DNA of 64,000 nt, from positions 186,001 to 250,000 of the forward strand of contig NZ_CP101154.1 in the NCBI RefSeq assembly GCF_024298905.1, read 5' to 3'. The stretch comes from Natronomonas marina (GTDB lineage Archaea > Halobacteriota > Halobacteria > Halobacteriales > Haloarculaceae). The position numbers were made by a program, and so were the translations under genes. Numbering within the stretch: position 1 is the stretch's first letter; each line of letters starts with the position of its first letter. The notes beneath the pieces were generated by a model. It ran no database searches. It saw only the letters and a program-made list of their open reading frames with translations, and was not told the DNA's origin. Of this stretch, positions 1-64,000 are shown piece by piece.

Positions 1-738
1 GTACGGGGAGTCGGGCGTCGACCGGAAGAAGTCGACGGCGTCGACCTGGTTGGTGACGAACACCTCGCCGTCGGCGTTGCCGCCGCGCTGTCCGTCCGGC
101 GTGACGCTGTCCGAGCGGCCCTGTCCGCGCGGGTCGTAGGTCAACACGACGTAGCCGGCGGCCACCAGCGACTGGGCGGCCCACCAGTAGAGCGGTTCGG
201 GCGCCTGGACCGATCCGTTCGTGATGACGACGCCAGGCAGCCCACTCGTCGCGTTCCCCCGTCCGTCGGCGGCCGGCGCGTCGGTCGGCGTCCACAGGTG
301 CCCCGAGAGGCGTGCGCCCTGCCGGTCGTAGAAGGCCACCCGGCGGCGCTCGCCGACGGTTCCGTAGAAGCCCCGCTCGTCGACGTCCCGGTAGAGGTCG
401 GGGTCGCCCGTGCACTGCTCGCTCCAGGTCGCACAGAGGTTGGCGTGGCTCCGCCAGCCCGGTTCCTCGGCGACCCGCTCGGCGTACCGCTGGCCGTTCT
501 GCCGGCTCCGCTCCTGCCACCGCCGCATGAATCCCGAGTCAGAGGCCTGCTCGGCCGGTGCCTCCCTAGTCTTCGCGTAGTTGCGGAGCTCCCGCTGGAG
601 CCACTCCTCGTCGCCGTCGAGCCCGAGGAGGTCGGCTCCCGGAGCGGTAGCCGCTGCCCCACCGCCGGCGACGGCAGGTACGATTCCGGCCGTCGCGGCG
701 AGCCGCAGCAGGATCCGTCGGGTGTACTGGCGTCGCAT
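1..738 (-). CDS. Exported alpha/beta hydrolase (CocE/X-Pro dipeptidase-like), C-terminus cut by window edge
   Basis: The reading frame opens at 738 and runs off the window, giving the first 246 residues. Residues 1-30 look like a twin-arginine-type export signal: arginines at 2-3 and 7-8, a hydrophobic stretch, then an alanine/glycine-rich cleavage region. From about residue 130 the chain looks like the start of an alpha/beta-hydrolase domain, with GVVITNGS near 169-176 and YDPRGQGRSD at 201-210. That second motif is typical of CocE/NonD and X-Pro dipeptidyl-peptidase-like hydrolases. The catalytic serine and histidine would lie beyond the window edge, so activity cannot be judged. It is divergent from gndA across a 120-bp gap. 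The substrate is unknown. Confidence 0.75.
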   Translation of the reverse strand, partial: MRRQYTRRILLRLAATAGIVPAVAGGGAAATAPGADLLGLDGDEEWLQRELRNYAKTREAPAEQASDSGFMRRWQERSRQNGQRYAERVAEEPGWRSHANLCATWSEQCTGDPDLYRDVDERGFYGTVGERRRVAFYDRQGARLSGHLWTPTDAPAADGRGNATSGLPGVVITNGSVQAPEPLYWWAAQSLVAAGYVVLTYDPRGQGRSDSVTPDGQRGGNADGEVFVTNQVDAVDFFRSTPDSPY

Positions 739-858
739 CCCTCGATCCAAACAATCACAACTATTCTCAAAGGGTTGTTGGCGCTTCTATCCGGCCATTT
801 ATGTCGAGTCGCCCGGCGGAACCACAACCCTCACCTGCCGGCGCGTCGAGGACCGGGT

Positions 859-1761
859 ATGCAACTGGGCGTCATCGGCCTCGGGCGGATGGGGCGAATC
901 GTCGTCGACAGGACACTCGCGGCCGGCCACGACGTCGTCGCCTTCGACCTCGACGAGTCGGCCGTCGAGGCGGCCGCCGACGCCGGCGCGACGCCCGCCG
1001 ACTCCGTCGCCGACCTCGTCGACCGCCTCCCCGACGAGAAGCGAATCTGGCTCATGGTACCGGCCGGCGACCCCGTCGACGCCACCCTCGCGGACCTCGA
1101 TCCCCACCTCGACGGCGACGACGTCGTCGTCGACGCCGGCAACTCCCACTTCGAGCGCTCCGTCGAGCGCGCCGAGGCCACGGACGCCGCCTACCTCGAC
1201 TGCGGCACCTCCGGCGGTCCCGCCGGCGCCGAACTCGGCTTCTCGCTGATGGTCGGCGGTCCCGCGTGGGCCTACGAGGCGATGACACCCGTCTTCGACG
1301 CCGTCGCGACCGGTCCCGACGGCCACGACCGCATGGGACCGTCCGGGTCCGGCCACTACGTCAAGATGGTCCACAACGGTGTCGAGTACGCCCTGATGCA
1401 GGCCTACGGCGAGGGGTTCGAACTCCTCCACGAGGGCCGCTACGACCTCGACATGGAGACCGTCGCCCGCACCTGGAACAACGGCGCCGTCGTCCGGTCG
1501 TGGCTGCTGGAACTCTGCGAGGAGGCGTTCCGCGAGGAGGGGTCGGACCTCGGGACGGTCGCCGACCACGTCGCCGGTGGTTCGACCGGCACCTGGACCG
1601 TCCAGGAGGCGCTCGAACAGGAGGTGTCGGTGCCGCTCATCTACGAGGCGCTCGGCGAACGGTTCGACTCCCGCGTCGAGGACCCCGGGAAGTTCTCGCG
1701 GCGGCTGGCGAACCGGCTGCGGTACGGCTTCGGACGGCACGAGGTCCGGCGGACGGAGTAG
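859..1761 (+). CDS. gndA: 6-phosphogluconate dehydrogenase, decarboxylating, short (GndA) type
   Basis: This cytoplasmic enzyme oxidatively decarboxylates 6-phosphogluconate to ribulose 5-phosphate. The 300-residue length fits the short NAD-type class rather than the roughly 470-residue class. The nucleotide-binding GLGRMG lies at residues 6-11. The substrate-binding GTSGGPAG lies near 116-123, and the helix with K169, H172 and N173 carries the catalytic lysine region. I chose the ATG at 859 because the Rossmann glycine motif begins five residues later; the open frame continues upstream without coding character. In Haloferax this enzyme acts after Azf in the oxidative pentose phosphate pathway, and an azf-like gene lies at 37147-37914 here. 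Confidence 0.93.
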   Translation: MQLGVIGLGRMGRIVVDRTLAAGHDVVAFDLDESAVEAAADAGATPADSVADLVDRLPDEKRIWLMVPAGDPVDATLADLDPHLDGDDVVVDAGNSHFERSVERAEATDAAYLDCGTSGGPAGAELGFSLMVGGPAWAYEAMTPVFDAVATGPDGHDRMGPSGSGHYVKMVHNGVEYALMQAYGEGFELLHEGRYDLDMETVARTWNNGAVVRSWLLELCEEAFREEGSDLGTVADHVAGGSTGTWTVQEALEQEVSVPLIYEALGERFDSRVEDPGKFSRRLANRLRYGFGRHEVRRTE

Positions 1762-1953
1762 CGCTGTCACCATCGACGGAGGCGTTGCTACCGATACTAC
1801 CTCACGGGCCGAAAAGGCGGGACGCGTATCCGGGTCGAGGCGAAGGGGAACAGCATACTTCCGAGGTCGATGCCTGGCCGTCCTGTCTGTCAGAGATTTC
1901 GGCCCCTCTCACGGTGCTGATACCGCACTCGTTGCCACTGACACGGTTCCGAG

Positions 1954-2850
1954 CTACTCTCGAGCGTGGTCTATTACCGTCAGGTCACCGTCCAGCACGA
2001 GGTGGAGTCGGTCGTCCTGGATAGCGAGCGTGACCTCGACCCGAATCGGGTCCTCGCCGGTGATAACCCCCCTCGCCTCCGTGAGCCAGTCCAGTTCCCA
2101 GAGAGGGGTTTCCTGGAGGTCGATGTCGGCGCCGTGCAGGAACGAAATGACGGCCGGGTGGTCGAGAAGCACCATAGCCAGGATCGACTGCGCGGTCCAG
2201 CCACACGCGCTACACTCGCTGATCACTTCGACGTACTCGTCGTCCGAGTCCTCTTCGTCGAGGGGCGGAGCGTCGTCGTGATAGCGCGCCGGTGATGACT
2301 CGACGGGCCCGCCGCAGACCCGACAGAACCCCCGCGAGACGCTCTGGACCCAGGTCAGCAGGTACCGACTGAACACCATCGGGAGGTCCTCGACGTCGTG
2401 GTGGGCAGCGAGCACTGGAGGCGCCGCGAGTTCGTCGGTGATGACCGTCGCACAGACCCGACACTCGACGGTCATGTACCCGTTCTCGTACCGGGCTGCA
2501 ATCGTTCCGTCACAGTTCGGATCGACGCACGTCCCGGCGGGTATCGGGTCGACGACGGTGGTCTCCGCTTCGGTGTAACTCCCCGAGACGGCCGCCCCGA
2601 TGACCTGTCGTCCGGCGTACGTGAGTTCGTAGCCGTCCGGGACGTTCCGGACGAACCGGGGGACCAGCTGGTCGAGGTGGTAGTTGAACTGCCCCGAGTC
2701 GCGGACGCCCGTTCGGTCCCGAAGCGTCGAGAACGAGAGCGCCTCGTCGTCGGCATCCCAGAGCGTCCGGATGATGTCGAACCGGGTGTCGTTGGCAACG
2801 AGCCCGAACGCCTCGTCCAGGCTCGTCGGCGAGCCTTCATCGCCGCCCAT
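1954..2850 (-). CDS. Winged-helix regulator with zinc-ribbon sensor half (haloarchaeal DUF7347/DUF7351-like)
   Basis: The 298-residue protein starts with an ArsR-like winged helix, roughly residues 10-85, with a recognition-helix region around DSGQFNYHLDQL. The second half has cysteine pairs that probably bind zinc: CVDPNCDG and CRVC near 110-135, then CRVCGG and CSACGW further on. This is the usual layout of haloarchaeal regulators that pair a DNA-binding N-terminus with a sensor domain. The ligand is unknown. It stands alone between gndA, which converges on it, and the DUF6663-like gene. The family numbers are from memory and should be read as approximate. Confidence 0.8.
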   Translation of the reverse strand: MGGDEGSPTSLDEAFGLVANDTRFDIIRTLWDADDEALSFSTLRDRTGVRDSGQFNYHLDQLVPRFVRNVPDGYELTYAGRQVIGAAVSGSYTEAETTVVDPIPAGTCVDPNCDGTIAARYENGYMTVECRVCATVITDELAAPPVLAAHHDVEDLPMVFSRYLLTWVQSVSRGFCRVCGGPVESSPARYHDDAPPLDEEDSDDEYVEVISECSACGWTAQSILAMVLLDHPAVISFLHGADIDLQETPLWELDWLTEARGVITGEDPIRVEVTLAIQDDRLHLVLDGDLTVIDHARE

Positions 2851-2902
2851 ACTGCCGGACTTGGAGGAATGGGTCCTTCAGCATTGGGTCGGAACGGGGT
2901 CG

Positions 2903-3481
2903 CTACGCTGACAGGTACGTGTCCCGGACCGTCTCGTCCAGCAACCCGCCCGGCTCCAGCACGATGTAGACGACGAGGAACGGCTCCGTGGGGTCGATGA
3001 CGAACACCGAGAAGGGCGGGCCGACTTCCTCCGGCTGGGCGGCGCGGTGCACGAGCGGCTCAAGGGGCTTGCCGCCGTCCCGAAACTCGGCCAGGAGACT
3101 CCGACTGCCGGGCTGCTCGGCGAAGGTGTAGACGACGCCGTTGGGTTCGCTGTCGGTGTCGTAGGTCACCCGGGAGCGCATCGGCTCGCCGTCGGCCCGC
3201 GCCCGCTCGAAGCACTGCTGGGCGGCCTCGAAGACCGGCTCGTCGGTCTCGACGAACTCGAAGGTGGTCGCCGACTCGACGGACAGCGCGTCGACGACCG
3301 GGTCGCCGCCGTCCCACGAGACGGTCGCCCGGACCCGGTTGCCGACGGCGAGATCCGGCGCCAGCTCCCGCGGCACGTAGGTCGGGTCCGTCGAGTCGAC
3401 GTCGAGGAAGAGCCACTCGCCGTCGTCGCGCCCGGGCAGGACGCGGAACTCGCCCTCGGTCGGCGTCGCCTGGGTGGTCAT
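2903..3481 (-). CDS. Haloarchaeal conserved protein, probably DUF6663 family
   Basis: This is an acidic soluble protein of 192 residues with no signal peptide, membrane segment or cysteine motif. The start at 3481 (MTTQATP) was preferred over an upstream one because the upstream residues are arginine-rich and unlike haloarchaeal protein. The N-terminal 75 residues look beta-rich, with a PTYVPREL segment. A helical segment follows around 85-105. The pattern fits the DUF6663 family of unknown function, by memory. It lies between the winged-helix regulator and the geranylgeranyl reductase on the same strand, but the gaps do not prove an operon. Confidence 0.7.
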   Translation of the reverse strand: MTTQATPTEGEFRVLPGRDDGEWLFLDVDSTDPTYVPRELAPDLAVGNRVRATVSWDGGDPVVDALSVESATTFEFVETDEPVFEAAQQCFERARADGEPMRSRVTYDTDSEPNGVVYTFAEQPGSRSLLAEFRDGGKPLEPLVHRAAQPEEVGPPFSVFVIDPTEPFLVVYIVLEPGGLLDETVRDTYLSA

Positions 3482-3547
3482 ACCTCCGCTACGCCGCCGA
3501 CGCACGTCAGTTCCACGGTACGCGGCGCGACGCTCCGATCCCCGGCC

Positions 3548-4633
3548 TCAGTTCCACGACAGCAGCGCCCGCAACTGGGCCCGCGAGAACAGCGATGTCG
3601 GGCGGTCCATGTGGACGCCGATCTCGCCGCTGAACGCCCGGAGCCCGGCCCTCTGGACCGGCTTCGGCATCGAGTAGCCCGCCCGGATGAGGTGGCCGAG
3701 CCGCTGGTCGTCGCGGAGTTCGGCCCGCCAGGCGCGCTCGTAGTCGTCCAGCGTCGCCGGCTGGCGGGGGTCGACCTCCCGGGCCGCCACGTCGGCCGCG
3801 CGCATCCCGTAGAGGATGCCGCCCCCGGTGAACGGCTTCGTCTGGGCGGCGGCGTCGCCCACGAGCAGGCTCCGCCTGCCGACGGTGCGGTCCGGCGGGC
3901 CGATGGGAATCGCGCCCGAACACCGCTCGTCGAGGTCGACGTCGTAGTCGTCGAGCAACGCCTCGAACCGGTCGGGGGCGTCGTCCCCCGGCGCGACGGC
4001 GAGGCCGTACTCGACGCCCGCCTCGCCGCGGGGGATGCGCCACGCGAAGAAGCGCGGGACGGTGAGGTGGACGTCGACGTGGTCCTGGTCGTCCGGTTCG
4101 TGGTCGAAGCCGAGCACCCCGTGGAGCAGTTCGTCCGGTTCGGGCAGACCCACCTCGTCGCGCACCTTCGAGCGGGGACCGTCGGCGCCGACGACCATCC
4201 GGCCCTCGAAGGTCTCGGTGCCGTCGGGACCGCGGGCGGTCACCGCGACGCCGCCCGGTCCCTCCTCGACGCGGGTGACGGTGTGACCGTCGCGGACGTC
4301 GGCGCCGGCCGCCTCGGCATACGCCGCGAGCGTCCTGTCCAGCCCGACCCGGTCGATGGCGTTGGAGACCGGTTCGTCCTTGTAGAAGGTGTTGGCCTCG
4401 CTCTCCGCACCGCCGAGGTGAAAGCGCGCGCCGTAGATGTCGTTCTGGAACAGCTCCTCGCGGGCGTCGTCGGGGACGAACTTCCAGACGTCGAGGCTGA
4501 CGTGGCCCGAACAGGCCAGCGGCCGACCGACCTCGCCGGACTCGAGAACGAGCACGTCGCGGCCGCGCTCGCTGGCCGAGCGGGCGAACCGCGAGCCGGC
4601 GGGCCCGGCACCCACGACGACGAAGTCGTACAT
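3548..4633 (-). CDS. Geranylgeranyl reductase family FAD-dependent oxidoreductase
   Basis: Enzymes of this family reduce isoprenoid double bonds, including those of archaeal membrane lipids, using FAD. The 361-residue protein opens with the dinucleotide-binding GAGPAGSRFA at about residues 8-17. A second FAD-contact region, DGPRSKVRDEVGLPEP, lies in the middle. The C-terminal part contains the family hallmark GDAAAQTKPFTGGGI. The start at 4633 (MYDFVVVGAG) places the Rossmann strand at the N-terminus; upstream in-frame residues are not coding-like. Haloarchaea carry several paralogues, so whether this one saturates archaeol, menaquinone side chains or another isoprenoid is not decided by the sequence. 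Confidence 0.88.
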   Translation of the reverse strand: MYDFVVVGAGPAGSRFARSASERGRDVLVLESGEVGRPLACSGHVSLDVWKFVPDDAREELFQNDIYGARFHLGGAESEANTFYKDEPVSNAIDRVGLDRTLAAYAEAAGADVRDGHTVTRVEEGPGGVAVTARGPDGTETFEGRMVVGADGPRSKVRDEVGLPEPDELLHGVLGFDHEPDDQDHVDVHLTVPRFFAWRIPRGEAGVEYGLAVAPGDDAPDRFEALLDDYDVDLDERCSGAIPIGPPDRTVGRRSLLVGDAAAQTKPFTGGGILYGMRAADVAAREVDPRQPATLDDYERAWRAELRDDQRLGHLIRAGYSMPKPVQRAGLRAFSGEIGVHMDRPTSLFSRAQLRALLSWN

Positions 4634-4709
4634 ACTCGTAGGAAGGGAAGCCAGCGTGGAAATATCCTCCGTTGACGGGTCGCCGGGCGTTCGGCGTCGG
4701 CGAGGCCGT

Positions 4710-6107
4710 TCAGTCGCCGAACGGTCCCATGCCGCCCATGCCACCCATCCCGCCACCGCCGCCACCGCCGCCCTGCATCTGCTTCATCATCCGCTGCATG
4801 TCGCCCTCGCCCATCCCCTGGAACTGCTTCATCATCCGGCTCATCATCTTGTGCTGTTCCAGCAGTTCCCGGATCGTCTCCTCGTCGGTGCCGGAGCCGC
4901 GGGCGATGCGCTCGATCTGGCTCTGGCCGATGGAGCGGGGGTTCTCCAGTTCCTCTTCGGTCATCGAGTCCATGATGACCTCGAAGTCGCGGAGCCGGTC
5001 CTGGGTGACGTCCATCGCGTCGTCCGGCAACTGGTCCTTGATACCGCCGCTGAGACCGGGAATCATGTCCATCACCTGGTCGAGCGGCCCCATCTTGTTC
5101 ATCGCGTTCATCTGGTTCCGCATGTCTTTCAGCGTGAACTCCCCCTTCATCAGGTCCTCGGGGTCCCAGTCCTCCTCCTCCTGGGTCTCCTCCATGGCGC
5201 GCTCGACGCGCTCGGAGAGCTGCTTGAGGTCGCCCATCCCCAGCAGCCGCGAGATGAACCCCGAGGGCTCGAACCGCTCGATGTCCTTGACCTCCTCGCC
5301 GGTGCCGAGGAAGGCGATGGAGGAGTCGGTCTGGTCGACGGCCGCCAGCGCTCCCCCACCTTTCGCCGTACCGTCGAGTTTCGTGATGACGACGCCGTCG
5401 ATGCCGACCGCGTCCCCGAAGGCCCGTGCCTGGTCCTTGGCGCCCTGGCCGATGGCGGCGTCCAGAACGAGCAGGTTGCGGTCCGGTTCGACGGCCGCCT
5501 CGATCTCTTTCAGTTCCTCGACGAGTTCGTCGTTCAGCCCGGAGCGACCCGAGGTGTCGACGATGCGGACGTCGGCGTCCTCGGTCGCCTCCAGCCCGGC
5601 CTCGGCGATTTCGACGGGGTCCTCGGCGTCGGGATTGCCGTAGAAGTCCACCTCGGCGCGCTCGCACATCTCCTTGGCCTGGTCGTAGGCGCCGGGCCGG
5701 AACGTGTCCGTCTGGATGACCGCCGGTCGGAGGCCCTTCTTCGAGAACCACCACGCCATCTTCGCCGCGGAGGTGGTCTTCCCGGACCCCTGCAGGCCGG
5801 CGAGGACGATGGTCTGGGACTCCAGCGGGAGGTCGGTCGACTCGCCGACGAGGTCGACCATCTCCTCGTAGACGATTTTCAGAACGTGGTCCTTCGCGGT
5901 CGTGCCGGCCGGCGGCTCCTCGCTGAGGGCCCGCTCCCGGATCGAGTCCGACAGCTCCATCACGAGGTCGACGTCGACGTCGGCGGAGAGCAAGGAGCGC
6001 TGTATCTCCTTGACGACCTCCTCGACATCCTCCTCGCTGAGGCGGGATTTGCCCTGCAGTTTGTCGAGCGTCCCCCGGAGGGAACTGCCCAGGTCGTCGA
6101 GTACCAT
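4710..6107 (-). CDS. srp54: Signal recognition particle protein SRP54
   Basis: This GTPase binds 7S RNA and hydrophobic signal sequences and delivers ribosomes to the SRP receptor. The 465 residues show the N-domain helices (1-90), a P-loop GLQGSGKT at 104-111, [15 protein letters not shown] and TKLDG, and then the methionine-rich M domain (about 310-440). The tail is a glycine/methionine run, so the extreme C-terminus is low-complexity. The start at 6107 gives MVLDDLG, the usual archaeal beginning. It precedes the geranylgeranyl reductase on the same strand with a 76-bp gap. The FtsY partner gene is not in the window. Confidence 0.97.
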
Positions 6108-6225
6108 TTGCCGAGGGTAGACGGTCCAGCCGGTAAAGGCTTTGTTCATGGCCGGCGCTTCCGTTCGCGTCGCCGGACCGGATGGTGGCGACAGAGGTTT
6201 TACCGAACCACGGGTACCGGCACCC

Positions 6226-6813
6226 GTGTTCGACGCCACGACGCTCGCGGTCTACCTCGCCGCCGCCGTCGCGCTCATCCTCTCGCCGGGGCCGGACACG
6301 GTCTACGTCCTGGCTCGCGGGGCCGGCGACGGACGGCGGGCCGGCGTCCTCTCGGCGCTCGGCGTCGCCACCGGCGTCCTCGTCCACACCGTCGCCGCCG
6401 CGGTCGGTCTCGCAGCGCTTTTCGGGACGTTTCCCGCAGCCCGGACCGTCGTCGTCCTCGCCGGCGCGGGCTACCTCTCGTATCTCGGCGTCCGGACGCT
6501 CCGGGACCCGACGGTCGAGACCCGCGACACCGGCGGCAACCCCTACCTCCAGGGGCTGGCCGTCAACGTTCTGAACCCGCAGGTCGCGCTGTTCTTCCTC
6601 GCGTTCCTCCCCGGGTTCGCGCCCGAATCCGCCCCCGCGGTCGGGATGGTGCTCCTCGGCGCGCTGTACGCCGCCATCACCGCGCTCTACCTCGGTGGCG
6701 TCGGCGCGCTGTCGGGACATGTCGGCGGCGAGAGCCGACGGACCCGCCTCGTCTCCGGGGTCGTCCTCCTGGCCATCGCCGCCTACCTCGTCGTGACGAA
6801 CGTCCCACTGTAG
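6226..6813 (+). CDS. LysE/RhtB family exporter
   Basis: This is a small integral membrane protein of 195 residues with about six hydrophobic segments. Its N-terminal helix contains LILSPGPDT, the family signature. Members export amino acids such as lysine, homoserine or threonine; the substrate cannot be assigned here. I chose the GTG at 6226 because a TATA-like TTTTA sits at 6198-6202, about 28 nt upstream, as expected for a leaderless haloarchaeal transcript. The extra upstream residues available in the frame are not hydrophobic or conserved-looking. The next gene starts 15 bp downstream and may be cotranscribed. Confidence 0.85.
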
Positions 6814-6827
6814 GGACCACGCGAGGT

Positions 6828-7412
6828 ATGGACCGATTCCGAAACACCGCACAGCCCGACCGGGACTGGTGGCGTGCGCTGTGGCCGGACCCCGAGGGGA
6901 CGCTCCGAAAACTCGGCATCGACGGCGGGACGCTCGCCGACGTGGCCTGCGGCGACGGCCACTTCACGCTCCCGGCGGCCGACATCGTCGACCGCGTCTA
7001 CGCCGTCGACATCGACCCCGCCCTCCTCGCGGACCTCGACGAGCGGGTCGCGGCGGCGGGCGTCGCGGGCGTCGAGCCAGTCGAGGGGGACGCCCGCGAC
7101 CTGCCGTCGCTGCTGCCCGAACGCGTCGAGACGGCGCTCCTGGCGAACACATTCCACGGAGCCGAGGACCCGAAGGCACTGGCCGCCGCCGTCCGGCGGG
7201 CGCTGACCGACGACGGGCGGTTCGTCGTCGTCAACTGGCACGACCGACCGCCCGAGGCGACGACAGTCCTCGGCGAACCACGGGGACCGCCCGAACCGCT
7301 CCGTCTGTCCCCCGGGGCGACGACCGACGCCGTCGAGGCGGCCGGGTTCGAGGCCCTCGAGGTGCTCGACCTGGGGCCGTACCATTACGGCATCGTCTTC
7401 CGGCAAGCGTAG
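6828..7412 (+). CDS. Class I SAM-dependent methyltransferase
   Basis: The 194-residue protein has the core of a class I methyltransferase. Motif I is LADVACGDGHFTLP near residues 36-49, an acidic loop VYAVDIDP follows near 57-64, and a motif around VEGDARDLPSLLP near 85-97. The region ALLANTFHGAEDP corresponds to motif IV/post IV. It lies 15 bp after the LysE-type exporter on the same strand, so the two probably form a short operon. The methyl acceptor is unknown. The C-terminal tail (GPYHYGIVFRQA) looks complete, so this is a full-length small methyltransferase. Confidence 0.85.
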   Translation: MDRFRNTAQPDRDWWRALWPDPEGTLRKLGIDGGTLADVACGDGHFTLPAADIVDRVYAVDIDPALLADLDERVAAAGVAGVEPVEGDARDLPSLLPERVETALLANTFHGAEDPKALAAAVRRALTDDGRFVVVNWHDRPPEATTVLGEPRGPPEPLRLSPGATTDAVEAAGFEALEVLDLGPYHYGIVFRQA

Positions 7413-7443
7413 ATACTGGTGACTCGGGTCCCGAGCCCCGGGC

Positions 7444-7893
7444 GTGAGCGGCGACGACGGCCCCGAGTACGACATCGACTTCCGCGAACGTCCCGAGGAG
7501 TACGACATCGGTCGCGGCGAGGAGGGGGTCTTCAAGGTCGAACCGTACAAGTCGGAGCTCCTCCCGCTGTGGGGATACGCGGACCGCGAAACCGCCGAGG
7601 AGGCCGCCGAGGCGATACACGAGCGGTTCCGCGACTACCGCGCAGAGGGTGACTTCGTCGGCATGGACATGGCCCGCAAGTACCTCCAGATGGGCTACAC
7701 CCGGGCGATGCGCTACGCGAAGTACCCCGGTGGACAGAAGTACGGCGACGACGGCGGCGAGCGGGAAGCAGAGCGGTGGGCGGACCCCGAGAAACGGGAG
7801 GCAGCGCTCGTCTTCGAGGAGCACCTGGAGGCGGTCCGCGACGACGAGACCTACCGGCGACTGACGGAGCGACACCGCGAGCGGCACGGCTGA
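7444..7893 (+). CDS. DUF4385 family protein
   Basis: This is a 149-residue soluble protein rich in charged and aromatic residues. The conserved-looking block runs from PEEYDIGRGEEGVF through YKSELLPLWGYAD to YLQMGYTRAMRYAKYPGG, which I recognise as the DUF4385 family, of unknown function. The only plausible start is the GTG at 7444; there is no in-frame ATG before the conserved block. It follows the methyltransferase by 31 bp on the same strand. No catalytic motif or metal site is evident. Confidence 0.85.
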   Translation: MSGDDGPEYDIDFRERPEEYDIGRGEEGVFKVEPYKSELLPLWGYADRETAEEAAEAIHERFRDYRAEGDFVGMDMARKYLQMGYTRAMRYAKYPGGQKYGDDGGEREAERWADPEKREAALVFEEHLEAVRDDETYRRLTERHRERHG

Positions 7894-8039
7894 GCTCTAT
7901 ATACCGGGACGCGACCAGCCCCGCCGTGGCGTAGGAACCGCCCGCGGCGAACACGGAGGGAGTCCGGCGCACCGCCGCGGTCCGTCGTGGCGAGCGGTAC
8001 GACCGCACCCGGCCCGCTCGCCACGCTTCGCGCCGGCTG
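7894..8039. other. Short intergenic gap, no gene seen
   Basis: This is the convergent gap between the DUF4385 gene and the M23-like gene. It is GC-rich, with no open frame of haloarchaeal character and no strong hairpin that I could see. Confidence 0.5.
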
Positions 8040-8888
8040 TCAGCCCAGCCGAATCGGGTCGGCCGTCGGTTCTATCGACACCGTCAGTCGGTCGCCGACC
8101 GAGAGGTCGTGTCCCTCGTGGAACACCACCTTGGCGCCGAACGGGACTTGCGAGGCGAACAGCGACAGCCCCGTCGCCCGCACCCGCCGGCCGTCGCCGT
8201 CCGTCACCCACACCGCCACGTCGTCCCACTGCACGTCGCGTCCGTCGGCGGTCCCGACCACCGTGTCGAGAAGCGACACCGCTCCGTCGGTCGCCGCCAG
8301 CGCGCCGCCACCGGTGTAGTGGGCGAGTCCGCCGTCGAGCGGAACGCCCCCGTCGCTCGCTATCGCCGCGAACCCCCGACCGTCGGCCGTCGGTGAATCC
8401 AACTGGACGTGCGTCGGCCCGGCCTCGACCACCTCGCCCGTGCCGTCCCACGGAACCCCCTCGACGGCGACGCCGAGGTCGAGCGGCAACGATCCCGTCG
8501 CCCGCCGGAGGTTCTGGTCGTGCTTCCGGAAGCCGAGATGGACGTGATTGTCGACCCACTGCCCGAAGAACCCCGACCGGACGAGTTTCCCCAGGGGGTC
8601 GCCCACCTCGACTCGCTCGCCCGCCTCGACGGTCGGGTCGACGTGCAGCACCCTGGCGACCACGTCGCCGCAGTCGACGAGCACGAGGTGGTCCTCGTCG
8701 GCCGCGTAGGACTTCGGTGGACAGCGGACAGTGCGCGTCTCGAGTACCTCTCCCGGGACGGGGGACCGTGCCACCTCGCCGCCGGAGTAGAGATCGACCG
8801 CACAGCCGGCGTCGTGAGCCGGATAGGGGGAGTTGTACAGCGAAAACCGGTCGTACCGGCGCACCACCGCCTCCGACAGCGTGACCAT
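8040..8888 (-). CDS. M23/LytM-like fold protein (lysostaphin-type peptidase fold, possibly inactive)
   Basis: The 282-residue protein begins with a domain resembling M23 metallopeptidases. PAHDAGCAVDLYSGG lies near residues 23-37, LHVDPTVEAGERVEVGDPLG near 81-100, and NHVHLGFRKH near 113-122. The HxH motif (H115, H117) is intact, but the first zinc site is altered: a canonical member has H-x3-D, whereas here the nearest histidine lies seven residues before the aspartate. The C-terminal half (about 135-282) is beta-rich and unassigned. No signal peptide is seen. Haloarchaea lack murein, so the fold must act on something else or be structural. It is divergent from the lipoate-ligase-like gene and shares its TATA box. 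Confidence 0.6.
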   Translation of the reverse strand: MVTLSEAVVRRYDRFSLYNSPYPAHDAGCAVDLYSGGEVARSPVPGEVLETRTVRCPPKSYAADEDHLVLVDCGDVVARVLHVDPTVEAGERVEVGDPLGKLVRSGFFGQWVDNHVHLGFRKHDQNLRRATGSLPLDLGVAVEGVPWDGTGEVVEAGPTHVQLDSPTADGRGFAAIASDGGVPLDGGLAHYTGGGALAATDGAVSLLDTVVGTADGRDVQWDDVAVWVTDGDGRRVRATGLSLFASQVPFGAKVVFHEGHDLSVGDRLTVSIEPTADPIRLG

Positions 8889-8910
8889 ACGAACGGTTCG
8901 TCCGTCGGCG

Positions 8911-8917
8911 TTTTATC
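8911..8917. promoter_or_regulatory. Shared bidirectional TATA box between two divergent genes
   Basis: The single AT-rich heptamer TTTTATC (GATAAAA on the other strand) sits 24-30 nt upstream of the ATG at 8941 on the plus strand. It also lies 23-29 nt upstream of the ATG whose first base is 8888 on the minus strand. No other AT-rich element exists in the 52-bp spacer. Leaderless haloarchaeal transcripts place the TATA box at this distance, so one box can serve both directions. Confidence 0.6.
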
Positions 8918-8940
8918 ACTCTCGGCACGTAGCCACGCGC

Positions 8941-9636
8941 ATGCACGTCGTCAGGGGGTCGCTGGCGGACACCGAGCGCGACAGGGCCGCCACCCGCGGT
9001 CTCGCAGGCCTGGTCGAACGGACCGACCGGCCGGCCGTGAGGACGTGGACGCCGCCCCGACAGGTCGCCTTCGGTCGCCGGGACGCGTCGGCCGACGGCT
9101 ACGACCGCGCCCGCCGGGCGGCACTGGAGCGCGGTTACGACCCGGTCGAGCGGCGCGTCGGCGGCCGGGCCGTCGCCTACACGGGCGAGACCGTCGCGTT
9201 CGTCCACGCCGTCCCGACCGACGACTCCCGGTCGGGCATCCAGCGGCGCTACGAGCACGCCACCGACACGCTACGGGACGCCCTCGAGGGCGTCGGTGCG
9301 ACGGTCCGCTCCGGCGAGCCGGCGGGGTCGTTCTGTGCCGGCGACCACTCCCTGCAGGGCGACGGCAAGGTCGCGGGTATCGCCCAGCGCGTCCAGCGCG
9401 CCGTCGCCGTCGTCGGTGGCTGTGTCGTCGTCACCGAAGACGACGAAGACGCCATCGCCGACGTCCTCGGGCCGGTGTACGCCGCGCTGGGGGTCCCCTT
9501 CGAGACCGAGAGCGTCGGCAGCGTCGAGACCGCCGGCGGTCCCGACGACCCGGGTGCCGTCGTCGGCGCCATCGAGCGCGCCTTCGCCAGCGACCGCGAG
9601 ACGAACCCCGTCGAGGCGGCGGTGCTCCTCTCCTGA
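8941..9636 (+). CDS. Lipoate-protein ligase/octanoyltransferase family protein
   Basis: The 231-residue protein fits the BPL/LplA/LipB fold that attaches lipoyl or octanoyl groups to 2-oxoacid dehydrogenase or GcvH lysines. The pattern of the ligase family is visible: PPRQVAFGRRDA near residues 38-49, RRVGGRAVAYTGET near 71-84 (normally RRxxGGG-like), and CAGDHSLQGDGKVAGIAQR near 131-149. The last carries the conserved GDGKVAGIAQR-type loop with its lysine. The ATG at 8941 lies the right distance from the TATA box. No lipoyl-domain or 2-oxoacid dehydrogenase gene is adjacent. The true substrate (lipoate, octanoate or another acyl group) is not decided. Confidence 0.8.
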   Translation: MHVVRGSLADTERDRAATRGLAGLVERTDRPAVRTWTPPRQVAFGRRDASADGYDRARRAALERGYDPVERRVGGRAVAYTGETVAFVHAVPTDDSRSGIQRRYEHATDTLRDALEGVGATVRSGEPAGSFCAGDHSLQGDGKVAGIAQRVQRAVAVVGGCVVVTEDDEDAIADVLGPVYAALGVPFETESVGSVETAGGPDDPGAVVGAIERAFASDRETNPVEAAVLLS

Positions 9637-9681
9637 CGAGGGTTCGTGACCCTTAGGAACCTCGACCGCCGAGAGGGGGTA

Positions 9682-10983
9682 ATGCTCATTCGGAACGCGA
9701 GACTGGCCGCCGGCCGGGTCCGTGACGTCCGTGTCGACGGCGAACGAATCGCCGAAATCGGGACGGGACTCGACGCCGACGACGAGGTCATCCGCGCGGA
9801 GGAACGCCTGCTTCTGCCGGGGATGATAGACGCCCACGTCCACTTCCGTGAACCGGGCTTCTCGCACAAGGAGACGTGGCTGACCGGATCCCGCAGCGCC
9901 GCCGCGGGGGGCGTGACGACCGTGTTCGACCAGCCGAACACCGACCCCCCGACGGTCGACGGTCGGAGCTTCGACCGGAAGGCCGAACTGGCATCGGCCT
10001 CGGCGGTCGACTACGCCATCAACGGCGGCGTCACGGCCGAGTGGAAACCGGCGGAACTGCTCTCGAAGCCGCTGGGCGCCCTCGGGGAGGTGTTCCTCGC
10101 CGATTCGACCGGCGACATGGGTATCGACGTCGACCTCTTCGAGCGGGCGGTCGAACGCGCGAGCGAGGCCGGCGTACCGGTAACCGTTCACGCCGAGGAC
10201 GCCGACCTGTTCGACGAGAGCGTCCTGCCGGCGGACCCGGCCGACAGCGACGACGGCGCCGACGCCTGGAGCGTCTACCGAACGCCCGAGGCGGAGGCGG
10301 AGGCCGTCGACCGCGCCTGCGCGGCCGCCCGCAACCTGGGAGCCGACGTTCACATCGCCCACACCTCGACCCCCGAGGGCGTCGACATCGCAAAGAAGGC
10401 CGGCATGACCTGCGAGGTGACGCCGCACCACCTCTTTCTCTCGCGGGACGACCTCGGCGACCTCGGCACGTTCGGTCGGATGAATCCGCCGCTCCGGAGC
10501 GAGGCGCGCCGCGAGGCGCTGTTCGAACGCCTCCTCGACGGGACCGTCGACATCGTTGCCACCGACCACGCGCCACACACCCGCCAGGAGAAGGACGCGA
10601 GCATCTGGGAGGCGCCGAGCGGCGTTCCCGGCGTCGAGACGGCGCTTCCACTCCTGCTCGAGGCCGCCCGGACCGGCGACCTCGACTACGAACGGGTCCG
10701 CGACGTCACGGCGGCCAACGTCGCCGAGATATTCGACCTGCCGCGGAAGGGTCGCATCGAGGTCGGCCGCGACGCCGACCTCGTCCTGGTCGACGAGACC
10801 GAAAGCGTCCCCATTCGCGGGGAGAAACTCCACTCGAAGTGTGGGTGGACGCCGTTCGAGGGGATGCGCGGCGTCTTCCCCGACCTGACGATGGTTCGCG
10901 GGACCGTCGTCTATCACGACGGCGCGTTCGCGGAAGCGGAGGGACGGAACGTGCGGACGGCCCGTCGGGACGGCGACGAGTAG
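9682..10983 (+). CDS. pyrC: Dihydroorotase
   Basis: Dihydroorotase closes carbamoyl-aspartate to dihydroorotate in pyrimidine synthesis. The 433-residue protein has the metal-binding DAHVHFREPG near residues 49-58, a VTVHAED segment, the histidines of TPHHLF, and ATDHAPHT, followed by the amidohydrolase closing motif KGRIEVGRDADLVLVD. The start at 9682 is supported by a purine-rich GAGAGGGGG just upstream that could act as a Shine-Dalgarno sequence. Other pyrimidine genes are not adjacent. Allantoinase and hydantoinase are relatives, but the HFREPG motif and overall pattern favour dihydroorotase. Confidence 0.93.
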   Translation: MLIRNARLAAGRVRDVRVDGERIAEIGTGLDADDEVIRAEERLLLPGMIDAHVHFREPGFSHKETWLTGSRSAAAGGVTTVFDQPNTDPPTVDGRSFDRKAELASASAVDYAINGGVTAEWKPAELLSKPLGALGEVFLADSTGDMGIDVDLFERAVERASEAGVPVTVHAEDADLFDESVLPADPADSDDGADAWSVYRTPEAEAEAVDRACAAARNLGADVHIAHTSTPEGVDIAKKAGMTCEVTPHHLFLSRDDLGDLGTFGRMNPPLRSEARREALFERLLDGTVDIVATDHAPHTRQEKDASIWEAPSGVPGVETALPLLLEAARTGDLDYERVRDVTAANVAEIFDLPRKGRIEVGRDADLVLVDETESVPIRGEKLHSKCGWTPFEGMRGVFPDLTMVRGTVVYHDGAFAEAEGRNVRTARRDGDE

Positions 10984-10990
10984 TCCGGCC

Positions 10991-11665
10991 TCAGTCGTCG
11001 GCCTCGGCCCCGTGGGCGTGACCCGACTCGCCGTCGGAGGCGATTTCGTGGCCGCACTCCGGACAGGTGACGCGGTCGTGTCGCAGCGCCGCCGAGGACT
11101 CCCGGACCTCGCGCATGACGCTGGAGATGCGCTCTTCGGCCTCCAGCTCCTCGTCGACGCCGAGTTCGACGCCCTCGACCTCCAGGAGGAACTTGGCGAC
11201 CTCGGTTATCTCGTACATGAGGTCGTCCAGTTCCTCGGCGGTGTAGAAGTCACACATCGCGCCGTAGAGGAAGGTCGCGCCCGCCTTCCGGACCTTCTCG
11301 TCGAAACTGGCCCGCGCCTGGTTGACGGCCTGGGGGCTGTAGGTGTCGGTCATGAACGGGACGAGTTCGGGCAGGTTCTCGCCGATCTTCGTCATCTCGA
11401 CGCCGGTCTCGGTCCGGAAGTCCGCACAGAGCCGTGCGATGGCCCACTCGCGGGCCGTGACGTAGGTCCGCTCCCGGAGGAACTCGTTGGCTCGGTCGTA
11501 CGTCGAGCCGTCGATTTTCGAAAAGCGGGCGTACTCCCTGACATCCTGTGGAACCCCTGGGTCGCGGTTGGCGTCGTCTGCCTCGCCGTTCTCGTTCCCC
11601 GAGACCCGCCTGACAGCCGGCGTCGGTTCCTCCCCGTCGTCCGCCGCCTCGGCGTCCTCGACCAT
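10991..11665 (-). CDS. DUF5806 family protein
   Basis: The 224-residue protein has a disordered acidic N-terminus (about 1-45), then a helical core with the very conserved-looking block KIDGSTYDRANEFL, TYVTAREWAIARLCADF and ENLPELVPFMTDTY. I recognise this as the haloarchaeal DUF5806 family. The C-terminus contains CPECGH followed by histidines, a possible half zinc knuckle. Its function is unknown. It converges on pyrC with a 7-bp gap. Confidence 0.85.
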   Translation of the reverse strand: MVEDAEAADDGEEPTPAVRRVSGNENGEADDANRDPGVPQDVREYARFSKIDGSTYDRANEFLRERTYVTAREWAIARLCADFRTETGVEMTKIGENLPELVPFMTDTYSPQAVNQARASFDEKVRKAGATFLYGAMCDFYTAEELDDLMYEITEVAKFLLEVEGVELGVDEELEAEERISSVMREVRESSAALRHDRVTCPECGHEIASDGESGHAHGAEADD

Positions 11666-11735
11666 ACCGGGAGTAGCGGCCCGCCGTCGAAAAAGCGTAT
11701 CGGCGATGTCTGACGGGTGGCGTACGCGTGCCCCG

Positions 11736-11847
11736 ACCGCAGGGAGGGGCACGGAACGCGAGCGGCGAGGAACGAGCCGCGAGCCGCGGACTGCGGTGAG
11801 ACCGCAGGGAGGGGCACGGAACGCGAGCGGCGAGGAACGAACCGCGA
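11736..11847. repeat. Two direct copies of a 46-47-bp GC-rich unit
   Basis: A unit beginning ACCGCAGGGAGGGGCACGGA occurs at 11736-11782 and again at 11801-11847, with one visible mismatch (GAGCC versus GAACC). The repeats lie in the 310-bp gap between the DUF5806 gene and a Usp gene. They contain the GCGAGCGGCGAGGAACGA phrase seen in other haloarchaeal intergenic repeats. No gene is evident here; the rest of the gap (11848-11975) carries only the promoter of the Usp gene, with a CTTTT box at about 11946-11950. Confidence 0.75.
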
Positions 11848-11975
11848 CGTAGTTGTTCGGGAGGACAACAGAACGGCGAAACTGGCGAGAACGCCCGGTT
11901 CGGGCGGTCGATCCTCCGGTCGTCGGTGCCGAACGATACGGGAGGCTTTTGGGTTCCGGCGCCCTCCCTGTACAC

Positions 11976-12344
11976 ATGGACGTACTCCTGGGGGTCGGCG
12001 GCAGCGAGGATTCCTTTCGCGCCTTGGAGGAGACGATACGACGCGCCAGCGAGGCGGGGGACAGCCTCACCATCGCCGTCGTCGAGAACCCCGACTCGGA
12101 GCGGGACACCGCGGAGATACGGGACCGGATCGACGCCGCCCTCGAGGAGGTCGGGTTCGACGCGGAGGTCCGGACCCTCTCGGGCCATCCCGGCAGTCGG
12201 CTGCTCGAGTTGGCCGAACGGGAAGGCTACGACCGAATCGTCCTCGGCGGCGGCGAGACGAGCCCACTCGGCAAGGTCCAGCTCGGCTCGATCGCCGAGT
12301 TCGTACTGCTGAACGCGAAAACGACGGTGACTCTGGTCCGATGA
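11976..12344 (+). CDS. Universal stress protein (UspA) family, small
   Basis: The 122-residue single Usp domain starts MDVLLGVGGSEDS and ends TTVTLVR, the usual first and last strands. The nucleotide loop GGGETSPLGKVQLGS only partly follows the G-x2-G-x9-GS ATP-binding pattern, so ATP binding is uncertain. The start at 11976 lies about 30 nt after a CTTTT element. It overlaps the following GNAT gene by 4 bp (ATGA), so the two are very likely translated together. Confidence 0.85.
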   Translation: MDVLLGVGGSEDSFRALEETIRRASEAGDSLTIAVVENPDSERDTAEIRDRIDAALEEVGFDAEVRTLSGHPGSRLLELAEREGYDRIVLGGGETSPLGKVQLGSIAEFVLLNAKTTVTLVR

Positions 12345-12874
12345 CACGCGAATACCCGACCGAAATCGCCGGACCGTACGAGGCACCACCGCGGTCGTTC
12401 ACCGACCACGAGGGCCGCGACATCGACGTCCGCCAACTCGAGGACGACTTCGAGGCGCTCGTGGAGATGTACCGTTCGTTCGACCCCGAGGACCGCGCCC
12501 AGGGCATCCCGCCGACGGACGAGCAGGCCATCCGCGAGTGGCTCGAGACGCTCGTGGAGACCGACTGCATCAACGTCGTCGCCTGCCACGACGGCTCGGT
12601 CGTCGGCCACGCAATGTTGGTCCCGGACCGTCACGGAGCCTCCGAACTGGCCATCTTCGTCCTCCGGGCCTACCAGGAGGCCGGCATCGGGACGGCGCTG
12701 GTCGAGGCCCTGCTCGGTGCCGGCCGACGGGATGGCGTCGAGCGCATCTGGCTGACCGTCGAGCGGTGGAACTCACCGGCCATCGCCCTCTACCAGAAGG
12801 TTGGGTTCGAGACGAGCGACCCCGACGGATTCGAACTCGAGATGGCCGCCAAACTGAGCAACCCCGACGACTAA
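12341..12874 (+). CDS. GNAT family N-acetyltransferase
   Basis: The 177-residue protein belongs to the GNAT fold. The acetyl-CoA-binding segment is around FVLRAYQEAGIGTALVEAL (about residues 106-124), with the Q/R-x-x-G-x-G/A-type phosphate loop EAGIGT. WLTVERWNSPAIALYQKVGF near 137-156 is the usual later motif. The acceptor (protein N-terminus, lysine or small amine) is unknown. The start codon overlaps the stop of the upstream Usp gene, indicating coupling. Its stop overlaps the stop of the convergent Usp gene at 12871-12874. Confidence 0.88.
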   Translation: MTREYPTEIAGPYEAPPRSFTDHEGRDIDVRQLEDDFEALVEMYRSFDPEDRAQGIPPTDEQAIREWLETLVETDCINVVACHDGSVVGHAMLVPDRHGASELAIFVLRAYQEAGIGTALVEALLGAGRRDGVERIWLTVERWNSPAIALYQKVGFETSDPDGFELEMAAKLSNPDD

Positions 12875-13311
12875 ACCGACAGGACGGGCTGTGAGGCGTG
12901 GGCCAGCACGTACTCGGCGGCCTTCTCGATGACCGCCTCGGGGTTGCCGGTGACGGGTTCGCGGGGGACGACGACGAAGTCCGTCTCCAGTGACTCGGCC
13001 ACGTCGAGGATGACGCTGCCGGGGTGCTGTGAGAGCCGGGTCTGCGAGAAGCCGTACGCCGAGGAGTGGTCGACGGGCACGTCGCAGTCGCCGGCGAGCG
13101 CGCGGACGCCCGCCATCACCTGCTCGCTCCGCCGTGCGATGGCCGCGGCCTCGACGGCGCCCTCCTGCATCGCGGTCGCGGCCTCCTCGCCCAGCACGTA
13201 GAGGGCGTGGACGCCGGCGTCGTATCGCTCGGCGATGGCGACGGCGTATTCGACGGCCTCCATCGCCTCCTCGGAGCCGTCGACCGGAACGAGCACGGTG
13301 TCGACCTCCAT
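12871..13311 (-). CDS. Universal stress protein (UspA) family
   Basis: This is a single Usp domain of 146 residues: VDTVLVPVDGSEEAMEAVEYA at the start and HASQPVLSV at the end. The ATP loop is replaced by VPREPVTGNPEAVIEKAAEY, lacking the G-x2-G-x9-G pattern, so this is probably a non-ATP-binding Usp. It is divergent from another Usp gene at 13386 with a 74-bp spacer containing two AT-rich boxes, one at about 13333-13341 (minus) and one at about 13355-13361 (plus). Its stop codon overlaps that of the GNAT gene. Confidence 0.85.
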   Translation of the reverse strand: MEVDTVLVPVDGSEEAMEAVEYAVAIAERYDAGVHALYVLGEEAATAMQEGAVEAAAIARRSEQVMAGVRALAGDCDVPVDHSSAYGFSQTRLSQHPGSVILDVAESLETDFVVVPREPVTGNPEAVIEKAAEYVLAHASQPVLSV

Positions 13312-13385
13312 ACCCGAACGTCGGAGGGGGGTATCAAAAAACCCTCCCCGCGTACCTTTTTGTCGGACGCGGGCCGAGAGCCGGT

Positions 13386-13823
13386 ATGTTCGACACGGTG
13401 GTGGTGGCCACGGACGGCTCCGAGAGCGTCTCGCGGGCCGCCGAGTGCGCCCTGGACCTGGCGGCCCGATTCGAGGCGACCGCACACGCGCTGTACGTCG
13501 TCGACGCCGGACAGGTCGAGTCGCTGCCGGACCACCTCCACGACGAGGTCCGCGACGCCCTCGACGAGCAGAGCGCCGAGGCGCTCGAGGCGGTCCAGGC
13601 GGCCAACGACGCCCGCCAGACGCCGGCCGTCCTCGAGACGGCCGTCCGGGTCGGCCGCCCTGCCGACCAGATAATCCGCTACGCGCGCGACATCGACGCC
13701 GACGCGGTGGCGATGGGGACCCGGGGCCGCCACGGCGAGCACTCCTTTCTGCTCGGCAGCGTCGCCGAGCGGGTCGTCCGGATGTGTCCCCAGCCGGTGT
13801 TGACCGTCCGGCAACTGGACTGA
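13386..13823 (+). CDS. Universal stress protein (UspA) family, ATP-binding type
   Basis: This is a single Usp domain of 145 residues beginning MFDTVVVATDGSESVSRA. It contains GTRGRHGEHSFLLGSVAERV near residues 116-135, which fits the G-x2-G-x9-GS nucleotide-binding pattern. The stretch ends with the usual PVLTVRQL. It is divergent from the non-ATP Usp at 12871-13311, and both are single domains. The signal it responds to is unknown. TATA-like CTTTTTG lies roughly 28 nt upstream of the ATG. Confidence 0.88.
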   Translation: MFDTVVVATDGSESVSRAAECALDLAARFEATAHALYVVDAGQVESLPDHLHDEVRDALDEQSAEALEAVQAANDARQTPAVLETAVRVGRPADQIIRYARDIDADAVAMGTRGRHGEHSFLLGSVAERVVRMCPQPVLTVRQLD

Positions 13824-13893
13824 CCGGCGCCGCGGCCGACGAACGAGCGACGAGAACGGGAGGGTTATTGGCTCCGGGCGTCCTCGCGGGAGT

Positions 13894-14976
13894 ATGGACG
13901 ACTGGCTCATCGACGACGACAATATCCCGCTGTCCCGGCGCTCGGTCCTGCCGGGTGAGGGGTTCTTCGTCCCGGATTCCATCGACGACGCCGAGACCGA
14001 ACGCGAGGCCCGTGAGGCGCTGGCCGACGCCGACCGCGTCGTCGTCGCCGACCCCGACGCCGACGGCCTCGCCTGCGTCGCGTTGATTCGGGTCGCGCTG
14101 GGCGAGGCGGCGCTTTTACCCGCCGGTCCCCACGAAATCGCCGACGCCCTCGAGTACGTCGTCGAGTTCGGGGCGCCCGGTCTGGAGTTGTTCGTCTGTG
14201 ATCTCTGTCCCGACGACGAGCGCGACGTCGAGGCGCTGCCGGCGGTCGCAGAGCGGGCCGCCGACGTCAGGTGGTTCGACCACCACCAGTGGGACGAGGA
14301 CCTGACGGCGACCGTCGGGGAGTACGCCGAGTTGGTCGTCGGCGAGTCCGACGAGGAGTGTACCGCCGACGTGACGCTGCGGAGCCTCGAGTACGACTTC
14401 GCGGAGCGGTACGCCGAACTCGCCGCCGTCACGCGGGACCACGACCTCTGGCTGCGGGAGGACCCCCGGAGCGACGACCTGGCCGATTACGCCCACTGGG
14501 TCGACCCCGAGGAGTACATCGAGACGGTCCTCGCACACGGCGCCGACCTGCCGGCCGACGTTGAGGCGTTCCTTGCCGAGCGCCGCGTCGAGAAGGAAGC
14601 CCTCGTCGAGAAGGCCGTCGACCGTGCCGAGTACGAGGAGGTCGGCGAGTGGACCGTCGGCGTCACCTACGGCCGGTGTTCGCAGAACGAGGTCGCCGAG
14701 GCGATGCGGGAGGCGGGTGCCGACGCCTCCGTTATCGTCAAGCCCGCCGGGTCGGCCTCCATCCGCGGCACGGACGCCTTCGAGCGCTGCCACGAGGTCG
14801 CCGGCCGGGTCAACGGCGGCGGACACCCGAAGGCGGCCGGCTGCAAGCCGGACATCTACGACGACATGCTGGACTACGCCCACCACTGGACGACCCGCGG
14901 CGCGGTCACCAGGCAGGTCATCCTCGACGCGTTCCGCGAGGTGGCCGCCGAGGAAAGCGCCGACGCGGACGCGTAG
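13894..14976 (+). CDS. DHH/DHHA1 family phosphoesterase
   Basis: The 360-residue protein has the DHH phosphoesterase signature: DPDADG at residues 53-58, the DHH triad in RWFDHHQWDE near 126-135, and the C-terminal DHHA1 motif GGGHPKAAGC near 309-318. It resembles archaeal RecJ-like/GAN exonucleases and nano-RNA or cyclic dinucleotide phosphodiesterases. Length and the absence of an OB-fold or S1 extension do not decide between these. The metal centre looks intact. A GTTAT box sits about 29 nt before the ATG. Confidence 0.85.
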   Translation: MDDWLIDDDNIPLSRRSVLPGEGFFVPDSIDDAETEREAREALADADRVVVADPDADGLACVALIRVALGEAALLPAGPHEIADALEYVVEFGAPGLELFVCDLCPDDERDVEALPAVAERAADVRWFDHHQWDEDLTATVGEYAELVVGESDEECTADVTLRSLEYDFAERYAELAAVTRDHDLWLREDPRSDDLADYAHWVDPEEYIETVLAHGADLPADVEAFLAERRVEKEALVEKAVDRAEYEEVGEWTVGVTYGRCSQNEVAEAMREAGADASVIVKPAGSASIRGTDAFERCHEVAGRVNGGGHPKAAGCKPDIYDDMLDYAHHWTTRGAVTRQVILDAFREVAAEESADADA

Positions 14977-15012
14977 CGGCGGACCGCCGCGGCGCCGAGT
15001 CCGTCCCCCGGG

Positions 15013-16077
15013 TCAGTCTTCGAGGTAGTCGGCGAGGAAGGTCCGGTGGTGGTCCTCGATTCGGTCGCGCTCCGCCGGCGTCGCCTCCTCGTGCCACAGC
15101 GGAAGACAGGCCATCGCGTCGACGCGACTCGTCAGGCGGTAGACGGCCATGCGCTCGCGGACCGACTCCTCGAAGGCCCACCCCTCGCGAGCGTCGGCGT
15201 AGGCGGTCCGGAACTGCTCGCGGAGCGCCGCGACCACGTCGTCGTCCTCGGTGACGGGGTCGAACAGGTGGGACTCGACCTTGGCGAGGTTGTAGGCGGG
15301 CGGCGCCGCGGTGAGGTTCGCCCAGTCCAGCACCGCGCGGGTCTCGCCCGTCTCCGGGTCGACGAGGAGGTTCCCGTAGCGGTAGTCCCAGTGGCAGTAG
15401 GTCGGCGGCGCCGGGTCCGGGAGCGCCGGCAGCGTCTCCCGGCAGTACGCCCGGAGGTCCGGCACGAGGTCGGCGAACCGCTCTCTGTCGTCGGCCTTCT
15501 CGGGGAACCACCCGCCGTCGAGGAGTTCGTCCAGCGTCTCCTCGCGGCCCTCCAGCAGCCACGCGTGGAAGTCGTCGGCGCGGGGGTGGTCGTCGGTGTC
15601 CAGCACCGCGAGGTCGCCGTCTTCGACGCCGACGTTCCCGGCCGCCGGCAGCGGTCCGAGGTCGTGGAGTGCGGCGAGGTTGCGCCCCGCTTCCCCGACG
15701 ACCCGCTCGCGGGCCGCCGTCGGCAGGTCGTCGACCCGGTTCTCGAAGTTCTCGCCGTCGACGCGCTCCATCAGGTAGAACGGTGACGGGTGGTCGGGGT
15801 GGTCGTCCCGGTAGCCGTACACCGCCGGGACCGGAACCGTCGTCTCCCGGCCCACGAGTTCGAGCAGGCGGGGTTCGGCGCGGGCGATTTCGGGGTCGAC
15901 GAAGTCGGCGGTGGTCGCCTTCAGGACGGCCTCGCGGTCGCCGTCTGGCGCCCGCACGTCGAGGAACGCGACGAAGTCGGTGCCGTACTCGCAGCGGTCG
16001 ACGCCCCGGACCGTCCACGCCGGCCGGAGCGCGGCGACCATCTCTCGGACCTCGTCGTCGGCGACCTGCCCGTCCAT
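15013..16077 (-). CDS. Aminoglycoside phosphotransferase (APH/choline kinase) family protein
   Basis: The 354-residue kinase-like protein has a glycine-loop-equivalent N-lobe, YLMERVDGENFENRV in the hinge, and the catalytic Brenner motif HWDYRYGN. This is followed by AVLDWANLTAAPPAYNLAKVE, which supplies the metal-binding aspartate. Substrates in this family range from antibiotics to choline, fructosamine and thiamine. A resistance role should not be assumed. Haloarchaea often carry such genes next to acyl-CoA metabolism genes, but no such link is visible at this spot. Confidence 0.82.
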   Translation of the reverse strand: MDGQVADDEVREMVAALRPAWTVRGVDRCEYGTDFVAFLDVRAPDGDREAVLKATTADFVDPEIARAEPRLLELVGRETTVPVPAVYGYRDDHPDHPSPFYLMERVDGENFENRVDDLPTAARERVVGEAGRNLAALHDLGPLPAAGNVGVEDGDLAVLDTDDHPRADDFHAWLLEGREETLDELLDGGWFPEKADDRERFADLVPDLRAYCRETLPALPDPAPPTYCHWDYRYGNLLVDPETGETRAVLDWANLTAAPPAYNLAKVESHLFDPVTEDDDVVAALREQFRTAYADAREGWAFEESVRERMAVYRLTSRVDAMACLPLWHEEATPAERDRIEDHHRTFLADYLED

Positions 16078-16149
16078 ACCTTCGTGCTGGTGCCGACGGG
16101 GAGAAGTCTTGTGCTGGCGTGTGAGGCGCTGCCGCGGTCCTGGGCGTCC

Positions 16150-16590
16150 TCAGTCGTCGGGGTCGGCGACCCACTTGTCGGAGTAGGTCGTCCCGCAGGC
16201 GCAGGCGGCGTAGCCGTGAATCACGTCGCCCTCGGCGTAGAGACCGCCGACGGCCTCGTTTTGCGCCTCGGCGAACGCGAAGACGAACTTGACGTAGTGG
16301 TCGTCGCCGTCGCCGTCCGGGCAGGTCCCGCCGGTGCAGTCGTCGTCGACGTCGCCGTCCGTCTCCATGGCCATGCCGGCGAAGTCCATCGCGTCGAGGC
16401 CGGTCGCGCTCTCGAAGGCGGCCTTGCCGTCCTCGCCGGGCAACACGAGGACGACGCCGTCCTCGACGCGGGTCCCGATGTCCAGCAGGTCCTCGACGGA
16501 GCCGACGCCCTCCTCGTGGAGATAGACGAGGATGTCGTCGGGCCGGTCGCCGGCGAGAAAGGAGTCGTACAGCGCCCCGGCGCCGCTCAT
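16150..16590 (-). CDS. DUF5807 family protein
   Basis: The 146-residue acidic protein matches the haloarchaeal DUF5807 family as I remember it. The C-terminal region has YAACACGTTYSDKWV, with two cysteines that might bind metal, and there is a central CTGGTCPDGDGDD. Its start overlaps the stop of the upstream 137-residue gene by 4 bp (16587-16590). It is therefore the last gene of a probable S6e operon (17416 to 16150). Function unknown. Confidence 0.8.
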   Translation of the reverse strand: MSGAGALYDSFLAGDRPDDILVYLHEEGVGSVEDLLDIGTRVEDGVVLVLPGEDGKAAFESATGLDAMDFAGMAMETDGDVDDDCTGGTCPDGDGDDHYVKFVFAFAEAQNEAVGGLYAEGDVIHGYAACACGTTYSDKWVADPDD

Positions 16591-17000
16591 CCGTCGAGGT
16601 CCTCCGCGATGGACGCGAGGTCGTCGTCCGGCGACTCGACGACCCGGTAGACGGCGCTGTCGCCGGGCGCCCGGAGGCCGTACTGTTCGCCCTCGACGAC
16701 GACGTCGAGCAGGGCGGTGCGGCCGGTTTCGAGTCCCTGGTCGTCGACCCACGCGGCGAGGTGGTTCTCGCCGTCCCGCTCGCGGGCCATCCGGGGGTTG
16801 TCGTAGAGGCCGCGGAGTTCGACCTCGCCGCCGAAGTCGGTCTCGACGGGGGCGTGGTAGGGCCCGCCGTCGGCGTCGACCCGGACGACGCCCTCCGGAA
16901 TCGTCCCGTCGGGGACGCGGAGTCGGGGGCGGTCCAGGGCGCCGCTCTCGACGATGGTGCCACGGACGGTCTCGACGCCGTCGGAGGAGACGCTGGGCAT
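16587..17000 (-). CDS. Haloarchaeal conserved protein (possibly DUF7112)
   Basis: The 137-residue soluble protein appears beta-rich throughout, with RLRVPDGTIPEGVVRVDADG near residues 25-44 and a central GGEVELRGLYDNPRMARERDGENHL. It has no cysteines, membrane segment or catalytic motif that I recognise. It sits 23 bp after the S6e gene and overlaps DUF5807 by 4 bp, so it is very likely cotranscribed with a ribosomal protein. The DUF number is a recollection and uncertain. Confidence 0.7.
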   Translation of the reverse strand: MPSVSSDGVETVRGTIVESGALDRPRLRVPDGTIPEGVVRVDADGGPYHAPVETDFGGEVELRGLYDNPRMARERDGENHLAAWVDDQGLETGRTALLDVVVEGEQYGLRAPGDSAVYRVVESPDDDLASIAEDLDG

Positions 17001-17023
17001 GAAGGAACTGGAAGGGAACGCGA

Positions 17024-17416
17024 TTACTCGTCCTCGTCGCCGCCGAGGAGGTCCTCGACGGACTCGTCGCCGCGGGAGACGATCCTGGCGTTTATCTGCC
17101 GCGTCTCGTCGGAGATTTCGGCGCCGCGGACGGTGACGCGCTTTCGCTCGCCGTCGACGGTCGGGTCGAAGCCGACGCCGCCCTCCAGCAGGATGGCCGC
17201 CGTCCCCGTCCCGGAGACGTCCTCGCGCATCGGTCGGCCGGCGGTGTCCGAACCGCCGGTGATCTCGAGTTCGTAGCCGGTGAGGTCGACGGCGTTGCCG
17301 TCGACCGTCTCCCCGATGGAGCGGCCGATGAATCGGTTGGCGTCCTGTCCGTCCACCTCGAAGGCGTGCGTGATGCCCTCGTCGGGGTCACCGACGACGA
17401 CCTGGAAGTCTGCCAT
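17024..17416 (-). CDS. rps6e: Small ribosomal subunit protein S6e (eS6)
   Basis: The 130-residue protein starts [14 protein letters not shown] and contains [36 protein letters not shown], the highly conserved S6e core. It lacks the long basic tail of eukaryotic S6 and instead ends in an acidic stretch, as in other halophiles. It is first in a three-gene operon with the 137-residue protein and DUF5807. Confidence 0.96.
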
Positions 17417-17489
17417 ACGGGGGGAAACTGGACGCGTCGGCAAAAGGGTATTGAAACCGCACGCGCCCCTATCCGGCGATCCGGTGGGC

Positions 17490-18692
17490 TCAGTAGGCGC
17501 TCATGTCGGTCAGTTCCTTGCCGACGATGAGCTTCTGGATTTCGGTGGTCCCGTCGGGGATGGTCATGACGCTGGCGTCGCGGTAGTACCGTTCGAGGCG
17601 GTTCTCGGTCTTCAGCCCCTCGCCGCCGTGGACCTGCAGGGCGTTGTAGGTCGCGTCGACCGAGCGTTCGGAGGTGTAGCCCTTCGCCAGCGACGAGTAC
17701 AGCCGTGCGCGGTCGTCGCCCCGCTTCAGCAACTCCAGGGCGTGCCGTGAGAGGTGCCGCGACGTCTCCAGGTCCCGGAGGATCTCGTAGAGCTTCTCCT
17801 GGACGAGCTGGTTCTCGCCGATGGGCTTGCCGAACGTCTCCCGCTCGTGGACGTAGTCCAGGGCCTCGTCGAAGGCCGCCTGCATGATGCCGACGGCCAT
17901 GAACGACATCCCCGTCCGCATGAACGAGAAGGTCGCGTTCAGTGCCTTCTGCTCGAAGAACAGCTGGGAGACGGCCTCGGGGAACGGGACGATTTCCTGC
18001 ATGTCGGCGCCCTCCATCAGGGCGTTGCCGACGATGTTCGACAGCCGGTTGTCCTCGGGAACGCGGACACCGTCGAAGTGCATCTTGCCGTTGTTGACGC
18101 CCTTCCAGCCGAGTTTGTCCATCGTCTCGGTCTCGAACGGCGAGGTCGGCTGGTCGACGAGGAACATGTCCTGGGTGTCCGCCTCCTCGTCGTGGGCGAC
18201 CACCAGCGCCACGTCCGCGATGGGTGCGTTCCCCACCCACTCCTTCTTCCCCTTGAGGACGTACTCGTCGCCGTCCTTGCGGGCGACGGTGTTGGGCCGG
18301 GCGGTGTCGGAACCGCCCTCGGGTTCGGTGACCGCCAGGCAGCCGATACACTCGCCCGCCTGCAGGTCGTCCAGCAGGGCCTCGCGGGTCGGTTCGGCGG
18401 CGTGCCTGACGAACACCGACGGGAACGACATCTGGAGGGCGACGTTGAGGCTGGGCCAGACCCGCGACACCTCCTCGGAGACGATGGCGAACCGCTCCAG
18501 GTTGCCGAAGTACTCCCGTGCCATCTCGGGGCTGAAGCCCACGTCGAGTTCCCGCAGGACGCCGGTGTACTCGAGGAACTCCTCGCGGGTCAGCGGCTCG
18601 CGGTCGGCCTCGTCGACGACCGGCTCGATTTCGGCCGCCAGGAGGTCCCGGAGTTCCTCGCGGAACTCGCCGCCGTCCTCGTCGTAGTACAT
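17490..18692 (-). CDS. Acyl-CoA dehydrogenase
   Basis: This flavoenzyme introduces the alpha-beta double bond into an acyl-CoA. The 400-residue protein has the three-part acyl-CoA dehydrogenase fold. The FAD/substrate motif [14 protein letters not shown] lies near residues 113-126, and the C-terminal helices contain [19 protein letters not shown]-like sequence and [19 protein letters not shown]. The likely catalytic base lies in that C-terminal HGGEGL region. I chose the ATG at 18692, which overlaps the upstream SCP-2 stop (TGATG); a GTG three bases earlier is possible. Coupling to an SCP-2 carrier suggests they act on the same hydrophobic acyl-CoA. Confidence 0.92.
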
Positions 18693-19252
18693 CACTCGAA
18701 GCTCTCGGCGAGTTCGCCCATGATGGGCGCGAGTTGGGTCCCCGTCGCGACGGGACCGTCCATCTCGTACTGCTGGGCCATGAAGCCCTGGACGGGGTCG
18801 ATGGCGCCCGTGATGAGGCCCACCAGGTTGTCGGCCGGACCCGTAATCTCAAGCGTCGGGTCGTCGACGGTGCCGGCGCCGCCGGTGAGCGTCTCCTCGC
18901 TACCGTCGACCGCCATGTGGCCCGTCATCGGGCAGTCGGTCGCCTCGAAGTTCACCGTGATGTCCTGGTTGATCTGCTCCTGGACCGCCGGGTCGTTGGC
19001 GACGAGTACCTCGACGCCGGTCCACAGGAAGTCCTGGAACCGGTCGGCCGTCTCGGGGTTGGCCTCGACGAAGGCCGCGACGTCGAGGTCGTCCATCCGG
19101 CCGACCAGCCGGCCGAACAGCCCGGGGTTCGCCTGGACGAACTCGCGGGTCTCGCCGTCCAGTTCCGCCAGCAGTTCCGGCAGTTCCTCTTCGAGTTCGT
19201 CCTGGGACTTCTCGAGCGATGCCTCCACGGTGGGTGCGATGTCGTCGGTCAT
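18692..19252 (-). CDS. SCP-2 sterol-carrier family protein
   Basis: The 186-residue protein ends in an SCP-2-like lipid-binding fold (about residues 75-186), with HMAVDGSEETLTGGAG, LEITGPADNLVGLITGAIDP and FMAQQYEMDGPVATGTQLAP. These proteins bind acyl-CoA or other lipids in a hydrophobic tunnel. The N-terminal 70 residues are helical and acidic. Its stop overlaps the acyl-CoA dehydrogenase start, so the pair is translated together. A second, unlinked SCP-2 protein lies at 22634-23170. Confidence 0.82.
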   Translation of the reverse strand: MTDDIAPTVEASLEKSQDELEEELPELLAELDGETREFVQANPGLFGRLVGRMDDLDVAAFVEANPETADRFQDFLWTGVEVLVANDPAVQEQINQDITVNFEATDCPMTGHMAVDGSEETLTGGAGTVDDPTLEITGPADNLVGLITGAIDPVQGFMAQQYEMDGPVATGTQLAPIMGELAESFE

Positions 19253-19517
19253 GGTTGCTCGCGGGGTCGGTCCCCGTCTATCCAATCGGTTCGCGTGGAC
19301 GGGCCTGTGGGTTGCTCCTCGCATGGGTGGGGATTTTTAAGCGATTCCTGGATGTGGTGTATCAGGCCCCGAAACGCCGTCTGAGCCGAGGTTCGGAGCA
19401 CACATAAGCGCCCGTCCGCCGATGCGACGGCGTTTATACGTGCCGGCGGAGGGCGGAGTCTCGGGGCGTTTCCGGTGGAACACGTTTATGTCGGCCGTCG
19501 CCGTGTCTTCGGTACTC
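19253..19517. other. Divergent intergenic region with several TATA-like boxes
   Basis: No gene is seen. AT-rich boxes occur at about 19332-19339 (TTTTTAAG), 19433-19438 (TTTATA) and 19485-19489 (TTTAT). The last is about 30 nt before the HTH gene start at 19518 and is the likely promoter for it. The first may serve the minus-strand SCP-2/acyl-CoA dehydrogenase operon with a leader. Confidence 0.5.
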
Positions 19518-20168
19518 ATGCGCTACGTCCGGACGGTCATCATCCCCCGCGACGGCGGCCTGCATCCGGTCGACGACGCGCTGGCCGAGGAACCCGACAT
19601 CTCGCGGGAACTCCTGCACAACATCAGCCTGCTCGACGACGGGACGGCGGTGACCCTGTTTCAGCTCTCGGGGGACATCGAGCGCGGCCGCGAGATCGCC
19701 GAGGAGTCCGACGAGATTCTCGACTTCCAGATCTCCGAGGGCGACGACCACGTCACCGTCTACGCCCACTTCGTCCCGACCGACACCATCGTCGAGTTGC
19801 TGTCGCTGTTCCGCGAGTACGAACTCGTCCTCAACATGCCGCTGGAGTACACCGGCGAGCACTCGCTGCGGGCCCACATCGTCGGCGAGGAGGAGGTCAT
19901 CCGCGAGGTCATCCCGCAGGTGCCCGACGACATCGGGCTGAACCTCGAACAGATAAGCGACTACGTCCCCGAGGAGGAACGGCTCTTCTCGATGCTCACC
20001 GACCGCCAGCAGGAGACGCTGCGGGCGGCGCTCGACGTCGGCTACTACCAGGTCCCCCGGCAGGCCACCCACCAGGACATCGCCGACCAACTGGACCGCT
20101 CCGACGGGACCGTCGGCGAGCACCTCCGGAAGATAGAGGCGCAGGTCATGGAAGCCATCGCGCCGTAA
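19518..20168 (+). CDS. Bat-type helix-turn-helix (HTH_10) transcriptional regulator
   Basis: The 216-residue protein has the layout of haloarchaeal bacterio-opsin-activator-like regulators. An N-terminal beta-rich sensor-like domain (1-150) is followed by a C-terminal HTH_10 domain (about 157-212). The HTH block reads LTDRQQETLRAALDVGYY and ATHQDIADQLDRSDGTVGEHL, which is diagnostic. No PAS or GAF domain is present, so the ligand is unclear. The start at 19518 lies about 30 nt after a TTTAT box. It is divergent from the SCP-2/acyl-CoA dehydrogenase pair, which makes that operon a possible target, though this is only inference. Confidence 0.9.
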   Translation: MRYVRTVIIPRDGGLHPVDDALAEEPDISRELLHNISLLDDGTAVTLFQLSGDIERGREIAEESDEILDFQISEGDDHVTVYAHFVPTDTIVELLSLFREYELVLNMPLEYTGEHSLRAHIVGEEEVIREVIPQVPDDIGLNLEQISDYVPEEERLFSMLTDRQQETLRAALDVGYYQVPRQATHQDIADQLDRSDGTVGEHLRKIEAQVMEAIAP

Positions 20169-20218
20169 CGCTCTTCCCGGACCCGCTCACCACGCTCTCG
20201 ACCGGCTCGACGTTTGTA

Positions 20219-20413
20219 TCGTCCTCCGCAGCGTTCTGGGGCTTCCCTCCGAAGCCCTCGTCTTCCGCAGCGTTCTGGGGCTTCCCTCCGAAGCCCTCGT
20301 CTTCCGCAGCGTTCTGGGGCTTCCCTCCGAAGCCCTCGTCTTCCGCAGCGTTCTGGGGCTTCCCTCCGAAGCCCTCGTCTTCCGCAGCGTTCTGGGACTT
20401 CCCTCCGAAGCCC
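20219..20413. repeat. Five tandem copies of a 39-bp unit
   Basis: A 39-bp unit is repeated without spacers at 20219-20257, 20258-20296, 20297-20335, 20336-20374 and 20375-20413. The middle copies look identical; the first differs at one base (CC for TT region) and the last has GGGACTT for GGGGCTT. Each unit contains GCGTTCTGGGGCTTCCCTCC. The length is a multiple of three, so frames stay open through it. Absence of spacers rules out CRISPR. Confidence 0.95.
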
Positions 20414-20760
20414 TCGACCGGCTCGACCCGCCGGGACTCGCTGCGCGCGCTCTCTTTCGCTCGCGTGCTTGCTTCGTCCGGGCGGGCTCGACCACGGTCT
20501 CGCCCTTCGAATCCGCCAGGACAGCACCCGCACCGCAGCCACGTTCCTCCCCAGCCGACTCGTTCGACGGTCGCTCCGCTCCCGGGCTCACGGGTCGCGT
20601 CGCTCCCCGTTCGCCCATTCGGCGGCGCTCCCGTCGGTCGCGCCGCCCGCGCCTCACTCGTCCCTCGCGCGCGGATTGTCGACCGCCCCTCGCCGTCCGG
20701 CTCGGTCCGGTCGACGCACGCACGCCACCGCCTGCGATTCACTTTCCTGGTGGCCTGAAA
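20414..20760. repeat. Dispersed GC-rich intergenic repeat, copy A
   Basis: This stretch has no gene I can support. It shares clear blocks with 48890-48960 and 50119-50510. These are a block following AAGCCCTCGACCGGCTCGAC (20408-20427), then GGTCTCGCCCTTCGA with CCAGGACAGCACC, and CCTCCCCAGCCGACTC at about 20553-20568. The order of blocks is the same in both places. The rest of the gap to 20949 also shows no convincing gene. Confidence 0.65.
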
Positions 20761-20949
20761 GGCCGAGGGCGTTCGGGGTGTGCAGTGGTGGTCCGGGTGA
20801 GTGCGGTGGCGTAGATACGTCGAAGACGACGTCACGTTCGCGGGCCGCCGATAGCGGCGGTCCACGGCGGCCACGCTGACTGCGTGCGGATTAAACGGCC
20901 GCGCATACGAGCGAACACCGTTTGGCGACGCGGGGTCGACGACCCGCCC

Positions 20950-22611
20950 ATGACCGACGAGCCGCCGTGGTTCGAGGAGTACGACGCCTACGGCATCGAC
21001 CACACGCTGGAACCGTACCCCGACCACCCGCTGCACCGGTACCTGTACGACGCCGCCAAGGAGTTCCCCGACCAGGGGGTCGTCCAGGGTGGTCGCCGCG
21101 TCGGCTACGGGGAACTGCGCGACGACGCCGAGGCCCTCGCGGCGGCCCTCCAGGCCCGGGGCGTCGGGCCGGGCGACCGGGTCGCCACCGTCCTGCCGAC
21201 CTCCGTCCAGTTCGTGGTCGTCACCAACGCCGTCTCGCGGGCCGGCGCCGTCCACGTCCCCAACGACTTCCTCGACGCCGAGGCGGACCTCGTGTACCGT
21301 CTCGAGGAGAGCAATCCCGACGTCGTCGTCGGCCACGCCGAACACCGCGAGTTGCTGGAGCGACTGCGGGCGGCCGCCGACGCCGACCACCTGATACTCA
21401 CCGAGTTGGCCGACTACTCGACGGACCCCCCGGAGCACGACCACGAGGCGGGCGTCGAGTGGTGGCCCGACGTTCTCGAGTCGGCCGGCGACCCCGACCC
21501 CGTCGACGTCGGCCCCTCGGACGTCCACACGCTGCTGTTCACCGGCGGGACGACCGGTCAGCCGAAGGGCTGTCGGCTCACCCACCGCAACCTCGTGGCC
21601 AACGTCGAGCAGGCCGTGGCGATCCAGTCTCGGCTCCCCGACCTGATGCGGGGACGGGAGGCGGCGGTCCAGGCGCTGCCCGCCTACCACGCCTACGGCT
21701 ACACGGTCACCAACATGCTGGTGTCGCTGGGGCTGGACCTGCTGGTGGTGCCCGATGCCCGCGACACCGACCTCGTGGGTGAACTGGTCGCCGACCACGA
21801 CCCGCTGGTGATGTTCGGCGTCCCGACGCAGTTCATGGAACTGGCCGACACGGACCTGGAGGCCGACGTCATCGGGCTGTCGGGGTCGGCACCGCTGGCC
21901 GCCGAGACCCGCGAGCGGTTCGGCGAGCGCGCGAAGGGCCTCTCGCAGGGGTACGGTCTCTCCGAGATGTCGCCCATCACGCACTTCAACGTCGCCGGCA
22001 TCCAGCGCGCCGTGATGGGGGACGCGGCCCCGGCGGACGACGCCGGCCTCGAGGGGCCGACCGTCGGCGTTCCCGTCCCCGACACCGAGGTGAAACTCCG
22101 CGACGTCGAGACCGACGAGGAGATTCCCATCGAGCGGGCCGTCGCGGAGGAACTGGAGGGCGAGATGCTGGTGAACGGTCCCCAGCGGATGGCGGGCTAC
22201 CTCGACGCCGACGACCCGTTCGATTCGGCGGGTTTCGTCGCCACCGGCGACGTCGTCCGGGTCGACGAGCGCGGCCGGTTCTACGTCGTCGACCGGGTGA
22301 AGAACATGATAAACGTCTCGGGGCTGAAGGTCTACGCCGAGGAGGTCGACGAGGAACTGTTCGGCATGGACGGCGTCCGGCGGCCGGCGACCGTCGGCGT
22401 CCCGGACCCGGAGCGACCGGGTAGCGAGCGGGTGAAGGTCTTCGTCGAACCCGAGGACGCCGCCGACATCGACGCCGCCGACGTCCGGTCGTACCTGGAG
22501 GGCCGGGTCCCCCGGCAGGCGGTGCCGGACGCCGTCGAGTTCCTCGAGGAGGTGCCGCTGACCGACATCGGGAAGGTCGACCGCGAGGCGCTGAAAGCGC
22601 GCTCGGAGTGA
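20950..22611 (+). CDS. Acyl-CoA ligase/synthetase (class I adenylate-forming)
   Basis: The 553-residue protein activates a carboxylic acid to its CoA thioester through an acyl-adenylate. The AMP-binding signature LLFTGGTTGQPKGCRLTH lies near residues 196-213. The A5 region is YGLSEMSPITHFN, the hinge is ATGDVVRVDERGRFYVVDR, and the C-terminal catalytic lysine lies in PLTDIGKVDREAL. All core motifs are intact. The N-terminus (WFEEYDAYGIDHTLEPYPDH) resembles medium/long-chain acyl-CoA ligases of haloarchaea. The chain-length range cannot be read off. The ATG at 20950 is the first plausible start after the repeat-rich gap. Confidence 0.9.
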   Translation: MTDEPPWFEEYDAYGIDHTLEPYPDHPLHRYLYDAAKEFPDQGVVQGGRRVGYGELRDDAEALAAALQARGVGPGDRVATVLPTSVQFVVVTNAVSRAGAVHVPNDFLDAEADLVYRLEESNPDVVVGHAEHRELLERLRAAADADHLILTELADYSTDPPEHDHEAGVEWWPDVLESAGDPDPVDVGPSDVHTLLFTGGTTGQPKGCRLTHRNLVANVEQAVAIQSRLPDLMRGREAAVQALPAYHAYGYTVTNMLVSLGLDLLVVPDARDTDLVGELVADHDPLVMFGVPTQFMELADTDLEADVIGLSGSAPLAAETRERFGERAKGLSQGYGLSEMSPITHFNVAGIQRAVMGDAAPADDAGLEGPTVGVPVPDTEVKLRDVETDEEIPIERAVAEELEGEMLVNGPQRMAGYLDADDPFDSAGFVATGDVVRVDERGRFYVVDRVKNMINVSGLKVYAEEVDEELFGMDGVRRPATVGVPDPERPGSERVKVFVEPEDAADIDAADVRSYLEGRVPRQAVPDAVEFLEEVPLTDIGKVDREALKARSE

Positions 22612-22633
22612 CGATCGGGCCGCTCGCCCGCGA

Positions 22634-23170
22634 CTACTCGGCGAAGGCGTCGTCGGCGAACTCGGCGTCGATCTCGGCGGCGGTCTCCGTCAGGCGGACC
22701 GCGGCCTGGGAGTACTGCATCACCTTCTGCATGTCGCCGTCGATCTCGAAGTGGCCGGACATCATGCCGTCGACGACGCCCAGTTCGCCCGCCATCAGCT
22801 GTTTCCAGGTCTCGTTGTCGGCAGTGAGGGTGAAGCCGGCCTCGACCGATTCGGCGCTCTCGACGAGGCGGGCGTCGGTGCACTTCCCGCCCTCCAGTCC
22901 GAGGAGGGCGTGGCCGACGTAGCTGCCGTCCTCCTCGGTGACGTACCGTTCGAGGTCCTCGGCCAGCGAGTCGGGCATCGCCGCCGTGTCGAGGTCCTCG
23001 ACCGGCATCTCCTCCATCCTGAAGACGAAGTCGCCGTCGAAGTCCGTCCCCCAGTCGGAGGCCGCCTCCGCGTAGGCGTCGTCGTCGTTGATTCGCTCGC
23101 GGTACTCGGCGAACCACGCCTGGCTCGGGAAGTACAGCGTCTCGGTGTCGTCGACTTCTGTCCGTGACAT
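22634..23170 (-). CDS. SCP-2 sterol-carrier family protein
   Basis: The 178-residue protein has a C-terminal SCP-2-like fold with YVGHALLGLEGGKCTDARLV, FTLTADNETWKQLMAGEL and GHFEIDGDMQKVMQYSQAA. It converges on the acyl-CoA ligase gene with only 22 bp between the stops, and its likely role is binding acyl-CoA or related lipids. It is clearly a different subtype from the SCP-2 protein at 18692-19252. The N-terminal 60 residues are acidic and unassigned. Confidence 0.8.
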   Translation of the reverse strand: MSRTEVDDTETLYFPSQAWFAEYRERINDDDAYAEAASDWGTDFDGDFVFRMEEMPVEDLDTAAMPDSLAEDLERYVTEEDGSYVGHALLGLEGGKCTDARLVESAESVEAGFTLTADNETWKQLMAGELGVVDGMMSGHFEIDGDMQKVMQYSQAAVRLTETAAEIDAEFADDAFAE

Positions 23171-23327
23171 CGTAACTCGTTGGCAGGTACGTCTCCCGGC
23201 GGTTGGTGCTGTCTCCGCGAATCCGAGGGGTTTTTTGTGACCGTCCTGCGGCGGGGAGTCGCTTGGCGCGATCCGCCTGAACGGTCGCAAACCTCATACC
23301 GTCAGCCGCTCTCCCTACGAACCACGA

Positions 23328-23552
23328 ATGGACGGCGGCCCCGCCGAACGGATCCTCAAGCTCCTCGCGGCGCACGACCAGCTGCCGGTGACGACCATCG
23401 CCGACGAGCTTGACCGTCATCCGGTGACGGTCGACCGGCAGTGCTACGACCTGCAGAACGACGGGTACATCCGCATCGCCGCCAGCGGGGGCGCCTACAC
23501 CCTGACCGAGGAGGGCCGCCAGCGCCTCGCTGACGGGGCCGACGCCCACTGA
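23328..23552 (+). CDS. Small winged-helix DNA-binding protein
   Basis: The 74-residue protein is almost entirely a winged helix: ERILKLLAAHDQLPVTTIAD, then ELDRHPVTVDRQCYDLQNDGYIRI, and a final GGAYTLTEEGRQRLADG wing. It has no sensor domain, so it may be a simple repressor or part of a larger complex. It lies 6 bp before the convergent nikR stop. Its targets are unknown. Confidence 0.8.
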   Translation: MDGGPAERILKLLAAHDQLPVTTIADELDRHPVTVDRQCYDLQNDGYIRIAASGGAYTLTEEGRQRLADGADAH

Positions 23553-23558
23553 CCGAGA

Positions 23559-23987
23559 TCAGTTCACGTCGGCCAGAGGCCCGAAATCGTCGACGGGCAG
23601 CACCGAGTAGTCGATCGTGAGGGTGTCCTGCGTGGCGCGTATCTTCCCGACGAAGGTGGATATCTCCTCGAGGGTCCCCTCCAGGACGAAAAGCTCCATG
23701 CAGTGGTGGCCGCCGACGTGGCTGTGGAAGTTCGAGGCGACCGTCTCCTCGTGTTCGTGCCGGAGCCGCATCATCTTCTCCTCGACGCTGGTCGTCTCGT
23801 AGTCGAAGACGACGGTGACGATACCCATAAGCTCCCGATCCTCGAGCTTCCGGTCTTCGAACTCCCCGAGCAGGTTCCGGCTCGCCTCCCGGACGACCTC
23901 GCTGCGACCCGTGTAGCCGTGTTCGTCGGCGAAGGTGTCGATTCGTTCGAGCAACGCTTCCGGCATCGAGACGCTGACGACGCTCAT
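23559..23987 (-). CDS. nikR: Nickel-responsive regulator NikR family
   Basis: The 142-residue protein has an N-terminal ribbon-helix-helix ([20 protein letters not shown], residues 4-23, then [13 protein letters not shown]) and a C-terminal ACT-like metal domain. The nickel ligands of NikR are in place: a histidine in [15 protein letters not shown], and the HHC cysteine in [13 protein letters not shown]. NikR represses nickel uptake genes when nickel is abundant. No nickel transporter or nickel enzyme lies in the window, so the target is elsewhere or is itself. The start at 23987 is the only ATG before the ribbon. Confidence 0.92.
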
Positions 23988-24483
23988 GTAACAATTCGTG
24001 CCGCCCGAGATATTAAGGATTAGCGGTTCCGGCGGAGATGCCGAGAGCGTGTGACCTGAAAGCGACTCTCGACGAATCTGAAGTGTCGAAAGCGTATTTC
24101 GTGACTGTTGACGGTTAACAACTCGGAACTGATCGCACGCCGACGTTCGGGGCTGTCCGTGCATTGCACGCCCCCGAAACGAGTAGAAATCGGCACACCC
24201 GAGCGGTGTGCCGCCACCGATAGCAGTCCACTTCGGTGCACCGCCCCTGTCCGCCTACCCACGGCGACAGTGCGGGACGGTACGGAACGCTACGTCACCT
24301 ATGTGAATAAGTGACACGGACGAAACGAGACTCGAAACGGGGACGACTCGGAGTGCACTGCTCCGAACTTTCCAGACGATTTTGGCGTCGTACGCTAAAA
24401 AAGGCTACGAACCGTCGGAAATCCGACTCGATACCCCAAGCACATTAGGGTCGTCCACGTCGACCTAGGTGGAGGGATCTCCT
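23988..24483. other. 496-bp intergenic region with inverted repeats, lower GC
   Basis: No gene is supported. Two inverted repeats are close together. One is CGTGCA-T-TGCACG at 24158-24170, nested in a longer imperfect palindrome from about 24143 to 24180. The other is a perfect 9-bp stem, CGGCACACC and GGTGTGCCG, at 24191-24199 and 24205-24213. AT-rich boxes at about 24396-24401 and 24450-24456 may be promoters for the following operon. The composition is less GC-rich than flanking coding DNA. Confidence 0.55.
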
Positions 24484-25227
24484 GTGTCACTCGACGGACG
24501 GACGTGCCTGGTAACGGGTGCGTCGAAGGGTATCGGACGCGGTATCGCCGAGGAACTCGGTAGCGAGGGCGCCAACGTCGTCGTCAACTACCGTTCCTCG
24601 GAGTCGGCGGCCTACGAGGTCCGGGACGTCATCGACGAGGGTCCCGGGGAGGCAATCGTCGCGCAGGCCGACGTCTCGAACTTCGAGGAGGTACAGTCGA
24701 TGTGCCAGACGTCGCGGGCGGCGTTCGGCAGCGTCGACGTCCTCGTTAACAACGCCGGCATCACCGTCGACAAGAAGTTCGAGAACATGACCCGCGAGGA
24801 CTGGGAACGGGTCGTCGACGTGAACCTCGGCGGCGTCTACAACTGCACGAAGACCTGCTTCGAGGACATCCGGAGCGCCGAGGAGGGACGGCTCATCAAC
24901 ATCTCCAGCGTGGTCGGCCAGCAGGGCAACTACGGGCAGGCCAACTACGCGACGACGAAGTCGGGTCTGTTCGGCTTCACGCGGACCGTCGCGCTCGAAC
25001 TGGCCAGCGAGGGGTCGACCGCCAACTGCGTCGCGCCCGGGTTCGTGAAGACGGACATGCTCGCCGAGGTCCCCGACCGCGTCAAGGAGGGCATTCTCGA
25101 GCGCATCCCGCTGGACCGCTTCGCCGAGGTCGAGGACATCTCGGGCATCGTCCGGTTCGTCGCCAGCGAGGAGTCCAGCTACATGACCGGCCAGATACTC
25201 GGCGTCAACGGGGGCATGGAGTGGTAA
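24484..25227 (+). CDS. SDR-family 3-oxoacyl-CoA/ACP reductase (FabG/PhaB-like)
   Basis: The 247-residue reductase carries the SDR cofactor motif TGASKGIGRG near the N-terminus. NNAGITVD follows, with the catalytic Ser-Tyr-Lys in NISSVVGQQGNYGQANYATTKSG. It probably reduces a 3-oxoacyl-CoA with NADPH or NADH. I chose the GTG at 24484 because GGAGGG lies 8-13 nt upstream, an unusual clear Shine-Dalgarno for this window. Coupled downstream to thiolase and an OB-fold protein, it could serve PHA precursor or fatty-acid metabolism. The physiological direction is unproven. Confidence 0.88.
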   Translation: MSLDGRTCLVTGASKGIGRGIAEELGSEGANVVVNYRSSESAAYEVRDVIDEGPGEAIVAQADVSNFEEVQSMCQTSRAAFGSVDVLVNNAGITVDKKFENMTREDWERVVDVNLGGVYNCTKTCFEDIRSAEEGRLINISSVVGQQGNYGQANYATTKSGLFGFTRTVALELASEGSTANCVAPGFVKTDMLAEVPDRVKEGILERIPLDRFAEVEDISGIVRFVASEESSYMTGQILGVNGGMEW

Positions 25228-26393
25228 TGGCCGGTGTTCGCGTCGCCGGTGTGGGGATGACGCCGTTCGGGAAGTACCCCGAGCGGACCGCCCGCGAACT
25301 GTTCGGCGAGGCCGCACGGAAGGCCTTCGACGACGCGGGCGTCGACCGCGGCGCCGTCGAGGAGGTCTTCTACGGCAACTTCATGAGCGAGGTGACCGAA
25401 CAGCAGGGTCACTCGGGACCGCTTTCGGCCGACGCCGCCGGCGTCACCGCCCCGGCCACGCGCATCGAGAGCGCGTGTGCCTCCAGCGGGGCCGCCGTCC
25501 GCTTCGGCGTCGAGCGGGTCCGCAGCGGCACTGCCGACGCCGTCCTCGTCGGCGGCGCCGAGCGGATGACCAACGTCTCGACCCCGGAGGGAACCGCCGG
25601 TCTCGCGGCTGCTGCCGACGCCCTCTGGGAAATCAAGCAGGGCGTCACATTCCCCGGCGCCTACTCGCTGATGGCCAACCGCTACTTCCACGAGCACGGC
25701 GGCGGCCGCGAGGACCTGGCCCACGTCGCGGTCAAGAACCACGCCAACGCCGTCGACAACGACCTCGCGCAGTTCCAGCGCGCCATCGATGTCGAGGATG
25801 TCCTGGAGGCGCCGACGGTCTGCTCGCCGTTCGGTCTCTACGACTGCTCGCCGATGAGCGACGGCGGCAGTGCGGCGCTGCTCGTCAGCGAGTCCTTCGC
25901 CGACGACCACGGCCTCGAGGCGCCCGTTGCCATCACCGGCACCGGCCAGGGCAGTGACCGGATGGCGCTCGGCGACCGCGCCTCGATGACCCGGACCCCC
26001 GCCGCCGAGCGGGCCGCGGAGACCGCCTACGCCGACGCCGGGGTCGGTCCTGACGACGTCGACGTCGCCGAGGTCCACGACTGCTTCACCATCGCTGAGG
26101 TGCTCGCCCTGGAGGCGCTGGGCTTCTACGAGACGGGCGAGGCCATCGACGCCGCCACGAACGGCGAGACGGCCATCGACGGCGAGTTGCCGGTGAACCT
26201 CTCGGGCGGCCTGAAGGCCAAGGGCCACCCCGTCGGTGCGACCGGCGGCGCCCAGATCTCCGAGATGACGAAGCTACTCCGTGGCGACCACGTCAACAGC
26301 GACGCCGTCGCCGACGCCGAGGTCGGTCTCACGCACAACGCCGGCGGCACGGTCGCCAGTTGCGTCGTCAACGTTCTGGAGGTGGTTGCATGA
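25227..26393 (+). CDS. Thiolase domain protein (acetyl-CoA acetyltransferase family)
   Basis: The 388-residue protein is a thiolase-like enzyme. The active-site cysteine lies in RIESACASSGAAVRFG, followed by VHDCFTIAEVLALEALGF. Its C-terminal motif GGLKAKGHPVGATGGAQ supplies the catalytic histidine region, and HNAGGTVASC ends the fold. The start ATG overlaps the preceding reductase stop (TAATG at 25225-25229), so they are translationally coupled. Archaeal thiolases of this type work with a DUF35 OB-fold partner, and one is encoded just downstream. Condensation versus thiolysis cannot be decided. Confidence 0.9.
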   Translation: MAGVRVAGVGMTPFGKYPERTARELFGEAARKAFDDAGVDRGAVEEVFYGNFMSEVTEQQGHSGPLSADAAGVTAPATRIESACASSGAAVRFGVERVRSGTADAVLVGGAERMTNVSTPEGTAGLAAAADALWEIKQGVTFPGAYSLMANRYFHEHGGGREDLAHVAVKNHANAVDNDLAQFQRAIDVEDVLEAPTVCSPFGLYDCSPMSDGGSAALLVSESFADDHGLEAPVAITGTGQGSDRMALGDRASMTRTPAAERAAETAYADAGVGPDDVDVAEVHDCFTIAEVLALEALGFYETGEAIDAATNGETAIDGELPVNLSGGLKAKGHPVGATGGAQISEMTKLLRGDHVNSDAVADAEVGLTHNAGGTVASCVVNVLEVVA

Positions 26394-26513
26394 GCGAGCG
26401 AAGCGAGCGAGTGCAACGACGGCAGAGGTTTCGCTCTGGAGGTGGTTGCATGAGCGAGCGAAGCGAGCGAGTGCAACGACGCCGGCGCCGCGCTCCGGAG
26501 GTGGTTGCATGAG
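26375..26513. repeat. Tandem duplication (60-bp period) over the thiolase/OB-fold junction
   Basis: A 60-bp unit starting TCTGGAGGTGGTTGCATGAG occurs at 26375 and again at 26435. A third, shorter copy with TCCGGAGGTGGTTGCATGAG starts at 26494, a spacing of 59. Each copy carries the last codons of the thiolase (E-V-V-A), its TGA and an ATG. Between copies lies the GAGCGAGCGAAGCGAGCGAG phrase flanked by GTTGCA and TGCAAC. Confidence 0.9.
26390..26512 (+). CDS. Mini-ORF of 40 codons linking thiolase and OB-fold genes
   Basis: The ATG at 26390 overlaps the thiolase stop (ATGA), and the mini-ORF stop TGA at 26510-26512 overlaps the ATG of the OB-fold gene at 26509. The 40-residue product is basic and repetitive (MSERSERVQRR twice) and ends APEVVA, a copy of the thiolase C-terminus. 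Its arginine content is unlike the acidic neighbours, so the peptide itself is probably not functional. The overlap chain may keep ribosomes moving from thiolase to the OB-fold gene. Confidence 0.35.
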   Translation: MSERSERVQRRQRFRSGGGCMSERSERVQRRRRRAPEVVA

Positions 26514-26892
26514 CGACGCTCGAAGCGCCGGCTACGACGACTTCCTCGACGCCCTCGAGGCCGGCGAGCCCTACTACCTCGAGAGTTCGAGCGGCGACGG
26601 TTGGCTGCCGCCCCGTGAGGTCGACCCCGCGACCGGCGCCCGGAGTCTCGAGCGGCGGGACCTCCCGACGACCGGCGAGATACTGACCTACACCGTCGTC
26701 AACGTCGCCGGTCCCTCCTTCGCCGACGACACGCCCTACGTCGTCGCGGTCGCCGAGTTCGGTCCCGTCAACGTCACCGGGCAGGTCCGCGGGATGGACC
26801 ACGCCGACGTTGACGTCGGCCAGCAGGTCAGTCTCGGCGTCGGCCGAAACGAGACGGAGGGCGAGCGAGTCATCGTCTTCGAACCGGCGTAG
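26509..26892 (+). CDS. OB-fold nucleic-acid/CoA-binding domain protein (DUF35 type), lacking zinc ribbon cysteines
   Basis: The 127-residue protein is the OB-fold partner usually encoded beside archaeal thiolases; in methanogen homologues it bridges thiolase and HMG-CoA synthase. The OB-fold is visible in LPTTGEILTYTVVNVAGPSF, VVAVAEFGPVNVTGQVRGMD and DVDVGQQVSLGVGRNE. The N-terminal region where family members have a four-cysteine rubredoxin-like ribbon reads GWLPPREVDPATGARSLERR here, with no cysteine at all. The ATG at 26509 is the third ATG in a tandem duplication. Confidence 0.78.
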   Translation: MSDARSAGYDDFLDALEAGEPYYLESSSGDGWLPPREVDPATGARSLERRDLPTTGEILTYTVVNVAGPSFADDTPYVVAVAEFGPVNVTGQVRGMDHADVDVGQQVSLGVGRNETEGERVIVFEPA

Positions 26893-26960
26893 CGGCCGCC
26901 GGTGGGGATTCGCGCTCGGCCCTCGCGCCGATGATCCGCCGTTCTGGACGGTCGCCGACG

Positions 26961-28163
26961 CTATCGGCCACGGTTCTGGCGGCCCCGGAAGACGGCCAGT
27001 ACCACGGCCGCGTGGCCGAGAGCGCCCACGAGCGCCGCCGTCCGACCGGCGACGACAACGGAACCGCTGTCCGCGAGGAGTCCGCCCGCCTCCAGGCCCA
27101 CGCCGACGCCGAGAAGCGCGAGGGCGGCCCCCGCGGTCCGGTCGTCGACCCCCGGTAGCGAGGCGACGGCCGGCGGGTAGAACTGGTAGCTGACGGCGAC
27201 GACGGCGACGCCGAGGAACCCCAGGAGCGCGAGGCGGGCGTGGGCGTCGGCGACCCCCGGGTCGAAGCCGGCCGTGGCCATGTGGACGCCGAGCGCCGCC
27301 ACGCCGACGGCGGCGGCCGCCGCCACGAGCAGGCCGTACAGCCCGACCCGGCGCCGGTCGCTCCGGACGAACATGTCGACGTACGCGACCGCGAACCCGA
27401 CCAGTGCGACCGCCTGGAGGGCGGCGCCGATCCGGAACCACCGCCCGCCGCCGAAGGTCGCGGCCAGCAGGAGAGGGCCGAGCGCACCGGCCGGCAGCAC
27501 GACGGCCACGAGCGGTCGGCGCGGGGCGACGACGAGGAACCGGGGTAGCAGCCTGAACCCGACCGCGAAGAGCAGGAGTGCGGCGGTGCCGGCGGCCAGC
27601 AGGTGCGACGGCGCCGGCCCGACGGCCGGGAGCGGTCCCGTCGGGAGACCGACTGCACCGAGATTCGGCAGGGCCGTCCCGACGACGAGGTACGCGAGCG
27701 CGACGGGAACGAAGACGTTGGCGAAGCGGTCGACGCGGCGGCGGTCGGCCTTCGCCTTGGCGGTCGCCGTCTCCCGGCCGGTGAGGTTGCCCCGAAGGCT
27801 CCAGCCGAGCGACCCGACGAAGACCGCACACCCCAGCGCCCACAGAAGGCCCCCGGCGGTTCCCCACCTGCCGGGGACGAGTCCGGCGGCGTCGGCCGCC
27901 AGGGCGGCGGTCCCGGCGACGGCCAGCGGCAGGTGCAATGCCGGCGCCCGCGGGAACGAGAGCGAGCGGTCGAAGTAGGCGGGAACGAGCGCGTAGCCCT
28001 TGCCGAACACCGTGTGCAGCACGAAGCCGTACAGCCCGAGAACGACGGCAACACTGCGACCGGCGCCGACGAGGACGGCCGCCTGCCAGCAGACCAGCCA
28101 CCCGACGCCGGCGGCAACGAACCCGCGCGTCCAGCGGGAGACCGTCCCCGTGGCGGTGCTCAT
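26961..28163 (-). CDS. Multi-pass membrane protein, resembling heme-copper-oxidase-like subunits
   Basis: The 400-residue protein has roughly twelve hydrophobic helices. Histidines sit inside or at the ends of helices in GFVLHTVFGKGYALVPA, APALHLPLAVAG, GVHMATAG and ADAHARLALLGFLGVAV, followed by SYQFYPPA. This layout recalls the NorB/cbb3-like or NnrS-like heme-copper proteins of haloarchaea, but the full ligand set is not clear, so this is a weak inference. I used the ATG at 28163; a GTG four codons earlier is possible. A winged-helix gene precedes it on the same strand by 84 bp. Confidence 0.6.
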   Translation of the reverse strand: MSTATGTVSRWTRGFVAAGVGWLVCWQAAVLVGAGRSVAVVLGLYGFVLHTVFGKGYALVPAYFDRSLSFPRAPALHLPLAVAGTAALAADAAGLVPGRWGTAGGLLWALGCAVFVGSLGWSLRGNLTGRETATAKAKADRRRVDRFANVFVPVALAYLVVGTALPNLGAVGLPTGPLPAVGPAPSHLLAAGTAALLLFAVGFRLLPRFLVVAPRRPLVAVVLPAGALGPLLLAATFGGGRWFRIGAALQAVALVGFAVAYVDMFVRSDRRRVGLYGLLVAAAAAVGVAALGVHMATAGFDPGVADAHARLALLGFLGVAVVAVSYQFYPPAVASLPGVDDRTAGAALALLGVGVGLEAGGLLADSGSVVVAGRTAALVGALGHAAVVLAVFRGRQNRGR

Positions 28164-28247
28164 CTCCGATGACACCTCCGGCCGGCGTCGGACGACGAAC
28201 TCGACATCGGCGGCTACCGATCGACGACTCGGAACCGGCCGATCATC

Positions 28248-28631
28248 TCAGTCACACGCCGGTGCCGCCGCCCCGGCCCCGATCTCGACGCCGTCGTCGG
28301 TCGACAGCGAGACGGTGATCTCCTCGACCGCACGCCGGTACTCGCTGGCGTGCTTGCCGTCGGTCCTGATTCGAATCCCCTCCTCGAACAGGCCGGCCTC
28401 GGTCAGCAGGTCTATCTTCCGGTAGGCCGTCGAACGCGGGATGGAGCACGCCTCGATGAGTTCCGCCGCGGTGCGGGGTTCGTCGGTCGCCACCTCCAGC
28501 AGTTCCCGGCAGTCCGGATCGTTCAGGGCGGTCAGGGCGGCCTCCGAATCGACGGTCTGCGTGCCGGGGTGCCGGAACTGCAGTCCGGTCGCGGTCTCGT
28601 TTCTGCTGCCGGCGGTGGACGGGTTCGTCAT
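28248..28631 (-). CDS. Winged-helix transcriptional regulator (ArsR/TrmB-like)
   Basis: The 127-residue protein has a winged helix in the middle: LTALNDPDCRELLEVATDEP (about residues 27-46), RTAAELIEACSIPRSTAYRK and IDLLTEAGLFEEGIRI. It ends with a basic-acidic wing and an alanine-rich tail. It begins MTNPSTAG at 28631. It lies upstream of the membrane protein on the same strand and could control it. Haloarchaeal relatives often sit next to bop- or oxidase-related genes. The signal is unknown. Confidence 0.78.
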   Translation of the reverse strand: MTNPSTAGSRNETATGLQFRHPGTQTVDSEAALTALNDPDCRELLEVATDEPRTAAELIEACSIPRSTAYRKIDLLTEAGLFEEGIRIRTDGKHASEYRRAVEEITVSLSTDDGVEIGAGAAAPACD

Positions 28632-28765
28632 ACTCGGTAGGAGGGGCGGGACCGTTGCGTATTGGGACCCACCATACACAGGGAGTTTATATGCACGACG
28701 CTGGCCGGGGTCCCGCGGTGGGGGGACTGACCGGTCGTTCCTGCCCCCGTCCGCAGGCGGGCAGG

Positions 28766-28903
28766 TCAGTTGACGGCGAACGACCGGCTGGAGACCGGTC
28801 CACCACAGAAGACGCACCCCTCCTCGAGGAGCGTCCGTCGGGTCCGCGACGTGACCGCGATCTCGCCCCGACAGTCCGGGCAGACGAACGTGGATCTGTC
28901 CAT
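28766..28903 (-). CDS. Small double-CxxC zinc-ribbon protein, 45 residues
   Basis: A short frame of 45 residues contains CPDC near residues 8-11 and CVFC near 30-33, spaced as in a zinc ribbon (MDRSTFVCPDC, LLEEGCVFCGGPV). The start ATG at 28903 and stop TGA at 28766-28768 bracket codons of strong haloarchaeal usage. Proteins of this size and pattern are common in haloarchaea, and DUF7560 is the family I recall for them. It is encoded upstream of the winged-helix gene on the same strand, 134 bp away. Function unknown; similar microproteins affect swarming and biofilm in Haloferax. Confidence 0.72.
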   Translation of the reverse strand: MDRSTFVCPDCRGEIAVTSRTRRTLLEEGCVFCGGPVSSRSFAVN

Positions 28904-28997
28904 ATCACGAACAGGCGCCCGTTGGACATACTACCGTTCCTTCTTCCCGGTTCGTGGGACAGCGTACCGCGGCGCGGGATTCGGGGCGGTCGGACCC

Positions 28998-29153
28998 TCA
29001 CTCCCGTATCGACTCCCAGGTCTCGAGGACCTCTCGGGCGACGCGTTCGTGGTCCTCGTGCCGGCCGGAAACGCGGGTAAATCCCTTCCCGACCGCCGCT
29101 GCGTCTCGGGGGTCTCCGGGGGACACCCGCGGCTCCTCGCCGCCGTCCGCCAC
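28998..29153 (-). CDS. Possible small acidic protein, 51 residues
   Basis: This open frame uses typical haloarchaeal codons and gives a charged, helical peptide ending HEDHERVAREVLETWESIRE. The start is a GTG at 29153, only 9 bp beyond the 3' end of a tRNA gene on the same strand. No homologue is recognised from sequence, and the weak start makes it doubtful. Confidence 0.38.
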   Translation of the reverse strand: MADGGEEPRVSPGDPRDAAAVGKGFTRVSGRHEDHERVAREVLETWESIRE

Positions 29154-29161
29154 AGAAGCGA

Positions 29162-29237
29162 TGGGCCCTGCCGGATTTGAACCGGCGCTCAATCCGTTAT
29201 GAGCGGATCGCTTTGAGCCAGGCTAAGCTAAGGGCCC
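29162..29237 (-). tRNA. tRNA with anticodon CAU (tRNA-Ile2 or elongator tRNA-Met)
   Basis: The minus strand folds into a full cloverleaf. The acceptor stem is GGGCCCT/AGGGCCC, the D stem GCTT/AAGC, the anticodon stem ATCCG/CGGAT with loop CTCATAA, and the T stem GCCGG/CCGGC with TTCAAAT. The discriminator base is A. A CAU anticodon with a GGGCCC acceptor favours isoleucine (agmatidine-modified C34), but the sequence alone does not separate this from methionine. It has no intron. CCA is not encoded. Confidence 0.85.
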
Positions 29238-29391
29238 TCGGTTCTCGGATACTCCGTGCGGGCACTTTAGTGTGCCGGGAATCCCGCAGGGAAGCGGCAG
29301 TACCCGGCCGGGACGACCGCCATCCTGGCCGGGTCGACGACCTGCCTGCCACCACACGAAGATGAAAGACCGGGGAGACCGAACCCGCGGT

Positions 29392-30567
29392 ATGGACTTT
29401 CGCTTCGACTACGACCCCGGGACGATCCGCTACGGCGAGTGCGTCGCCGACCTCGCGGGGGAACTGGCGGCGCTCGGCGCCGACGACGCCCTCGTCGTCA
29501 CCGGCCGGACGGTCGGTTCGACGGCGGCGGTGATGGACCTCGTCCGCGATGGACTCGGCGACCGCCTCGCCGGCGTGTTCGCCGAGACGACGCCCGAGAA
29601 GCGCTTCGAGACGGCTGTCGCCGGCGCCGAGCGCTTCCGGGCGACGGGCGCCGACGCGGTCGTCGCCGTCGGCGGCGGCAGCAGTCTCGACCTCGGGAAG
29701 CTAATCGCGGCGCTCTCGGCCCGTGGGTCGCCCGAGGCGGCCCACGACCGCTTCGACGAGACGGGGTCGGTCGCGGTCCCGGACGGCGACCTCCCGCCGG
29801 TGGTGGCGGTGCCGACGACGCTGGCCGGCGCCGACCTGTCGATGGTCGCGGGCGTCACCTCCCGGCGAGACGGGTTCGTCCGCGGCGGCGCCTACGACGA
29901 GCGACTGATGCCGTCGGCGCTGCTGTACGACCCCGACCTCTTCCGGACGACGCCGCACGGCGTGCTGTGTGCCTCGGCGATGAATGGCTTCGACAAGGCC
30001 GTCGAGACGGCCTACGCGGCGACGGCGACGCCGATAACCGACGCGACGGGGCTGCGGGCGCTGCGGCTGCTCTCACGGGGACTGCCGGCGCTCGGCGCGG
30101 GCGACCGCGACGACGCGACGATGCACGACGCCGTCGTCGGGACGGTGCTGGCCCAGTACGGCTGCTCGCGGGCCGACGGCCTGACGCTGTCGCTCATTCA
30201 CGCCTTCGGGCACGGCATCGCCCGCGGGTACGACGTCCAGCAGGGCGGCGCCCACGCCATCGTCGCACCGCACGCGCTCCGGTACCTCTTCGACCGGGTC
30301 GACGGCGCCCGCGAGTTGCTGGCCGACGGCCTCGGCGTCGAGGCGACGACCCCCGAGGCGACCGCCGACGGCGTCGTCGAGGCGGTCGTCGAAATCCGGG
30401 ACGCGCTGGGGCTGCCGACGCGGCTCCGGGAGGTGGACGACATGGCCGAGTCGGACCTCCCCGACGTCGCGGTGGACGTCCACGCCGACGGGCTGATGCC
30501 CTACTGTCCGTCGGGGCTGGACCCGACGGTCGAGGAACTGGAGGCCGTGTTGCGCGAGGCGTGGTGA
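29392..30567 (+). CDS. Iron-containing alcohol dehydrogenase family protein
   Basis: The 391-residue protein has the Fe-ADH fold, with the NAD(P)-binding VVAVGGGSSLDLGK near 90-103 and VPTTLAGADLSMVAG near 138-152. Metal-site residues lie around NGFDKAVETAY and in IHAFGHGIARGYDVQQGGAHAI. Members reduce aldehydes or oxidise alcohols; substrate and metal are not decided. The first histidine position of the classic set (usually in a D-x-x-x-H helix) is occupied by K/A-type residues, which departs from canonical ADH II. The ATG at 29392 was chosen; an in-frame ATG at 29362 is possible. Confidence 0.8.
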   Translation: MDFRFDYDPGTIRYGECVADLAGELAALGADDALVVTGRTVGSTAAVMDLVRDGLGDRLAGVFAETTPEKRFETAVAGAERFRATGADAVVAVGGGSSLDLGKLIAALSARGSPEAAHDRFDETGSVAVPDGDLPPVVAVPTTLAGADLSMVAGVTSRRDGFVRGGAYDERLMPSALLYDPDLFRTTPHGVLCASAMNGFDKAVETAYAATATPITDATGLRALRLLSRGLPALGAGDRDDATMHDAVVGTVLAQYGCSRADGLTLSLIHAFGHGIARGYDVQQGGAHAIVAPHALRYLFDRVDGARELLADGLGVEATTPEATADGVVEAVVEIRDALGLPTRLREVDDMAESDLPDVAVDVHADGLMPYCPSGLDPTVEELEAVLREAW

Positions 30568-30604
30568 CGGACCGCCGGATACCCGCTCGCCCACGCGAGA
30601 GAAG

Positions 30605-30677
30605 CGCCGCCGCCAGGTCTCGAACCTGGGACAACCTGGGTAACAACCAGGTGCTCTACCAACTGAGCTACGGCGGC
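30605..30677 (-). tRNA. tRNA-Asn (anticodon GUU)
   Basis: The minus strand forms a 73-nt cloverleaf. The acceptor is GCCGCCG/CGGCGGC, the anticodon stem CCTGG/CCAGG encloses TTGTTAC, and the T arm is CCAGG-TTCGAGA-CCTGG. The discriminator is G. It lies between the Fe-ADH gene and cca and has no encoded CCA. Confidence 0.95.
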
Positions 30678-30771
30678 CCGTTGCGTTCGTCCTTACTTCG
30701 ATTCGATAAATAGGGCTTTCGCTTCGCCCCGGCATCGACACGCTTTACCAGCCGACGGCGCAACCGCGGGT

Positions 30772-32163
30772 ATGTCGCTGGAGTCGGTCGTCGTCGAGGT
30801 TCGCGGCCGGGTGGTCCCCGACGAGGCCGAACGCGAGGCGCTGGAGTCGGTCGTCGAGGAGCTTTCGGCCCGCGCCGAGGCCGCCATCGCGGACCTCCCC
30901 GTCGAGGCCGACACGCGACTCGTCGGCTCGACCGCCCGCGGGACGTGGCTCTCCGGGGACCGCGACGTCGACCTCTTCGTCCGGTTCCCACCCTCGCTGT
31001 CCCGCGAACAGCTCGAGACCCACGGGCTGGCGGTCGGCCACGAGGTGCTCCCCGACGGTCACGAGGAGTTCGCCGAACACCCCTACGTCAAGGGCGAACT
31101 CGACGGCTTCGAGGTCGACTGCGTCCCCTGTTACGCCGTCGAGTCGGCAGCGGATATCCGCTCGGCCGTCGACCGGACGCCGTTCCACACCGACTACCTC
31201 GAGGGGCGAATCGAGCCGCTGGCCGACGACGTCCGGGTCGCCAAGGCCTTCCTCGGCGGCATCGGCGTCTACGGCAGCGACCTCGAGACGAGGGGATTCT
31301 CCGGCTTCCTGACCGAACTGCTCGTCCTCGAGTACGGCGGCTTCCGGCCGTTCGTCGAGGCCGCGGCCGACTGGCAGCCGCCCGTCCGCCTGACGCCCGA
31401 GCCGCACGACGAGGGGGGCGAGACGGCGTCGCCGAACGCCGGTGACGGCGACGACGGCTCCGCCTTCGACGACCCGCTCGTCGTCGTCGACCCGACGGAC
31501 CCCGGGCGCAACGTCGCTGCGGTCTGCTCGGCCCGCAACGTCGCCCGACTCGTCCACTATGCCCGCGAGCTGCTCGACGAGCCGCGGGTCGAGCTGTTCG
31601 AGTCCCGCGAGCCGGACCCTCTGTCGGCGGCCGCGGTCCGCGAGCGGGTCGAGGCCCGCGGGACGACGCCCGTCGCGGTCCGGTTCGAGGCGCCCGACGT
31701 TGTCGACGACCAGCTCTACCCGCAACTGGAGAAGTCCCTCGGCGGCGTCGAGGGTGCCCTCGAGCGGGCCGGGTTCGCCCCGCTCCGCTCGGCGCGGTTC
31801 GCCGACGGGACGGCGGTCCTCCTCGTCGAGTGCGCCGTCGCCGAACTGCCCGCCGTCGCCCGCCACCGGGGCCCGCCGGTCGGCGTCCGCGAGCACGCCG
31901 AAGGGTTCTACGACGCCTACGCCGACGACGAGACCGTCACCGGCCCGTTCGTCGACGAGGAGGGCCGCTACGTCGTCGAGCGCCCGCGCGAAGCCCGGAC
32001 GCCGGCGGACCTGCTCGAGGCGAAACTGTTCGACGTCTCGCTGGGCGTCCACGTCGAGTCCGCACTGGAGTCGGGGTACGACCTGCTCGTCGGCGAGGAG
32101 ATAGCAGCGCTGGCCGACGAGTTCGGCGTCGAGTTGGCGCGGTACTTCTGGCCGGAGCCGTGA
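30772..32163 (+). CDS. cca: CCA tRNA nucleotidyltransferase (archaeal class I)
   Basis: This enzyme adds or repairs the CCA tail of tRNAs using CTP and ATP. The 463-residue protein has the class I nucleotidyltransferase motif GSTARGTWLSGDRDVDLFV near residues 51-69, with the two metal-binding aspartates D-x-D, and the later acidic residue in DGFEVDCVPCYAV. The remaining archaeal CCA domains follow (GFSGFLTELLVLEYGGF, then PTDPGRNVAAVCSARN). An acidic disordered insert lies at about 205-235, a halophile feature. A TTTA box about 29 nt upstream suggests a leaderless transcript. It sits next to a tRNA-Asn gene. Confidence 0.95.
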   Translation: MSLESVVVEVRGRVVPDEAEREALESVVEELSARAEAAIADLPVEADTRLVGSTARGTWLSGDRDVDLFVRFPPSLSREQLETHGLAVGHEVLPDGHEEFAEHPYVKGELDGFEVDCVPCYAVESAADIRSAVDRTPFHTDYLEGRIEPLADDVRVAKAFLGGIGVYGSDLETRGFSGFLTELLVLEYGGFRPFVEAAADWQPPVRLTPEPHDEGGETASPNAGDGDDGSAFDDPLVVVDPTDPGRNVAAVCSARNVARLVHYARELLDEPRVELFESREPDPLSAAAVRERVEARGTTPVAVRFEAPDVVDDQLYPQLEKSLGGVEGALERAGFAPLRSARFADGTAVLLVECAVAELPAVARHRGPPVGVREHAEGFYDAYADDETVTGPFVDEEGRYVVERPREARTPADLLEAKLFDVSLGVHVESALESGYDLLVGEEIAALADEFGVELARYFWPEP

Positions 32164-32167
32164 GGCG

Positions 32168-32368
32168 CTACTCGTCGTCGGCGTTCTGTCGACTCTCGCG
32201 GTAGCGGAGTAGTCCCGCGATTACGACGAGACCGACGCCGGCCGCGGTGCCCACGAGTGTCGCCAGCGTCCTCTCGACGACCACGACGGCGACCGTGACG
32301 AGTCCCATCGCCACGGGCAACAGGACGGCGAACGGGTCCTCGACGCCGTGGTCTCCTTCCTCCGGCAC
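32168..32368 (-). CDS. Small two-helix membrane protein, 66 residues
   Basis: The 66-residue product has two hydrophobic segments, PFAVLLPVAMGLVTVAVVVV (about 12-31) and LATLVGTAAGVGLVVIAGLL (about 35-54). A charged C-terminus RYRESRQNADDE follows. The start is a GTG at 32368, just after which the frame gains a haloarchaeal composition. It converges on the cca stop with a 4-bp gap. Function unknown. Confidence 0.6.
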   Translation of the reverse strand: MPEEGDHGVEDPFAVLLPVAMGLVTVAVVVVERTLATLVGTAAGVGLVVIAGLLRYRESRQNADDE

Positions 32369-32429
32369 GGCTCGAAGGTCGCGGCGGCCGGACAAAACTC
32401 CGGCGACGGCGAGGGCGGCGCCCCCGGCG

Positions 32430-33434
32430 CTACAGGTCGTGGGCGTCGGCCACGTCGCGGATGACGCCCGCTGCGTCGTCGTCGACCTCGTCGTCAGGGA
32501 CGACGGGGTCGCGGCCGTCGAACACCTCGTGGACCATGCCGACGGAATCGGCCAGCGCGTCCAGACCGTATCCGCCCTCGAGCACGAAGGCGAGTGCGGC
32601 ATCACACCGGTCGGCCGTCTCCCGGACCAGGTCGGTGAGGTGGCCGTACCCTTCCGTCGAGACCCGCATCCGTGAGATGGGGTCGTGGCGGTGGGCGTCG
32701 AAGCCCGCGCTCACCACGAGCAGGTCGGGGTCGAACCGCTCCAGCGCCGGCGCCACGAGGTCGTCGACGACCGCCGCGTACTCGTCGTCGCCGCTGCCGC
32801 CGGGGAGCGGCACGTTGAGGTTCGTCTTCCGGGCGTCGGGACCGCCGGTCTCGAGCACCTCGCCGGTCCCCGGAAAGAGCCCCCGCTCGTGAACGGAGGC
32901 GTAGAGGACGTCGTCGTCGTCGTAGGTTATCTCCTGGGTGCCGTTGCCGTGGTGGACGTCCCAGTCGAAGACGGCCACGCGGTCGACGTCGTCTCGCGAG
33001 AGCGCCCCCCGGGCGGCGACCGCGACGTTGTTGAAGAAACAGAAGCCCATCGCCTCGTTCGTTTCGGCGTGGTGCCCCGGCGGGCGCCCGATGGAGAACG
33101 GCGTCGACCGCCCGTCGGCGCCGTCGAGGGCCGTCTCGGCGGCCCACGAGGCCAGTCCCGCCGAGGCCCGGGCGGCGTCCCACGTCTCCTCGACGGCGAC
33201 GGTATCGGCGTCCCAGGTCCCGCCGCCGTCTTCGCAGAACTCCCTGACGGCCTCGACGTAGTCGGGGTCGTGGACGGCCGAAAGCGCCGCGTCGTCCGCG
33301 AGGTCTCCCTCGACGTACTCGACGCCGTGTCGCTTCGAGAGCCCGCGACGGATGGCCCGAAGGCGGTCGGCCGTCTCCGGGTGCCGGGAGCCGGTGTCGT
33401 GTTCCAGACAGACCTCGCGGTAGCCGAACCTCAT
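32430..33434 (-). CDS. Histone deacetylase family protein (acetylpolyamine amidohydrolase fold)
   Basis: The 334-residue zinc amidohydrolase has RPPGHHAETNEAMGFCFFNN, VFDWDVHHGNGTQE, SVHERGLFPGTG and SAGFDAHRHDP, covering the catalytic histidines and zinc ligands. All are intact, so activity is likely. Candidates include acetyl-lysine in proteins and acetylated polyamines. The start at 33434 overlaps the histone stop by 4 bp (33431-33434), so the two are translationally coupled. Haloferax volcanii has a comparable arrangement (HdaI next to the histone gene), by memory. Confidence 0.92.
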   Translation of the reverse strand: MRFGYREVCLEHDTGSRHPETADRLRAIRRGLSKRHGVEYVEGDLADDAALSAVHDPDYVEAVREFCEDGGGTWDADTVAVEETWDAARASAGLASWAAETALDGADGRSTPFSIGRPPGHHAETNEAMGFCFFNNVAVAARGALSRDDVDRVAVFDWDVHHGNGTQEITYDDDDVLYASVHERGLFPGTGEVLETGGPDARKTNLNVPLPGGSGDDEYAAVVDDLVAPALERFDPDLLVVSAGFDAHRHDPISRMRVSTEGYGHLTDLVRETADRCDAALAFVLEGGYGLDALADSVGMVHEVFDGRDPVVPDDEVDDDAAGVIRDVADAHDL

Positions 33435-33868
33435 TCGAAGTACGGTTCGAGTTCGTAGTAGGTCTCGACGTCCTCGGCCTTGATCGTCCGGCGGTCGGCG
33501 TGCCGGGCGAGGATGGCCGCGGCCGCCGCGACGGTGTCCGCGTACGATTCCAGTTCGCCCGCCAGCGCGATGCGGGCGTCCATCGAGACGCGGTAGCGGT
33601 CGTCGATGTCGAGCCGTGCGATGCGGTCGACGGGCGCGACCGGCAACTCCAGCAGGTCCTTGTCGACGACCGGGGCGTCGAAGTCCTCGGCCATCAGCGT
33701 CTTCCGCCCGTCCGCCGTGGCCTCCTCGGCCGCCGCCGCCGCCAGCGCCGCCCCCCGCTTTTGGATTCGGCGCGCGAGTTCCTCGGCGGCTCCGGCGCTG
33801 ACCCGCAACTGGCCTGCGTTCCGGCGGATGACGGAGTCCACCGGGGCGAACGGTAGCTCGACGCTCAT
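33431..33868 (-). CDS. hstA: Archaeal histone, doublet (two histone folds)
   Basis: The 145-residue protein holds two histone folds in tandem. The first is about 1-68 (LPFAPVDSVIRRNAGQLRVS, then RKTLMAEDFDAP), and the second about 75-145 (LPVAPVDRIARLDIDDRYRV, then RRTIKAEDVETYYELEP). The RKT and RRTIKAEDV elements match the archaeal histone R-T pair. The doublet form is usual in haloarchaea. The start at 33868 is MSVELPF; a few upstream residues are also open. It lies between an RPA-type gene upstream and the coupled deacetylase-family gene downstream. Confidence 0.95.
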   Translation of the reverse strand: MSVELPFAPVDSVIRRNAGQLRVSAGAAEELARRIQKRGAALAAAAAEEATADGRKTLMAEDFDAPVVDKDLLELPVAPVDRIARLDIDDRYRVSMDARIALAGELESYADTVAAAAAILARHADRRTIKAEDVETYYELEPYFE

Positions 33869-33940
33869 ACCCCACAACGCGGGCGAGGCAGCCTTAACTG
33901 TAACGCAGACCGGGCGCCGCGATGGCCGGCCGTCGCGGGC

Positions 33941-35317
33941 TCAGCGGAGTTCCTCGGCGACGAAACTGTCTCCGTCGCGGTGCCCCCGGACGGTCACCTC
34001 CTGGCCGAGGTGGACGTCGGCGTCCGTCTCGACGCGGAGCGTCTCCTCGCCGCTGTCCAGGATGACTGGATCGCCCGGCTGGACGACGGTCCCGGTGAAG
34101 GTCTCCCGGTCGCCATCGTGCGGTTCGTCGGCGTCGTCGGCGTCGCGGGTCTCGGGCGCAGAGCCGTCGGCGAACTCGTCGAGGCCGGCCGAGTCGCCGC
34201 CACGGTCCGGTTCGGCGCCGTCGAGGACGACCACGGCCGACTGCCACCCGGCCGACGCCTCGAGGTCGTCCTGCCAGCCGTCCTGTATCTCGACGTCGGC
34301 ACAGAAGATTTCGTCGCCCGGCCCGACGTCGAGGTCGGCCTTCGGTCCCCACAGCGCGACCCGGATGTCATCCGTCTCGTCCTGCAGGCGGACGTTCCGC
34401 ACCTGGCCCTCGCTGCCGTCGTCGCGGTCGAAGGTCCGTTTGGGGTCCGCCGACCGGATCACGCCGGCGATGTCGACCGTCTCCTCGATTTCGACCCCGG
34501 CGATGTCGGTTGCATCGGGGACGAACTCGACGGACTCCTCGAGTTCCTCGATGGCGCCGCGGTCCCCGACGTGTAGTTCGAGGGCGCCCTCTCGCTCGCG
34601 GACGTAGCCGTCGACGATTTCGACGCTCTGGCCGGCGTCCAGTTCCGTCGCGCGGTCGGCCCGCTCGTCCCACAGCGTCACGCGAACGCGGCCCGTCTCG
34701 TCGCCGACGGTCAGGTTCGACACCCGGCCCTCGCTGCCGTCGTCGCGGTCGAAGGTCCGCACCTCGTCGGTGTCGAGCACGACGCCGCGGAGGTTCACGT
34801 CGGACTGGCCGAGCGACAGCGACTCGACGGTCCCGTCACCCCCCACGTCGACGTCGATGTCGGCGTCGGCGTCCGGTTCGACGCGGTCGGCGCTGACCTC
34901 CACGCCGTTGTAGCCGTCCTTCGGGCGGCCCTTCACCCGGAGGACCTGCCCGGCCGCGAGTTCCTCCTCGGCGGCCACCGCGTCGTCGTCCCACAGCGCG
35001 ACCCGGATACTGCCCGACTCGTCGGCGACCTCGAGGTTGAGTACGTGGCCGTCCTCGTCGTCGCCGTCCCGCTCGAAGGTCCGCAACTCGCCGACGCTCA
35101 GCACCTTGCCGAGGAACTTCGCCTCCTCGAGGCCCGGTTCGACGTCGGCGATGGTCTCGACCTCGCCGCCGTCGAGGTCGTGCGCGATGAGCATCGCGGC
35201 CGTCTCCTCGTCGGCCAGCCCCCCCATCTGCTCGACCTTCTCCTCGACGGCCTCGCGGAACTCCTCCTCGGAGACGTCGGCGTCGAGGTCCGCGTAGACA
35301 TCCTCGATGGCACCCAT
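33941..35317 (-). CDS. rpa2: Single-stranded DNA-binding protein, RPA type with three OB folds
   Basis: The 458-residue protein contains three OB-fold repeats, seen as ELRTFERDGDDEDGHVLNLE, EVRTFDRDDGSEGRVSNLTV and PKRTFDRDDGSEGQVRNVRL. Each is followed by a strand such as IRVALWDDDA, RVRVTLWDERA or IRVALWGPKA. This is the layout of Haloferax RPA2. It protects single-stranded DNA in replication and repair. I used the ATG at 35317 (MGAIEDV); an ATG at 35332 adds five residues. The order RPA, histone, deacetylase runs down one strand with gaps of 72 bp and then an overlap. Confidence 0.92.
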   Translation of the reverse strand: MGAIEDVYADLDADVSEEEFREAVEEKVEQMGGLADEETAAMLIAHDLDGGEVETIADVEPGLEEAKFLGKVLSVGELRTFERDGDDEDGHVLNLEVADESGSIRVALWDDDAVAAEEELAAGQVLRVKGRPKDGYNGVEVSADRVEPDADADIDVDVGGDGTVESLSLGQSDVNLRGVVLDTDEVRTFDRDDGSEGRVSNLTVGDETGRVRVTLWDERADRATELDAGQSVEIVDGYVREREGALELHVGDRGAIEELEESVEFVPDATDIAGVEIEETVDIAGVIRSADPKRTFDRDDGSEGQVRNVRLQDETDDIRVALWGPKADLDVGPGDEIFCADVEIQDGWQDDLEASAGWQSAVVVLDGAEPDRGGDSAGLDEFADGSAPETRDADDADEPHDGDRETFTGTVVQPGDPVILDSGEETLRVETDADVHLGQEVTVRGHRDGDSFVAEELR

Positions 35318-35434
35318 AGCTACAGATGGCATGGACGGCCTCCCGAAAAGCGTTGTCGTTGTCGGTACGACCCGCTGTCGTCCGGTCGTCTGGGCATGGG
35401 GGGCCTGGCCGCGTCCTCCGGCAAAAACCCTCGG

Positions 35435-36055
35435 CTACCGGCTCCGAATCTCCCAGTCGCCGTCGTCGAAGCGGGCGACGGCGTCGAAGAGCGACGACAG
35501 CGTCGCCAGCACCTGGTCGTCGTGGGCCTCGGGGTCGATGTGATAGTGGGCGACCGCGTCCATCGACCGCACCTGGTTCGAGAGGACGTGCAGGAACCGG
35601 AACGCCCGCTCGAGTTCGACGTACTGCAGCAGCACCGTCAGCGAGTCGAAGGTGACGACCGTCTCGGGACCGCCGTAGCCGTCGAGGTAGTTGCCGACCT
35701 TGATGCCGACGCCCGTCAGGTCGCCCGGGTTCTCCACGCAGGCGACGGCGTTCCCGTCGATGTCGCTGGCGTCCCCCGGACCGCGCGTCGACTCGCCGAC
35801 GCAGATGATGCCGCACCGCCGCGGCTTCCCGTCGGCGTACCGGCGCCACTCGTCGAGATACTGGTCGGGCGTCTGCCGGTAGTCAACGGCGAGGACGTCG
35901 ACCGTCGAGGGCTGGTCGGGGAAAAGCGTCCGGTAGTACGACTCGCGGGCCCTCTCGTCGAGCGACGTCGCCAGCACGAGGACGTTCGACGCGTCCTCGA
36001 GGTCGGCGCTGCTCGGGCGGTCGATCAGATCGCCGACTGACTCCCCGGCTGACAT
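35435..36055 (-). CDS. RecA/KaiC-like fold protein without P-loop (DUF7504 type)
   Basis: The 206-residue protein looks like the haloarchaeal DUF7504 family, related to KaiC/RAD55. ASNVLVLATSLDERARESYY occupies the first beta-alpha unit, and GGPETVVTFDSLTVLLQYVE corresponds to Walker B. The P-loop position carries no G-x4-GK-[ST], so it is unlikely to bind ATP normally. AVAHYHIDPEAHD follows late. These proteins may act in signalling; nothing in the context says which. It is divergent from a tRNA-Arg gene. Confidence 0.72.
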   Translation of the reverse strand: MSAGESVGDLIDRPSSADLEDASNVLVLATSLDERARESYYRTLFPDQPSTVDVLAVDYRQTPDQYLDEWRRYADGKPRRCGIICVGESTRGPGDASDIDGNAVACVENPGDLTGVGIKVGNYLDGYGGPETVVTFDSLTVLLQYVELERAFRFLHVLSNQVRSMDAVAHYHIDPEAHDDQVLATLSSLFDAVARFDDGDWEIRSR

Positions 36056-36167
36056 CTTAATCCTCCTTCGCCGTTCTCCGCAATAAATACCATGGATGGT
36101 TGACAGGCACCGGTCGCGGTAGCTGAATCGTAACCCCTATACGTCGAACCGGGGTACGTAGAGATGA

Positions 36168-36240
36168 GTCCGGATAGGGTAGTGGACTATCCTCTTGGCT
36201 TGCGGAGCCAGGGACCGGCGTTCAAATCGCCGTCCGGACG
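36168..36240 (+). tRNA. tRNA-Arg (anticodon GCG)
   Basis: The plus strand forms a 73-nt cloverleaf with acceptor GTCCGGA/TCCGGAC and discriminator G. Its anticodon stem is TTGGC/GCCAG around TTGCGGA, and the T arm is CGGCG-TTCAAAT-CGCCG. The anticodon GCG reads CGC arginine codons. No intron is seen. Its last 21 nt reappear downstream, which marks a likely integration site. Confidence 0.93.
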
Positions 36241-36449
36241 TTCTTCGGCGAACGACGCGACGAGCGCCAGCGAGGAGACCGTTCGCCGAAGACGGCCCGA
36301 CGCGATTTGAGCAGACGAGGAACGCGCAGCGAACGGAGTGAGCGAGCATTTCTCGGCGAGTTCAAATCGCCGTCCGGACGCTCACTTCGTTCGCGTCCGA
36401 ACGAGGTTCACGCTCGCTCCGCTCGCGTGAACCGCCGTCCGGACGTTCT
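36220..36449 (+). repeat. Direct repeats of the tRNA-Arg 3' end and a 13-bp inverted repeat (att-like remnants)
   Basis: The 21-bp segment at 36220-36240 (the 3' end of tRNA-Arg) recurs exactly at 36360-36380. A shorter 17-bp match to 36228-36244 lies at 36433-36449. Between them a perfect 13-bp inverted repeat, TCTTCGGCGAACG and CGTTCGCCGAAGA, occupies 36242-36254 and 36280-36292. The 290-bp gap holds no supported gene. Repeats of a tRNA 3' end are the usual trace of site-specific integration or excision. Confidence 0.8.
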
Positions 36450-36530
36450 CATTGGTGCAACACCGCGAGCGACAGCGAGGAACCGTGATTCGCCCCGTCG
36501 ATTTTTCTACCGACGGCCGGTAACCGACGT

Positions 36531-37115
36531 ATGGACCACCTGCGGGCGGGGACGGCGCTGTTCAACGCCGGCCACTACCTCGCGGCCCACGAGCCGTGGG
36601 AGGAGCGCTGGCTCGAGGACCCTCGCGGGAACCGGGACGACTGCATCCAGGGACTGGTACAGGCGACGGCCGCGACCCACAAGGCCCGGACGGGCAACTG
36701 GTCGGGCGCCGTGGGTCTCGCCGAGAGCGGCGCGGCCTACCTCGATGGCTGCGGGCACGAGGATCTGCGGGCCTGGGTCCGGCGGCTCGCCGCCGACCCG
36801 GAACTCGCAGAACGGGAGCGGCCACCCGCCCTGGCTGTCGATGGCGAAGTGGTCACCGTCGAGGACCTGCAGTTTCCGGCCGCGGGCATCGCCGCCGAGG
36901 CGCTGGCGGAGACCCGGGGCGACGAGGTCGTCGAGCGGGCCGTCGCCTACGCCGAGGAGGCGGTCGCCGCCGGGGAGGAGACCAGTCCCTTCGTGGCGCT
37001 GACGCTGTCGTACCTGCGGGAGGAGTCGCCGGCCGTCCGCCAGCGGATCGCCGAGCACGTCCGGCGGCGGGAATCGAGGGACGCCGATGTCGAGGGGCTG
37101 TTCGACGCCGAGTGA
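36531..37115 (+). CDS. DUF309 family protein
   Basis: The 194-residue protein opens with FNAGHYLAAHEPWEERWLED near residues 11-30, the diagnostic DUF309 motif in which the His-Glu pairs form a compact helical bundle. CIQGLVQATAATHKARTGNW follows. The function is unknown, though the family resembles metal-binding or ligand-binding helical proteins. A TTTTTCT box lies about 29 nt before the ATG. It converges on the azf stop with a 31-bp gap. Confidence 0.88.
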   Translation: MDHLRAGTALFNAGHYLAAHEPWEERWLEDPRGNRDDCIQGLVQATAATHKARTGNWSGAVGLAESGAAYLDGCGHEDLRAWVRRLAADPELAERERPPALAVDGEVVTVEDLQFPAAGIAAEALAETRGDEVVERAVAYAEEAVAAGEETSPFVALTLSYLREESPAVRQRIAEHVRRRESRDADVEGLFDAE

Positions 37116-37146
37116 CGTTTCTGGTCCCCGACCGGAGGGCCCGCCG

Positions 37147-37914
37147 TCAGTCCTCCTCGAGCGGTTCGCCCTCGAAGGTGTAGTCGGCGGAGTTGTCCTG
37201 TGGGTCGTATCCGAGCACCTCGCGGGCGCGCTCCAGCGAGTAGTACTTGCGGTCGTTGTCCGAGATGCCGTAGACGATTTCGTAGTCGTAGTCGGCCTGC
37301 AGCGCACGGTCGTGGATGTGGGCGCAGTCGCGGTAGGAGAGCCACATCGCCTGTCCGCGCTCGTACTCGGCGGGCGGGTGGTTCCGCGTCAGGTTGCCGA
37401 TGCGGATGTTGCAGACGTCGATGCCGTACTCGTCGTGGTAGTAGCGGCCGACGAGTTCGCCGGTGGCCTTCGAGATGCCGTAGAAGTTCCCCGGTCGGGG
37501 GAGTTCGGTGCCGTCGAGCAGGAACTCGTCGTCCTCGCGGTAGAGGTCTGGCTTGCGCTCGGTCTCGTAGTGGCCGACGGCGTGGTTCGAGGAGGCGAAG
37601 ACGAACTTCTCGGCGCCGGCCTCGACGGCGGCCTCGTAGAGCACCTTCGTCCCGTGGATGTTGGTGTCGAGCACCGAGTCCCACGGCGCGTCACGGCGGG
37701 GGTCGCCCGCGAGGTGGACGACGGCGCCGACGCCCTCGCAGGCCTCCGCGACGACCGCCTCGTCGACGACGTCGCCGACGAGGTACGGGTGGTCGGGGTC
37801 GAACGGCGGCGGGTTGTGGAAGAGGTAGCGCCAGTCGTAGTCGTCGGCGAGTCCCTCCCGTATCGCCGTCCCGACGGCGCCTTTCGCACCCGTGAGCAAC
37901 ACGGTGTCGTCCAT
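37147..37914 (-). CDS. azf: NAD-dependent glucose-6-phosphate dehydrogenase, Azf-type (extended SDR)
   Basis: The 255-residue SDR protein has TGAKGAVGTAI at residues 8-18 and the catalytic pair in FYGISKATGELVGRY (Y-x3-K). It matches the archaeal Zwischenferment (Azf) of Haloferax volcanii in size and pattern, an unusual glucose-6-phosphate dehydrogenase unrelated to the classical enzyme. It probably makes 6-phosphogluconolactone for the oxidative pentose phosphate pathway, with gndA (859-1761) downstream in metabolism. The start at 37914 (MDDTVLL) was chosen; seven more residues are open upstream. Other sugar-nucleotide or uronate dehydrogenases of the same fold remain possible. Confidence 0.72.
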   Translation of the reverse strand: MDDTVLLTGAKGAVGTAIREGLADDYDWRYLFHNPPPFDPDHPYLVGDVVDEAVVAEACEGVGAVVHLAGDPRRDAPWDSVLDTNIHGTKVLYEAAVEAGAEKFVFASSNHAVGHYETERKPDLYREDDEFLLDGTELPRPGNFYGISKATGELVGRYYHDEYGIDVCNIRIGNLTRNHPPAEYERGQAMWLSYRDCAHIHDRALQADYDYEIVYGISDNDRKYYSLERAREVLGYDPQDNSADYTFEGEPLEED

Positions 37915-38034
37915 GTGGGTAAACGATAGCGGCAACCGAGTAAGAAACGTCCGGTTCGTTTCGGAACTGCCGGCGGTCCCGTTTCGGGGTCGGTCTTGCC
38001 GGGCCGAATCGGGCGCCGGGGCGACGACTGCTGC

Positions 38035-39009
38035 TCAGTCCGCGGCCGCCGACCCGTCGTCCAGCGCGACGAGTTCCTCGACGTCCGGAATCTCGGCGTC
38101 GGCGTCCGTGATGATGTCGATGCGGCGGGTGAGTTTGTCGCGGGCGTAGTTGACCAGCGGCATCGGGTCGATGACGCTGTCCCCGACGGAGACGGTCTCG
38201 GCGACGAACGGCATCAGCTCCTTCAGCGTCTCCTGGACGACGGCCTCGTCGACGCCGTTCTCGGCGATGTGGTGCTGGACCTTCTGCATCCCGAAGCCGA
38301 CGTGGCGCCCCTCGTCGCTCCGGATGTAGTTGATGCCCTTCACCAGGCCCGCGAGGTGCGGCGTCTCCCGGTCGGGCGGCGTCAGCGGGTCGTCGTCGTC
38401 GGCTCCCAGCGCCGTCGTTAGACCGAAGTAGCCGGTCTGTGCGAGCACCGACTCGACGACGAGGTGGTAGTGACAGTACGCTCGGACGCGGTTCTCGGGC
38501 GTGTCGTCGGTCAGAAGCGTCTCCATGGCGTCCTCGGTGCGCTCGAACAGTTCGACGTAGCCGTCGGGGAAGAACCGCTGGTCGGTCGGGGGCACCTTCT
38601 CCCAGCCCCGTTCCTCGGCGACCGGGTAGATGACCTCCCGCCAGTAGCGGTCGAAGAACTGGGTGTGCTTGGCCTCCTCGTAAATCTGGCTGGAGACGAA
38701 CATCTGGTCGTTGATGTCGTCGAGGGCGACCATCAGCGGCGCCAGGTCCTCCGTGACCGACTCCTCGCCGGCCCCGAACAGCGCGAGGTACTGGGTCACG
38801 TCGAGGAACTCCTCCCGGTCGCCCTCCATCGCCATCGCCCGCTCCCTGTCCTGTTCGATGAGCTCCTGGGAGATGTCCTCGTAGGGGTCCCAGTGGTTGT
38901 AGACGGCGTGTTTGAAGTAGCCGCCGCCGACCGACTCCTCGCTGATGCGCATCTCGCGGCTCGTATCCCGTATCTGCGTCATATCCTGGCCGAGGGTCCC
39001 ATCCTGCAT
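38035..39009 (-). CDS. R2-like diiron/Mn-Fe protein (R2-like ligand-binding oxidase or ribonucleotide reductase beta-like)
   Basis: The 324-residue ferritin-like protein retains a full six-residue metal site: a glutamate in GEESVTEDLAPL, E-x2-H in SSQIYEEAKHTQFF, a glutamate in HLVVESVLAQTG, and E-x2-H in RSDEGRHVGFG. A ribonucleotide reductase alpha subunit is not adjacent. The E-E-A-K-H pattern with a Val or Ile nearby points to R2-like ligand-binding oxidases rather than true R2. I used the ATG at 39009; other in-frame ATGs exist at 39027 and 38982. The substrate is unknown. Confidence 0.82.
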   Translation of the reverse strand: MQDGTLGQDMTQIRDTSREMRISEESVGGGYFKHAVYNHWDPYEDISQELIEQDRERAMAMEGDREEFLDVTQYLALFGAGEESVTEDLAPLMVALDDINDQMFVSSQIYEEAKHTQFFDRYWREVIYPVAEERGWEKVPPTDQRFFPDGYVELFERTEDAMETLLTDDTPENRVRAYCHYHLVVESVLAQTGYFGLTTALGADDDDPLTPPDRETPHLAGLVKGINYIRSDEGRHVGFGMQKVQHHIAENGVDEAVVQETLKELMPFVAETVSVGDSVIDPMPLVNYARDKLTRRIDIITDADAEIPDVEELVALDDGSAAAD

Positions 39010-39079
39010 GATGGTAACTCCCCGCATTCGAGGCGGTTTATGAGCAGCCGGGCCGCCCTGACGGGGACGACGGCCGCGA

Positions 39080-39847
39080 CTACCGGCCCTCGAAGTCGGG
39101 TTCGCGGTCGCCCATGAAGGCGGCGACGCCCTCCATGAAGTCCTCGCTCTCTATCATCTCCTCCTGGGCCAGCGCCTCCTCCCGGAGCGTCTCCTCCAGC
39201 GAGCGGTGGTCGCTCCGGTAGACGAGCCGTTTGGCGGCGGCGACGGCCATCGTCGGCCGGCCGGCCAGCGTCTCGGCGCGGTCGGCGACGAACGCGTCCA
39301 GGTCCTCGCCCGCAACGACCTCGTTGGCGACGCCCAACTCGACGGCCCGCTCGGCATCGATGCGGTCGCCCGTTATCAGGAGTTCCAGTGCCTTCCGGGT
39401 GCCGACCAGTCGCGGGAGCGTGTAGGTCGCGCCGGTGTCCGGCGCCAGCCCGATGTTGGTGAAGCCCCACTCGAAGAAGGCGTCCTCGGCGGCGTAGACG
39501 AAGTCACAGGCGGCCGCGATGGAGGCGCCGGCCCCGACCGCCGGGCCGGGCACCTTCGCAACCGTGGGCTTCTCCATCCGTATCAGCCCGGTGGCGATGG
39601 CGCCGAAGCCGACCTCCAGTTCGGCGGCGGGGCTGCCGCCGCCCATGTCGCCGGCCAGGTCCAGACCGGCACAGAAGGCGTCGCCCTCGCCCGTGAGGAC
39701 GACACACCGGACGCCGTCGTCGTAGGCGAGGTCGCGTATCTCCTCGGCCATCGCTTCGGAGGCCGGGGCGTCCAGGGCGTTCTTCCGCTCGGGGTTCGAT
39801 ATAGTGACGGTTGCGACGGCGCCGTCGCGGGTCGTCTCGACGCTCAT
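39080..39847 (-). CDS. Enoyl-CoA hydratase/isomerase family protein
   Basis: The 255-residue crotonase-fold protein has the CoA/oxyanion region LTGEGDAFCAGLDLAGDMGG near residues 51-70 and VPGPAVGAGASIAAACDFVY near 98-117. WGFTNIGLAPDTGATYTLPR follows; the two catalytic glutamates of crotonase are not both obvious, so hydratase versus isomerase is open. It lies in a region with an acyl-CoA metabolism theme but is not in an operon with the other such genes. A GTAAA box about 30 nt upstream of the ATG suggests a leaderless start. Confidence 0.88.
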   Translation of the reverse strand: MSVETTRDGAVATVTISNPERKNALDAPASEAMAEEIRDLAYDDGVRCVVLTGEGDAFCAGLDLAGDMGGGSPAAELEVGFGAIATGLIRMEKPTVAKVPGPAVGAGASIAAACDFVYAAEDAFFEWGFTNIGLAPDTGATYTLPRLVGTRKALELLITGDRIDAERAVELGVANEVVAGEDLDAFVADRAETLAGRPTMAVAAAKRLVYRSDHRSLEETLREEALAQEEMIESEDFMEGVAAFMGDREPDFEGR

Positions 39848-40244
39848 ACCCGGTTGGCTGTCGCCAGCGTCTTTACTCGTTGGGTCGTCCGCCCCGGAGG
39901 ATTCCCGTCCGCGGGCCGTTCCGGTCGGTACACTTATACGTTTGTCAGGTCTGTCAAACGGTATCGCGGTTCACGTATCGGTGGGGGGTAGGGGGGTGGT
40001 GATGCCGATCGAGTCGGGCGTGAACGGCAGTGGTGAGTCCGTCTATGCACGACGCCGAGCACGACGTCGATACGGTCGTATCGCTCGAAATCCGGGACGC
40101 GCTCCCGATCCTCCGACGGTCGAATCCAGTCGCCTCCGGCGGTCGGCCCGCTCCGGGACGCGCGCGACACGTCGCTCGCGGTCCTGCCGGACCGGACTCC
40201 CGGGGTAGCCAATCGCCGACGACGCCGGACGGGGGTTTCTCGCC
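39848..40244. other. 397-bp divergent region with promoter and possible coding remnant
   Basis: AT-rich TTATAC at 39934-39939 lies beside an imperfect inverted repeat, GTTTGTCAG and CTGTCAAAC, between 39941 and 39960. This is a plausible operator or promoter for the plus-strand RHS genes. From 40045 on, coding-like triplets are scattered across frames, consistent with an eroded 5' part of the next gene. No intact gene is supported. Confidence 0.5.
40045..40244 (+). pseudogene. Possible frameshifted 5' remnant of the RHS-N gene
   Basis: The ATG at 40045 opens a frame whose first ~25 codons look haloarchaeal (DVDTVVSLEIRDALPI) and then turn arginine/proline-rich. A second frame then shows coding-like GPLRDARDTSLAVLPD. 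The frame of the following gene is open back to a TAG at 40206-40208, encoding PIADDAGRGFLA just before the annotated start. This pattern fits one longer ancestral N-terminus broken by two indels. It may instead be chance. Confidence 0.3.
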
Positions 40245-41888
40245 GTGAGCGACGACGCCCAGAAGGCGGCCGCCTCCCGCTACGCCGACGACGATTGTGT
40301 CGTTCAGAACGATGGACTGCGAGGCGCCGTCGACGACTGGCGGGTCGGCGACCTCGACACCAGCGTCCTGCGGGACGTCGTCGATTACTGGCGAACCGGC
40401 GCGACCGTCTTCGAGAACCCGCCAGCAGCGCCCGGGTCCGCGGACGCCACGGGCAACGCCGACTTCGTCGAGGTCTCCTGGGCCGAGGTCGACGCCGCCA
40501 CGTCCTACGACCTCTACTGGTCGACCAGCCAGGACGTCTCCCCCGACACCGGGACCCGCATCGCCGACGTCGGGACGCCCTTCGCCCACGCCGGCGTCGA
40601 GACCGGCACGACCTACTACTACGTCGTCACGGCCCGCAACTGCGCCGGCGAGAGCGGCGCCTCCCCGACCGCCGAGGGGACCGTCCCCGAGCCGCCGACC
40701 CTCGAACCGGACGAACCCGAGGGCACGACACAGACCACCGTCGCCGACAGAGCGGAGGCGCTGTACACCGGCGACGATCCGGTGCAGACGGGCGTCGAGG
40801 CCGGCGCCATCGACCCCGGTCGCGTCGCCATCGTCAGCGGCACCGTCACCGACCGCGAGGGGGACCCGGTCGGCAACGCGACGGTCCGGGTGTCGGGCCG
40901 TCCGGAACTGGGACGGACGCTGTCCCGGGCCGACGGCACGTTCGACATGGCCGTCAACGGGGGAGGCACGGTGATATTCCGGTTCGAGCGGACCGGCTTC
41001 CTCCCGCTCCAGCGGCAGATCCCGGTCGGTTCGAACGCCCACCGGAAGGGGACGGCCGTCTCGCTCCTCCGGGAGACGGCCGAGAGCACGACCGTCGAGA
41101 CGGACAGCGACGACGGACAGGTGGCGACCAGCCAGCCGGTCTCGGACGGCGACGGCGACCGGCAGGCGGCGGTGTTCGTCCCGCCGAACACGTCGGCGAT
41201 GGACACCGACGACGGCACCGCCCCCGAGGAACTGGAGATTCGGGCGACCGAGTACACCGTCGGCGAGAACGGACCCGAGGCGATGCCCGACGAGTTGCCG
41301 AACCGGGTCGGCTACACGTACGCGGTGGAGTTGACGGCCCGGAATCCCGACAGCAGCGACGGCTCCACGAGCAGTCAGACCGCCTTCATCGATACCGAAT
41401 CGCGCGGCGACGTCGAGTTCGACCAGCCGGTCTACGAGTACGAGCGCAACTTCCTCGACTTCCCGGTCGGCCAGCGGGTACCGATGGGCTTCTACGACGA
41501 GGACGCCGCCGCCTGGGAGGGCGGCGACGACGGCCGCATCATCGAGATCCTCGACACCAGCGGCGGGAGCGCCTCCATCGACGTCGACGGCAGCGGCGAT
41601 CCCGCCGACCAGTCACAGCTCGACGAGCTGGGGGTGACCGACGAGGAACTGGCGATGCTCGCTACCCAGTACGAGGCCGGCGACCAGCTGTGGCGGACGC
41701 CGGTGCCGCACTTCTCGCCGTGGGACTGCAACTGGCCGTTCAACCCCCCTGCGGATTCCGTGCCGCCGCTACCCGACTTCGAGATCGAGGACGTGAACAT
41801 CGACGACGGTACGACGCCGCCCGAACCACCGAGCACGCCGGAGGAACCGCCCGAAGAGGACGAAGAGGACGACGACTGTCCGAAATAA
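40245..41888 (+). CDS. RHS/teneurin-type N-terminal half: dockerin-like, FN3 and carboxypeptidase-regulatory domains
   Basis: The 547-residue protein, read from a GTG, has several modules. Residues about 15-52 resemble the haloarchaeal dockerin-like module (GLRGAVDDWRVGDLD, DVVDYWRTG). FN3 occupies about 60-147 (TTYYYVVTARNCAG), and a carboxypeptidase-regulatory-like fold about 195-265 (VSGTVTDREGDPVGNATVRV, SRADGTFDMAVNGGG). A long region then ends PVPHFSPWDCNWPFNPP, followed by an acidic proline-rich tail. Bacterial RHS giants carry this same N-terminal block fused to the RHS core. No signal peptide is visible at the annotated start. The RHS core gene begins 5 bp after its stop. Confidence 0.82.
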   Translation: MSDDAQKAAASRYADDDCVVQNDGLRGAVDDWRVGDLDTSVLRDVVDYWRTGATVFENPPAAPGSADATGNADFVEVSWAEVDAATSYDLYWSTSQDVSPDTGTRIADVGTPFAHAGVETGTTYYYVVTARNCAGESGASPTAEGTVPEPPTLEPDEPEGTTQTTVADRAEALYTGDDPVQTGVEAGAIDPGRVAIVSGTVTDREGDPVGNATVRVSGRPELGRTLSRADGTFDMAVNGGGTVIFRFERTGFLPLQRQIPVGSNAHRKGTAVSLLRETAESTTVETDSDDGQVATSQPVSDGDGDRQAAVFVPPNTSAMDTDDGTAPEELEIRATEYTVGENGPEAMPDELPNRVGYTYAVELTARNPDSSDGSTSSQTAFIDTESRGDVEFDQPVYEYERNFLDFPVGQRVPMGFYDEDAAAWEGGDDGRIIEILDTSGGSASIDVDGSGDPADQSQLDELGVTDEELAMLATQYEAGDQLWRTPVPHFSPWDCNWPFNPPADSVPPLPDFEIEDVNIDDGTTPPEPPSTPEEPPEEDEEDDDCPK

Positions 41889-41893
41889 CACTC

Positions 41894-44800
41894 ATGCCAA
41901 CGATAGACGCAGCCATCAATCTCGAATCCCGGACGTCGACCGCATCGGTGCCGATCCCCGGCACGGATCTCACGCTCAACTACTTCAGCGACCGCGTCCG
42001 CGGCACGTCGACGAACCCGAGCCGGTCGGTGTCCGTCCCGCTGACCGGGAGCAACCCGCCGGATTCGCTGAAGCGGGTCGACCTCACCATCGAGGTCGCA
42101 GGCCAGAGAAACGAGTTCGAGTTCTCCCCCGACCCCGACCGGACGGAGAGTTTCACCTGGGACGGCCGCGACGGCTTCGGGAACCGCGTCCAGGGACCGC
42201 ACACCGCCACCATCGAGATCACGTACGTCTACGACGGGGTGTATTCGGAACCGGACGTGGACCGTGGCAGCGCGTTCAACAACCGCCCCGGAGTCGAGAT
42301 CACCGGGAGCGAGGCCCGAGAGGAGCTCTACTTCACGACGGACTACGAGGTCGATCTACAGTACTTCGACGCCGCACGGACGGGGCTCGGCGGCTGGTGG
42401 CTCTCGCCACACCACGTCCGAAACCGGAACCGGTCGTCGTTCTCGTTGCTGCAGGGCGACGGGACCGACCGGACGATAAAGGAGGACAGCCTCCGCGAGG
42501 TCGACCAGGTCCCGGCCGGCCGGTTCGACATCCTCGATACGGACGAGTACTTCGCGACCAGCGCCGTCGCGCCCGACGGGAGCCTGACCGTGACGCTGAC
42601 CGGCGTCGACTACGGCTCGGGAGCCGACAGCGACGAGATAGCCGCCGTCAGGGTGTACGACCTCCCGTCCGACGGGTTCGAACAGTTGCTGGCGAGCGAC
42701 GGTGATTCCATCGACGTGGTCGGAACCCTGATCGCCGACGAGGGCTCGCTCGGCGCCGATGGATACGTCTTCGACGTCGCCTACGGGTCGGAGGGCCGGC
42801 TCTACCTCGCGGAGCTCGTCGGGGGCATGGACCCGATATTCGACTCGGATTCCACGAACGACGGGCGCGTTCGGCGGATATCGGAGGACGGGAGCACGGT
42901 GACGACGCTCGCGGGGACGACCGACGGGCAGCACCCGACCGACGAGTACGGCAGCTTCGGCGACTGGATCGCGGACGTCGAGGGGAGCCTCGCGACCGAC
43001 GTCCCGCTCCCGGCCATCACCAGCGTCGTCGTCGGGAGCGACGGCGACACCTACCTGAAGCTCGGGCCGATGAACGACGAGTGGGGCGGCGGTGTCGTGC
43101 GGCTCAGCCCCGACGGTCGCCTGTACCGGGCGTACTCGTTCGACCTCGTCGGCGGCGACACGTTCGACGGGATACCGGTCCTCCGGGACACCATCGCGGT
43201 CGGTCCGTCGGGCGACCTCTACGTCGGCGAACCCGGACGGATCGTCCGCATCGACAGTCAGGGGAACGTCCGGGTTCTCGCGGGGTCCGGGTCGGGGTTC
43301 GAGCAGGTCAGACAGTCCGACGACTCCGAACACCTCCTCGCGGCCAAGGAGGCGAAGATCGGGACGGTCCTCGGCCTCCACGTCGACGAGACCGGGACGG
43401 TCTACTTCATGGACCGGGCGGCCGACGCGGATAGCTCCTCGGACCGCGAGGATCTCGTCAGGAAGTTCGATCCCGGAGGGCTCGTGACCCGGATCATGGG
43501 CACTGGCGACCGGCCGATCAGGAGCGACACCACCTACAGGGGCGCCCCGGCGGACACCGCGTACCGCTTCTTCGGACAGTGGCCGCTTCTCTGGACCGAC
43601 GCCGGGGACATCCACTTCATGGCGCGCGAGAGGGCGACCGACGGGAGCGTCTTCGCTCGCCTCCGCCAGGCGTTCGACATCGACCGGATCCCCTCACGCG
43701 ACGGGTCGAAACTGTACGAGTTCGTGGACGGCCGCCACGCCCGCACGGTCGACACGCTGACGGGGACGACGCTGTACGAGTTCGCCTACGACGACGCCGG
43801 CCGCCTCACGAGCGTCACCGACCGCAACGGCTCTGTCGTCCAGGTCGAGCGCGACGCCGACGGCGCGCCGACGGCCATCGTCGCGCCGACGGGCCAGCGC
43901 CTCGAACTCGCTCTCACCGACGGCTACGTCACCGGTATCACCCGGCCCGACGACCGGCAACTCGGCTTTACGTACACCGGCGGCGGCCTCCTCGAGCGGA
44001 TCACCCACCCCGGAGGCGACGAGACGACCTTCCAGTACGACGGCTCGGGTCGCGTCACCGGGCGCACCCGTCCGACCGGCGGACAGGACGACCTGGTCCA
44101 GCAGGCCATCGAGAACGGCCGCCGGCTCACCCACCTCACGCCCGAGATGCGCGAGACCACGGTCGACGTCGAGCGGACCGCGGCGGGCCGCCGGATAACG
44201 ACCCAGTGCTGTAACACGGCCGGGACCGAGACGCTCATCTCGCCGGACGGCGAGTGGACCACGACCTACCCCGACGGCGCCTCGAAGACGACCCGGTCCG
44301 GCCTCGACCCCCGCTTCGGCGGCCGCTCACCGTTGCCCGCGTCGGTCACCTACACCTCGCCGGGCGGGACGACGACCACGACGGAGTTTTCCCGGTCGGT
44401 GACGCTGTCCGACGAGACCGACCCCCTCAGCCTCACCGCCTTCAGCGAGACGTCGACCGTCAACGGTCGAAGCTACGAACGTTCCTACGACCCGGGCGCC
44501 GGGGAGTGGACCGTCACCACCCCCGGGGGCCGGACGATGACCGTCGGCCTGGACGCCGGCCGCACGAGCACCGTCTCCCCGACCGGTACGGACGGCCTCT
44601 CGATGAGTTACGACGCCGACGGGCGCGTCACCGGGGTCGGCCGGACGGGGAACGAACTCGCACTCGAGTACGACGGCGGGGGGAACCTGTCGGCGGTGAC
44701 GGACGCCGAGGGCCGCCGCAGCGAGATGACCCTCTCGGACGGCGAGTACCCCGAGTCGTTCACCTCGCCGCTCGGCAACACCACCGCGTTCAGCTACGAC

Positions 44801-46729
44801 GCCGACGGCTATCTGTCGTCGATGACGCGGCCGAACGGCGAGACGCACGACTACGAGTTCGACGCCGCCGGCCACATGACCGGCTACACGCCGCCGGAGG
44901 GCGGCAGTCGGACGATCTCCCACGACGCCGACGGGTTCCCGACCGAGGTGGCGCTGCCGAGCGGTCGCACGATCACCAACGAGTTCGACGCCTCGACCCG
45001 GCTCCAGCAGGCGAGCCATCCCGACGCCACCGTCACCTACCAGCGGGACGAACTCAAGCGGCTCACGGGGTTGACGCGCTCGCCGGCCGACGGCAGCACC
45101 GACCAGTCGCTGTCGATAACGCGGGACGGCAAGGTGACGACCGAACTCGCGTTCTCCGGGCCGGCCTCGGGCACGTTCCAGTACGCCCACGACGCCGACG
45201 GGCAGGTGAGCCAGATCACCCACCCGAACGGATCGACGCGGGCGCTGTCCCGCGACGACGACGGTCTGCTGACCGGCGAGGGCCCCTTCACCGTCGAGCG
45301 GAACGGCCTGATGGGCCGGCCGTCCCGCATCTCGGACTTCACGGGCGTGGTCGAGTACACCTACGACCAGCAGGGCCGCGTCGCCTCCCGGAGTCACACC
45401 GTCGATGGCACCGAGTTCTACAGCGTCGAGTACACCTACGACCAGAGCGACCTGCTCGTCGAACGCACCGAGACGCTCCCGAACGGCCAGCGGGCCGAGG
45501 CGTTCACCTACGACGCCGACGGGCGCCTGACCGAAGTCCAGCGGGACGGCAGCGTCGTCGAGTCCTACGCCTACGACGAGAACGGCAACCGCACCGAGCG
45601 GACCGTCGACGGCACCACCGAGCAGGCCAGTTACGACCCCGGCGACCGCCTGGTCGAACAGGGGTCGCGCACCTACGGCTACGATGCCGACGGCCACGTC
45701 ACCGACCGCAACGGCGACACGCTCGATTACAGCGCCACCGGCGAGTTGCTCTCGGCGACGCTGTCTGGCGGCAGCAGCGTCGAGTACACCTCCGACGGCT
45801 ACGGCCGACGCGTCGCCCGGACCGCTCCCGACGGAACGACGACCGAGTACCTCTACGGCGACCCGAACGCCCCGACGCGCGTGACGGCCGTCCGGGAATC
45901 GGGCGAGTGGACCCACTACTACTACGACCTCGACGGCCGCCTCTACGCATTCGAGCGCGGCGGCTCGTGGTACTACGTCGCCACCGACCAGGTCGGCACT
46001 CCGCGGGTGGTGGTCGACTCCAGTGGTAGCGTGGTCCGGGAGATCGACCGCGACGCCTACGGGGCGGTGCGGTCGGATTCGGACCCCGCGTTCCCGCTCC
46101 ACGTCGGGTTCGCGGGCGGCATCCCCGACCCCGAGACGGGACTCGTCCGGTTCGGGATGCGCGATTACGATCCCGAGACTGGCCGGTGGCTCGCGCGCGA
46201 CCCGATGCTACTGGCCGGCGGACAGTTCAACTTCTACAGTTACGTCGAGAACGACCCGGTCAACGCCGTCGACCCGACGGGGCTGTCCTGGGACTGCTTC
46301 ATCGAGAAGATGCTGGAGAACTTCGACAAGACGGAGGAGTACACCGACCTCATCGGGAAGATACTGGACGAACTCGGCGTGGACACCGGGGCGGATCTGA
46401 AGCTGAAGGAACTCTTCAAGGCGGGGCTCGAGAACTATCTCGAGGAACTCGCCAAGGGGAAGGCCAAGAAGGCGGCGGCGAAGGCAGCCGGCAAGAGCCT
46501 GCTCAAGAGCGCCTCCCGCGGTGGCCTCTACAACCTCGCGCTGTACGGCGGGATGCTGGTCGGGTCGGGCATCTACGCCGGCATCGACCAGTACTTCGGG
46601 CAGGGGCCGGGCGAGGCGCTCTTCGAGTTGATCAACGGTCCGAACGAGTCGCTCTCGCCGTGTGAGGCCAGAGAGCGCGGCCTCATCGACGAGGACTGCC
46701 CGGAGAAGGCGCTGGAGGACTGCTGTTGA
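41894..46729 (+). CDS. RHS/YD-repeat giant protein with NHL-like region and C-terminal tip domain
   Basis: The 1611-residue protein begins with the RHS-type N-plug (GTDLTLNYFSDRVRG, residues about 19-33). An NHL/beta-propeller-like region lies at about 280-540, with phrases such as GRLYLAEL, RRISEDGSTVTTLAGT and VYFMDRAAD. A long YD-repeat shell follows at about 610-1420 (YDADGRVTGV, FSYDADGYLSSM and similar). The core closes with RDPMLLAGGQFNFYSYVEND and NAVDPTGL near 1430-1464. The RHS self-cleavage aspartates seem kept, but DPxG in the first motif is DPML. The last 147 residues form an unassigned tip with an alanine/lysine-rich helix, a hydrophobic hairpin and four cysteines. Confidence 0.9.
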   Translation: MPTIDAAINLESRTSTASVPIPGTDLTLNYFSDRVRGTSTNPSRSVSVPLTGSNPPDSLKRVDLTIEVAGQRNEFEFSPDPDRTESFTWDGRDGFGNRVQGPHTATIEITYVYDGVYSEPDVDRGSAFNNRPGVEITGSEAREELYFTTDYEVDLQYFDAARTGLGGWWLSPHHVRNRNRSSFSLLQGDGTDRTIKEDSLREVDQVPAGRFDILDTDEYFATSAVAPDGSLTVTLTGVDYGSGADSDEIAAVRVYDLPSDGFEQLLASDGDSIDVVGTLIADEGSLGADGYVFDVAYGSEGRLYLAELVGGMDPIFDSDSTNDGRVRRISEDGSTVTTLAGTTDGQHPTDEYGSFGDWIADVEGSLATDVPLPAITSVVVGSDGDTYLKLGPMNDEWGGGVVRLSPDGRLYRAYSFDLVGGDTFDGIPVLRDTIAVGPSGDLYVGEPGRIVRIDSQGNVRVLAGSGSGFEQVRQSDDSEHLLAAKEAKIGTVLGLHVDETGTVYFMDRAADADSSSDREDLVRKFDPGGLVTRIMGTGDRPIRSDTTYRGAPADTAYRFFGQWPLLWTDAGDIHFMARERATDGSVFARLRQAFDIDRIPSRDGSKLYEFVDGRHARTVDTLTGTTLYEFAYDDAGRLTSVTDRNGSVVQVERDADGAPTAIVAPTGQRLELALTDGYVTGITRPDDRQLGFTYTGGGLLERITHPGGDETTFQYDGSGRVTGRTRPTGGQDDLVQQAIENGRRLTHLTPEMRETTVDVERTAAGRRITTQCCNTAGTETLISPDGEWTTTYPDGASKTTRSGLDPRFGGRSPLPASVTYTSPGGTTTTTEFSRSVTLSDETDPLSLTAFSETSTVNGRSYERSYDPGAGEWTVTTPGGRTMTVGLDAGRTSTVSPTGTDGLSMSYDADGRVTGVGRTGNELALEYDGGGNLSAVTDAEGRRSEMTLSDGEYPESFTSPLGNTTAFSYDADGYLSSMTRPNGETHDYEFDAAGHMTGYTPPEGGSRTISHDADGFPTEVALPSGRTITNEFDASTRLQQASHPDATVTYQRDELKRLTGLTRSPADGSTDQSLSITRDGKVTTELAFSGPASGTFQYAHDADGQVSQITHPNGSTRALSRDDDGLLTGEGPFTVERNGLMGRPSRISDFTGVVEYTYDQQGRVASRSHTVDGTEFYSVEYTYDQSDLLVERTETLPNGQRAEAFTYDADGRLTEVQRDGSVVESYAYDENGNRTERTVDGTTEQASYDPGDRLVEQGSRTYGYDADGHVTDRNGDTLDYSATGELLSATLSGGSSVEYTSDGYGRRVARTAPDGTTTEYLYGDPNAPTRVTAVRESGEWTHYYYDLDGRLYAFERGGSWYYVATDQVGTPRVVVDSSGSVVREIDRDAYGAVRSDSDPAFPLHVGFAGGIPDPETGLVRFGMRDYDPETGRWLARDPMLLAGGQFNFYSYVENDPVNAVDPTGLSWDCFIEKMLENFDKTEEYTDLIGKILDELGVDTGADLKLKELFKAGLENYLEELAKGKAKKAAAKAAGKSLLKSASRGGLYNLALYGGMLVGSGIYAGIDQYFGQGPGEALFELINGPNESLSPCEARERGLIDEDCPEKALEDCC

Positions 46730-46759
46730 GGCCGGAACTCCCCGGCTGCTCCCCGTCGA

Positions 46760-47383
46760 CTACCGTCTCGCCCGGGTACGAACCAGGCCGGCGTATCGGT
46801 CCGTCGCCTCGCGCACTCTCGTCCGGTCCTCGCCCGAGACGCCGACGAACGCGACGATACCGGGGAGTCGCTCGAAGTGGAGCACGTCGAACCCCTCCTC
46901 GGACGCCGTCTCCCACCGGACCGTGCCGTCGTCCCCGCGCCGGGCGGTCTCGGCGCCTGCCGGCGACTGCGCCCGGACCCACGCCCCGGCCGCGTCGGTG
47001 ACGCCCGCCAGTCCCCGGTCGGGGTAGGCGGCGCTCTCGACGGTTCCCGGCCCGTCGGCGGTCGACTTCGCCACGAACCCCGAAGCGACGCCGTCGCCGG
47101 GCACGAACCCCTCGACGGCGGAGGCGACGTGCCGGGATAGCGGCGCGGCCGTCGTCTCGATGGACCACTCGACGTACGATTCCGGTTCGGCGAGGTCCGA
47201 GCGACGGAGCAGGACGGTCTCGACGTCTGCTGCGTCGCTTCCGTCGCCGGTCGCCGCCGCCGTCCCGGGGACTCCGGTGACGCTGGCCGCCGCCGAGGAG
47301 GCGAGTACCGCCCGTCGTGAGACGGCCGGAAGCCCCGGGTCGATGCCGTCGGTGTCCGGATCGGCTGGTTCTTCCCCACCCAT
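46760..47383 (-). CDS. Exported protein with twin-arginine signal, unknown function
   Basis: The 207-residue protein has an acidic N-terminus, then VSRRAVLASSAAASVTGV (about residues 21-38), which is a twin-arginine-like signal with a hydrophobic core and AAATGD after it. The mature part is soluble and beta-rich (VEWSIETTAAPLSRHVASA, VRWETASEEGFDVLHFERLP). No catalytic motif is recognised. It is on the strand opposite the RHS gene, with the two stops 30 bp apart, so it is not arranged like a typical RHS immunity gene. Confidence 0.75.
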   Translation of the reverse strand: MGGEEPADPDTDGIDPGLPAVSRRAVLASSAAASVTGVPGTAAATGDGSDAADVETVLLRRSDLAEPESYVEWSIETTAAPLSRHVASAVEGFVPGDGVASGFVAKSTADGPGTVESAAYPDRGLAGVTDAAGAWVRAQSPAGAETARRGDDGTVRWETASEEGFDVLHFERLPGIVAFVGVSGEDRTRVREATDRYAGLVRTRARR

Positions 47384-47490
47384 GACAGTGCCTGTCGTCG
47401 CTCCAGGGCAATAAAACCGGGTGCGGAGCGGACCGAGCGCCGCTGGCGGCCGAAGCGAGGGCTTAGGAGGATGGCGCCCGAACCCGCGCC

Positions 47491-47721
47491 ATGGCCGAAG
47501 ACGAGGGCTTCGACGAGCCACCGGACGGGCTGATAACCGTCAGGGGTGCCATCGGCGGCGTCGCCCTGCTGTGGCTGGCCGCGATGGCCGGCTTCGGGGC
47601 GTTGCAGGCGTCGATTTACGCGGTCAGGGCCGCACCGGTTTACGCCGCCGTCGCCGTCGCCGCCGCCGCGCTCTCGATCGCGGCCGGCTACGGTTCGTTA
47701 CGGTCGTTCGGTCTCCGGTGA
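47491..47721 (+). CDS. Small two-helix membrane protein, 76 residues
   Basis: The 76-residue product has hydrophobic segments GAIGGVALLWLAAMAGFGAL and VYAAVAVAAAALSIAAGYG. A CTTAG box lies about 29 nt before the ATG. It is divergent from the exported protein and converges on a Usp gene with no gap (47721/47722). Function unknown. Confidence 0.65.
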   Translation: MAEDEGFDEPPDGLITVRGAIGGVALLWLAAMAGFGALQASIYAVRAAPVYAAVAVAAAALSIAAGYGSLRSFGLR

Positions 47722-48147
47722 TCACTCCTCCATCCGGACCGTCAGGACCGGAATCTCGGCGGTCCTGACGACCCGTTCGGTGACGCTGCCCAGCAGGTAG
47801 CGGTCCAGTCCGCTCCGGCCGTGGGTGCCCATCACGATGGCGTCGACGCCGGCCTCGTCGGCGTACTCGAGGATGGCGGTGTGCGGCGCACCCTCCCGGA
47901 TGTCCGCGACGACCTCGACGCCGGCCTCGTCGGCCCGCTCCCGGATCTTCTCGAGGGCCTCCTCGCCGATCTCCCGGAGCTGTTTTTCGACCGTGTCGTC
48001 CATCATCTCCGGCGCGTAGGGGATGTCCTCGACGACGAACAGGACGTGCAGTTCCGCACCCGTCTCGCGGGCGAGGCCGACGGCCTGCTCGACCGCCCGG
48101 TTGGTGGCGTCGCTCCCGTCGGTCGGCAGCAGGATTCGGTCGTACAT
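47722..48147 (-). CDS. Universal stress protein (UspA) family, ATP-binding type
   Basis: This is a single Usp domain of 141 residues, starting MYDRILLPTDGSDATNRA and ending PVLTVRMEE. It contains GTHGRSGLDRYLLGSVTERV, matching the G-x2-G-x9-GS nucleotide pattern. It abuts the small membrane protein stop with no intergenic base. The signal is unknown. The next gene, msrA, is divergent. Confidence 0.9.
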   Translation of the reverse strand: MYDRILLPTDGSDATNRAVEQAVGLARETGAELHVLFVVEDIPYAPEMMDDTVEKQLREIGEEALEKIRERADEAGVEVVADIREGAPHTAILEYADEAGVDAIVMGTHGRSGLDRYLLGSVTERVVRTAEIPVLTVRMEE

Positions 48148-48273
48148 ACCCGGGAGCACTCGCCCGCGGTACAAATGGTTAGCGGCGATTCCCGCCGCAT
48201 GGCCCGGCCCGCGAGCGGTGGGCGCGCCTCGACGCTCGTCACATACATACCTCCCGCGGCCCTACTCGGGGAC

Positions 48274-48807
48274 ATGACGGAGACAGCGACGTTCGGCGGC
48301 GGGTGCTTCTGGTGCATCGAGGCGGCCTTCGAGGAACTGGGCGGCGTCACCGACGTCACCTCGGGGTACGCCGGCGGCCACGTCGAGGACCCCACCTACC
48401 GGGCCGTCTGCTCGGGGGACACCGGCCACGCCGAGGTCGTCCAGGTCGAGTACGACCCCGACGTCATCGGCTACGACGAACTGCTGGAGGTGTTCTTCAC
48501 GGTCCACGACCCCACCCAGCTCAATCGCCAGGGCCCCGACGTGGGCACGCAGTACCGCTCTATCGTCCTCTATCACGACGACGACCAGCGCGACCTCGCC
48601 GAATCGTACATCGAGGCGCTGGACGAGGAGGGCGGCTACGACGACGAGGTGGTCACGGAAGTCGAGCCGCTGGAGACGTTCTACCGCGCCGAGGAGAAAC
48701 ACCAGAACTACTTCGAAAAGAACCCCACCGACGCCTACTGCCGGATGCACGCCCAGCCGAAGGTCGAGAAGGTCCGCGAGAAGTTCCGCGAAAAGGTGCA
48801 GGCGTAG
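48274..48807 (+). CDS. msrA: Peptide-methionine (S)-S-oxide reductase MsrA
   Basis: MsrA repairs S-sulfoxides of methionine in oxidised proteins. The 177-residue protein has the catalytic GGGCFWCIEAAF near residues 8-19, and HDPTQLNRQGPDVGTQYRS and FYRAEEKHQNYF in the usual places. The reactive cysteine is C11 and C14 follows; no C-terminal resolving cysteine pair is obvious. It is separate from msrB (57762-58157) on the same strand. Confidence 0.95.
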   Translation: MTETATFGGGCFWCIEAAFEELGGVTDVTSGYAGGHVEDPTYRAVCSGDTGHAEVVQVEYDPDVIGYDELLEVFFTVHDPTQLNRQGPDVGTQYRSIVLYHDDDQRDLAESYIEALDEEGGYDDEVVTEVEPLETFYRAEEKHQNYFEKNPTDAYCRMHAQPKVEKVREKFREKVQA

Positions 48808-48960
48808 ACTGACAGACCGGCTCGCGACCCCGCCACCTCCGAAGGCCTTGCCGGGGTTGATGTGCGCTATCACATAGAACGGCTTTCCAAAGCCCTCGAC
48901 CGGCTCGACCGGCCGGGCCTCGCTGCGCTCCTCGCTTCGCTGCGGTGTCCTCGCGCGGCG
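48808..48960. repeat. Dispersed GC-rich repeat, copy B left part
   Basis: From 48892 the sequence reads AAGCCCTCGACCGGCTCGAC followed by GGCCGGGCCTCGCTGCGC, matching the block at 20408-20445. It ends at the IS630 insertion. The rest of copy B resumes at 50119 beyond the insertion. No gene is present. Confidence 0.6.
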
Positions 48961-48962
48961 TA

Positions 48963-50116
48963 GTGATTAGCGGATCTTATTGAGGAATCCACTGAGGTGA
49001 TTGTCAATCCACGATGCAGCGAAGCTCAGTTGCTCGGTCAGTTCTTCGAACAGATCGTCAAGGAGTGTTCGGTACTCGTCTTCATCTTCGACAATCAGCG
49101 GTGATGACTCCCACTTGAGACTTTTCCAGACTGGCTCGATTGGATTGAGATGCGGCGATCCAACCGGAAGGAATACGAGATCAATTCCTAGTTCGTGGGC
49201 ACGCTTGCGAGTGTACTTGCAAATGTGAGATGAGAAGTTATCTAAAACGAGCAGAATCCGGGTACGCGGATTCTGCTCGCGGATCGTCTCGAAGCACTCA
49301 CAGATCTGTTCTTTCTCCTGGTTCGGCGGAAACGACAGTACACTCTCACCGTTGAGTGCATAGAACCCGGCCGCTGGTGTGTCGATTTTCACCAGCGGCC
49401 GGGTGATGTGTGGGTCATCAACTGTGTACATCCGCTGAGAATTGTCCCACGGCTGTGGATGTGACAGGTCGAAAAACCCGATGACTGTGCCACCATCTGT
49501 TCGAATATCCTCGTCACGGTCCCAGTCTTCGTCGTCTTGATCTTTCTCTCGTTTGTTGTGAGGCTGATCGTCGGCATCCTCGTCGAACGCGTACTCGACG
49601 CGTTCGTCGAGAATCCCTTCGGCGTCGTCTGGTCGATCAGGACGTTTCGTCCGTGGAATAGCGTACGAGAGGCCGAGGTTGTCCAGAAACGTCGGTAGAT
49701 AGTGTGGATGATACTCGATATTGAATTCCTCGTTGAGGAGATGCTGAATCTCCTGTTTTTTCCAGGGCTGGCCCTCACGGAGTCGCTCGATCAGTCGCTG
49801 CTGTTCGGCCTCGCCGAGCTTCGGGGGCCTGCCGCCCCCGAAGTTCGGCGTGAGTTTGCCCAGTCCTCCTTCATTCCAGCGTTCGACCCAGTTGTCAGCT
49901 GTCCCCTCTGATCGCCCAACGTCATCAGCGGCTTCAGCGAGCGTCGCTCCCTTGTATAGCCGTTTGATGAACACGAGCCGTTCGTGTTGCTTCACGTCGT
50001 CAGTTTCCGTGAGCAGTCTATCCAGGTCTTCCTCGCTCAGGTGGCGTACAACTTCTTTCTCACGGCCAGTCATTACATCGAAAAGACGGTTTTCCTCAAT
50101 AACTTCCCCGAATGAC
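48963..50116 (-). mobile_element. IS630-family insertion sequence with TA duplication
   Basis: The element lies between TA at 48961-48962 and TA at 50117-50118, the target duplication of IS630/Tc1 transposition. Imperfect terminal inverted repeats are visible: the left end ends TTATTGAGGA and the right end reads TCCTCAATAA in reverse sense. It carries one transposase gene. GC content is visibly lower than in the surroundings. With the element removed, the flanks form a perfect palindrome with TA at its centre. Confidence 0.9.
48967..50073 (-). CDS. IS630-family transposase
   Basis: The 368-residue transposase has an N-terminal helix-turn-helix (GATLAEAADDVGRSEGTADNW) and a DDE catalytic domain. 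The likely DDE residues lie in IGFFDLSH, LLVLDNFSSHICKY and SPHLNPIEPVWKSLK. It is a full-length intact frame, so the element may still be active. Codon use has a lower GC3 than neighbours, a sign of recent transfer. Confidence 0.93.
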   Translation of the reverse strand: MTGREKEVVRHLSEEDLDRLLTETDDVKQHERLVFIKRLYKGATLAEAADDVGRSEGTADNWVERWNEGGLGKLTPNFGGGRPPKLGEAEQQRLIERLREGQPWKKQEIQHLLNEEFNIEYHPHYLPTFLDNLGLSYAIPRTKRPDRPDDAEGILDERVEYAFDEDADDQPHNKREKDQDDEDWDRDEDIRTDGGTVIGFFDLSHPQPWDNSQRMYTVDDPHITRPLVKIDTPAAGFYALNGESVLSFPPNQEKEQICECFETIREQNPRTRILLVLDNFSSHICKYTRKRAHELGIDLVFLPVGSPHLNPIEPVWKSLKWESSPLIVEDEDEYRTLLDDLFEELTEQLSFAASWIDNHLSGFLNKIR

Positions 50117-50118
50117 TA

Positions 50119-50578
50119 CGCCGCGCGAGCGGGCCGAGGGACCGTCGGTCCCTCGCGGCTTACGTCGCCCGGGCCGGGTCGACCTGCTCACGGCTCCCTG
50201 CGGTCGCCGTTCGCCATCGAGGCCTCGGTCGCTGCTCGCGGCTTCGCCGCTCGCTCGTACCGCGGCCTCCCTCCGGTCGGCCGCGCACCGCTCCCTGCGG
50301 CCTCGCCGGTCTCGCCCTTCGAGTCCACCAGGCCAGCACCGCCCCGCACTGCACTACACGCCTCCCCAGCCGACTCCCTCACCCTCGCTTCGCTCGGGTT
50401 CGGTCGTCCTTCGCGCGCTTTGTCGACCGCCGCTCGCGAGGCGCTCCCGGCGGTCGACGCGAGCGCGCCGAGGGCTGTCGAGGTGGTGGGTCGTGGCCGA
50501 CCGCTGTGACAGTTGGCTCGCAGACGGCCGTCCTGCTGGACGCACTGACGGGCGCCGAACTGAAACGAAAGGTGTCGT
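50119..50578. repeat. Dispersed GC-rich repeat, copy B right part, and remaining gap
   Basis: The stretch contains GGTCTCGCCCTTCGAGTCCA with CCAGGCCAGCACC and CCTCCCCAGCCGACTC at about 50367-50382, in the same order as at 20500-20570. Self-complementary words such as GAGGGACCGTCGGTCCCTC add to the repeat-like character. No gene is supported here; the following permease starts on the other strand. Confidence 0.6.
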
Positions 50579-52042
50579 CTAGTCGTCGGAGCCGCCGACC
50601 TGTTCGTGCTTGTGCAAAAGCGCCATCCGCTCTTTGAGGTCGACGCCCTTCTTCTCGTAGGCGCGGATGCGGTAGTAGTAGAGAGCCGCGGACAGGATCA
50701 TCCAGGCGAGGACGACGGCCAGCGCCGAGGGTGCGCTCTGGACGACCAGCAGCGTGAACAAAAGCGAGACGACGACGTTGCCGACGGCGACGATTCGCAG
50801 CACCGGCATCGGGAGTTTGTAGATGGAGTACTCGTAGCGCTGCGGGAACACCTTCGGGAGGTTCCACAGCGCGATGCCGCCGATCATGAAGGCGATGAAG
50901 ATGCCGGTGACGACGACGACGACGAGCCAGTCCAGCAGGTCGGGCGGGGTGATTGCGTCCATCTGGCTGATGAACGGCGCGGCCAAAATCGGCGGGATTC
51001 CGAACAGCAGGATGGCCCGGTGGGGCGTGTTGTAGCGGTCGTGGACCTTCGCAAAGACATCCGGGAGCACCTCGTCGCGGGCCGCCCGCATCACGGTCCG
51101 GGAGTAGGAGGTAAACAGCGTGTTGACCGTCGTCGCGGCGGCGACCAGCGCGGCGACGCCGACGACGAGCAGTATCGGCGCCGGGAGCACGCCCTCGCCG
51201 ACCGCCGCCAGGCCGCCCTCGACGGGTTCGCCGCCGAGTTCGCCGGAGGCGGTCATGTTCTCCAGCGGGATGGCGCCGATGAGCGTGAACACGATGGCGA
51301 TGGACAGCACCGTCACGATGGCCATGCCGATGGCGAGCACGCGGGGGATGTTCTCGACGGGGTTCTCCAGTTCCTCGCCGATTTCGATTATCATGCCGAA
51401 GCCCTGGAACGGGATGTACAGCGTGACGACGGCCAGCAGGAACGGCGCGAAGCCGTCGGCGAACGGCTGGCCCTCTCCGTCGGGGAACAGCGGCGTGTAG
51501 TTGGCCGTCTCGACGTGGGGGAGCCCCGACAGGACGAACGCGAGCATGCCGGCGATGAGAAGCAGGACGAACGCGATCTGGACCTTCGTGACGATCTTGA
51601 CGCCGACGTAGTTCAACACGAGGAAGACGCCGAGCAGCGCCCACACCGCGGCGACGGTGGGCACCGACGCCCCGAACGTCTCGAGGATGCCGTTGAGGTA
51701 GTCGGCGAAGCCGATGGCGGCGAAAAGCAGGTACGACCACACCGCCAGCACGGGCACCGAGACGCCGAGCAGGCCCCAGAAGGGCCCGACGAGCCGCGAG
51801 CCGTAGACGTAGATGCCGCCGGCCACCGGGATGGCCCCGCCCAACTGCAACAGGAGCAGGACGCCCAGCACCATCGGCACGATGGAGACGAGGATGGCGA
51901 GCGTGATCGAGGGGCCGGCCGCGGCCGCCATCTGTGTCGGCACGATGAAGATGCTCATTCCGAGTGCGGTCCCGACCAGCAGGGCGACGGCGCCCCAGAG
52001 ACCGACCTGTTCGTCTATCAGTTTGTAGTCTTCGGCTGCCAT
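50579..52042 (-). CDS. APC superfamily amino-acid permease
   Basis: The 487-residue protein has about twelve hydrophobic helices. It begins EDYKLIDEQVGLWGAVALLV, and the APC glycine-rich first helix is LLVGTALGMSIFIVP. FGMIIEIGEELENPVENIPR corresponds to the helix 6 region. The substrate is not known. It ends DLKERMALLHKHEQVGGSDD with no Usp domain. A tandem Usp protein (52120-53010) is encoded immediately upstream on the same strand, so the permease and stress domains are split where the divergent gene fuses them. Confidence 0.88.
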   Translation of the reverse strand: MAAEDYKLIDEQVGLWGAVALLVGTALGMSIFIVPTQMAAAAGPSITLAILVSIVPMVLGVLLLLQLGGAIPVAGGIYVYGSRLVGPFWGLLGVSVPVLAVWSYLLFAAIGFADYLNGILETFGASVPTVAAVWALLGVFLVLNYVGVKIVTKVQIAFVLLLIAGMLAFVLSGLPHVETANYTPLFPDGEGQPFADGFAPFLLAVVTLYIPFQGFGMIIEIGEELENPVENIPRVLAIGMAIVTVLSIAIVFTLIGAIPLENMTASGELGGEPVEGGLAAVGEGVLPAPILLVVGVAALVAAATTVNTLFTSYSRTVMRAARDEVLPDVFAKVHDRYNTPHRAILLFGIPPILAAPFISQMDAITPPDLLDWLVVVVVTGIFIAFMIGGIALWNLPKVFPQRYEYSIYKLPMPVLRIVAVGNVVVSLLFTLLVVQSAPSALAVVLAWMILSAALYYYRIRAYEKKGVDLKERMALLHKHEQVGGSDD

Positions 52043-52119
52043 CGTGTGCTATGCTACCGTACCAGCCCACTGCCTTGAAGATATCCCCGCCGAAGCGCGG
52101 CCGGGACGACATCGGCCGG

Positions 52120-53010
52120 TCATCGCCGGGCGAACAGCCGTTCGAGCAGCGACCGGTCGCTCGGCCGTTCGGCCAGGAGTACGGGCGTCTCCAACTCCTC
52201 CAGTACCGAGAACGCCAGCGACCCGCGGACGATCCGGGAGAGCAGGCCCCGCTCGGTCGCGCCGACGACAACGAGCGTCGCATCGCCGGCGGCGCGCTCG
52301 ATGCTCGCCTCGACGTCGCCGGTCTCCAGCAGTATCTCGGCGTCGGCGAGACCGTGCTCGGCCGCCCACGACTCGACGAACGCACGGGCGTCCGTTTCGT
52401 CTTCACCGGCAACGTACAGCACCGACACCGCGGCGCCGGCGACGTCCCGCAGTGCGCGGGCGACCTCGGCCGAGAGGTCCGACGAGTAGCCGCCGGCCGT
52501 CGGCACGAGTACCTTCGAGGGGTCGAACGTCCGGCCGTTCAACACGAGGACGTCGCAGGGCAGGTCGTGGGTGAGTTCCTCGAGGGCGCCCTCGGCGCGA
52601 CCGCCCGCGAGACGCGCCCCGCCGTAGCCCATCACCAGGGCGTCGGCGTCGTAGGTGCGGGCGGCGTCGAACACCTCCTCGAGACCGCGGTGCGAGAGGA
52701 CCGTCTTCGTCTCGACGGCGACGCCGTAGGCTTCGGCGTCGGCCCTCGCGTCCGCGAGCAGTCGCTCGGATTCGGCCAGCAGTCGCTCGTTCTCGGCAGC
52801 CGCCTCCAGTGCGGTCTGGTCGGGTACCTGGACGACGTGGGCGGCCAGCACCGTCCCGTCCCGGGCCTCCGCCAGCGCGGCGGCCAGCGTCACGAGCGCC
52901 CGCTCTGTCCGGGGGTTCGACAGCGCGACCATGACCGTGCCCCCCGCGTCGGCACCGCTCGGCGCGGGGTCGGCCGCGGCGTCCCCGTTCGGGGCTCCGG
53001 CGTCGGACAC
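52120..53010 (-). CDS. Tandem universal stress protein (two Usp domains)
   Basis: The 296-residue soluble protein has two Usp domains, about 25-160 and 165-290. The first includes LSNPRTERALVTLAAALAEA and ALVMGYGGARLAGGRAEGAL. The second includes VVGATERGLLSRIVRGSLAF, close to the G-x2-G-x9-GS pattern. It is clearly paralogous to the C-terminal half of the fused permease at 53254-55590. The shared phrases include FVESWAAEHGL and DAEILLETGDVEASIERA. The permease gene downstream on the same strand begins 78 bp away. Confidence 0.88.
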   Translation of the reverse strand: MSDAGAPNGDAAADPAPSGADAGGTVMVALSNPRTERALVTLAAALAEARDGTVLAAHVVQVPDQTALEAAAENERLLAESERLLADARADAEAYGVAVETKTVLSHRGLEEVFDAARTYDADALVMGYGGARLAGGRAEGALEELTHDLPCDVLVLNGRTFDPSKVLVPTAGGYSSDLSAEVARALRDVAGAAVSVLYVAGEDETDARAFVESWAAEHGLADAEILLETGDVEASIERAAGDATLVVVGATERGLLSRIVRGSLAFSVLEELETPVLLAERPSDRSLLERLFARR

Positions 53011-53158
53011 GACTCTCTTCCCTCGTCGTAGCTGGTGCGGCCGGACACAAAACCGCTCCGACGGCCCTTACGGGCGACGCCTCGCGGCGACTCGCCGGCC
53101 TCGAGGGGCGGAACGACCAGCCGATAGTGGTGTCGTGTCACTGGCCGAGATAAACGAG

Positions 53159-53164
53159 TATAAG
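53159..53164 (+). promoter_or_regulatory. TATA box for leaderless leader-peptide/permease transcript
   Basis: The hexamer TATAAG at 53159-53164, preceded by purine-rich CGAG, lies 30 nt upstream of the ATG at 53189. This is the normal haloarchaeal distance for a transcript that starts at the initiation codon. The permease ATG at 53254 is too far from it for a leaderless start. Confidence 0.7.
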
Positions 53165-53188
53165 TAGACTCTTGGCGAACACGGTCGT

Positions 53189-53257
53189 ATGTCGGTATCC
53201 CCGCGGAGCCTCGTCCGTGCAACGACCGGCGGTTGGTGCGGGTCGATACGGCAATGA
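53189..53257 (+). CDS. Leader-peptide ORF, 22 codons, coupled to permease
   Basis: The ATG at 53189 opens a 22-residue peptide that ends TGA at 53255-53257. The permease ATG (53254-53256) overlaps that stop (ATGA). It follows a strong TATA box by 30 nt, so ribosomes would start here first and reinitiate at the permease. The peptide (MSVSPRSLVRATTGGWC and GSIRQ) has arginine, tryptophan and cysteine but no obvious run of one amino acid. It may be a cis-acting leader peptide. Confidence 0.45.
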   Translation: MSVSPRSLVRATTGGWCGSIRQ

Positions 53258-55590
53258 GCGACGAGGAACTCGCCAAGGACCTGGGGCCGCTGGCGGCGCT
53301 CACCATCGGCGTCGGGACGATGATCGGCGCCGGCATCTTCGTCCTCCCCGGGACGGCCGTCGCCCGCGCGGGGCCGCTGGCGGCGGCGACGTTCGTCCTC
53401 GGCGGCGTCATCGCGCTTTTCACCGCGCTGTCGGCGTCGGAACTCGGCACCGCGATGCCCAAATCCGGCGGCGCGTACTTCTACATCAACCGGGCGCTCG
53501 GCCCGCTCTTCGGCTCCATCAGCGGGTGGGCCAACTGGCTCGGCCTGGCCTTCGCCTCCGCCTTCTACATGTACGGGCTCGGCGAGTACGTCAACACGCT
53601 GGTGGGCGCGCCCGCGCTCGCCGTCGGGCCGCTCGCGCTGGAGGCCGCACAGGTCATCGGTCTCGTCGGCGCGCTGCTGTTCATCGCCGTCAACTACGTC
53701 GGCGCCAAGGAGACCGGCGGTCTCCAGATCGTCATCGTGCTGTTGCTTCTCGGCATTCTCGCGGTGTTCACGGCCGTCGGCCTGCTGAACGCCGACCTCG
53801 AATCGCTGAGACCCATCGCACCGCCCGGCACGACGGGGGAGGTCCTGCCGGTGACCGCCATCGTCTTCGTCTCCTATCTCGGCTTCGTCCAGATCACCTC
53901 CGTCGCCGAGGAGATCAAAGACCCCGGCAGGAACCTGCCCCGGGCGGTCATCGGGTCGGTACTGCTCGTGACGACGGTCTACGCGCTCTTCCTGGTCGTC
54001 CTGCTGGCGGCGGTGCCGAACGAACTCGTCGCCGGCAACGACACCGCCGTCGTCGACGCCGCGCGACTGCTCTTCGGACAGTACGGCGCCTTCGGCTTCG
54101 ATCTGAGCGTCCTCGGGTGGGGGATGCTCCTGTTCGGCGGCCTGCTGGCGACGGCCTCCTCCGCGAACGCCTCCATCCTCTCGTCGTCACGCATCAACTT
54201 CGCTATGGGCCGAGAGAAGATCGTCACCCCCGAACTCAACGAGATACACGACCGCTTCGGAACGCCCTACCGCTCTATCGCCATCACGGGCGGGCTCATC
54301 ATCGTGTTCCTCCTGGCCGGCAACCTCGAGTTGCTGGCGACAGCCGGGTCGGTGCTGCACCTCATCGTCTACGGGCTGTTGAACCTCGCGTTGATCGTCA
54401 TGCGGGAGGCCGAACCGCCCGGCTACGACCCCGACTACGAGGTGCCGCTGTACCCGGTGGTCCCGATCGTCGGCGCCGTGACGTCCTTCGCGCTCATCAT
54501 CTACATCGAACCGCTCGTGGTCGTCCTGTCGGCGGGGCTGGTCGCCTTCGCCATCCTGTGGTACTTCCTCTACGCCCGCAAGCGGGTCGAGAGTTCCGGC
54601 GTGCTGGCCCAGTGGATTCTCGACCGCTCCGAGGAGATGCCGGACGCGGCCGTCTCGGCGGCCAGTTCGGTCCAGCCCGAACCCGAGGGCTACCGGGTGA
54701 TGGTCCCGCTGTCGAACCCCGCCACCGAGAAGCACCTCATCACGCTCGGGTCGGCCATCGCCAGCCAGAACGACGGGACGGTCGTCGCGGTCAACATCGC
54801 CAACGTCCCCGACCAGACGTCGCTGGCGGCCGCCCTCGAACGGGGCGCTCACGACGCGGCCCAGGACCTCCTCGACCGCGCAGAGGCCGACGCCGAGACC
54901 TTCGGCGTCGACGTCGAGACCCACGTCGTCCTCTCGCACCGCACCTTCGAGGAGGTGTTCGACGCCGCCCGCACCTACGACGCCGACGTGACGGTGATGG
55001 GCTGGGGCGAGGACGCACACGGGTCGCCGGGCCGCGCCGAGTCCGCCATCGACGAGTTGGCCTACTCGCTGCCCTGTGACTTCCTGGTCTTCCGGGACCG
55101 CGGCTTCGACGCCTCGCGGTTGCTCGTCCCGACCGCCGGTGGGCCCGACTCGGCGCTGTCGGCCGCCGTCGCCCGAATGTTGCGGGCGGAGTTCGACTCG
55201 GAGGTGACGCTCCTGCACGTCGCCGAGGAGGGCGAGGCGGCCGAGGGGCGTGCGTTCCTCGAGTCGTGGGCGGCCGAGCACGGCCTGGAGGACGCCGAGT
55301 TCCTCGTCGAGACCGGCGACGTCGAGGGGAGCATCGAACGCGCCGCCAGGGAGGCGACGATGCTCATCATCGGCGCGACCGAGCGGGGCCTGCTCTCGCG
55401 GCTCGTCCGCGGGTCGCTCGTCCTCGACGTCCTCTACGACGTCGACTGTTCGGTCCTGTTGGCCGAGAAGAAACACGAGCGGAGCCTGCTCGACCGGCTC
55501 TTCGGCTCCGGCGCCCGCGGCGAGGACGCCGACGAGCGGGGCATCGAACCCGCCGCGACATCCCACGGCAACGACGCTGCACCGGAGTAG
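53254..55590 (+). CDS. APC-type amino-acid permease fused to two C-terminal Usp domains
   Basis: The 778-residue protein has about twelve transmembrane helices in residues 1-445 (LTIGVGTMIGAGIFVLPGTA near 20-39, the APC signature). Two Usp domains follow (about 470-610 and 615-745). The second Usp has GATERGLLSRLVRGSLVL. The fused form suggests the soluble domains sense nucleotides or stress and control transport. I used the ATG at 53254, which overlaps a leader-peptide stop. Substrate unknown. A split version, tandem Usp plus permease, lies divergently at 50579-53010. Confidence 0.9.
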   Translation: MSDEELAKDLGPLAALTIGVGTMIGAGIFVLPGTAVARAGPLAAATFVLGGVIALFTALSASELGTAMPKSGGAYFYINRALGPLFGSISGWANWLGLAFASAFYMYGLGEYVNTLVGAPALAVGPLALEAAQVIGLVGALLFIAVNYVGAKETGGLQIVIVLLLLGILAVFTAVGLLNADLESLRPIAPPGTTGEVLPVTAIVFVSYLGFVQITSVAEEIKDPGRNLPRAVIGSVLLVTTVYALFLVVLLAAVPNELVAGNDTAVVDAARLLFGQYGAFGFDLSVLGWGMLLFGGLLATASSANASILSSSRINFAMGREKIVTPELNEIHDRFGTPYRSIAITGGLIIVFLLAGNLELLATAGSVLHLIVYGLLNLALIVMREAEPPGYDPDYEVPLYPVVPIVGAVTSFALIIYIEPLVVVLSAGLVAFAILWYFLYARKRVESSGVLAQWILDRSEEMPDAAVSAASSVQPEPEGYRVMVPLSNPATEKHLITLGSAIASQNDGTVVAVNIANVPDQTSLAAALERGAHDAAQDLLDRAEADAETFGVDVETHVVLSHRTFEEVFDAARTYDADVTVMGWGEDAHGSPGRAESAIDELAYSLPCDFLVFRDRGFDASRLLVPTAGGPDSALSAAVARMLRAEFDSEVTLLHVAEEGEAAEGRAFLESWAAEHGLEDAEFLVETGDVEGSIERAAREATMLIIGATERGLLSRLVRGSLVLDVLYDVDCSVLLAEKKHERSLLDRLFGSGARGEDADERGIEPAATSHGNDAAPE

Positions 55591-55636
55591 CCGTCCGCCG
55601 ACAGCACTTACAACGGTCCGGCTCGAACCCCCCGAC

Positions 55637-56065
55637 ATGAGCACGGACCTGTTTGCGACCGTTTTCGTCCCGATCGCCGACCCCGACGACGCCGGCGAGA
55701 CCGCCAGGTCGATAGCGCCGTACCTCGAGCCGGACTCGGAACTCCTCGTGGCTCACGTCGTCCCGAAGGGCGGGGGCGTCCCGGACAAGGCGTCGGTCGA
55801 GCAGCGGGAGGAGTACGCCGAGGAGGCCTACGAGACCTTCCGCGAGCAGCTCCCCGAGGCGGTTTCGATGACGCCGGTGACGCTCTACGGGCGCGACGTG
55901 GGCGAGACGATCGTCGAGGGCGCCGTCGAGGCCGGCGCGACGGCCATCGTCTACACGCCGCGGGGCGTGAGTCGGTGGATCGACCTGCTCACGGGTAGCG
56001 TCTCCGACGACCTCCTCGAGAACGGTGAGTTACCGGTCGTCGTCCTCCCGGGCGACGACGAGTAG
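55637..56065 (+). CDS. Universal stress protein (UspA) family
   Basis: This is a single Usp domain of 142 residues that starts LFATVFVPIADPDDAGETAR and ends PVVVLPGDDE. It has TPRGVSRWIDLLTGSVSDDL, which only partly keeps the nucleotide loop. It follows the permease-Usp gene on the same strand by 46 bp and may be cotranscribed. The stop abuts that of the small convergent gene at 56066. Confidence 0.85.
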   Translation: MSTDLFATVFVPIADPDDAGETARSIAPYLEPDSELLVAHVVPKGGGVPDKASVEQREEYAEEAYETFREQLPEAVSMTPVTLYGRDVGETIVEGAVEAGATAIVYTPRGVSRWIDLLTGSVSDDLLENGELPVVVLPGDDE

Positions 56066-56245
56066 TCAGGAGGTGGTAAAGCCGCCCGACTCGTCGTACT
56101 CCTCGAGGACCCACTCCAGTTCCTCGATGGCCCGGAGGATGGCAACCTCGGCGGTGTCCTCGAACTCCGAGGACGGCGGGTCGAAGTCGTCGTACTGGTC
56201 CTCCAGTGCCGCGATTCGCTCGCGGATCTCCGCTTCGGTTCGCAT
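56066..56245 (-). CDS. Small acidic helical protein, 59 residues
   Basis: The 59-residue protein is helical and coiled-coil-like (MRTEAEIRERIAALEDQYDD, then VAILRAIEELEWVLEEYDES). It is acidic with haloarchaeal codon use. The ATG at 56245 is the only start giving this composition. It converges on the Usp gene with no gap. Function unknown. Confidence 0.6.
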   Translation of the reverse strand: MRTEAEIRERIAALEDQYDDFDPPSSEFEDTAEVAILRAIEELEWVLEEYDESGGFTTS

Positions 56246-56409
56246 ACACGGACCCTTCTCGGGCGACCCCTTTGTCCTTGCGGCGGCTGTCCGGGTGGTG
56301 TTCGGAGCACGCTGGTGACGTTCCCACGGGCGTACCGAAACTCCGAAACCGGCGGCGGTTCCCGGCCGCTGTGCCGGATACGGGGCGCGCGTGGTCATTC
56401 CGCCCGCAA

Positions 56410-56883
56410 TCACTCCCCGCGTTTGCCGTACGTTTCCGCACCCCACCCGTAGTCCGACGCCTCGTCGTTCCGTTCGAGGTAGCGCTCCAGTACCTCCCGC
56501 ACCGCTTGGCCGAGGTCCGCTAACTCGCCGTCGATCATCGAAACCGTGCTCGAATCGAGCGACTCGGCCGCCTCTCGCTCCCGTGGGGTGCCCGAAACCG
56601 TCGGAGCGTCGACGCGAAGGCGGTCTTCGGTCGGGTCCCAGTAGAAGTCGAGCGCCTGGAACAGGCCGAGGTCGCCGACGATTTCGACCTGCGTTTCGTC
56701 GAGGTTCGTGTACTCGGCCCACTCGTTGAACCCCTCTTTCCACGCCCCCTCTTCGAGCAGGTCTTCGATGTCCTCGCGGTAGAAGTCCTCCGACCCGAGC
56801 GTCTCTTCTTGCCACTCGAACTCGCGCGGCGTTCCTCGGTTCGAGAGGTCCGGCGGATCCGGAACCCCGGTATCGCGCGCCAT
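56410..56883 (-). CDS. Unknown acidic protein, 157 residues
   Basis: This soluble acidic protein has no recognised domain or motif. It begins MARDTGVPDPPDLSNRGT and contains FEWQEETLGSEDFYREDIED and LGLFQALDFYWDPTEDRL, then a serine-rich stretch and a C-terminal helix with GQAVREVLERYLERNDEA. A TTTAT box lies about 28 nt upstream of the ATG at 56883. I do not recognise a homologue. GC is a little below the neighbours. Confidence 0.65.
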   Translation of the reverse strand: MARDTGVPDPPDLSNRGTPREFEWQEETLGSEDFYREDIEDLLEEGAWKEGFNEWAEYTNLDETQVEIVGDLGLFQALDFYWDPTEDRLRVDAPTVSGTPREREAAESLDSSTVSMIDGELADLGQAVREVLERYLERNDEASDYGWGAETYGKRGE

Positions 56884-56994
56884 GCCAGTGGTTTCGCCGG
56901 TACCACGATAAAGGCTACAACAGTTCCCAACAGGACGGAACGAGACGCATCTCGCAGGCGAACGTACCGTGACTGGACGGAGGGTGCGTAGCGA

Positions 56995-57594
56995 TCATAC
57001 CCCGAGCCACTCGTCGTTTCGGACCTGATACCCGTTCGCCCGACAGAACTTCGCCGCCTCTCGGCGCACCGCCCGGGATGTCGGGAGCGTTTCTCCGTCG
57101 CGGATTCGCTCGACGACCCAGTCGCTGATGGCCCGAATCCCTTCGTCGTCGTCGTCGGCGTCGATTGCTTCGAGCTCTCGGAAGGTCTTCTCGTACGCTT
57201 TGCGCTGTGTCCAGCCGAACTCCGTATCCCGGAGCGTCTTGCTGGCTTCCACGACTCGTTTCATTGCCGCGGCAACTGTCGGCCGCTGTATCTGTACCCG
57301 GACGGCATCTGGAGAGTCGAACGTCTCCTCGTCCGTCTCCGGTACTAGTTCCTCGATACTGTAGCTCCCCTCGACCGATTCGATCTCGTAATCGCCGATT
57401 GCTGCGACGACCTCGGTCCCCGACGCCGGGAATGTCAGTTCTTCTAGTTCTACCTCGAAATCGGCGAGTACCTCCGCGTCCACGGGTGGTTCTATTTCGT
57501 CGCCGCGCTCCAGCTCTGTTGCGATTTCACGCTCCCGCTGGCGTCTTTCGTCGTCGCGTGCTTGCCTGTCTCGACCGCGCTTGTCGTCCGCCAT
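56995..57594 (-). CDS. DUF5789 family protein
   Basis: The 199-residue protein starts MADDKRGRDRQARDDERRQR, a charged N-terminus typical of the haloarchaeal DUF5789 family. It continues with PPVDAEVLADFEVELEELTF and GTEVVAAIGDYEIESVEGSY. A later helical segment includes TVAAAMKRVVEASKTLRDTE. Function unknown. It is divergent from msrB. GC is a little below the window average. Confidence 0.75.
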   Translation of the reverse strand: MADDKRGRDRQARDDERRQREREIATELERGDEIEPPVDAEVLADFEVELEELTFPASGTEVVAAIGDYEIESVEGSYSIEELVPETDEETFDSPDAVRVQIQRPTVAAAMKRVVEASKTLRDTEFGWTQRKAYEKTFRELEAIDADDDDEGIRAISDWVVERIRDGETLPTSRAVRREAAKFCRANGYQVRNDEWLGV

Positions 57595-57761
57595 TCTATG
57601 ACGTTGGCTCTCCAGCCGCATAGCCCTGTGGTCGACAACGGGTACTCCAGACGAGTACGTCAGCCATCGTGGCCTCGTGTCCCGGTCGTCGCGCCGCGGG
57701 TCGACTCGTTCGGTCACCCGGCGGCACAACCGGCAAGCCGCTGGCGCTCCAAGGGGTCGGT

Positions 57762-58157
57762 ATGGCCCAGGAAATCCCCCAGACCGACGAGGAGTGGCGC
57801 GAGGTCCTGACCGACGAGGAGTACCGTATCCTCCGCGAGCAGGGCACCGAACCGAAGTTCAGCGGCGAGTACCTCGGCAAGGACGACGACGGCGTCTACC
57901 GGTGTGCGGGCTGTGGCGCCGAACTGTTCGATTCCGAGACCAAGTTCGACTCCAACTCCGGGTGGCCCTCCTTCTACGAGGCCGAGGACGGTGCGGTCGA
58001 ACTCCGCGAGGACCGCAGCCACGGGATGGTCCGGACGGAGGTCGTCTGTGCCCGCTGTGAGGGTCACCTCGGACACGTCTTCGACGACGGCCCGGAGCCG
58101 ACCGGCAAGCGGTTCTGCATGAACTCCGTCGCTCTGGAGTTCGACGACGAGGAGTGA
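57762..58157 (+). CDS. msrB: Peptide-methionine (R)-S-oxide reductase MsrB
   Basis: MsrB repairs R-sulfoxides of methionine. The 131-residue protein has zinc cysteines in CAGCG and CARC (residues about 47-50 and 95-98). GHLGHVFDDGPEPTGKRFCM follows, where the reactive cysteine is in RFCMNS. DSNSGWPSF is also present. With msrA at 48274-48807 it covers both sulfoxide stereoisomers. Confidence 0.95.
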   Translation: MAQEIPQTDEEWREVLTDEEYRILREQGTEPKFSGEYLGKDDDGVYRCAGCGAELFDSETKFDSNSGWPSFYEAEDGAVELREDRSHGMVRTEVVCARCEGHLGHVFDDGPEPTGKRFCMNSVALEFDDEE

Positions 58158-58235
58158 CGGGGAACGTCCCCGGCGCTGCCGTCCCCGCGGAAGTGACAAC
58201 CCTCTTGTGAATCCGACGACAACTCCGAAGTCAGG

Positions 58236-58949
58236 ATGACCACGAACGAGACGGCCGGCCTGACCCGGCGCGGCCTGTTCCGGACGGGCGCGGGCGCGGC
58301 CGCCGCTGCCGCCGTGGCGTCGACCGCGAGCGCCCAGACCGAGTTCGACTACGGCGACTGGTTCGAGGACGTGCCGAACTTCGAGGGGACGGTCGACCGG
58401 ACCGGCGAGAGCGAGGTGACCGTCACCGTCGGTCCCGGCGGCGACCTGGTCTTCGACCCGCCCGCCGTCCACGTCGACCCCGGGACGACGGTCGTCTTCG
58501 AGTGGGACCAGGGCTTTCACAACGTCGCCGAACGGGAATCCGGCCAGCGGTACGGAAGCGAGACGACCGACGAGTCCGGGACGACCTACTCGGTCACCTT
58601 CGAGAGCGACGGTATCTCGACGTACGTCTGTGAACCTCACGTCGACGCCGGCATGAAGGGCGCCGTCGCGGTCGGGTCCGGCGAGGGCGTCCCCGAGATA
58701 ACCGAAGGGGAGATGCAGGCCGGGGGCGGGAACGGCGGTGGGGGAAGCGAGGGGGGCGGCGAGAGCGACGGCGAGGGTGGCGGCAGCGGGAACGAGGGTA
58801 GCGAGAGTGGCGGTGGCGAGGGCGTCAACGTCGACACCGACGTGCTCGCGCTGTACGGCGTCGCCGCCCTGCTCGCCTTCCTCTCCCCGCTGGGGCTGTT
58901 CGCGCTGATGGCCCGTCACGCGCGGAACCAGCCCGACGAGGGACCGTAG
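58236..58949 (+). CDS. Halocyanin-type blue copper protein, exported and membrane-anchored
   Basis: The 237-residue protein has a Tat signal LTRRGLFRTGAGAAAAAAV (residues 9-27). A halocyanin cupredoxin domain follows at about 60-160, with copper ligands H (QGFHNVAE), C (YVCEPH), H and M (HVDAGMKGAV). A glycine/glutamate/serine-rich linker and a C-terminal hydrophobic anchor (about 205-225) come after. It probably shuttles electrons outside the membrane. The redox partner is not in the window. The linker is unusually glycine-rich and acidic. Confidence 0.93.
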   Translation: MTTNETAGLTRRGLFRTGAGAAAAAAVASTASAQTEFDYGDWFEDVPNFEGTVDRTGESEVTVTVGPGGDLVFDPPAVHVDPGTTVVFEWDQGFHNVAERESGQRYGSETTDESGTTYSVTFESDGISTYVCEPHVDAGMKGAVAVGSGEGVPEITEGEMQAGGGNGGGGSEGGGESDGEGGGSGNEGSESGGGEGVNVDTDVLALYGVAALLAFLSPLGLFALMARHARNQPDEGP

Positions 58950-59031
58950 AACGTCCCCGACCGGGGTCTCTCTGTGGGACCCGTTCGCTTCCGACCGGAC
59001 GCTTATCTCCGCGGCCGTCCAACCGACGGCC

Positions 59032-59841
59032 ATGACCGACCTCTCGCTCGATTCCGAACAACTCGACCGCTACTCCCGGCACATCATCATGGACGGCGTG
59101 GGACCGGAGGGGCAGAAACGGCTCTTGGACGCCGACGTGCTGTGTATCGGGGCGGGCGGTCTCGGCTCGCCGGTCATCCAGTACCTGGCGGCGGCCGGCG
59201 TCGGGACGCTCGGCATCGTCGACGACGACGTCGTCGAGCGGTCGAACCTCCAGCGCCAGGTGATCCACGGCGACGACGACGTGGGCCGCCCGAAGGTCGA
59301 GTCGGCACGCGAGTTCGTCGCTCGGCAGAACCCCGACGTGACCGTCGAACCCCACGAGACGCGGCTGACCGCCGACAACGTCGAGGACTTTCTCGCCGAC
59401 TACGACCTCGTCGTCGACGGGTCGGACAACTTCCCGACGCGGTACCTCGTCAACGACGCCTGCACGCTCGCGGGCGTGCCCTTCGCCCACGGCGCCATCC
59501 TCCGGTTCGAGGGGCAGGTGACGACCTTCGAGGCCGACGGCGGGCCCTGCTACCGGTGTCTCTTCCCCGAGGCGCCCGAACCCGGGACGGTCCCCGACTG
59601 TGCGACCGCGGGCGTGCTGGGGGTGCTGCCCGGCACCGTCGGCTGTATCCAGGCGACGGAGGCCGTCAAGCTACTGCTCGACTACGGCGAGACGCTGGAC
59701 GGCCGGATGATATTCTACGACGCCGCCGACATGACCTTCGAGGAGGTGCCGATCGAACCCCGCCCCGGCTGTCCCGTCTGTGGCGAGGGCGGCATCGAAT
59801 CGGTCCACGACGTCGAGTACGAGGCTACGTGTAGCATCTGA
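59032..59841 (+). CDS. ubaA: E1-like ubiquitin/SAMP-activating enzyme UbaA (ThiF/MoeB family)
   Basis: The 269-residue adenylyl-transferring protein has the nucleotide motif CIGAGGLGSPVIQYL near residues 38-52, RSNLQRQVIH, and VDGSDNFPTRYLVND. The catalytic cysteine is in PDCATAGVLGVLPG, and the zinc cysteines lie in CYRC and CPVCGEGG. In Haloferax UbaA activates SAMP proteins for ubiquitin-like conjugation and for tRNA thiolation and molybdopterin synthesis. A TATA box (CTTAT) lies about 30 nt before the ATG. No SAMP gene lies adjacent. Confidence 0.92.
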   Translation: MTDLSLDSEQLDRYSRHIIMDGVGPEGQKRLLDADVLCIGAGGLGSPVIQYLAAAGVGTLGIVDDDVVERSNLQRQVIHGDDDVGRPKVESAREFVARQNPDVTVEPHETRLTADNVEDFLADYDLVVDGSDNFPTRYLVNDACTLAGVPFAHGAILRFEGQVTTFEADGGPCYRCLFPEAPEPGTVPDCATAGVLGVLPGTVGCIQATEAVKLLLDYGETLDGRMIFYDAADMTFEEVPIEPRPGCPVCGEGGIESVHDVEYEATCSI

Positions 59842-59902
59842 GTCTCCCCTCCCGCACCGGTCGGTCCGAACGCATATCCCGCCACCGGCCGAAGAGGGCG
59901 AC

Positions 59903-60880
59903 ATGACCGACACGCTGGAGATAGAGGACCCGGAGGCGGTCGCGACCGCCGCGAAAACCGCAGTCGAGCAGTGTCTCGCCGTCGAACCGGGCGAGACCTG
60001 CGTCGTCGTCACCGACGACAGGCGCCGACCCATCGGCGAGGCGCTGTACGAGGCCGCCCTCGCGGTCACCGAGGAGTCGGTCGTCGTCCGGTACCCGCCC
60101 GGCCCGCAGCACGGCGCGGAACCGCCGGCGCCGGTCGCCGCCGCACTCTCGTCGGCCGACGCCTTCCTCGCGCCGACGACCAAGAGCCTCAGCCACACCC
60201 GCGCCCGCTCGGACGCCACCGACGACGGCGCCCGCGGCGCGACGCTGCCCGGCATCACCGAGGAGGTGTTCACGACCGGGCTGGACGCCGACTACGAGGC
60301 CATCGCCGCCGAGTGCGCCGCGATGCTGGAGTCCGTCGAGGGCGCCGACGAGATACGGGTCACCTCGCCGCAGGGGACCGACGTCACCTTCGAACTCGGC
60401 GAGCGGGTCTGGAACGACGACACCGGCATCGTCCACGACCCCGGCGAGTTCTCGAACCTGCCCGCGGGCGAGGTGTTCATCAGCCCCGAGTCGGCCGACG
60501 GCACCTACGTCGTCGACGGCACCATCCGCCCGCACGGTCTGCTCGAAGCGGGCCACACCGTGACCTTCGAGGTCGAGGACGGCTACGTCACCGGCGTCGA
60601 CGACGAGGCCATCCGGGGGGAACTGGAGGCGGCCGACGACGAGGCGGGCGAGAACGCCTACAACCTGGCCGAACTGGGCATCGGGACCAACATCGGCGTC
60701 ACCGACCTCGTCGGCAGCGTCCTGCTGGACGAGAAGGCGGGCGGCACCGTCCATATCGCCGTCGGCGACGACGCCGGCATCGGCGGCGACAACGAGGCAC
60801 CCATCCACATGGACGGCATCCTCCGGGAGCCGACGGTGTACGTCGACGGCACCGAGATCGAACTCCCGACGGTCGAGTAA
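59903..60880 (+). CDS. Aminopeptidase-like protein (M29/PepS-type or related)
   Basis: The 325-residue protein looks like an M29-related or leucyl-aminopeptidase-like family member of haloarchaea. The relevant regions include TSPQGTDVTFELGERVWNDD, NLPAGEVFISPESADGTYVV and NLAELGIGTNIGVTDLVGSV. IHIDG-like histidine and glutamate positions are in the last third (GDNEAPIHMDGIL). The metal site is only partly clear, so peptidase activity is inferred. It is preceded by a CATAT box about 28 nt before the ATG. Confidence 0.75.
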   Translation: MTDTLEIEDPEAVATAAKTAVEQCLAVEPGETCVVVTDDRRRPIGEALYEAALAVTEESVVVRYPPGPQHGAEPPAPVAAALSSADAFLAPTTKSLSHTRARSDATDDGARGATLPGITEEVFTTGLDADYEAIAAECAAMLESVEGADEIRVTSPQGTDVTFELGERVWNDDTGIVHDPGEFSNLPAGEVFISPESADGTYVVDGTIRPHGLLEAGHTVTFEVEDGYVTGVDDEAIRGELEAADDEAGENAYNLAELGIGTNIGVTDLVGSVLLDEKAGGTVHIAVGDDAGIGGDNEAPIHMDGILREPTVYVDGTEIELPTVE

Positions 60881-60959
60881 CTCGGGACCGTCCGAACCGC
60901 TGGTGCTCCGGTCACGATCGGGCACCGCTATTTTACGGCTGGTCGTCAGTATCACGGGT

Positions 60960-62126
60960 ATGACTGGAGGCGAGGCGAACGACGGGGGACCGGAGGACCG
61001 CAAGTGCGACTACTGCCGGCTCTCGATTCCGGAGGAGCCGGTCACTACCGAACACGAGGGCGTCACCTACCGGTTCTGTTCGGAGCCGTGTCGGGAGACG
61101 CTGCTCGAGGAGGACCGCGTTTTCACCGAGTACCACGGCAGCCGGCGGTTCGACCCCGGCGTCTCGGCGCTGCGGGCCGGCCTGCCCCAGGGGCTCCCGC
61201 GCAACTCCTTCGTCCTCGTCTCGGGTCAGCCGGGTACGCGGGCGGAGGCCCTCTACGGCGAGGTGGTCTGGCGCGCCCTCGAGCGGGGCGAACCCGCCGT
61301 CGTCGTCGCGTTCCTCGACACGCCCGTCTCGGTCGTCCAGGAGTTCGTCGCGCTGGGGTGGAACGTCCTGCCGTATCTGGCGTCGGGGCAGTTGCGCATC
61401 CTCGATTGCTTCAGCTACCGGCTCGACGACCCGGACGACATGGCCGAGAGCATGGGCGACTGGAACCGTCACCTCCACCGGGTCGCCGAGGGTGCGACGA
61501 CGGCCGTCCGCGACCCCTCGAACCCGCAGGCCGTCCTCAACGCCGTGGAGCGATGTATCGACTCGGTCGCCGACGAGGACGCCGAGGAGGGCATCGTCGT
61601 CATCGACTCGCTGACGGAGTTCGGCTCGCTCGTCCAGCCGGTCCAGGGGTACGACTTCGTGAAGGACCTCCGGGCGGCGGTCTCGAAGGCCCGAAGCGTC
61701 CCAGTCTTCGCCGGCGCCAGCCGCATCGACAGCGGCGACGACTTCCCTCACGACCTCGGTTACGTCGCCGACGGGGTCGTCGACCTGGCGCTGTCGGACG
61801 AACTCGTCGAGGACACGCTGATGAAGCGCATCCGCGTCCGGAAGATGGCTGGCGTCCGTTCCATCCGCCGGTGGGCCACCTACGAGTTCGCCGAGGGGCA
61901 GGGCCTCGTCGCGGCGACGACGTCCTCGGACGGTGACGACGAGTCCGGGGAAGACGGTGACGAGGAGGCGGCCGACGGGGACCCGGCCGGAGCGGGAGAC
62001 GGCAGTCCGGACGGGACGGCCGACGGTTCGGACGGCGGACGGAACGCCACGGAGACCGGAGCGACCCCGGAGGACACGGACGCGGCCGCCGGTGCCGATG
62101 GCGGCGACCCCGGCGACCCGGCCTGA
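60960..62126 (+). CDS. RAD55/KaiC-like protein with N-terminal TRASH zinc domain
   Basis: The 388-residue protein opens with a TRASH-type zinc site (CDYCRLSIPEEP, then FCSEPCRETLL), residues about 16-50. It continues with a RecA/KaiC-like domain (about 70-310). The expected Walker A place reads VLVSGQPGTRAEAL, in which the GK-T/S of a P-loop is replaced, so ATP binding is doubtful. Walker B-like IVVIDSLTEFGS is intact. The tail (about 320-388) is acidic and glycine-rich. A TTTTA box about 28 nt upstream fits a leaderless start. Role unknown. Confidence 0.82.
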   Translation: MTGGEANDGGPEDRKCDYCRLSIPEEPVTTEHEGVTYRFCSEPCRETLLEEDRVFTEYHGSRRFDPGVSALRAGLPQGLPRNSFVLVSGQPGTRAEALYGEVVWRALERGEPAVVVAFLDTPVSVVQEFVALGWNVLPYLASGQLRILDCFSYRLDDPDDMAESMGDWNRHLHRVAEGATTAVRDPSNPQAVLNAVERCIDSVADEDAEEGIVVIDSLTEFGSLVQPVQGYDFVKDLRAAVSKARSVPVFAGASRIDSGDDFPHDLGYVADGVVDLALSDELVEDTLMKRIRVRKMAGVRSIRRWATYEFAEGQGLVAATTSSDGDDESGEDGDEEAADGDPAGAGDGSPDGTADGSDGGRNATETGATPEDTDAAAGADGGDPGDPA

Positions 62127-62170
62127 CGCGGAGCCACGCCCTTTTACGTCCCGACCGAGAACGACGACCA

Positions 62171-62821
62171 ATGAGTCACCAGCGCGTCGCGGTCCGCTGT
62201 CCCTCCTGTTCGCCCGGGTCCGAGACGGCCCACGAGGTCCTGAACCGGGGGGGACAGGCGACCGTCCGGTGTGGCGACTGCGGGCACGTCCACAAGACCA
62301 CCATCGAGACCGAATCGACCGTCGAGCGGCGAGTCATCGTCTCCCAGGAGGGCGAGTCCGACGAGGCTGCCGTCGAGATTCCGCCCGACGCCGACCTGTC
62401 GGTCGGCGAGGAGTTCCTCGTCGAGACCGATGCGGCCATCCTCACGGCCCGCATCACCTCCATCGAGACGACCGACGGCTCCCGCGTCGAGGAGGCGACA
62501 GCGAAAGACGCCAAGACGCTGTGGACCCGGGCGGTCGGCAACGTCGCGGTGAACCTGACGCTGCACCCGAAGGACGGTGGCCACGACGAGACCCGCAGCG
62601 TCAAGATACAGGTGCCCGGCGACGAGGCGTTCGTCGTCGGCGAGACGCACGAGTACGGCGGCGAGGAGTTCACCGTCGAGCGCCTGCTCGTCCGCGAGGA
62701 CGCCACCGGCTACGACCGGGAGGGCTACGACTACGCGGGCGACAGCGCCCCCGCCAAGGACCTCAAGCGGGTCTACGCCCGCGACGAGGACGCTCGGACG
62801 CGGGCCTGGTCCGGGTGGTAG
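62171..62821 (+). CDS. HVO_0476 family zinc-finger protein
   Basis: The 216-residue protein begins with a zinc-binding CPSCSPGSET and CGDCGHVHKT near residues 10-45, then a beta-rich body with FLVETDAAILTARITSIETT. I recognise the HVO_0476 family of haloarchaea, of unknown function. A CTTTTAC box lies about 29 nt before the ATG at 62171. It is followed by pcm after 4 bp, so the two are likely in one transcript. Confidence 0.88.
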   Translation: MSHQRVAVRCPSCSPGSETAHEVLNRGGQATVRCGDCGHVHKTTIETESTVERRVIVSQEGESDEAAVEIPPDADLSVGEEFLVETDAAILTARITSIETTDGSRVEEATAKDAKTLWTRAVGNVAVNLTLHPKDGGHDETRSVKIQVPGDEAFVVGETHEYGGEEFTVERLLVREDATGYDREGYDYAGDSAPAKDLKRVYARDEDARTRAWSGW

Positions 62822-62825
62822 CGGG

Positions 62826-63482
62826 ATGTTCGGGCGCGACTCCGGGGGCGGCGACTTCGAACGGCGGCGCGAGGAGATGGTCGACCGCCTCGTCGAGACC
62901 GACCGCATCGAGCGCGAGTCGACCGTCGCGGCGCTGACGGCCGTCCCGCGCCACGAGTTCGTCCCGGAGTCGCGCCGCGAGGACGCCTACGCCGACCGGC
63001 CGCTGCCCATCGGCGCCGATCAGACCGTCTCGGCGCCGCACATGGTCGGCATCATGTGCGACCTGCTCGAACTCGATGCGGGCGACCGGGTGCTCGAGGT
63101 CGGCACCGGCTGTGGCTACCACGCCGCCGTCACCGCCGAAATCGTCGGCGACGGCAACGTCTACAGCGTCGAGTACGTCGACCGACTGGCCGAGACAGCC
63201 CGCCAGCGGCTCGCCGACCTCGGGTACGAGGTCCACGTCCGCGTCGGCGACGGCAACGCCGGCTGGCCCGACCACGCCCCCTACGACGCCGCCTACCTCA
63301 CCTGTGCGGCGTCGTCGCTGCCCGAGGCCGTCATCGACCAGCTCCGGGAGGGCGGCCGCGTCGTCGCACCCATCGGGACCACCAGCCAGACGCTCGTGCG
63401 GGCGACGAAAACGGGCGACGGACTGCGGCGGGAGGAGCACGGCGCCGTCCGGTTCGTCCGGATGCAGGGCGGTGAGGCCTGA
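62826..63482 (+). CDS. pcm: Protein-L-isoaspartate O-methyltransferase
   Basis: Pcm repairs isoaspartyl residues in damaged proteins by methylating the alpha-carboxylate. The 218-residue protein has DQTVSAPHMVGIMCDLLELD near residues 60-79, VLEVGTGCGYHAAVTAEIVG near 85-104 (motif I), and VYSVEYVDRL. The SAM motifs are intact. It starts 4 bp after the zinc-finger gene, an operon-like spacing, and may be cotranscribed with the next methyltransferase. Confidence 0.93.
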   Translation: MFGRDSGGGDFERRREEMVDRLVETDRIERESTVAALTAVPRHEFVPESRREDAYADRPLPIGADQTVSAPHMVGIMCDLLELDAGDRVLEVGTGCGYHAAVTAEIVGDGNVYSVEYVDRLAETARQRLADLGYEVHVRVGDGNAGWPDHAPYDAAYLTCAASSLPEAVIDQLREGGRVVAPIGTTSQTLVRATKTGDGLRREEHGAVRFVRMQGGEA

Positions 63483-63483
63483 C

Positions 63484-64000
63484 GTGCCGGCGGCAGACCC
63501 GACGGCCGAGTGGCGCGAACTCGCCCTGCTGTGGGCCGCCCGGCGCTGTGGCGCGCTGGAGGCGCTTGCGACCACCGCGGGCACGCCCGAGGGCGTCGCC
63601 GAGGCGGCCGACATCGACCCGGCCGCCGCAGAGCGCCTCGTGGCAGCCCTGCACGCTCGGGGGTTCCTGGCGCGCGTCGGCGACGAGTACGAACCGGCCG
63701 ACCGGATGCTCGGCTTCCTCACGAAAGCGGACCTCCGCTCCGTCGGCGGATTGCCCGCCGAGGTCGACGCCTTCCAGCGGTGGGTCGACCTTCCGGCCAC
63801 CCTCGCGGGCGAGGACGTTCCCGAACCGCCCGACGCGGTCCGGAACGAACTCGGTCGGGCGGCGGTGCTCGACGAGACGCGCGTCCGCTCGGAGGTGACG
63901 ACGGCCGTCCACGCCGCGCCCGACGGCGAGACGGTCGTCCTCGTCGGCGACGGGGCCGGGCGTCGGGGCCGCGAGTTCGCCGACCGCGGCTGGTCCGTCA
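63484..64000 (+). CDS. SAM-dependent methyltransferase with N-terminal winged helix, cut by window edge
   Basis: The GTG at 63484, 1 bp after the pcm stop, opens a frame that runs off the window (172 codons visible). The N-terminus resembles the winged-helix dimerisation domain of O-methyltransferases (EWRELALLWAARRCGALEAL and EAADIDPAAAERLVAALHAR). From about residue 150 begins a Rossmann-like VVLVGDGAGRRGREF, the start of the methyl-donor site. The acceptor is unknown. The spacing suggests coexpression with pcm. Confidence 0.75.
   Translation, partial: MPAADPTAEWRELALLWAARRCGALEALATTAGTPEGVAEAADIDPAAAERLVAALHARGFLARVGDEYEPADRMLGFLTKADLRSVGGLPAEVDAFQRWVDLPATLAGEDVPEPPDAVRNELGRAAVLDETRVRSEVTTAVHAAPDGETVVLVGDGAGRRGREFADRGWSV

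Follow-up and report, generated by a model that had tools for sequence, protein, structure and literature searches.

An archaeal teneurin-like protein encoded by two adjacent genes, with a break at the position aligned with the bacterial autocleavage site

A teneurin-like protein laid out as two genes

The window analysed here is a stretch of 64,000 nucleotides from Natronomonas marina (contig NZ_CP101154.1, positions 186,001 to 250,000), and coordinates refer to this window unless another locus is named. It encodes a teneurin-like protein (TLP) in two genes. Gene 1 (40245-41888, forward strand) begins with GTG and specifies 547 amino acids, the last of them EDDDCPK. Gene 2 (41894-46729, forward strand) begins with ATG and specifies 1611 amino acids in the -1 frame. 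The break between them (41886-41896) consists of the TAA of gene 1, the five nucleotides CACTC and the ATG of gene 2, just as an earlier note on this DNA, made from the sequence alone, had read it. At third codon positions, GC reaches 0.91 in gene 1 and 0.92 in gene 2; the phase of high GC switches at about 41850-41900, that is, at the break. It is thus reasonable to conclude that both frames are real coding sequence.

The solved structures closest to both products are 9ifo and 9pt5, deposited as "Teneurin-like protein". Residues 159-511 of gene 1 were matched by phmmer to residues 367-708 of this protein (9ifo; E 6e-76), and residues 13-1469 of gene 2 were aligned with residues 731-2147 of the same chain (9pt5; E 7e-198). 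Since they match successive parts of one solved chain, the two products represent consecutive parts of one bacterial-type TLP, which bears out the proposal of the earlier note that a teneurin/RHS-type protein is split here. The published definition of TLPs is a superfold and not one continuous gene (PMC13018210). Because the same study uses this superfold to find TLPs, the locus is treated as a TLP variant even though a single continuous gene is absent. FN-plug, NHL and YD-shell, the constituents of the superfold, occur in TLP order and all reside on gene 2; the upstream part with TTR and WDCNWP resides on gene 1. The window locus is therefore an archaeal teneurin-like protein encoded by two adjacent genes.

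Within gene 1, an FN3-like region (residues 70-144; 40452-40676) is followed by a teneurin TTR-like domain (TTR_TEN1-4, PF25020, E 1e-17; residues 191-264; 40815-41036) and by a stretch that matches bacterial TLPs 5' of the FN-plug and carries WDCNWP at its end (41037-41738). The latter lies where PMC13018210 puts the TIP domain, a label borrowed from that paper. The gene is closed by an acidic proline-rich tail (41739-41885), in which Cys545 (41877-41879) corresponds to C719 of BiTLP, the TLP of Bacillus inaquosorum. Gene 2 comprises the FN-plug (residues 13-115; 41930-42238), aligned with 9pt5 from residue 731, an NHL-like propeller (about residues 200-590; 42491-43663) and the YD-shell (residues 597-1464; 43682-46285; PF25023, E 4e-58), in addition to RHS repeats detected by Pfam. 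FN-plug (0.0095) and NHL are weak in Pfam searches and clear in the full-length alignment to 9pt5; in the second species described below, TEN_NHL is matched at 7e-8. Most of the domain assignments made previously were thus recovered, plug and NHL clearly by alignment; for FN3, Pfam gives only a weak match below the cut-off (0.009).

Residues 590-1611 of gene 2 were modelled with AlphaFold from a 32-sequence alignment; the model has a mean pLDDT of 81, and its best structural match is 9ifo (rmsd 1.4, TMq 0.83); the C-terminal domain is modelled as low-confidence helices. Residues R1423, D1436 and D1460 of the RHS aspartyl protease, which performs C-terminal autocleavage (46160-46273), are invariant across the 32 aligned sequences, with spacing equal to that of R2103, D2116 and D2140 in BiTLP. 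The protease motif PxxxxDPxG is present as PVNAVDPTG.

Downstream of the shell lies a C-terminal domain of 147 amino acids (residues 1465-1611; 46286-46726) with a hydrophobic segment at residues 1546-1564 and the end EDCC. Its length is within the bacterial range (80-220, many of 143-147). Cysteines are found 1, 2, 10 and 22 residues from the end, and 1 and 9 residues from the end in the second species; among bacterial C-terminal domains, 29 of 40 have a cysteine in the last 30 residues. BiTLP has a hydrophobic C-terminal domain, which permeabilises membranes solely upon export (PMC13018210). A similar membrane action of the window domain is a guess by analogy.

A comparison with 146 genomes of the family revealed a homologue of gene 1 in one other genome only (E 1e-100), that of another species of the same genus (G117). 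The plug region, searched at family level in 135 genomes with a 200-aa piece as query, occurs in the same two genomes. In the G117 locus (L026), gene 1 ends in EPEDPDPC and the core reading frame starts 2 bp (GTG) or 11 bp (ATG) after its stop, again in the -1 frame. The proteins of the two species are 48-49% identical in the conserved portion of gene 1 and 39% identical in gene 2. The two-gene TLP is thus real and conserved in haloarchaea, in two species. The earlier note had offered a two-component protein or gene fission as readings and had recommended a look at other haloarchaeal genomes; the only other copy found is split in the identical way and not fused.

No further archaeal TLP was detected in overlapping samples of 391 class, 392 order and 393 phylum genomes, in which G117 was not drawn; weak matches in these samples are generic carboxypeptidase-regulatory domains. 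Scanning contigs of 84,980 species yielded 79 bacterial loci (L028-L106), and no stop interrupts the frame between WDCNW and the plug in any of the 78 that are readable at the junction. The statement in the earlier note that bacterial counterparts are one continuous chain is in agreement with this. Motifs used in the scan are those of gene 1, and split bacterial forms would not have escaped it on that account. In unrooted phylogenetic trees the two haloarchaeal copies form a clade (SH-aLRT 95 for gene 1 and 100 for gene 2), which fits one fission.

The gene break and bacterial autocleavage

The chain of BiTLP is broken in a loop of the FN-plug deep inside the shell, and N-terminal sequencing placed this break at G723/S724; C719 forms a disulfide with C2216 of the C-terminal toxin domain (PMC13018210). 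The local sequence at the cut is DDDCNKEG/SIIGALAQ, the slash marking the scissile bond. Residue 13 of gene 2 aligns with residue 731, and ungapped extension together with a 56-row alignment makes A6 in the window and V9 in G117 the equivalents of S724. Gene 2 starts 5-8 residues ahead of this position. Gene 1 stops two residues after the equivalent of C719 in the window (DDDCPK, then stop) and immediately after it in G117 (DPDPC, then stop). As judged from these alignments, the haloarchaeal gene break coincides with the bacterial scissile bond to within a few residues. The earlier note recognised the split and missed this match, as well as the linked gene 3 described below.

A G-[S/C]-[IV] motif is present in 76 of the 78 bacterial junctions, nearly always with a cysteine 1-6 residues upstream. 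The residue after the scissile glycine is serine in 53 and cysteine in 23 of these 76, suggesting self-cleavage of an acyl-shift type with either nucleophile. Both haloarchaeal copies lack G-[S/C], having D5-A6 (window) and S8-V9 (G117) at the equivalent positions, and both retain the terminal cysteine of gene 1. Loss of the motif with preservation of the cysteine is expected if gene structure now makes the cut. The two cuts differ in this respect: at the N-terminal one the motif is lost, at the C-terminal one the protease residues are kept. N-terminal autoproteolysis appears to have given way to gene fission. As only two archaeal copies are known, it is position, and not repeated independent events, that connects fission functionally with cleavage.

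On balance we favour, as probable, the following explanation: the locus encodes an archaeal RHS-type teneurin-like polymorphic toxin as two polypeptides, fission at the autocleavage site replaces self-cleavage, and the two chains assemble into the cut particle. Gene 1 would be the display half, with its acidic tail threading into the shell. Gene 2 would supply plug, NHL propeller and YD-shell together with the 147-aa C-terminal cargo, which the retained aspartyl-protease site would release inside the shell. The two chains would thereby form the cut particle at which bacteria arrive by autoproteolysis, and as fission makes N-terminal self-cleavage unnecessary, its motif was lost. The terminal cysteine of gene 1 and the C-terminal cysteine of gene 2 probably provide the equivalent of the C719-C2216 disulfide, by which the cargo would be tied to the display half. 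Among the points against this explanation, the linker would tolerate a break for other reasons too, and G117 has DRSG instead of DPxG as its second protease motif.

The first of these leads to the main rival, according to which fission occurred at a permissive unstructured linker, the chains still assemble and the location at the cleavage site is a coincidence. The bacterial acidic proline-rich linker indeed varies in sequence and in length (26-65 residues). In both species, however, the break does not lie just anywhere but no more than about 8 residues away from the scissile bond as mapped, and the G-[S/C] motif was lost along with it while the upstream cysteine was kept, which leaves this account unlikely. 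Still less probable is that the products act separately, gene 1 as an adhesin-like protein and gene 2 as a shell retained inside the cell. No signal peptide was recognised by sequence inspection in gene 2 of either species or in gene 1 of the window, as this account would have it; against it, the genes still lie side by side with 2-11 bp between them, and each has retained its side of the plug, gene 1 the WDCNWP tail and gene 2 the plug itself.

A programmed -1 frameshift yielding a fused protein, also raised in the earlier note, is very improbable. Gene 2 is in the -1 frame in both species, and sequences of slippery form are available (CCCCCCT at 41744 in the window, TTTCCCA in G117), but these candidate sites differ between the species in place and sequence. 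The gene 2 frame ahead of its ATG is arginine-rich and not protein-like in either species; the -1 product of the window would resemble no bacterial linker, and in G117 stops interrupt the frame, one of them between the candidate site and gene 2. Gene 2 has, moreover, its own ATG or GTG beside the stop. Equally slight is the chance of a pseudogene or a sequencing error in a single gene broken by frameshift, as two open frames side by side and a window gene 1 without signal peptide might suggest: the identical break in a second species, whose two proteins are 48% and 39% identical to those of the window, leads us to reject sequencing error, both long reading frames are intact with 91-92% GC at third codon positions, and the bacterial GSII-type residues are absent from every frame.

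Gene 3 and export

A third gene (gene 3; 46760-47521, reverse strand) converges on gene 2, from which it is separated by 30 bp in the window and 25 bp in G117. Its homologue in G117 (L026 7043-7663, forward strand) has 29% identity (E 1e-15), and both proteins begin with twin-arginine signal-like N-termini. Among the 146 family genomes, gene 3 was found only in the two that possess the gene 1-gene 2 pair, and 390 further genomes of the class gave nothing beyond signal-peptide or marginal matches. Genes 1-3 alone are common to the window and G117 loci; as no other gene is shared, they form a module. An open reading frame resembling an IS630-type transposase by eye (48967-50073, reverse strand) lies 2.2 kb past this module and may bear on its movement.

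Gene 3 has no match to a Pfam family and no plasmid match. Its AlphaFold model is of moderate quality (pLDDT 68) and shows only non-significant resemblances to PsbP, TiME and LpqN (E at least 0.012), and searches with PADLOC for defence systems gave no match for genes 1-3. Gene 3 is probably a dedicated exported partner of the pair. By analogy with bacterial TLP operons (PMC13018210), immunity is the likeliest role and gene 3 a candidate for it. Its convergent orientation speaks against this reading, as bacterial immunity genes are located downstream in the operon, and it counts likewise against the favoured explanation as a whole.

Neither gene 2 carries a signal peptide, and none is visible in gene 1 of the window. 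An upstream N-terminus overlooked in the window was considered and rejected: TAG 36 bp before the GTG closes the frame, and there is no other start or signal-like stretch. Residues 11-57 of gene 1 (40275-40415) form the module that the earlier note had called dockerin-like. This is a real repeated module of the genome, with 8 other copies; the dockerin label itself finds no Pfam match. In the other copies the 45-aa module (GLRxAVDDWRxGDIDTxLLRDVVDYWRTG) occupies the extreme C-terminus of the protein (L008, L011, L014, L017, L020, L023, L024, L025). In gene 1, unlike these, it is N-terminal, suggesting recombination or 5' truncation. Without a visible signal peptide, and with its start in a module that is usually C-terminal, the window copy may be 5'-truncated or exported in an unusual way; this, too, weighs against the favoured explanation.

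In gene 1 of G117, a Thr/Pro stalk follows the Tat-lipobox-like stretch TSRRAVPAAATALATVVAGCSG. The frame of this gene (L026 12569-14650, reverse strand) continues for about 130 codons upstream of this stretch in protein-like sequence. Haloarchaeal lipobox proteins are described in PMC2945643, and according to PMC4273604 Tat can export preassembled complexes with the signal on one partner, so a folded, loaded shell could leave with gene 1. We tentatively propose, as a possible and rather unlikely extension, that the pre-cut teneurin is put together in the cytoplasm and leaves the cell in folded form. Gene 1 would provide the export and anchoring signal (of Tat-lipobox type in G117), gene 2 with the loaded shell would be a Tat "hitchhiker", an interchain disulfide would tie the cargo to the surface half outside, and exported gene 3 would shield the producer from outside.

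Comparison with known systems

The break in this conserved two-gene TLP of haloarchaea lies at a position that published biochemistry accounts for. A structural survey of bacterial TLPs from 2026 mentions no archaeal member, the word "archaea" being absent from its main text (PMC13018210). In the archaeal form, the gene appears to have been divided during evolution at the site of the former self-cleavage. What N-terminal cleavage does, a poorly understood matter, thereby becomes testable, since the cut is always made, before folding and without a catalytic motif, and the two chains provide a clean system in which to study the entry of the tail into the shell and the function of the probable disulfide.

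Bacterial TLPs such as BiTLP (9ifo/9pt5, PMC13018210) share with the haloarchaeal form the order TTR, WDCNWP, FN-plug, NHL, YD-shell and short C-terminal domain, as well as the protease residues, the terminal cysteine pair and the shell fold. The haloarchaeal form differs in being encoded by two genes, in the absence of G-[S/C] and in its archaeal host; in place of the downstream immunity gene of bacteria, its locus has the convergent Tat-type gene 3. The T6SS Rhs effectors Tse5, RhsP and RhsA (PMC10684867) resemble it in the YD cage, in the cleaved N-terminal fragment held inside by a plug and in the cleaved C-terminal toxin. They are, on the other hand, encoded by one gene and cut by protein chemistry, have other N-terminal domains and match the shell model with TMq of 0.45-0.61, as against 0.83 for 9ifo.

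The BC cage of Tc (ABC) toxins is an RHS cage made of two polypeptides, with the break within the shell. The haloarchaeal form, likewise of two polypeptides, is broken ahead of plug and shell, and its TMq to Tc BC cages is at most 0.45. Teneurins, known in animals as nerve-cell proteins, are thought to have descended from bacterial toxins. Animal teneurins 1-4 have the same superfold (TMq 0.77-0.79) but are single-chain membrane receptors, without a C-terminal cleavage motif and with the C-terminal domain outside the shell (PMC13018210).
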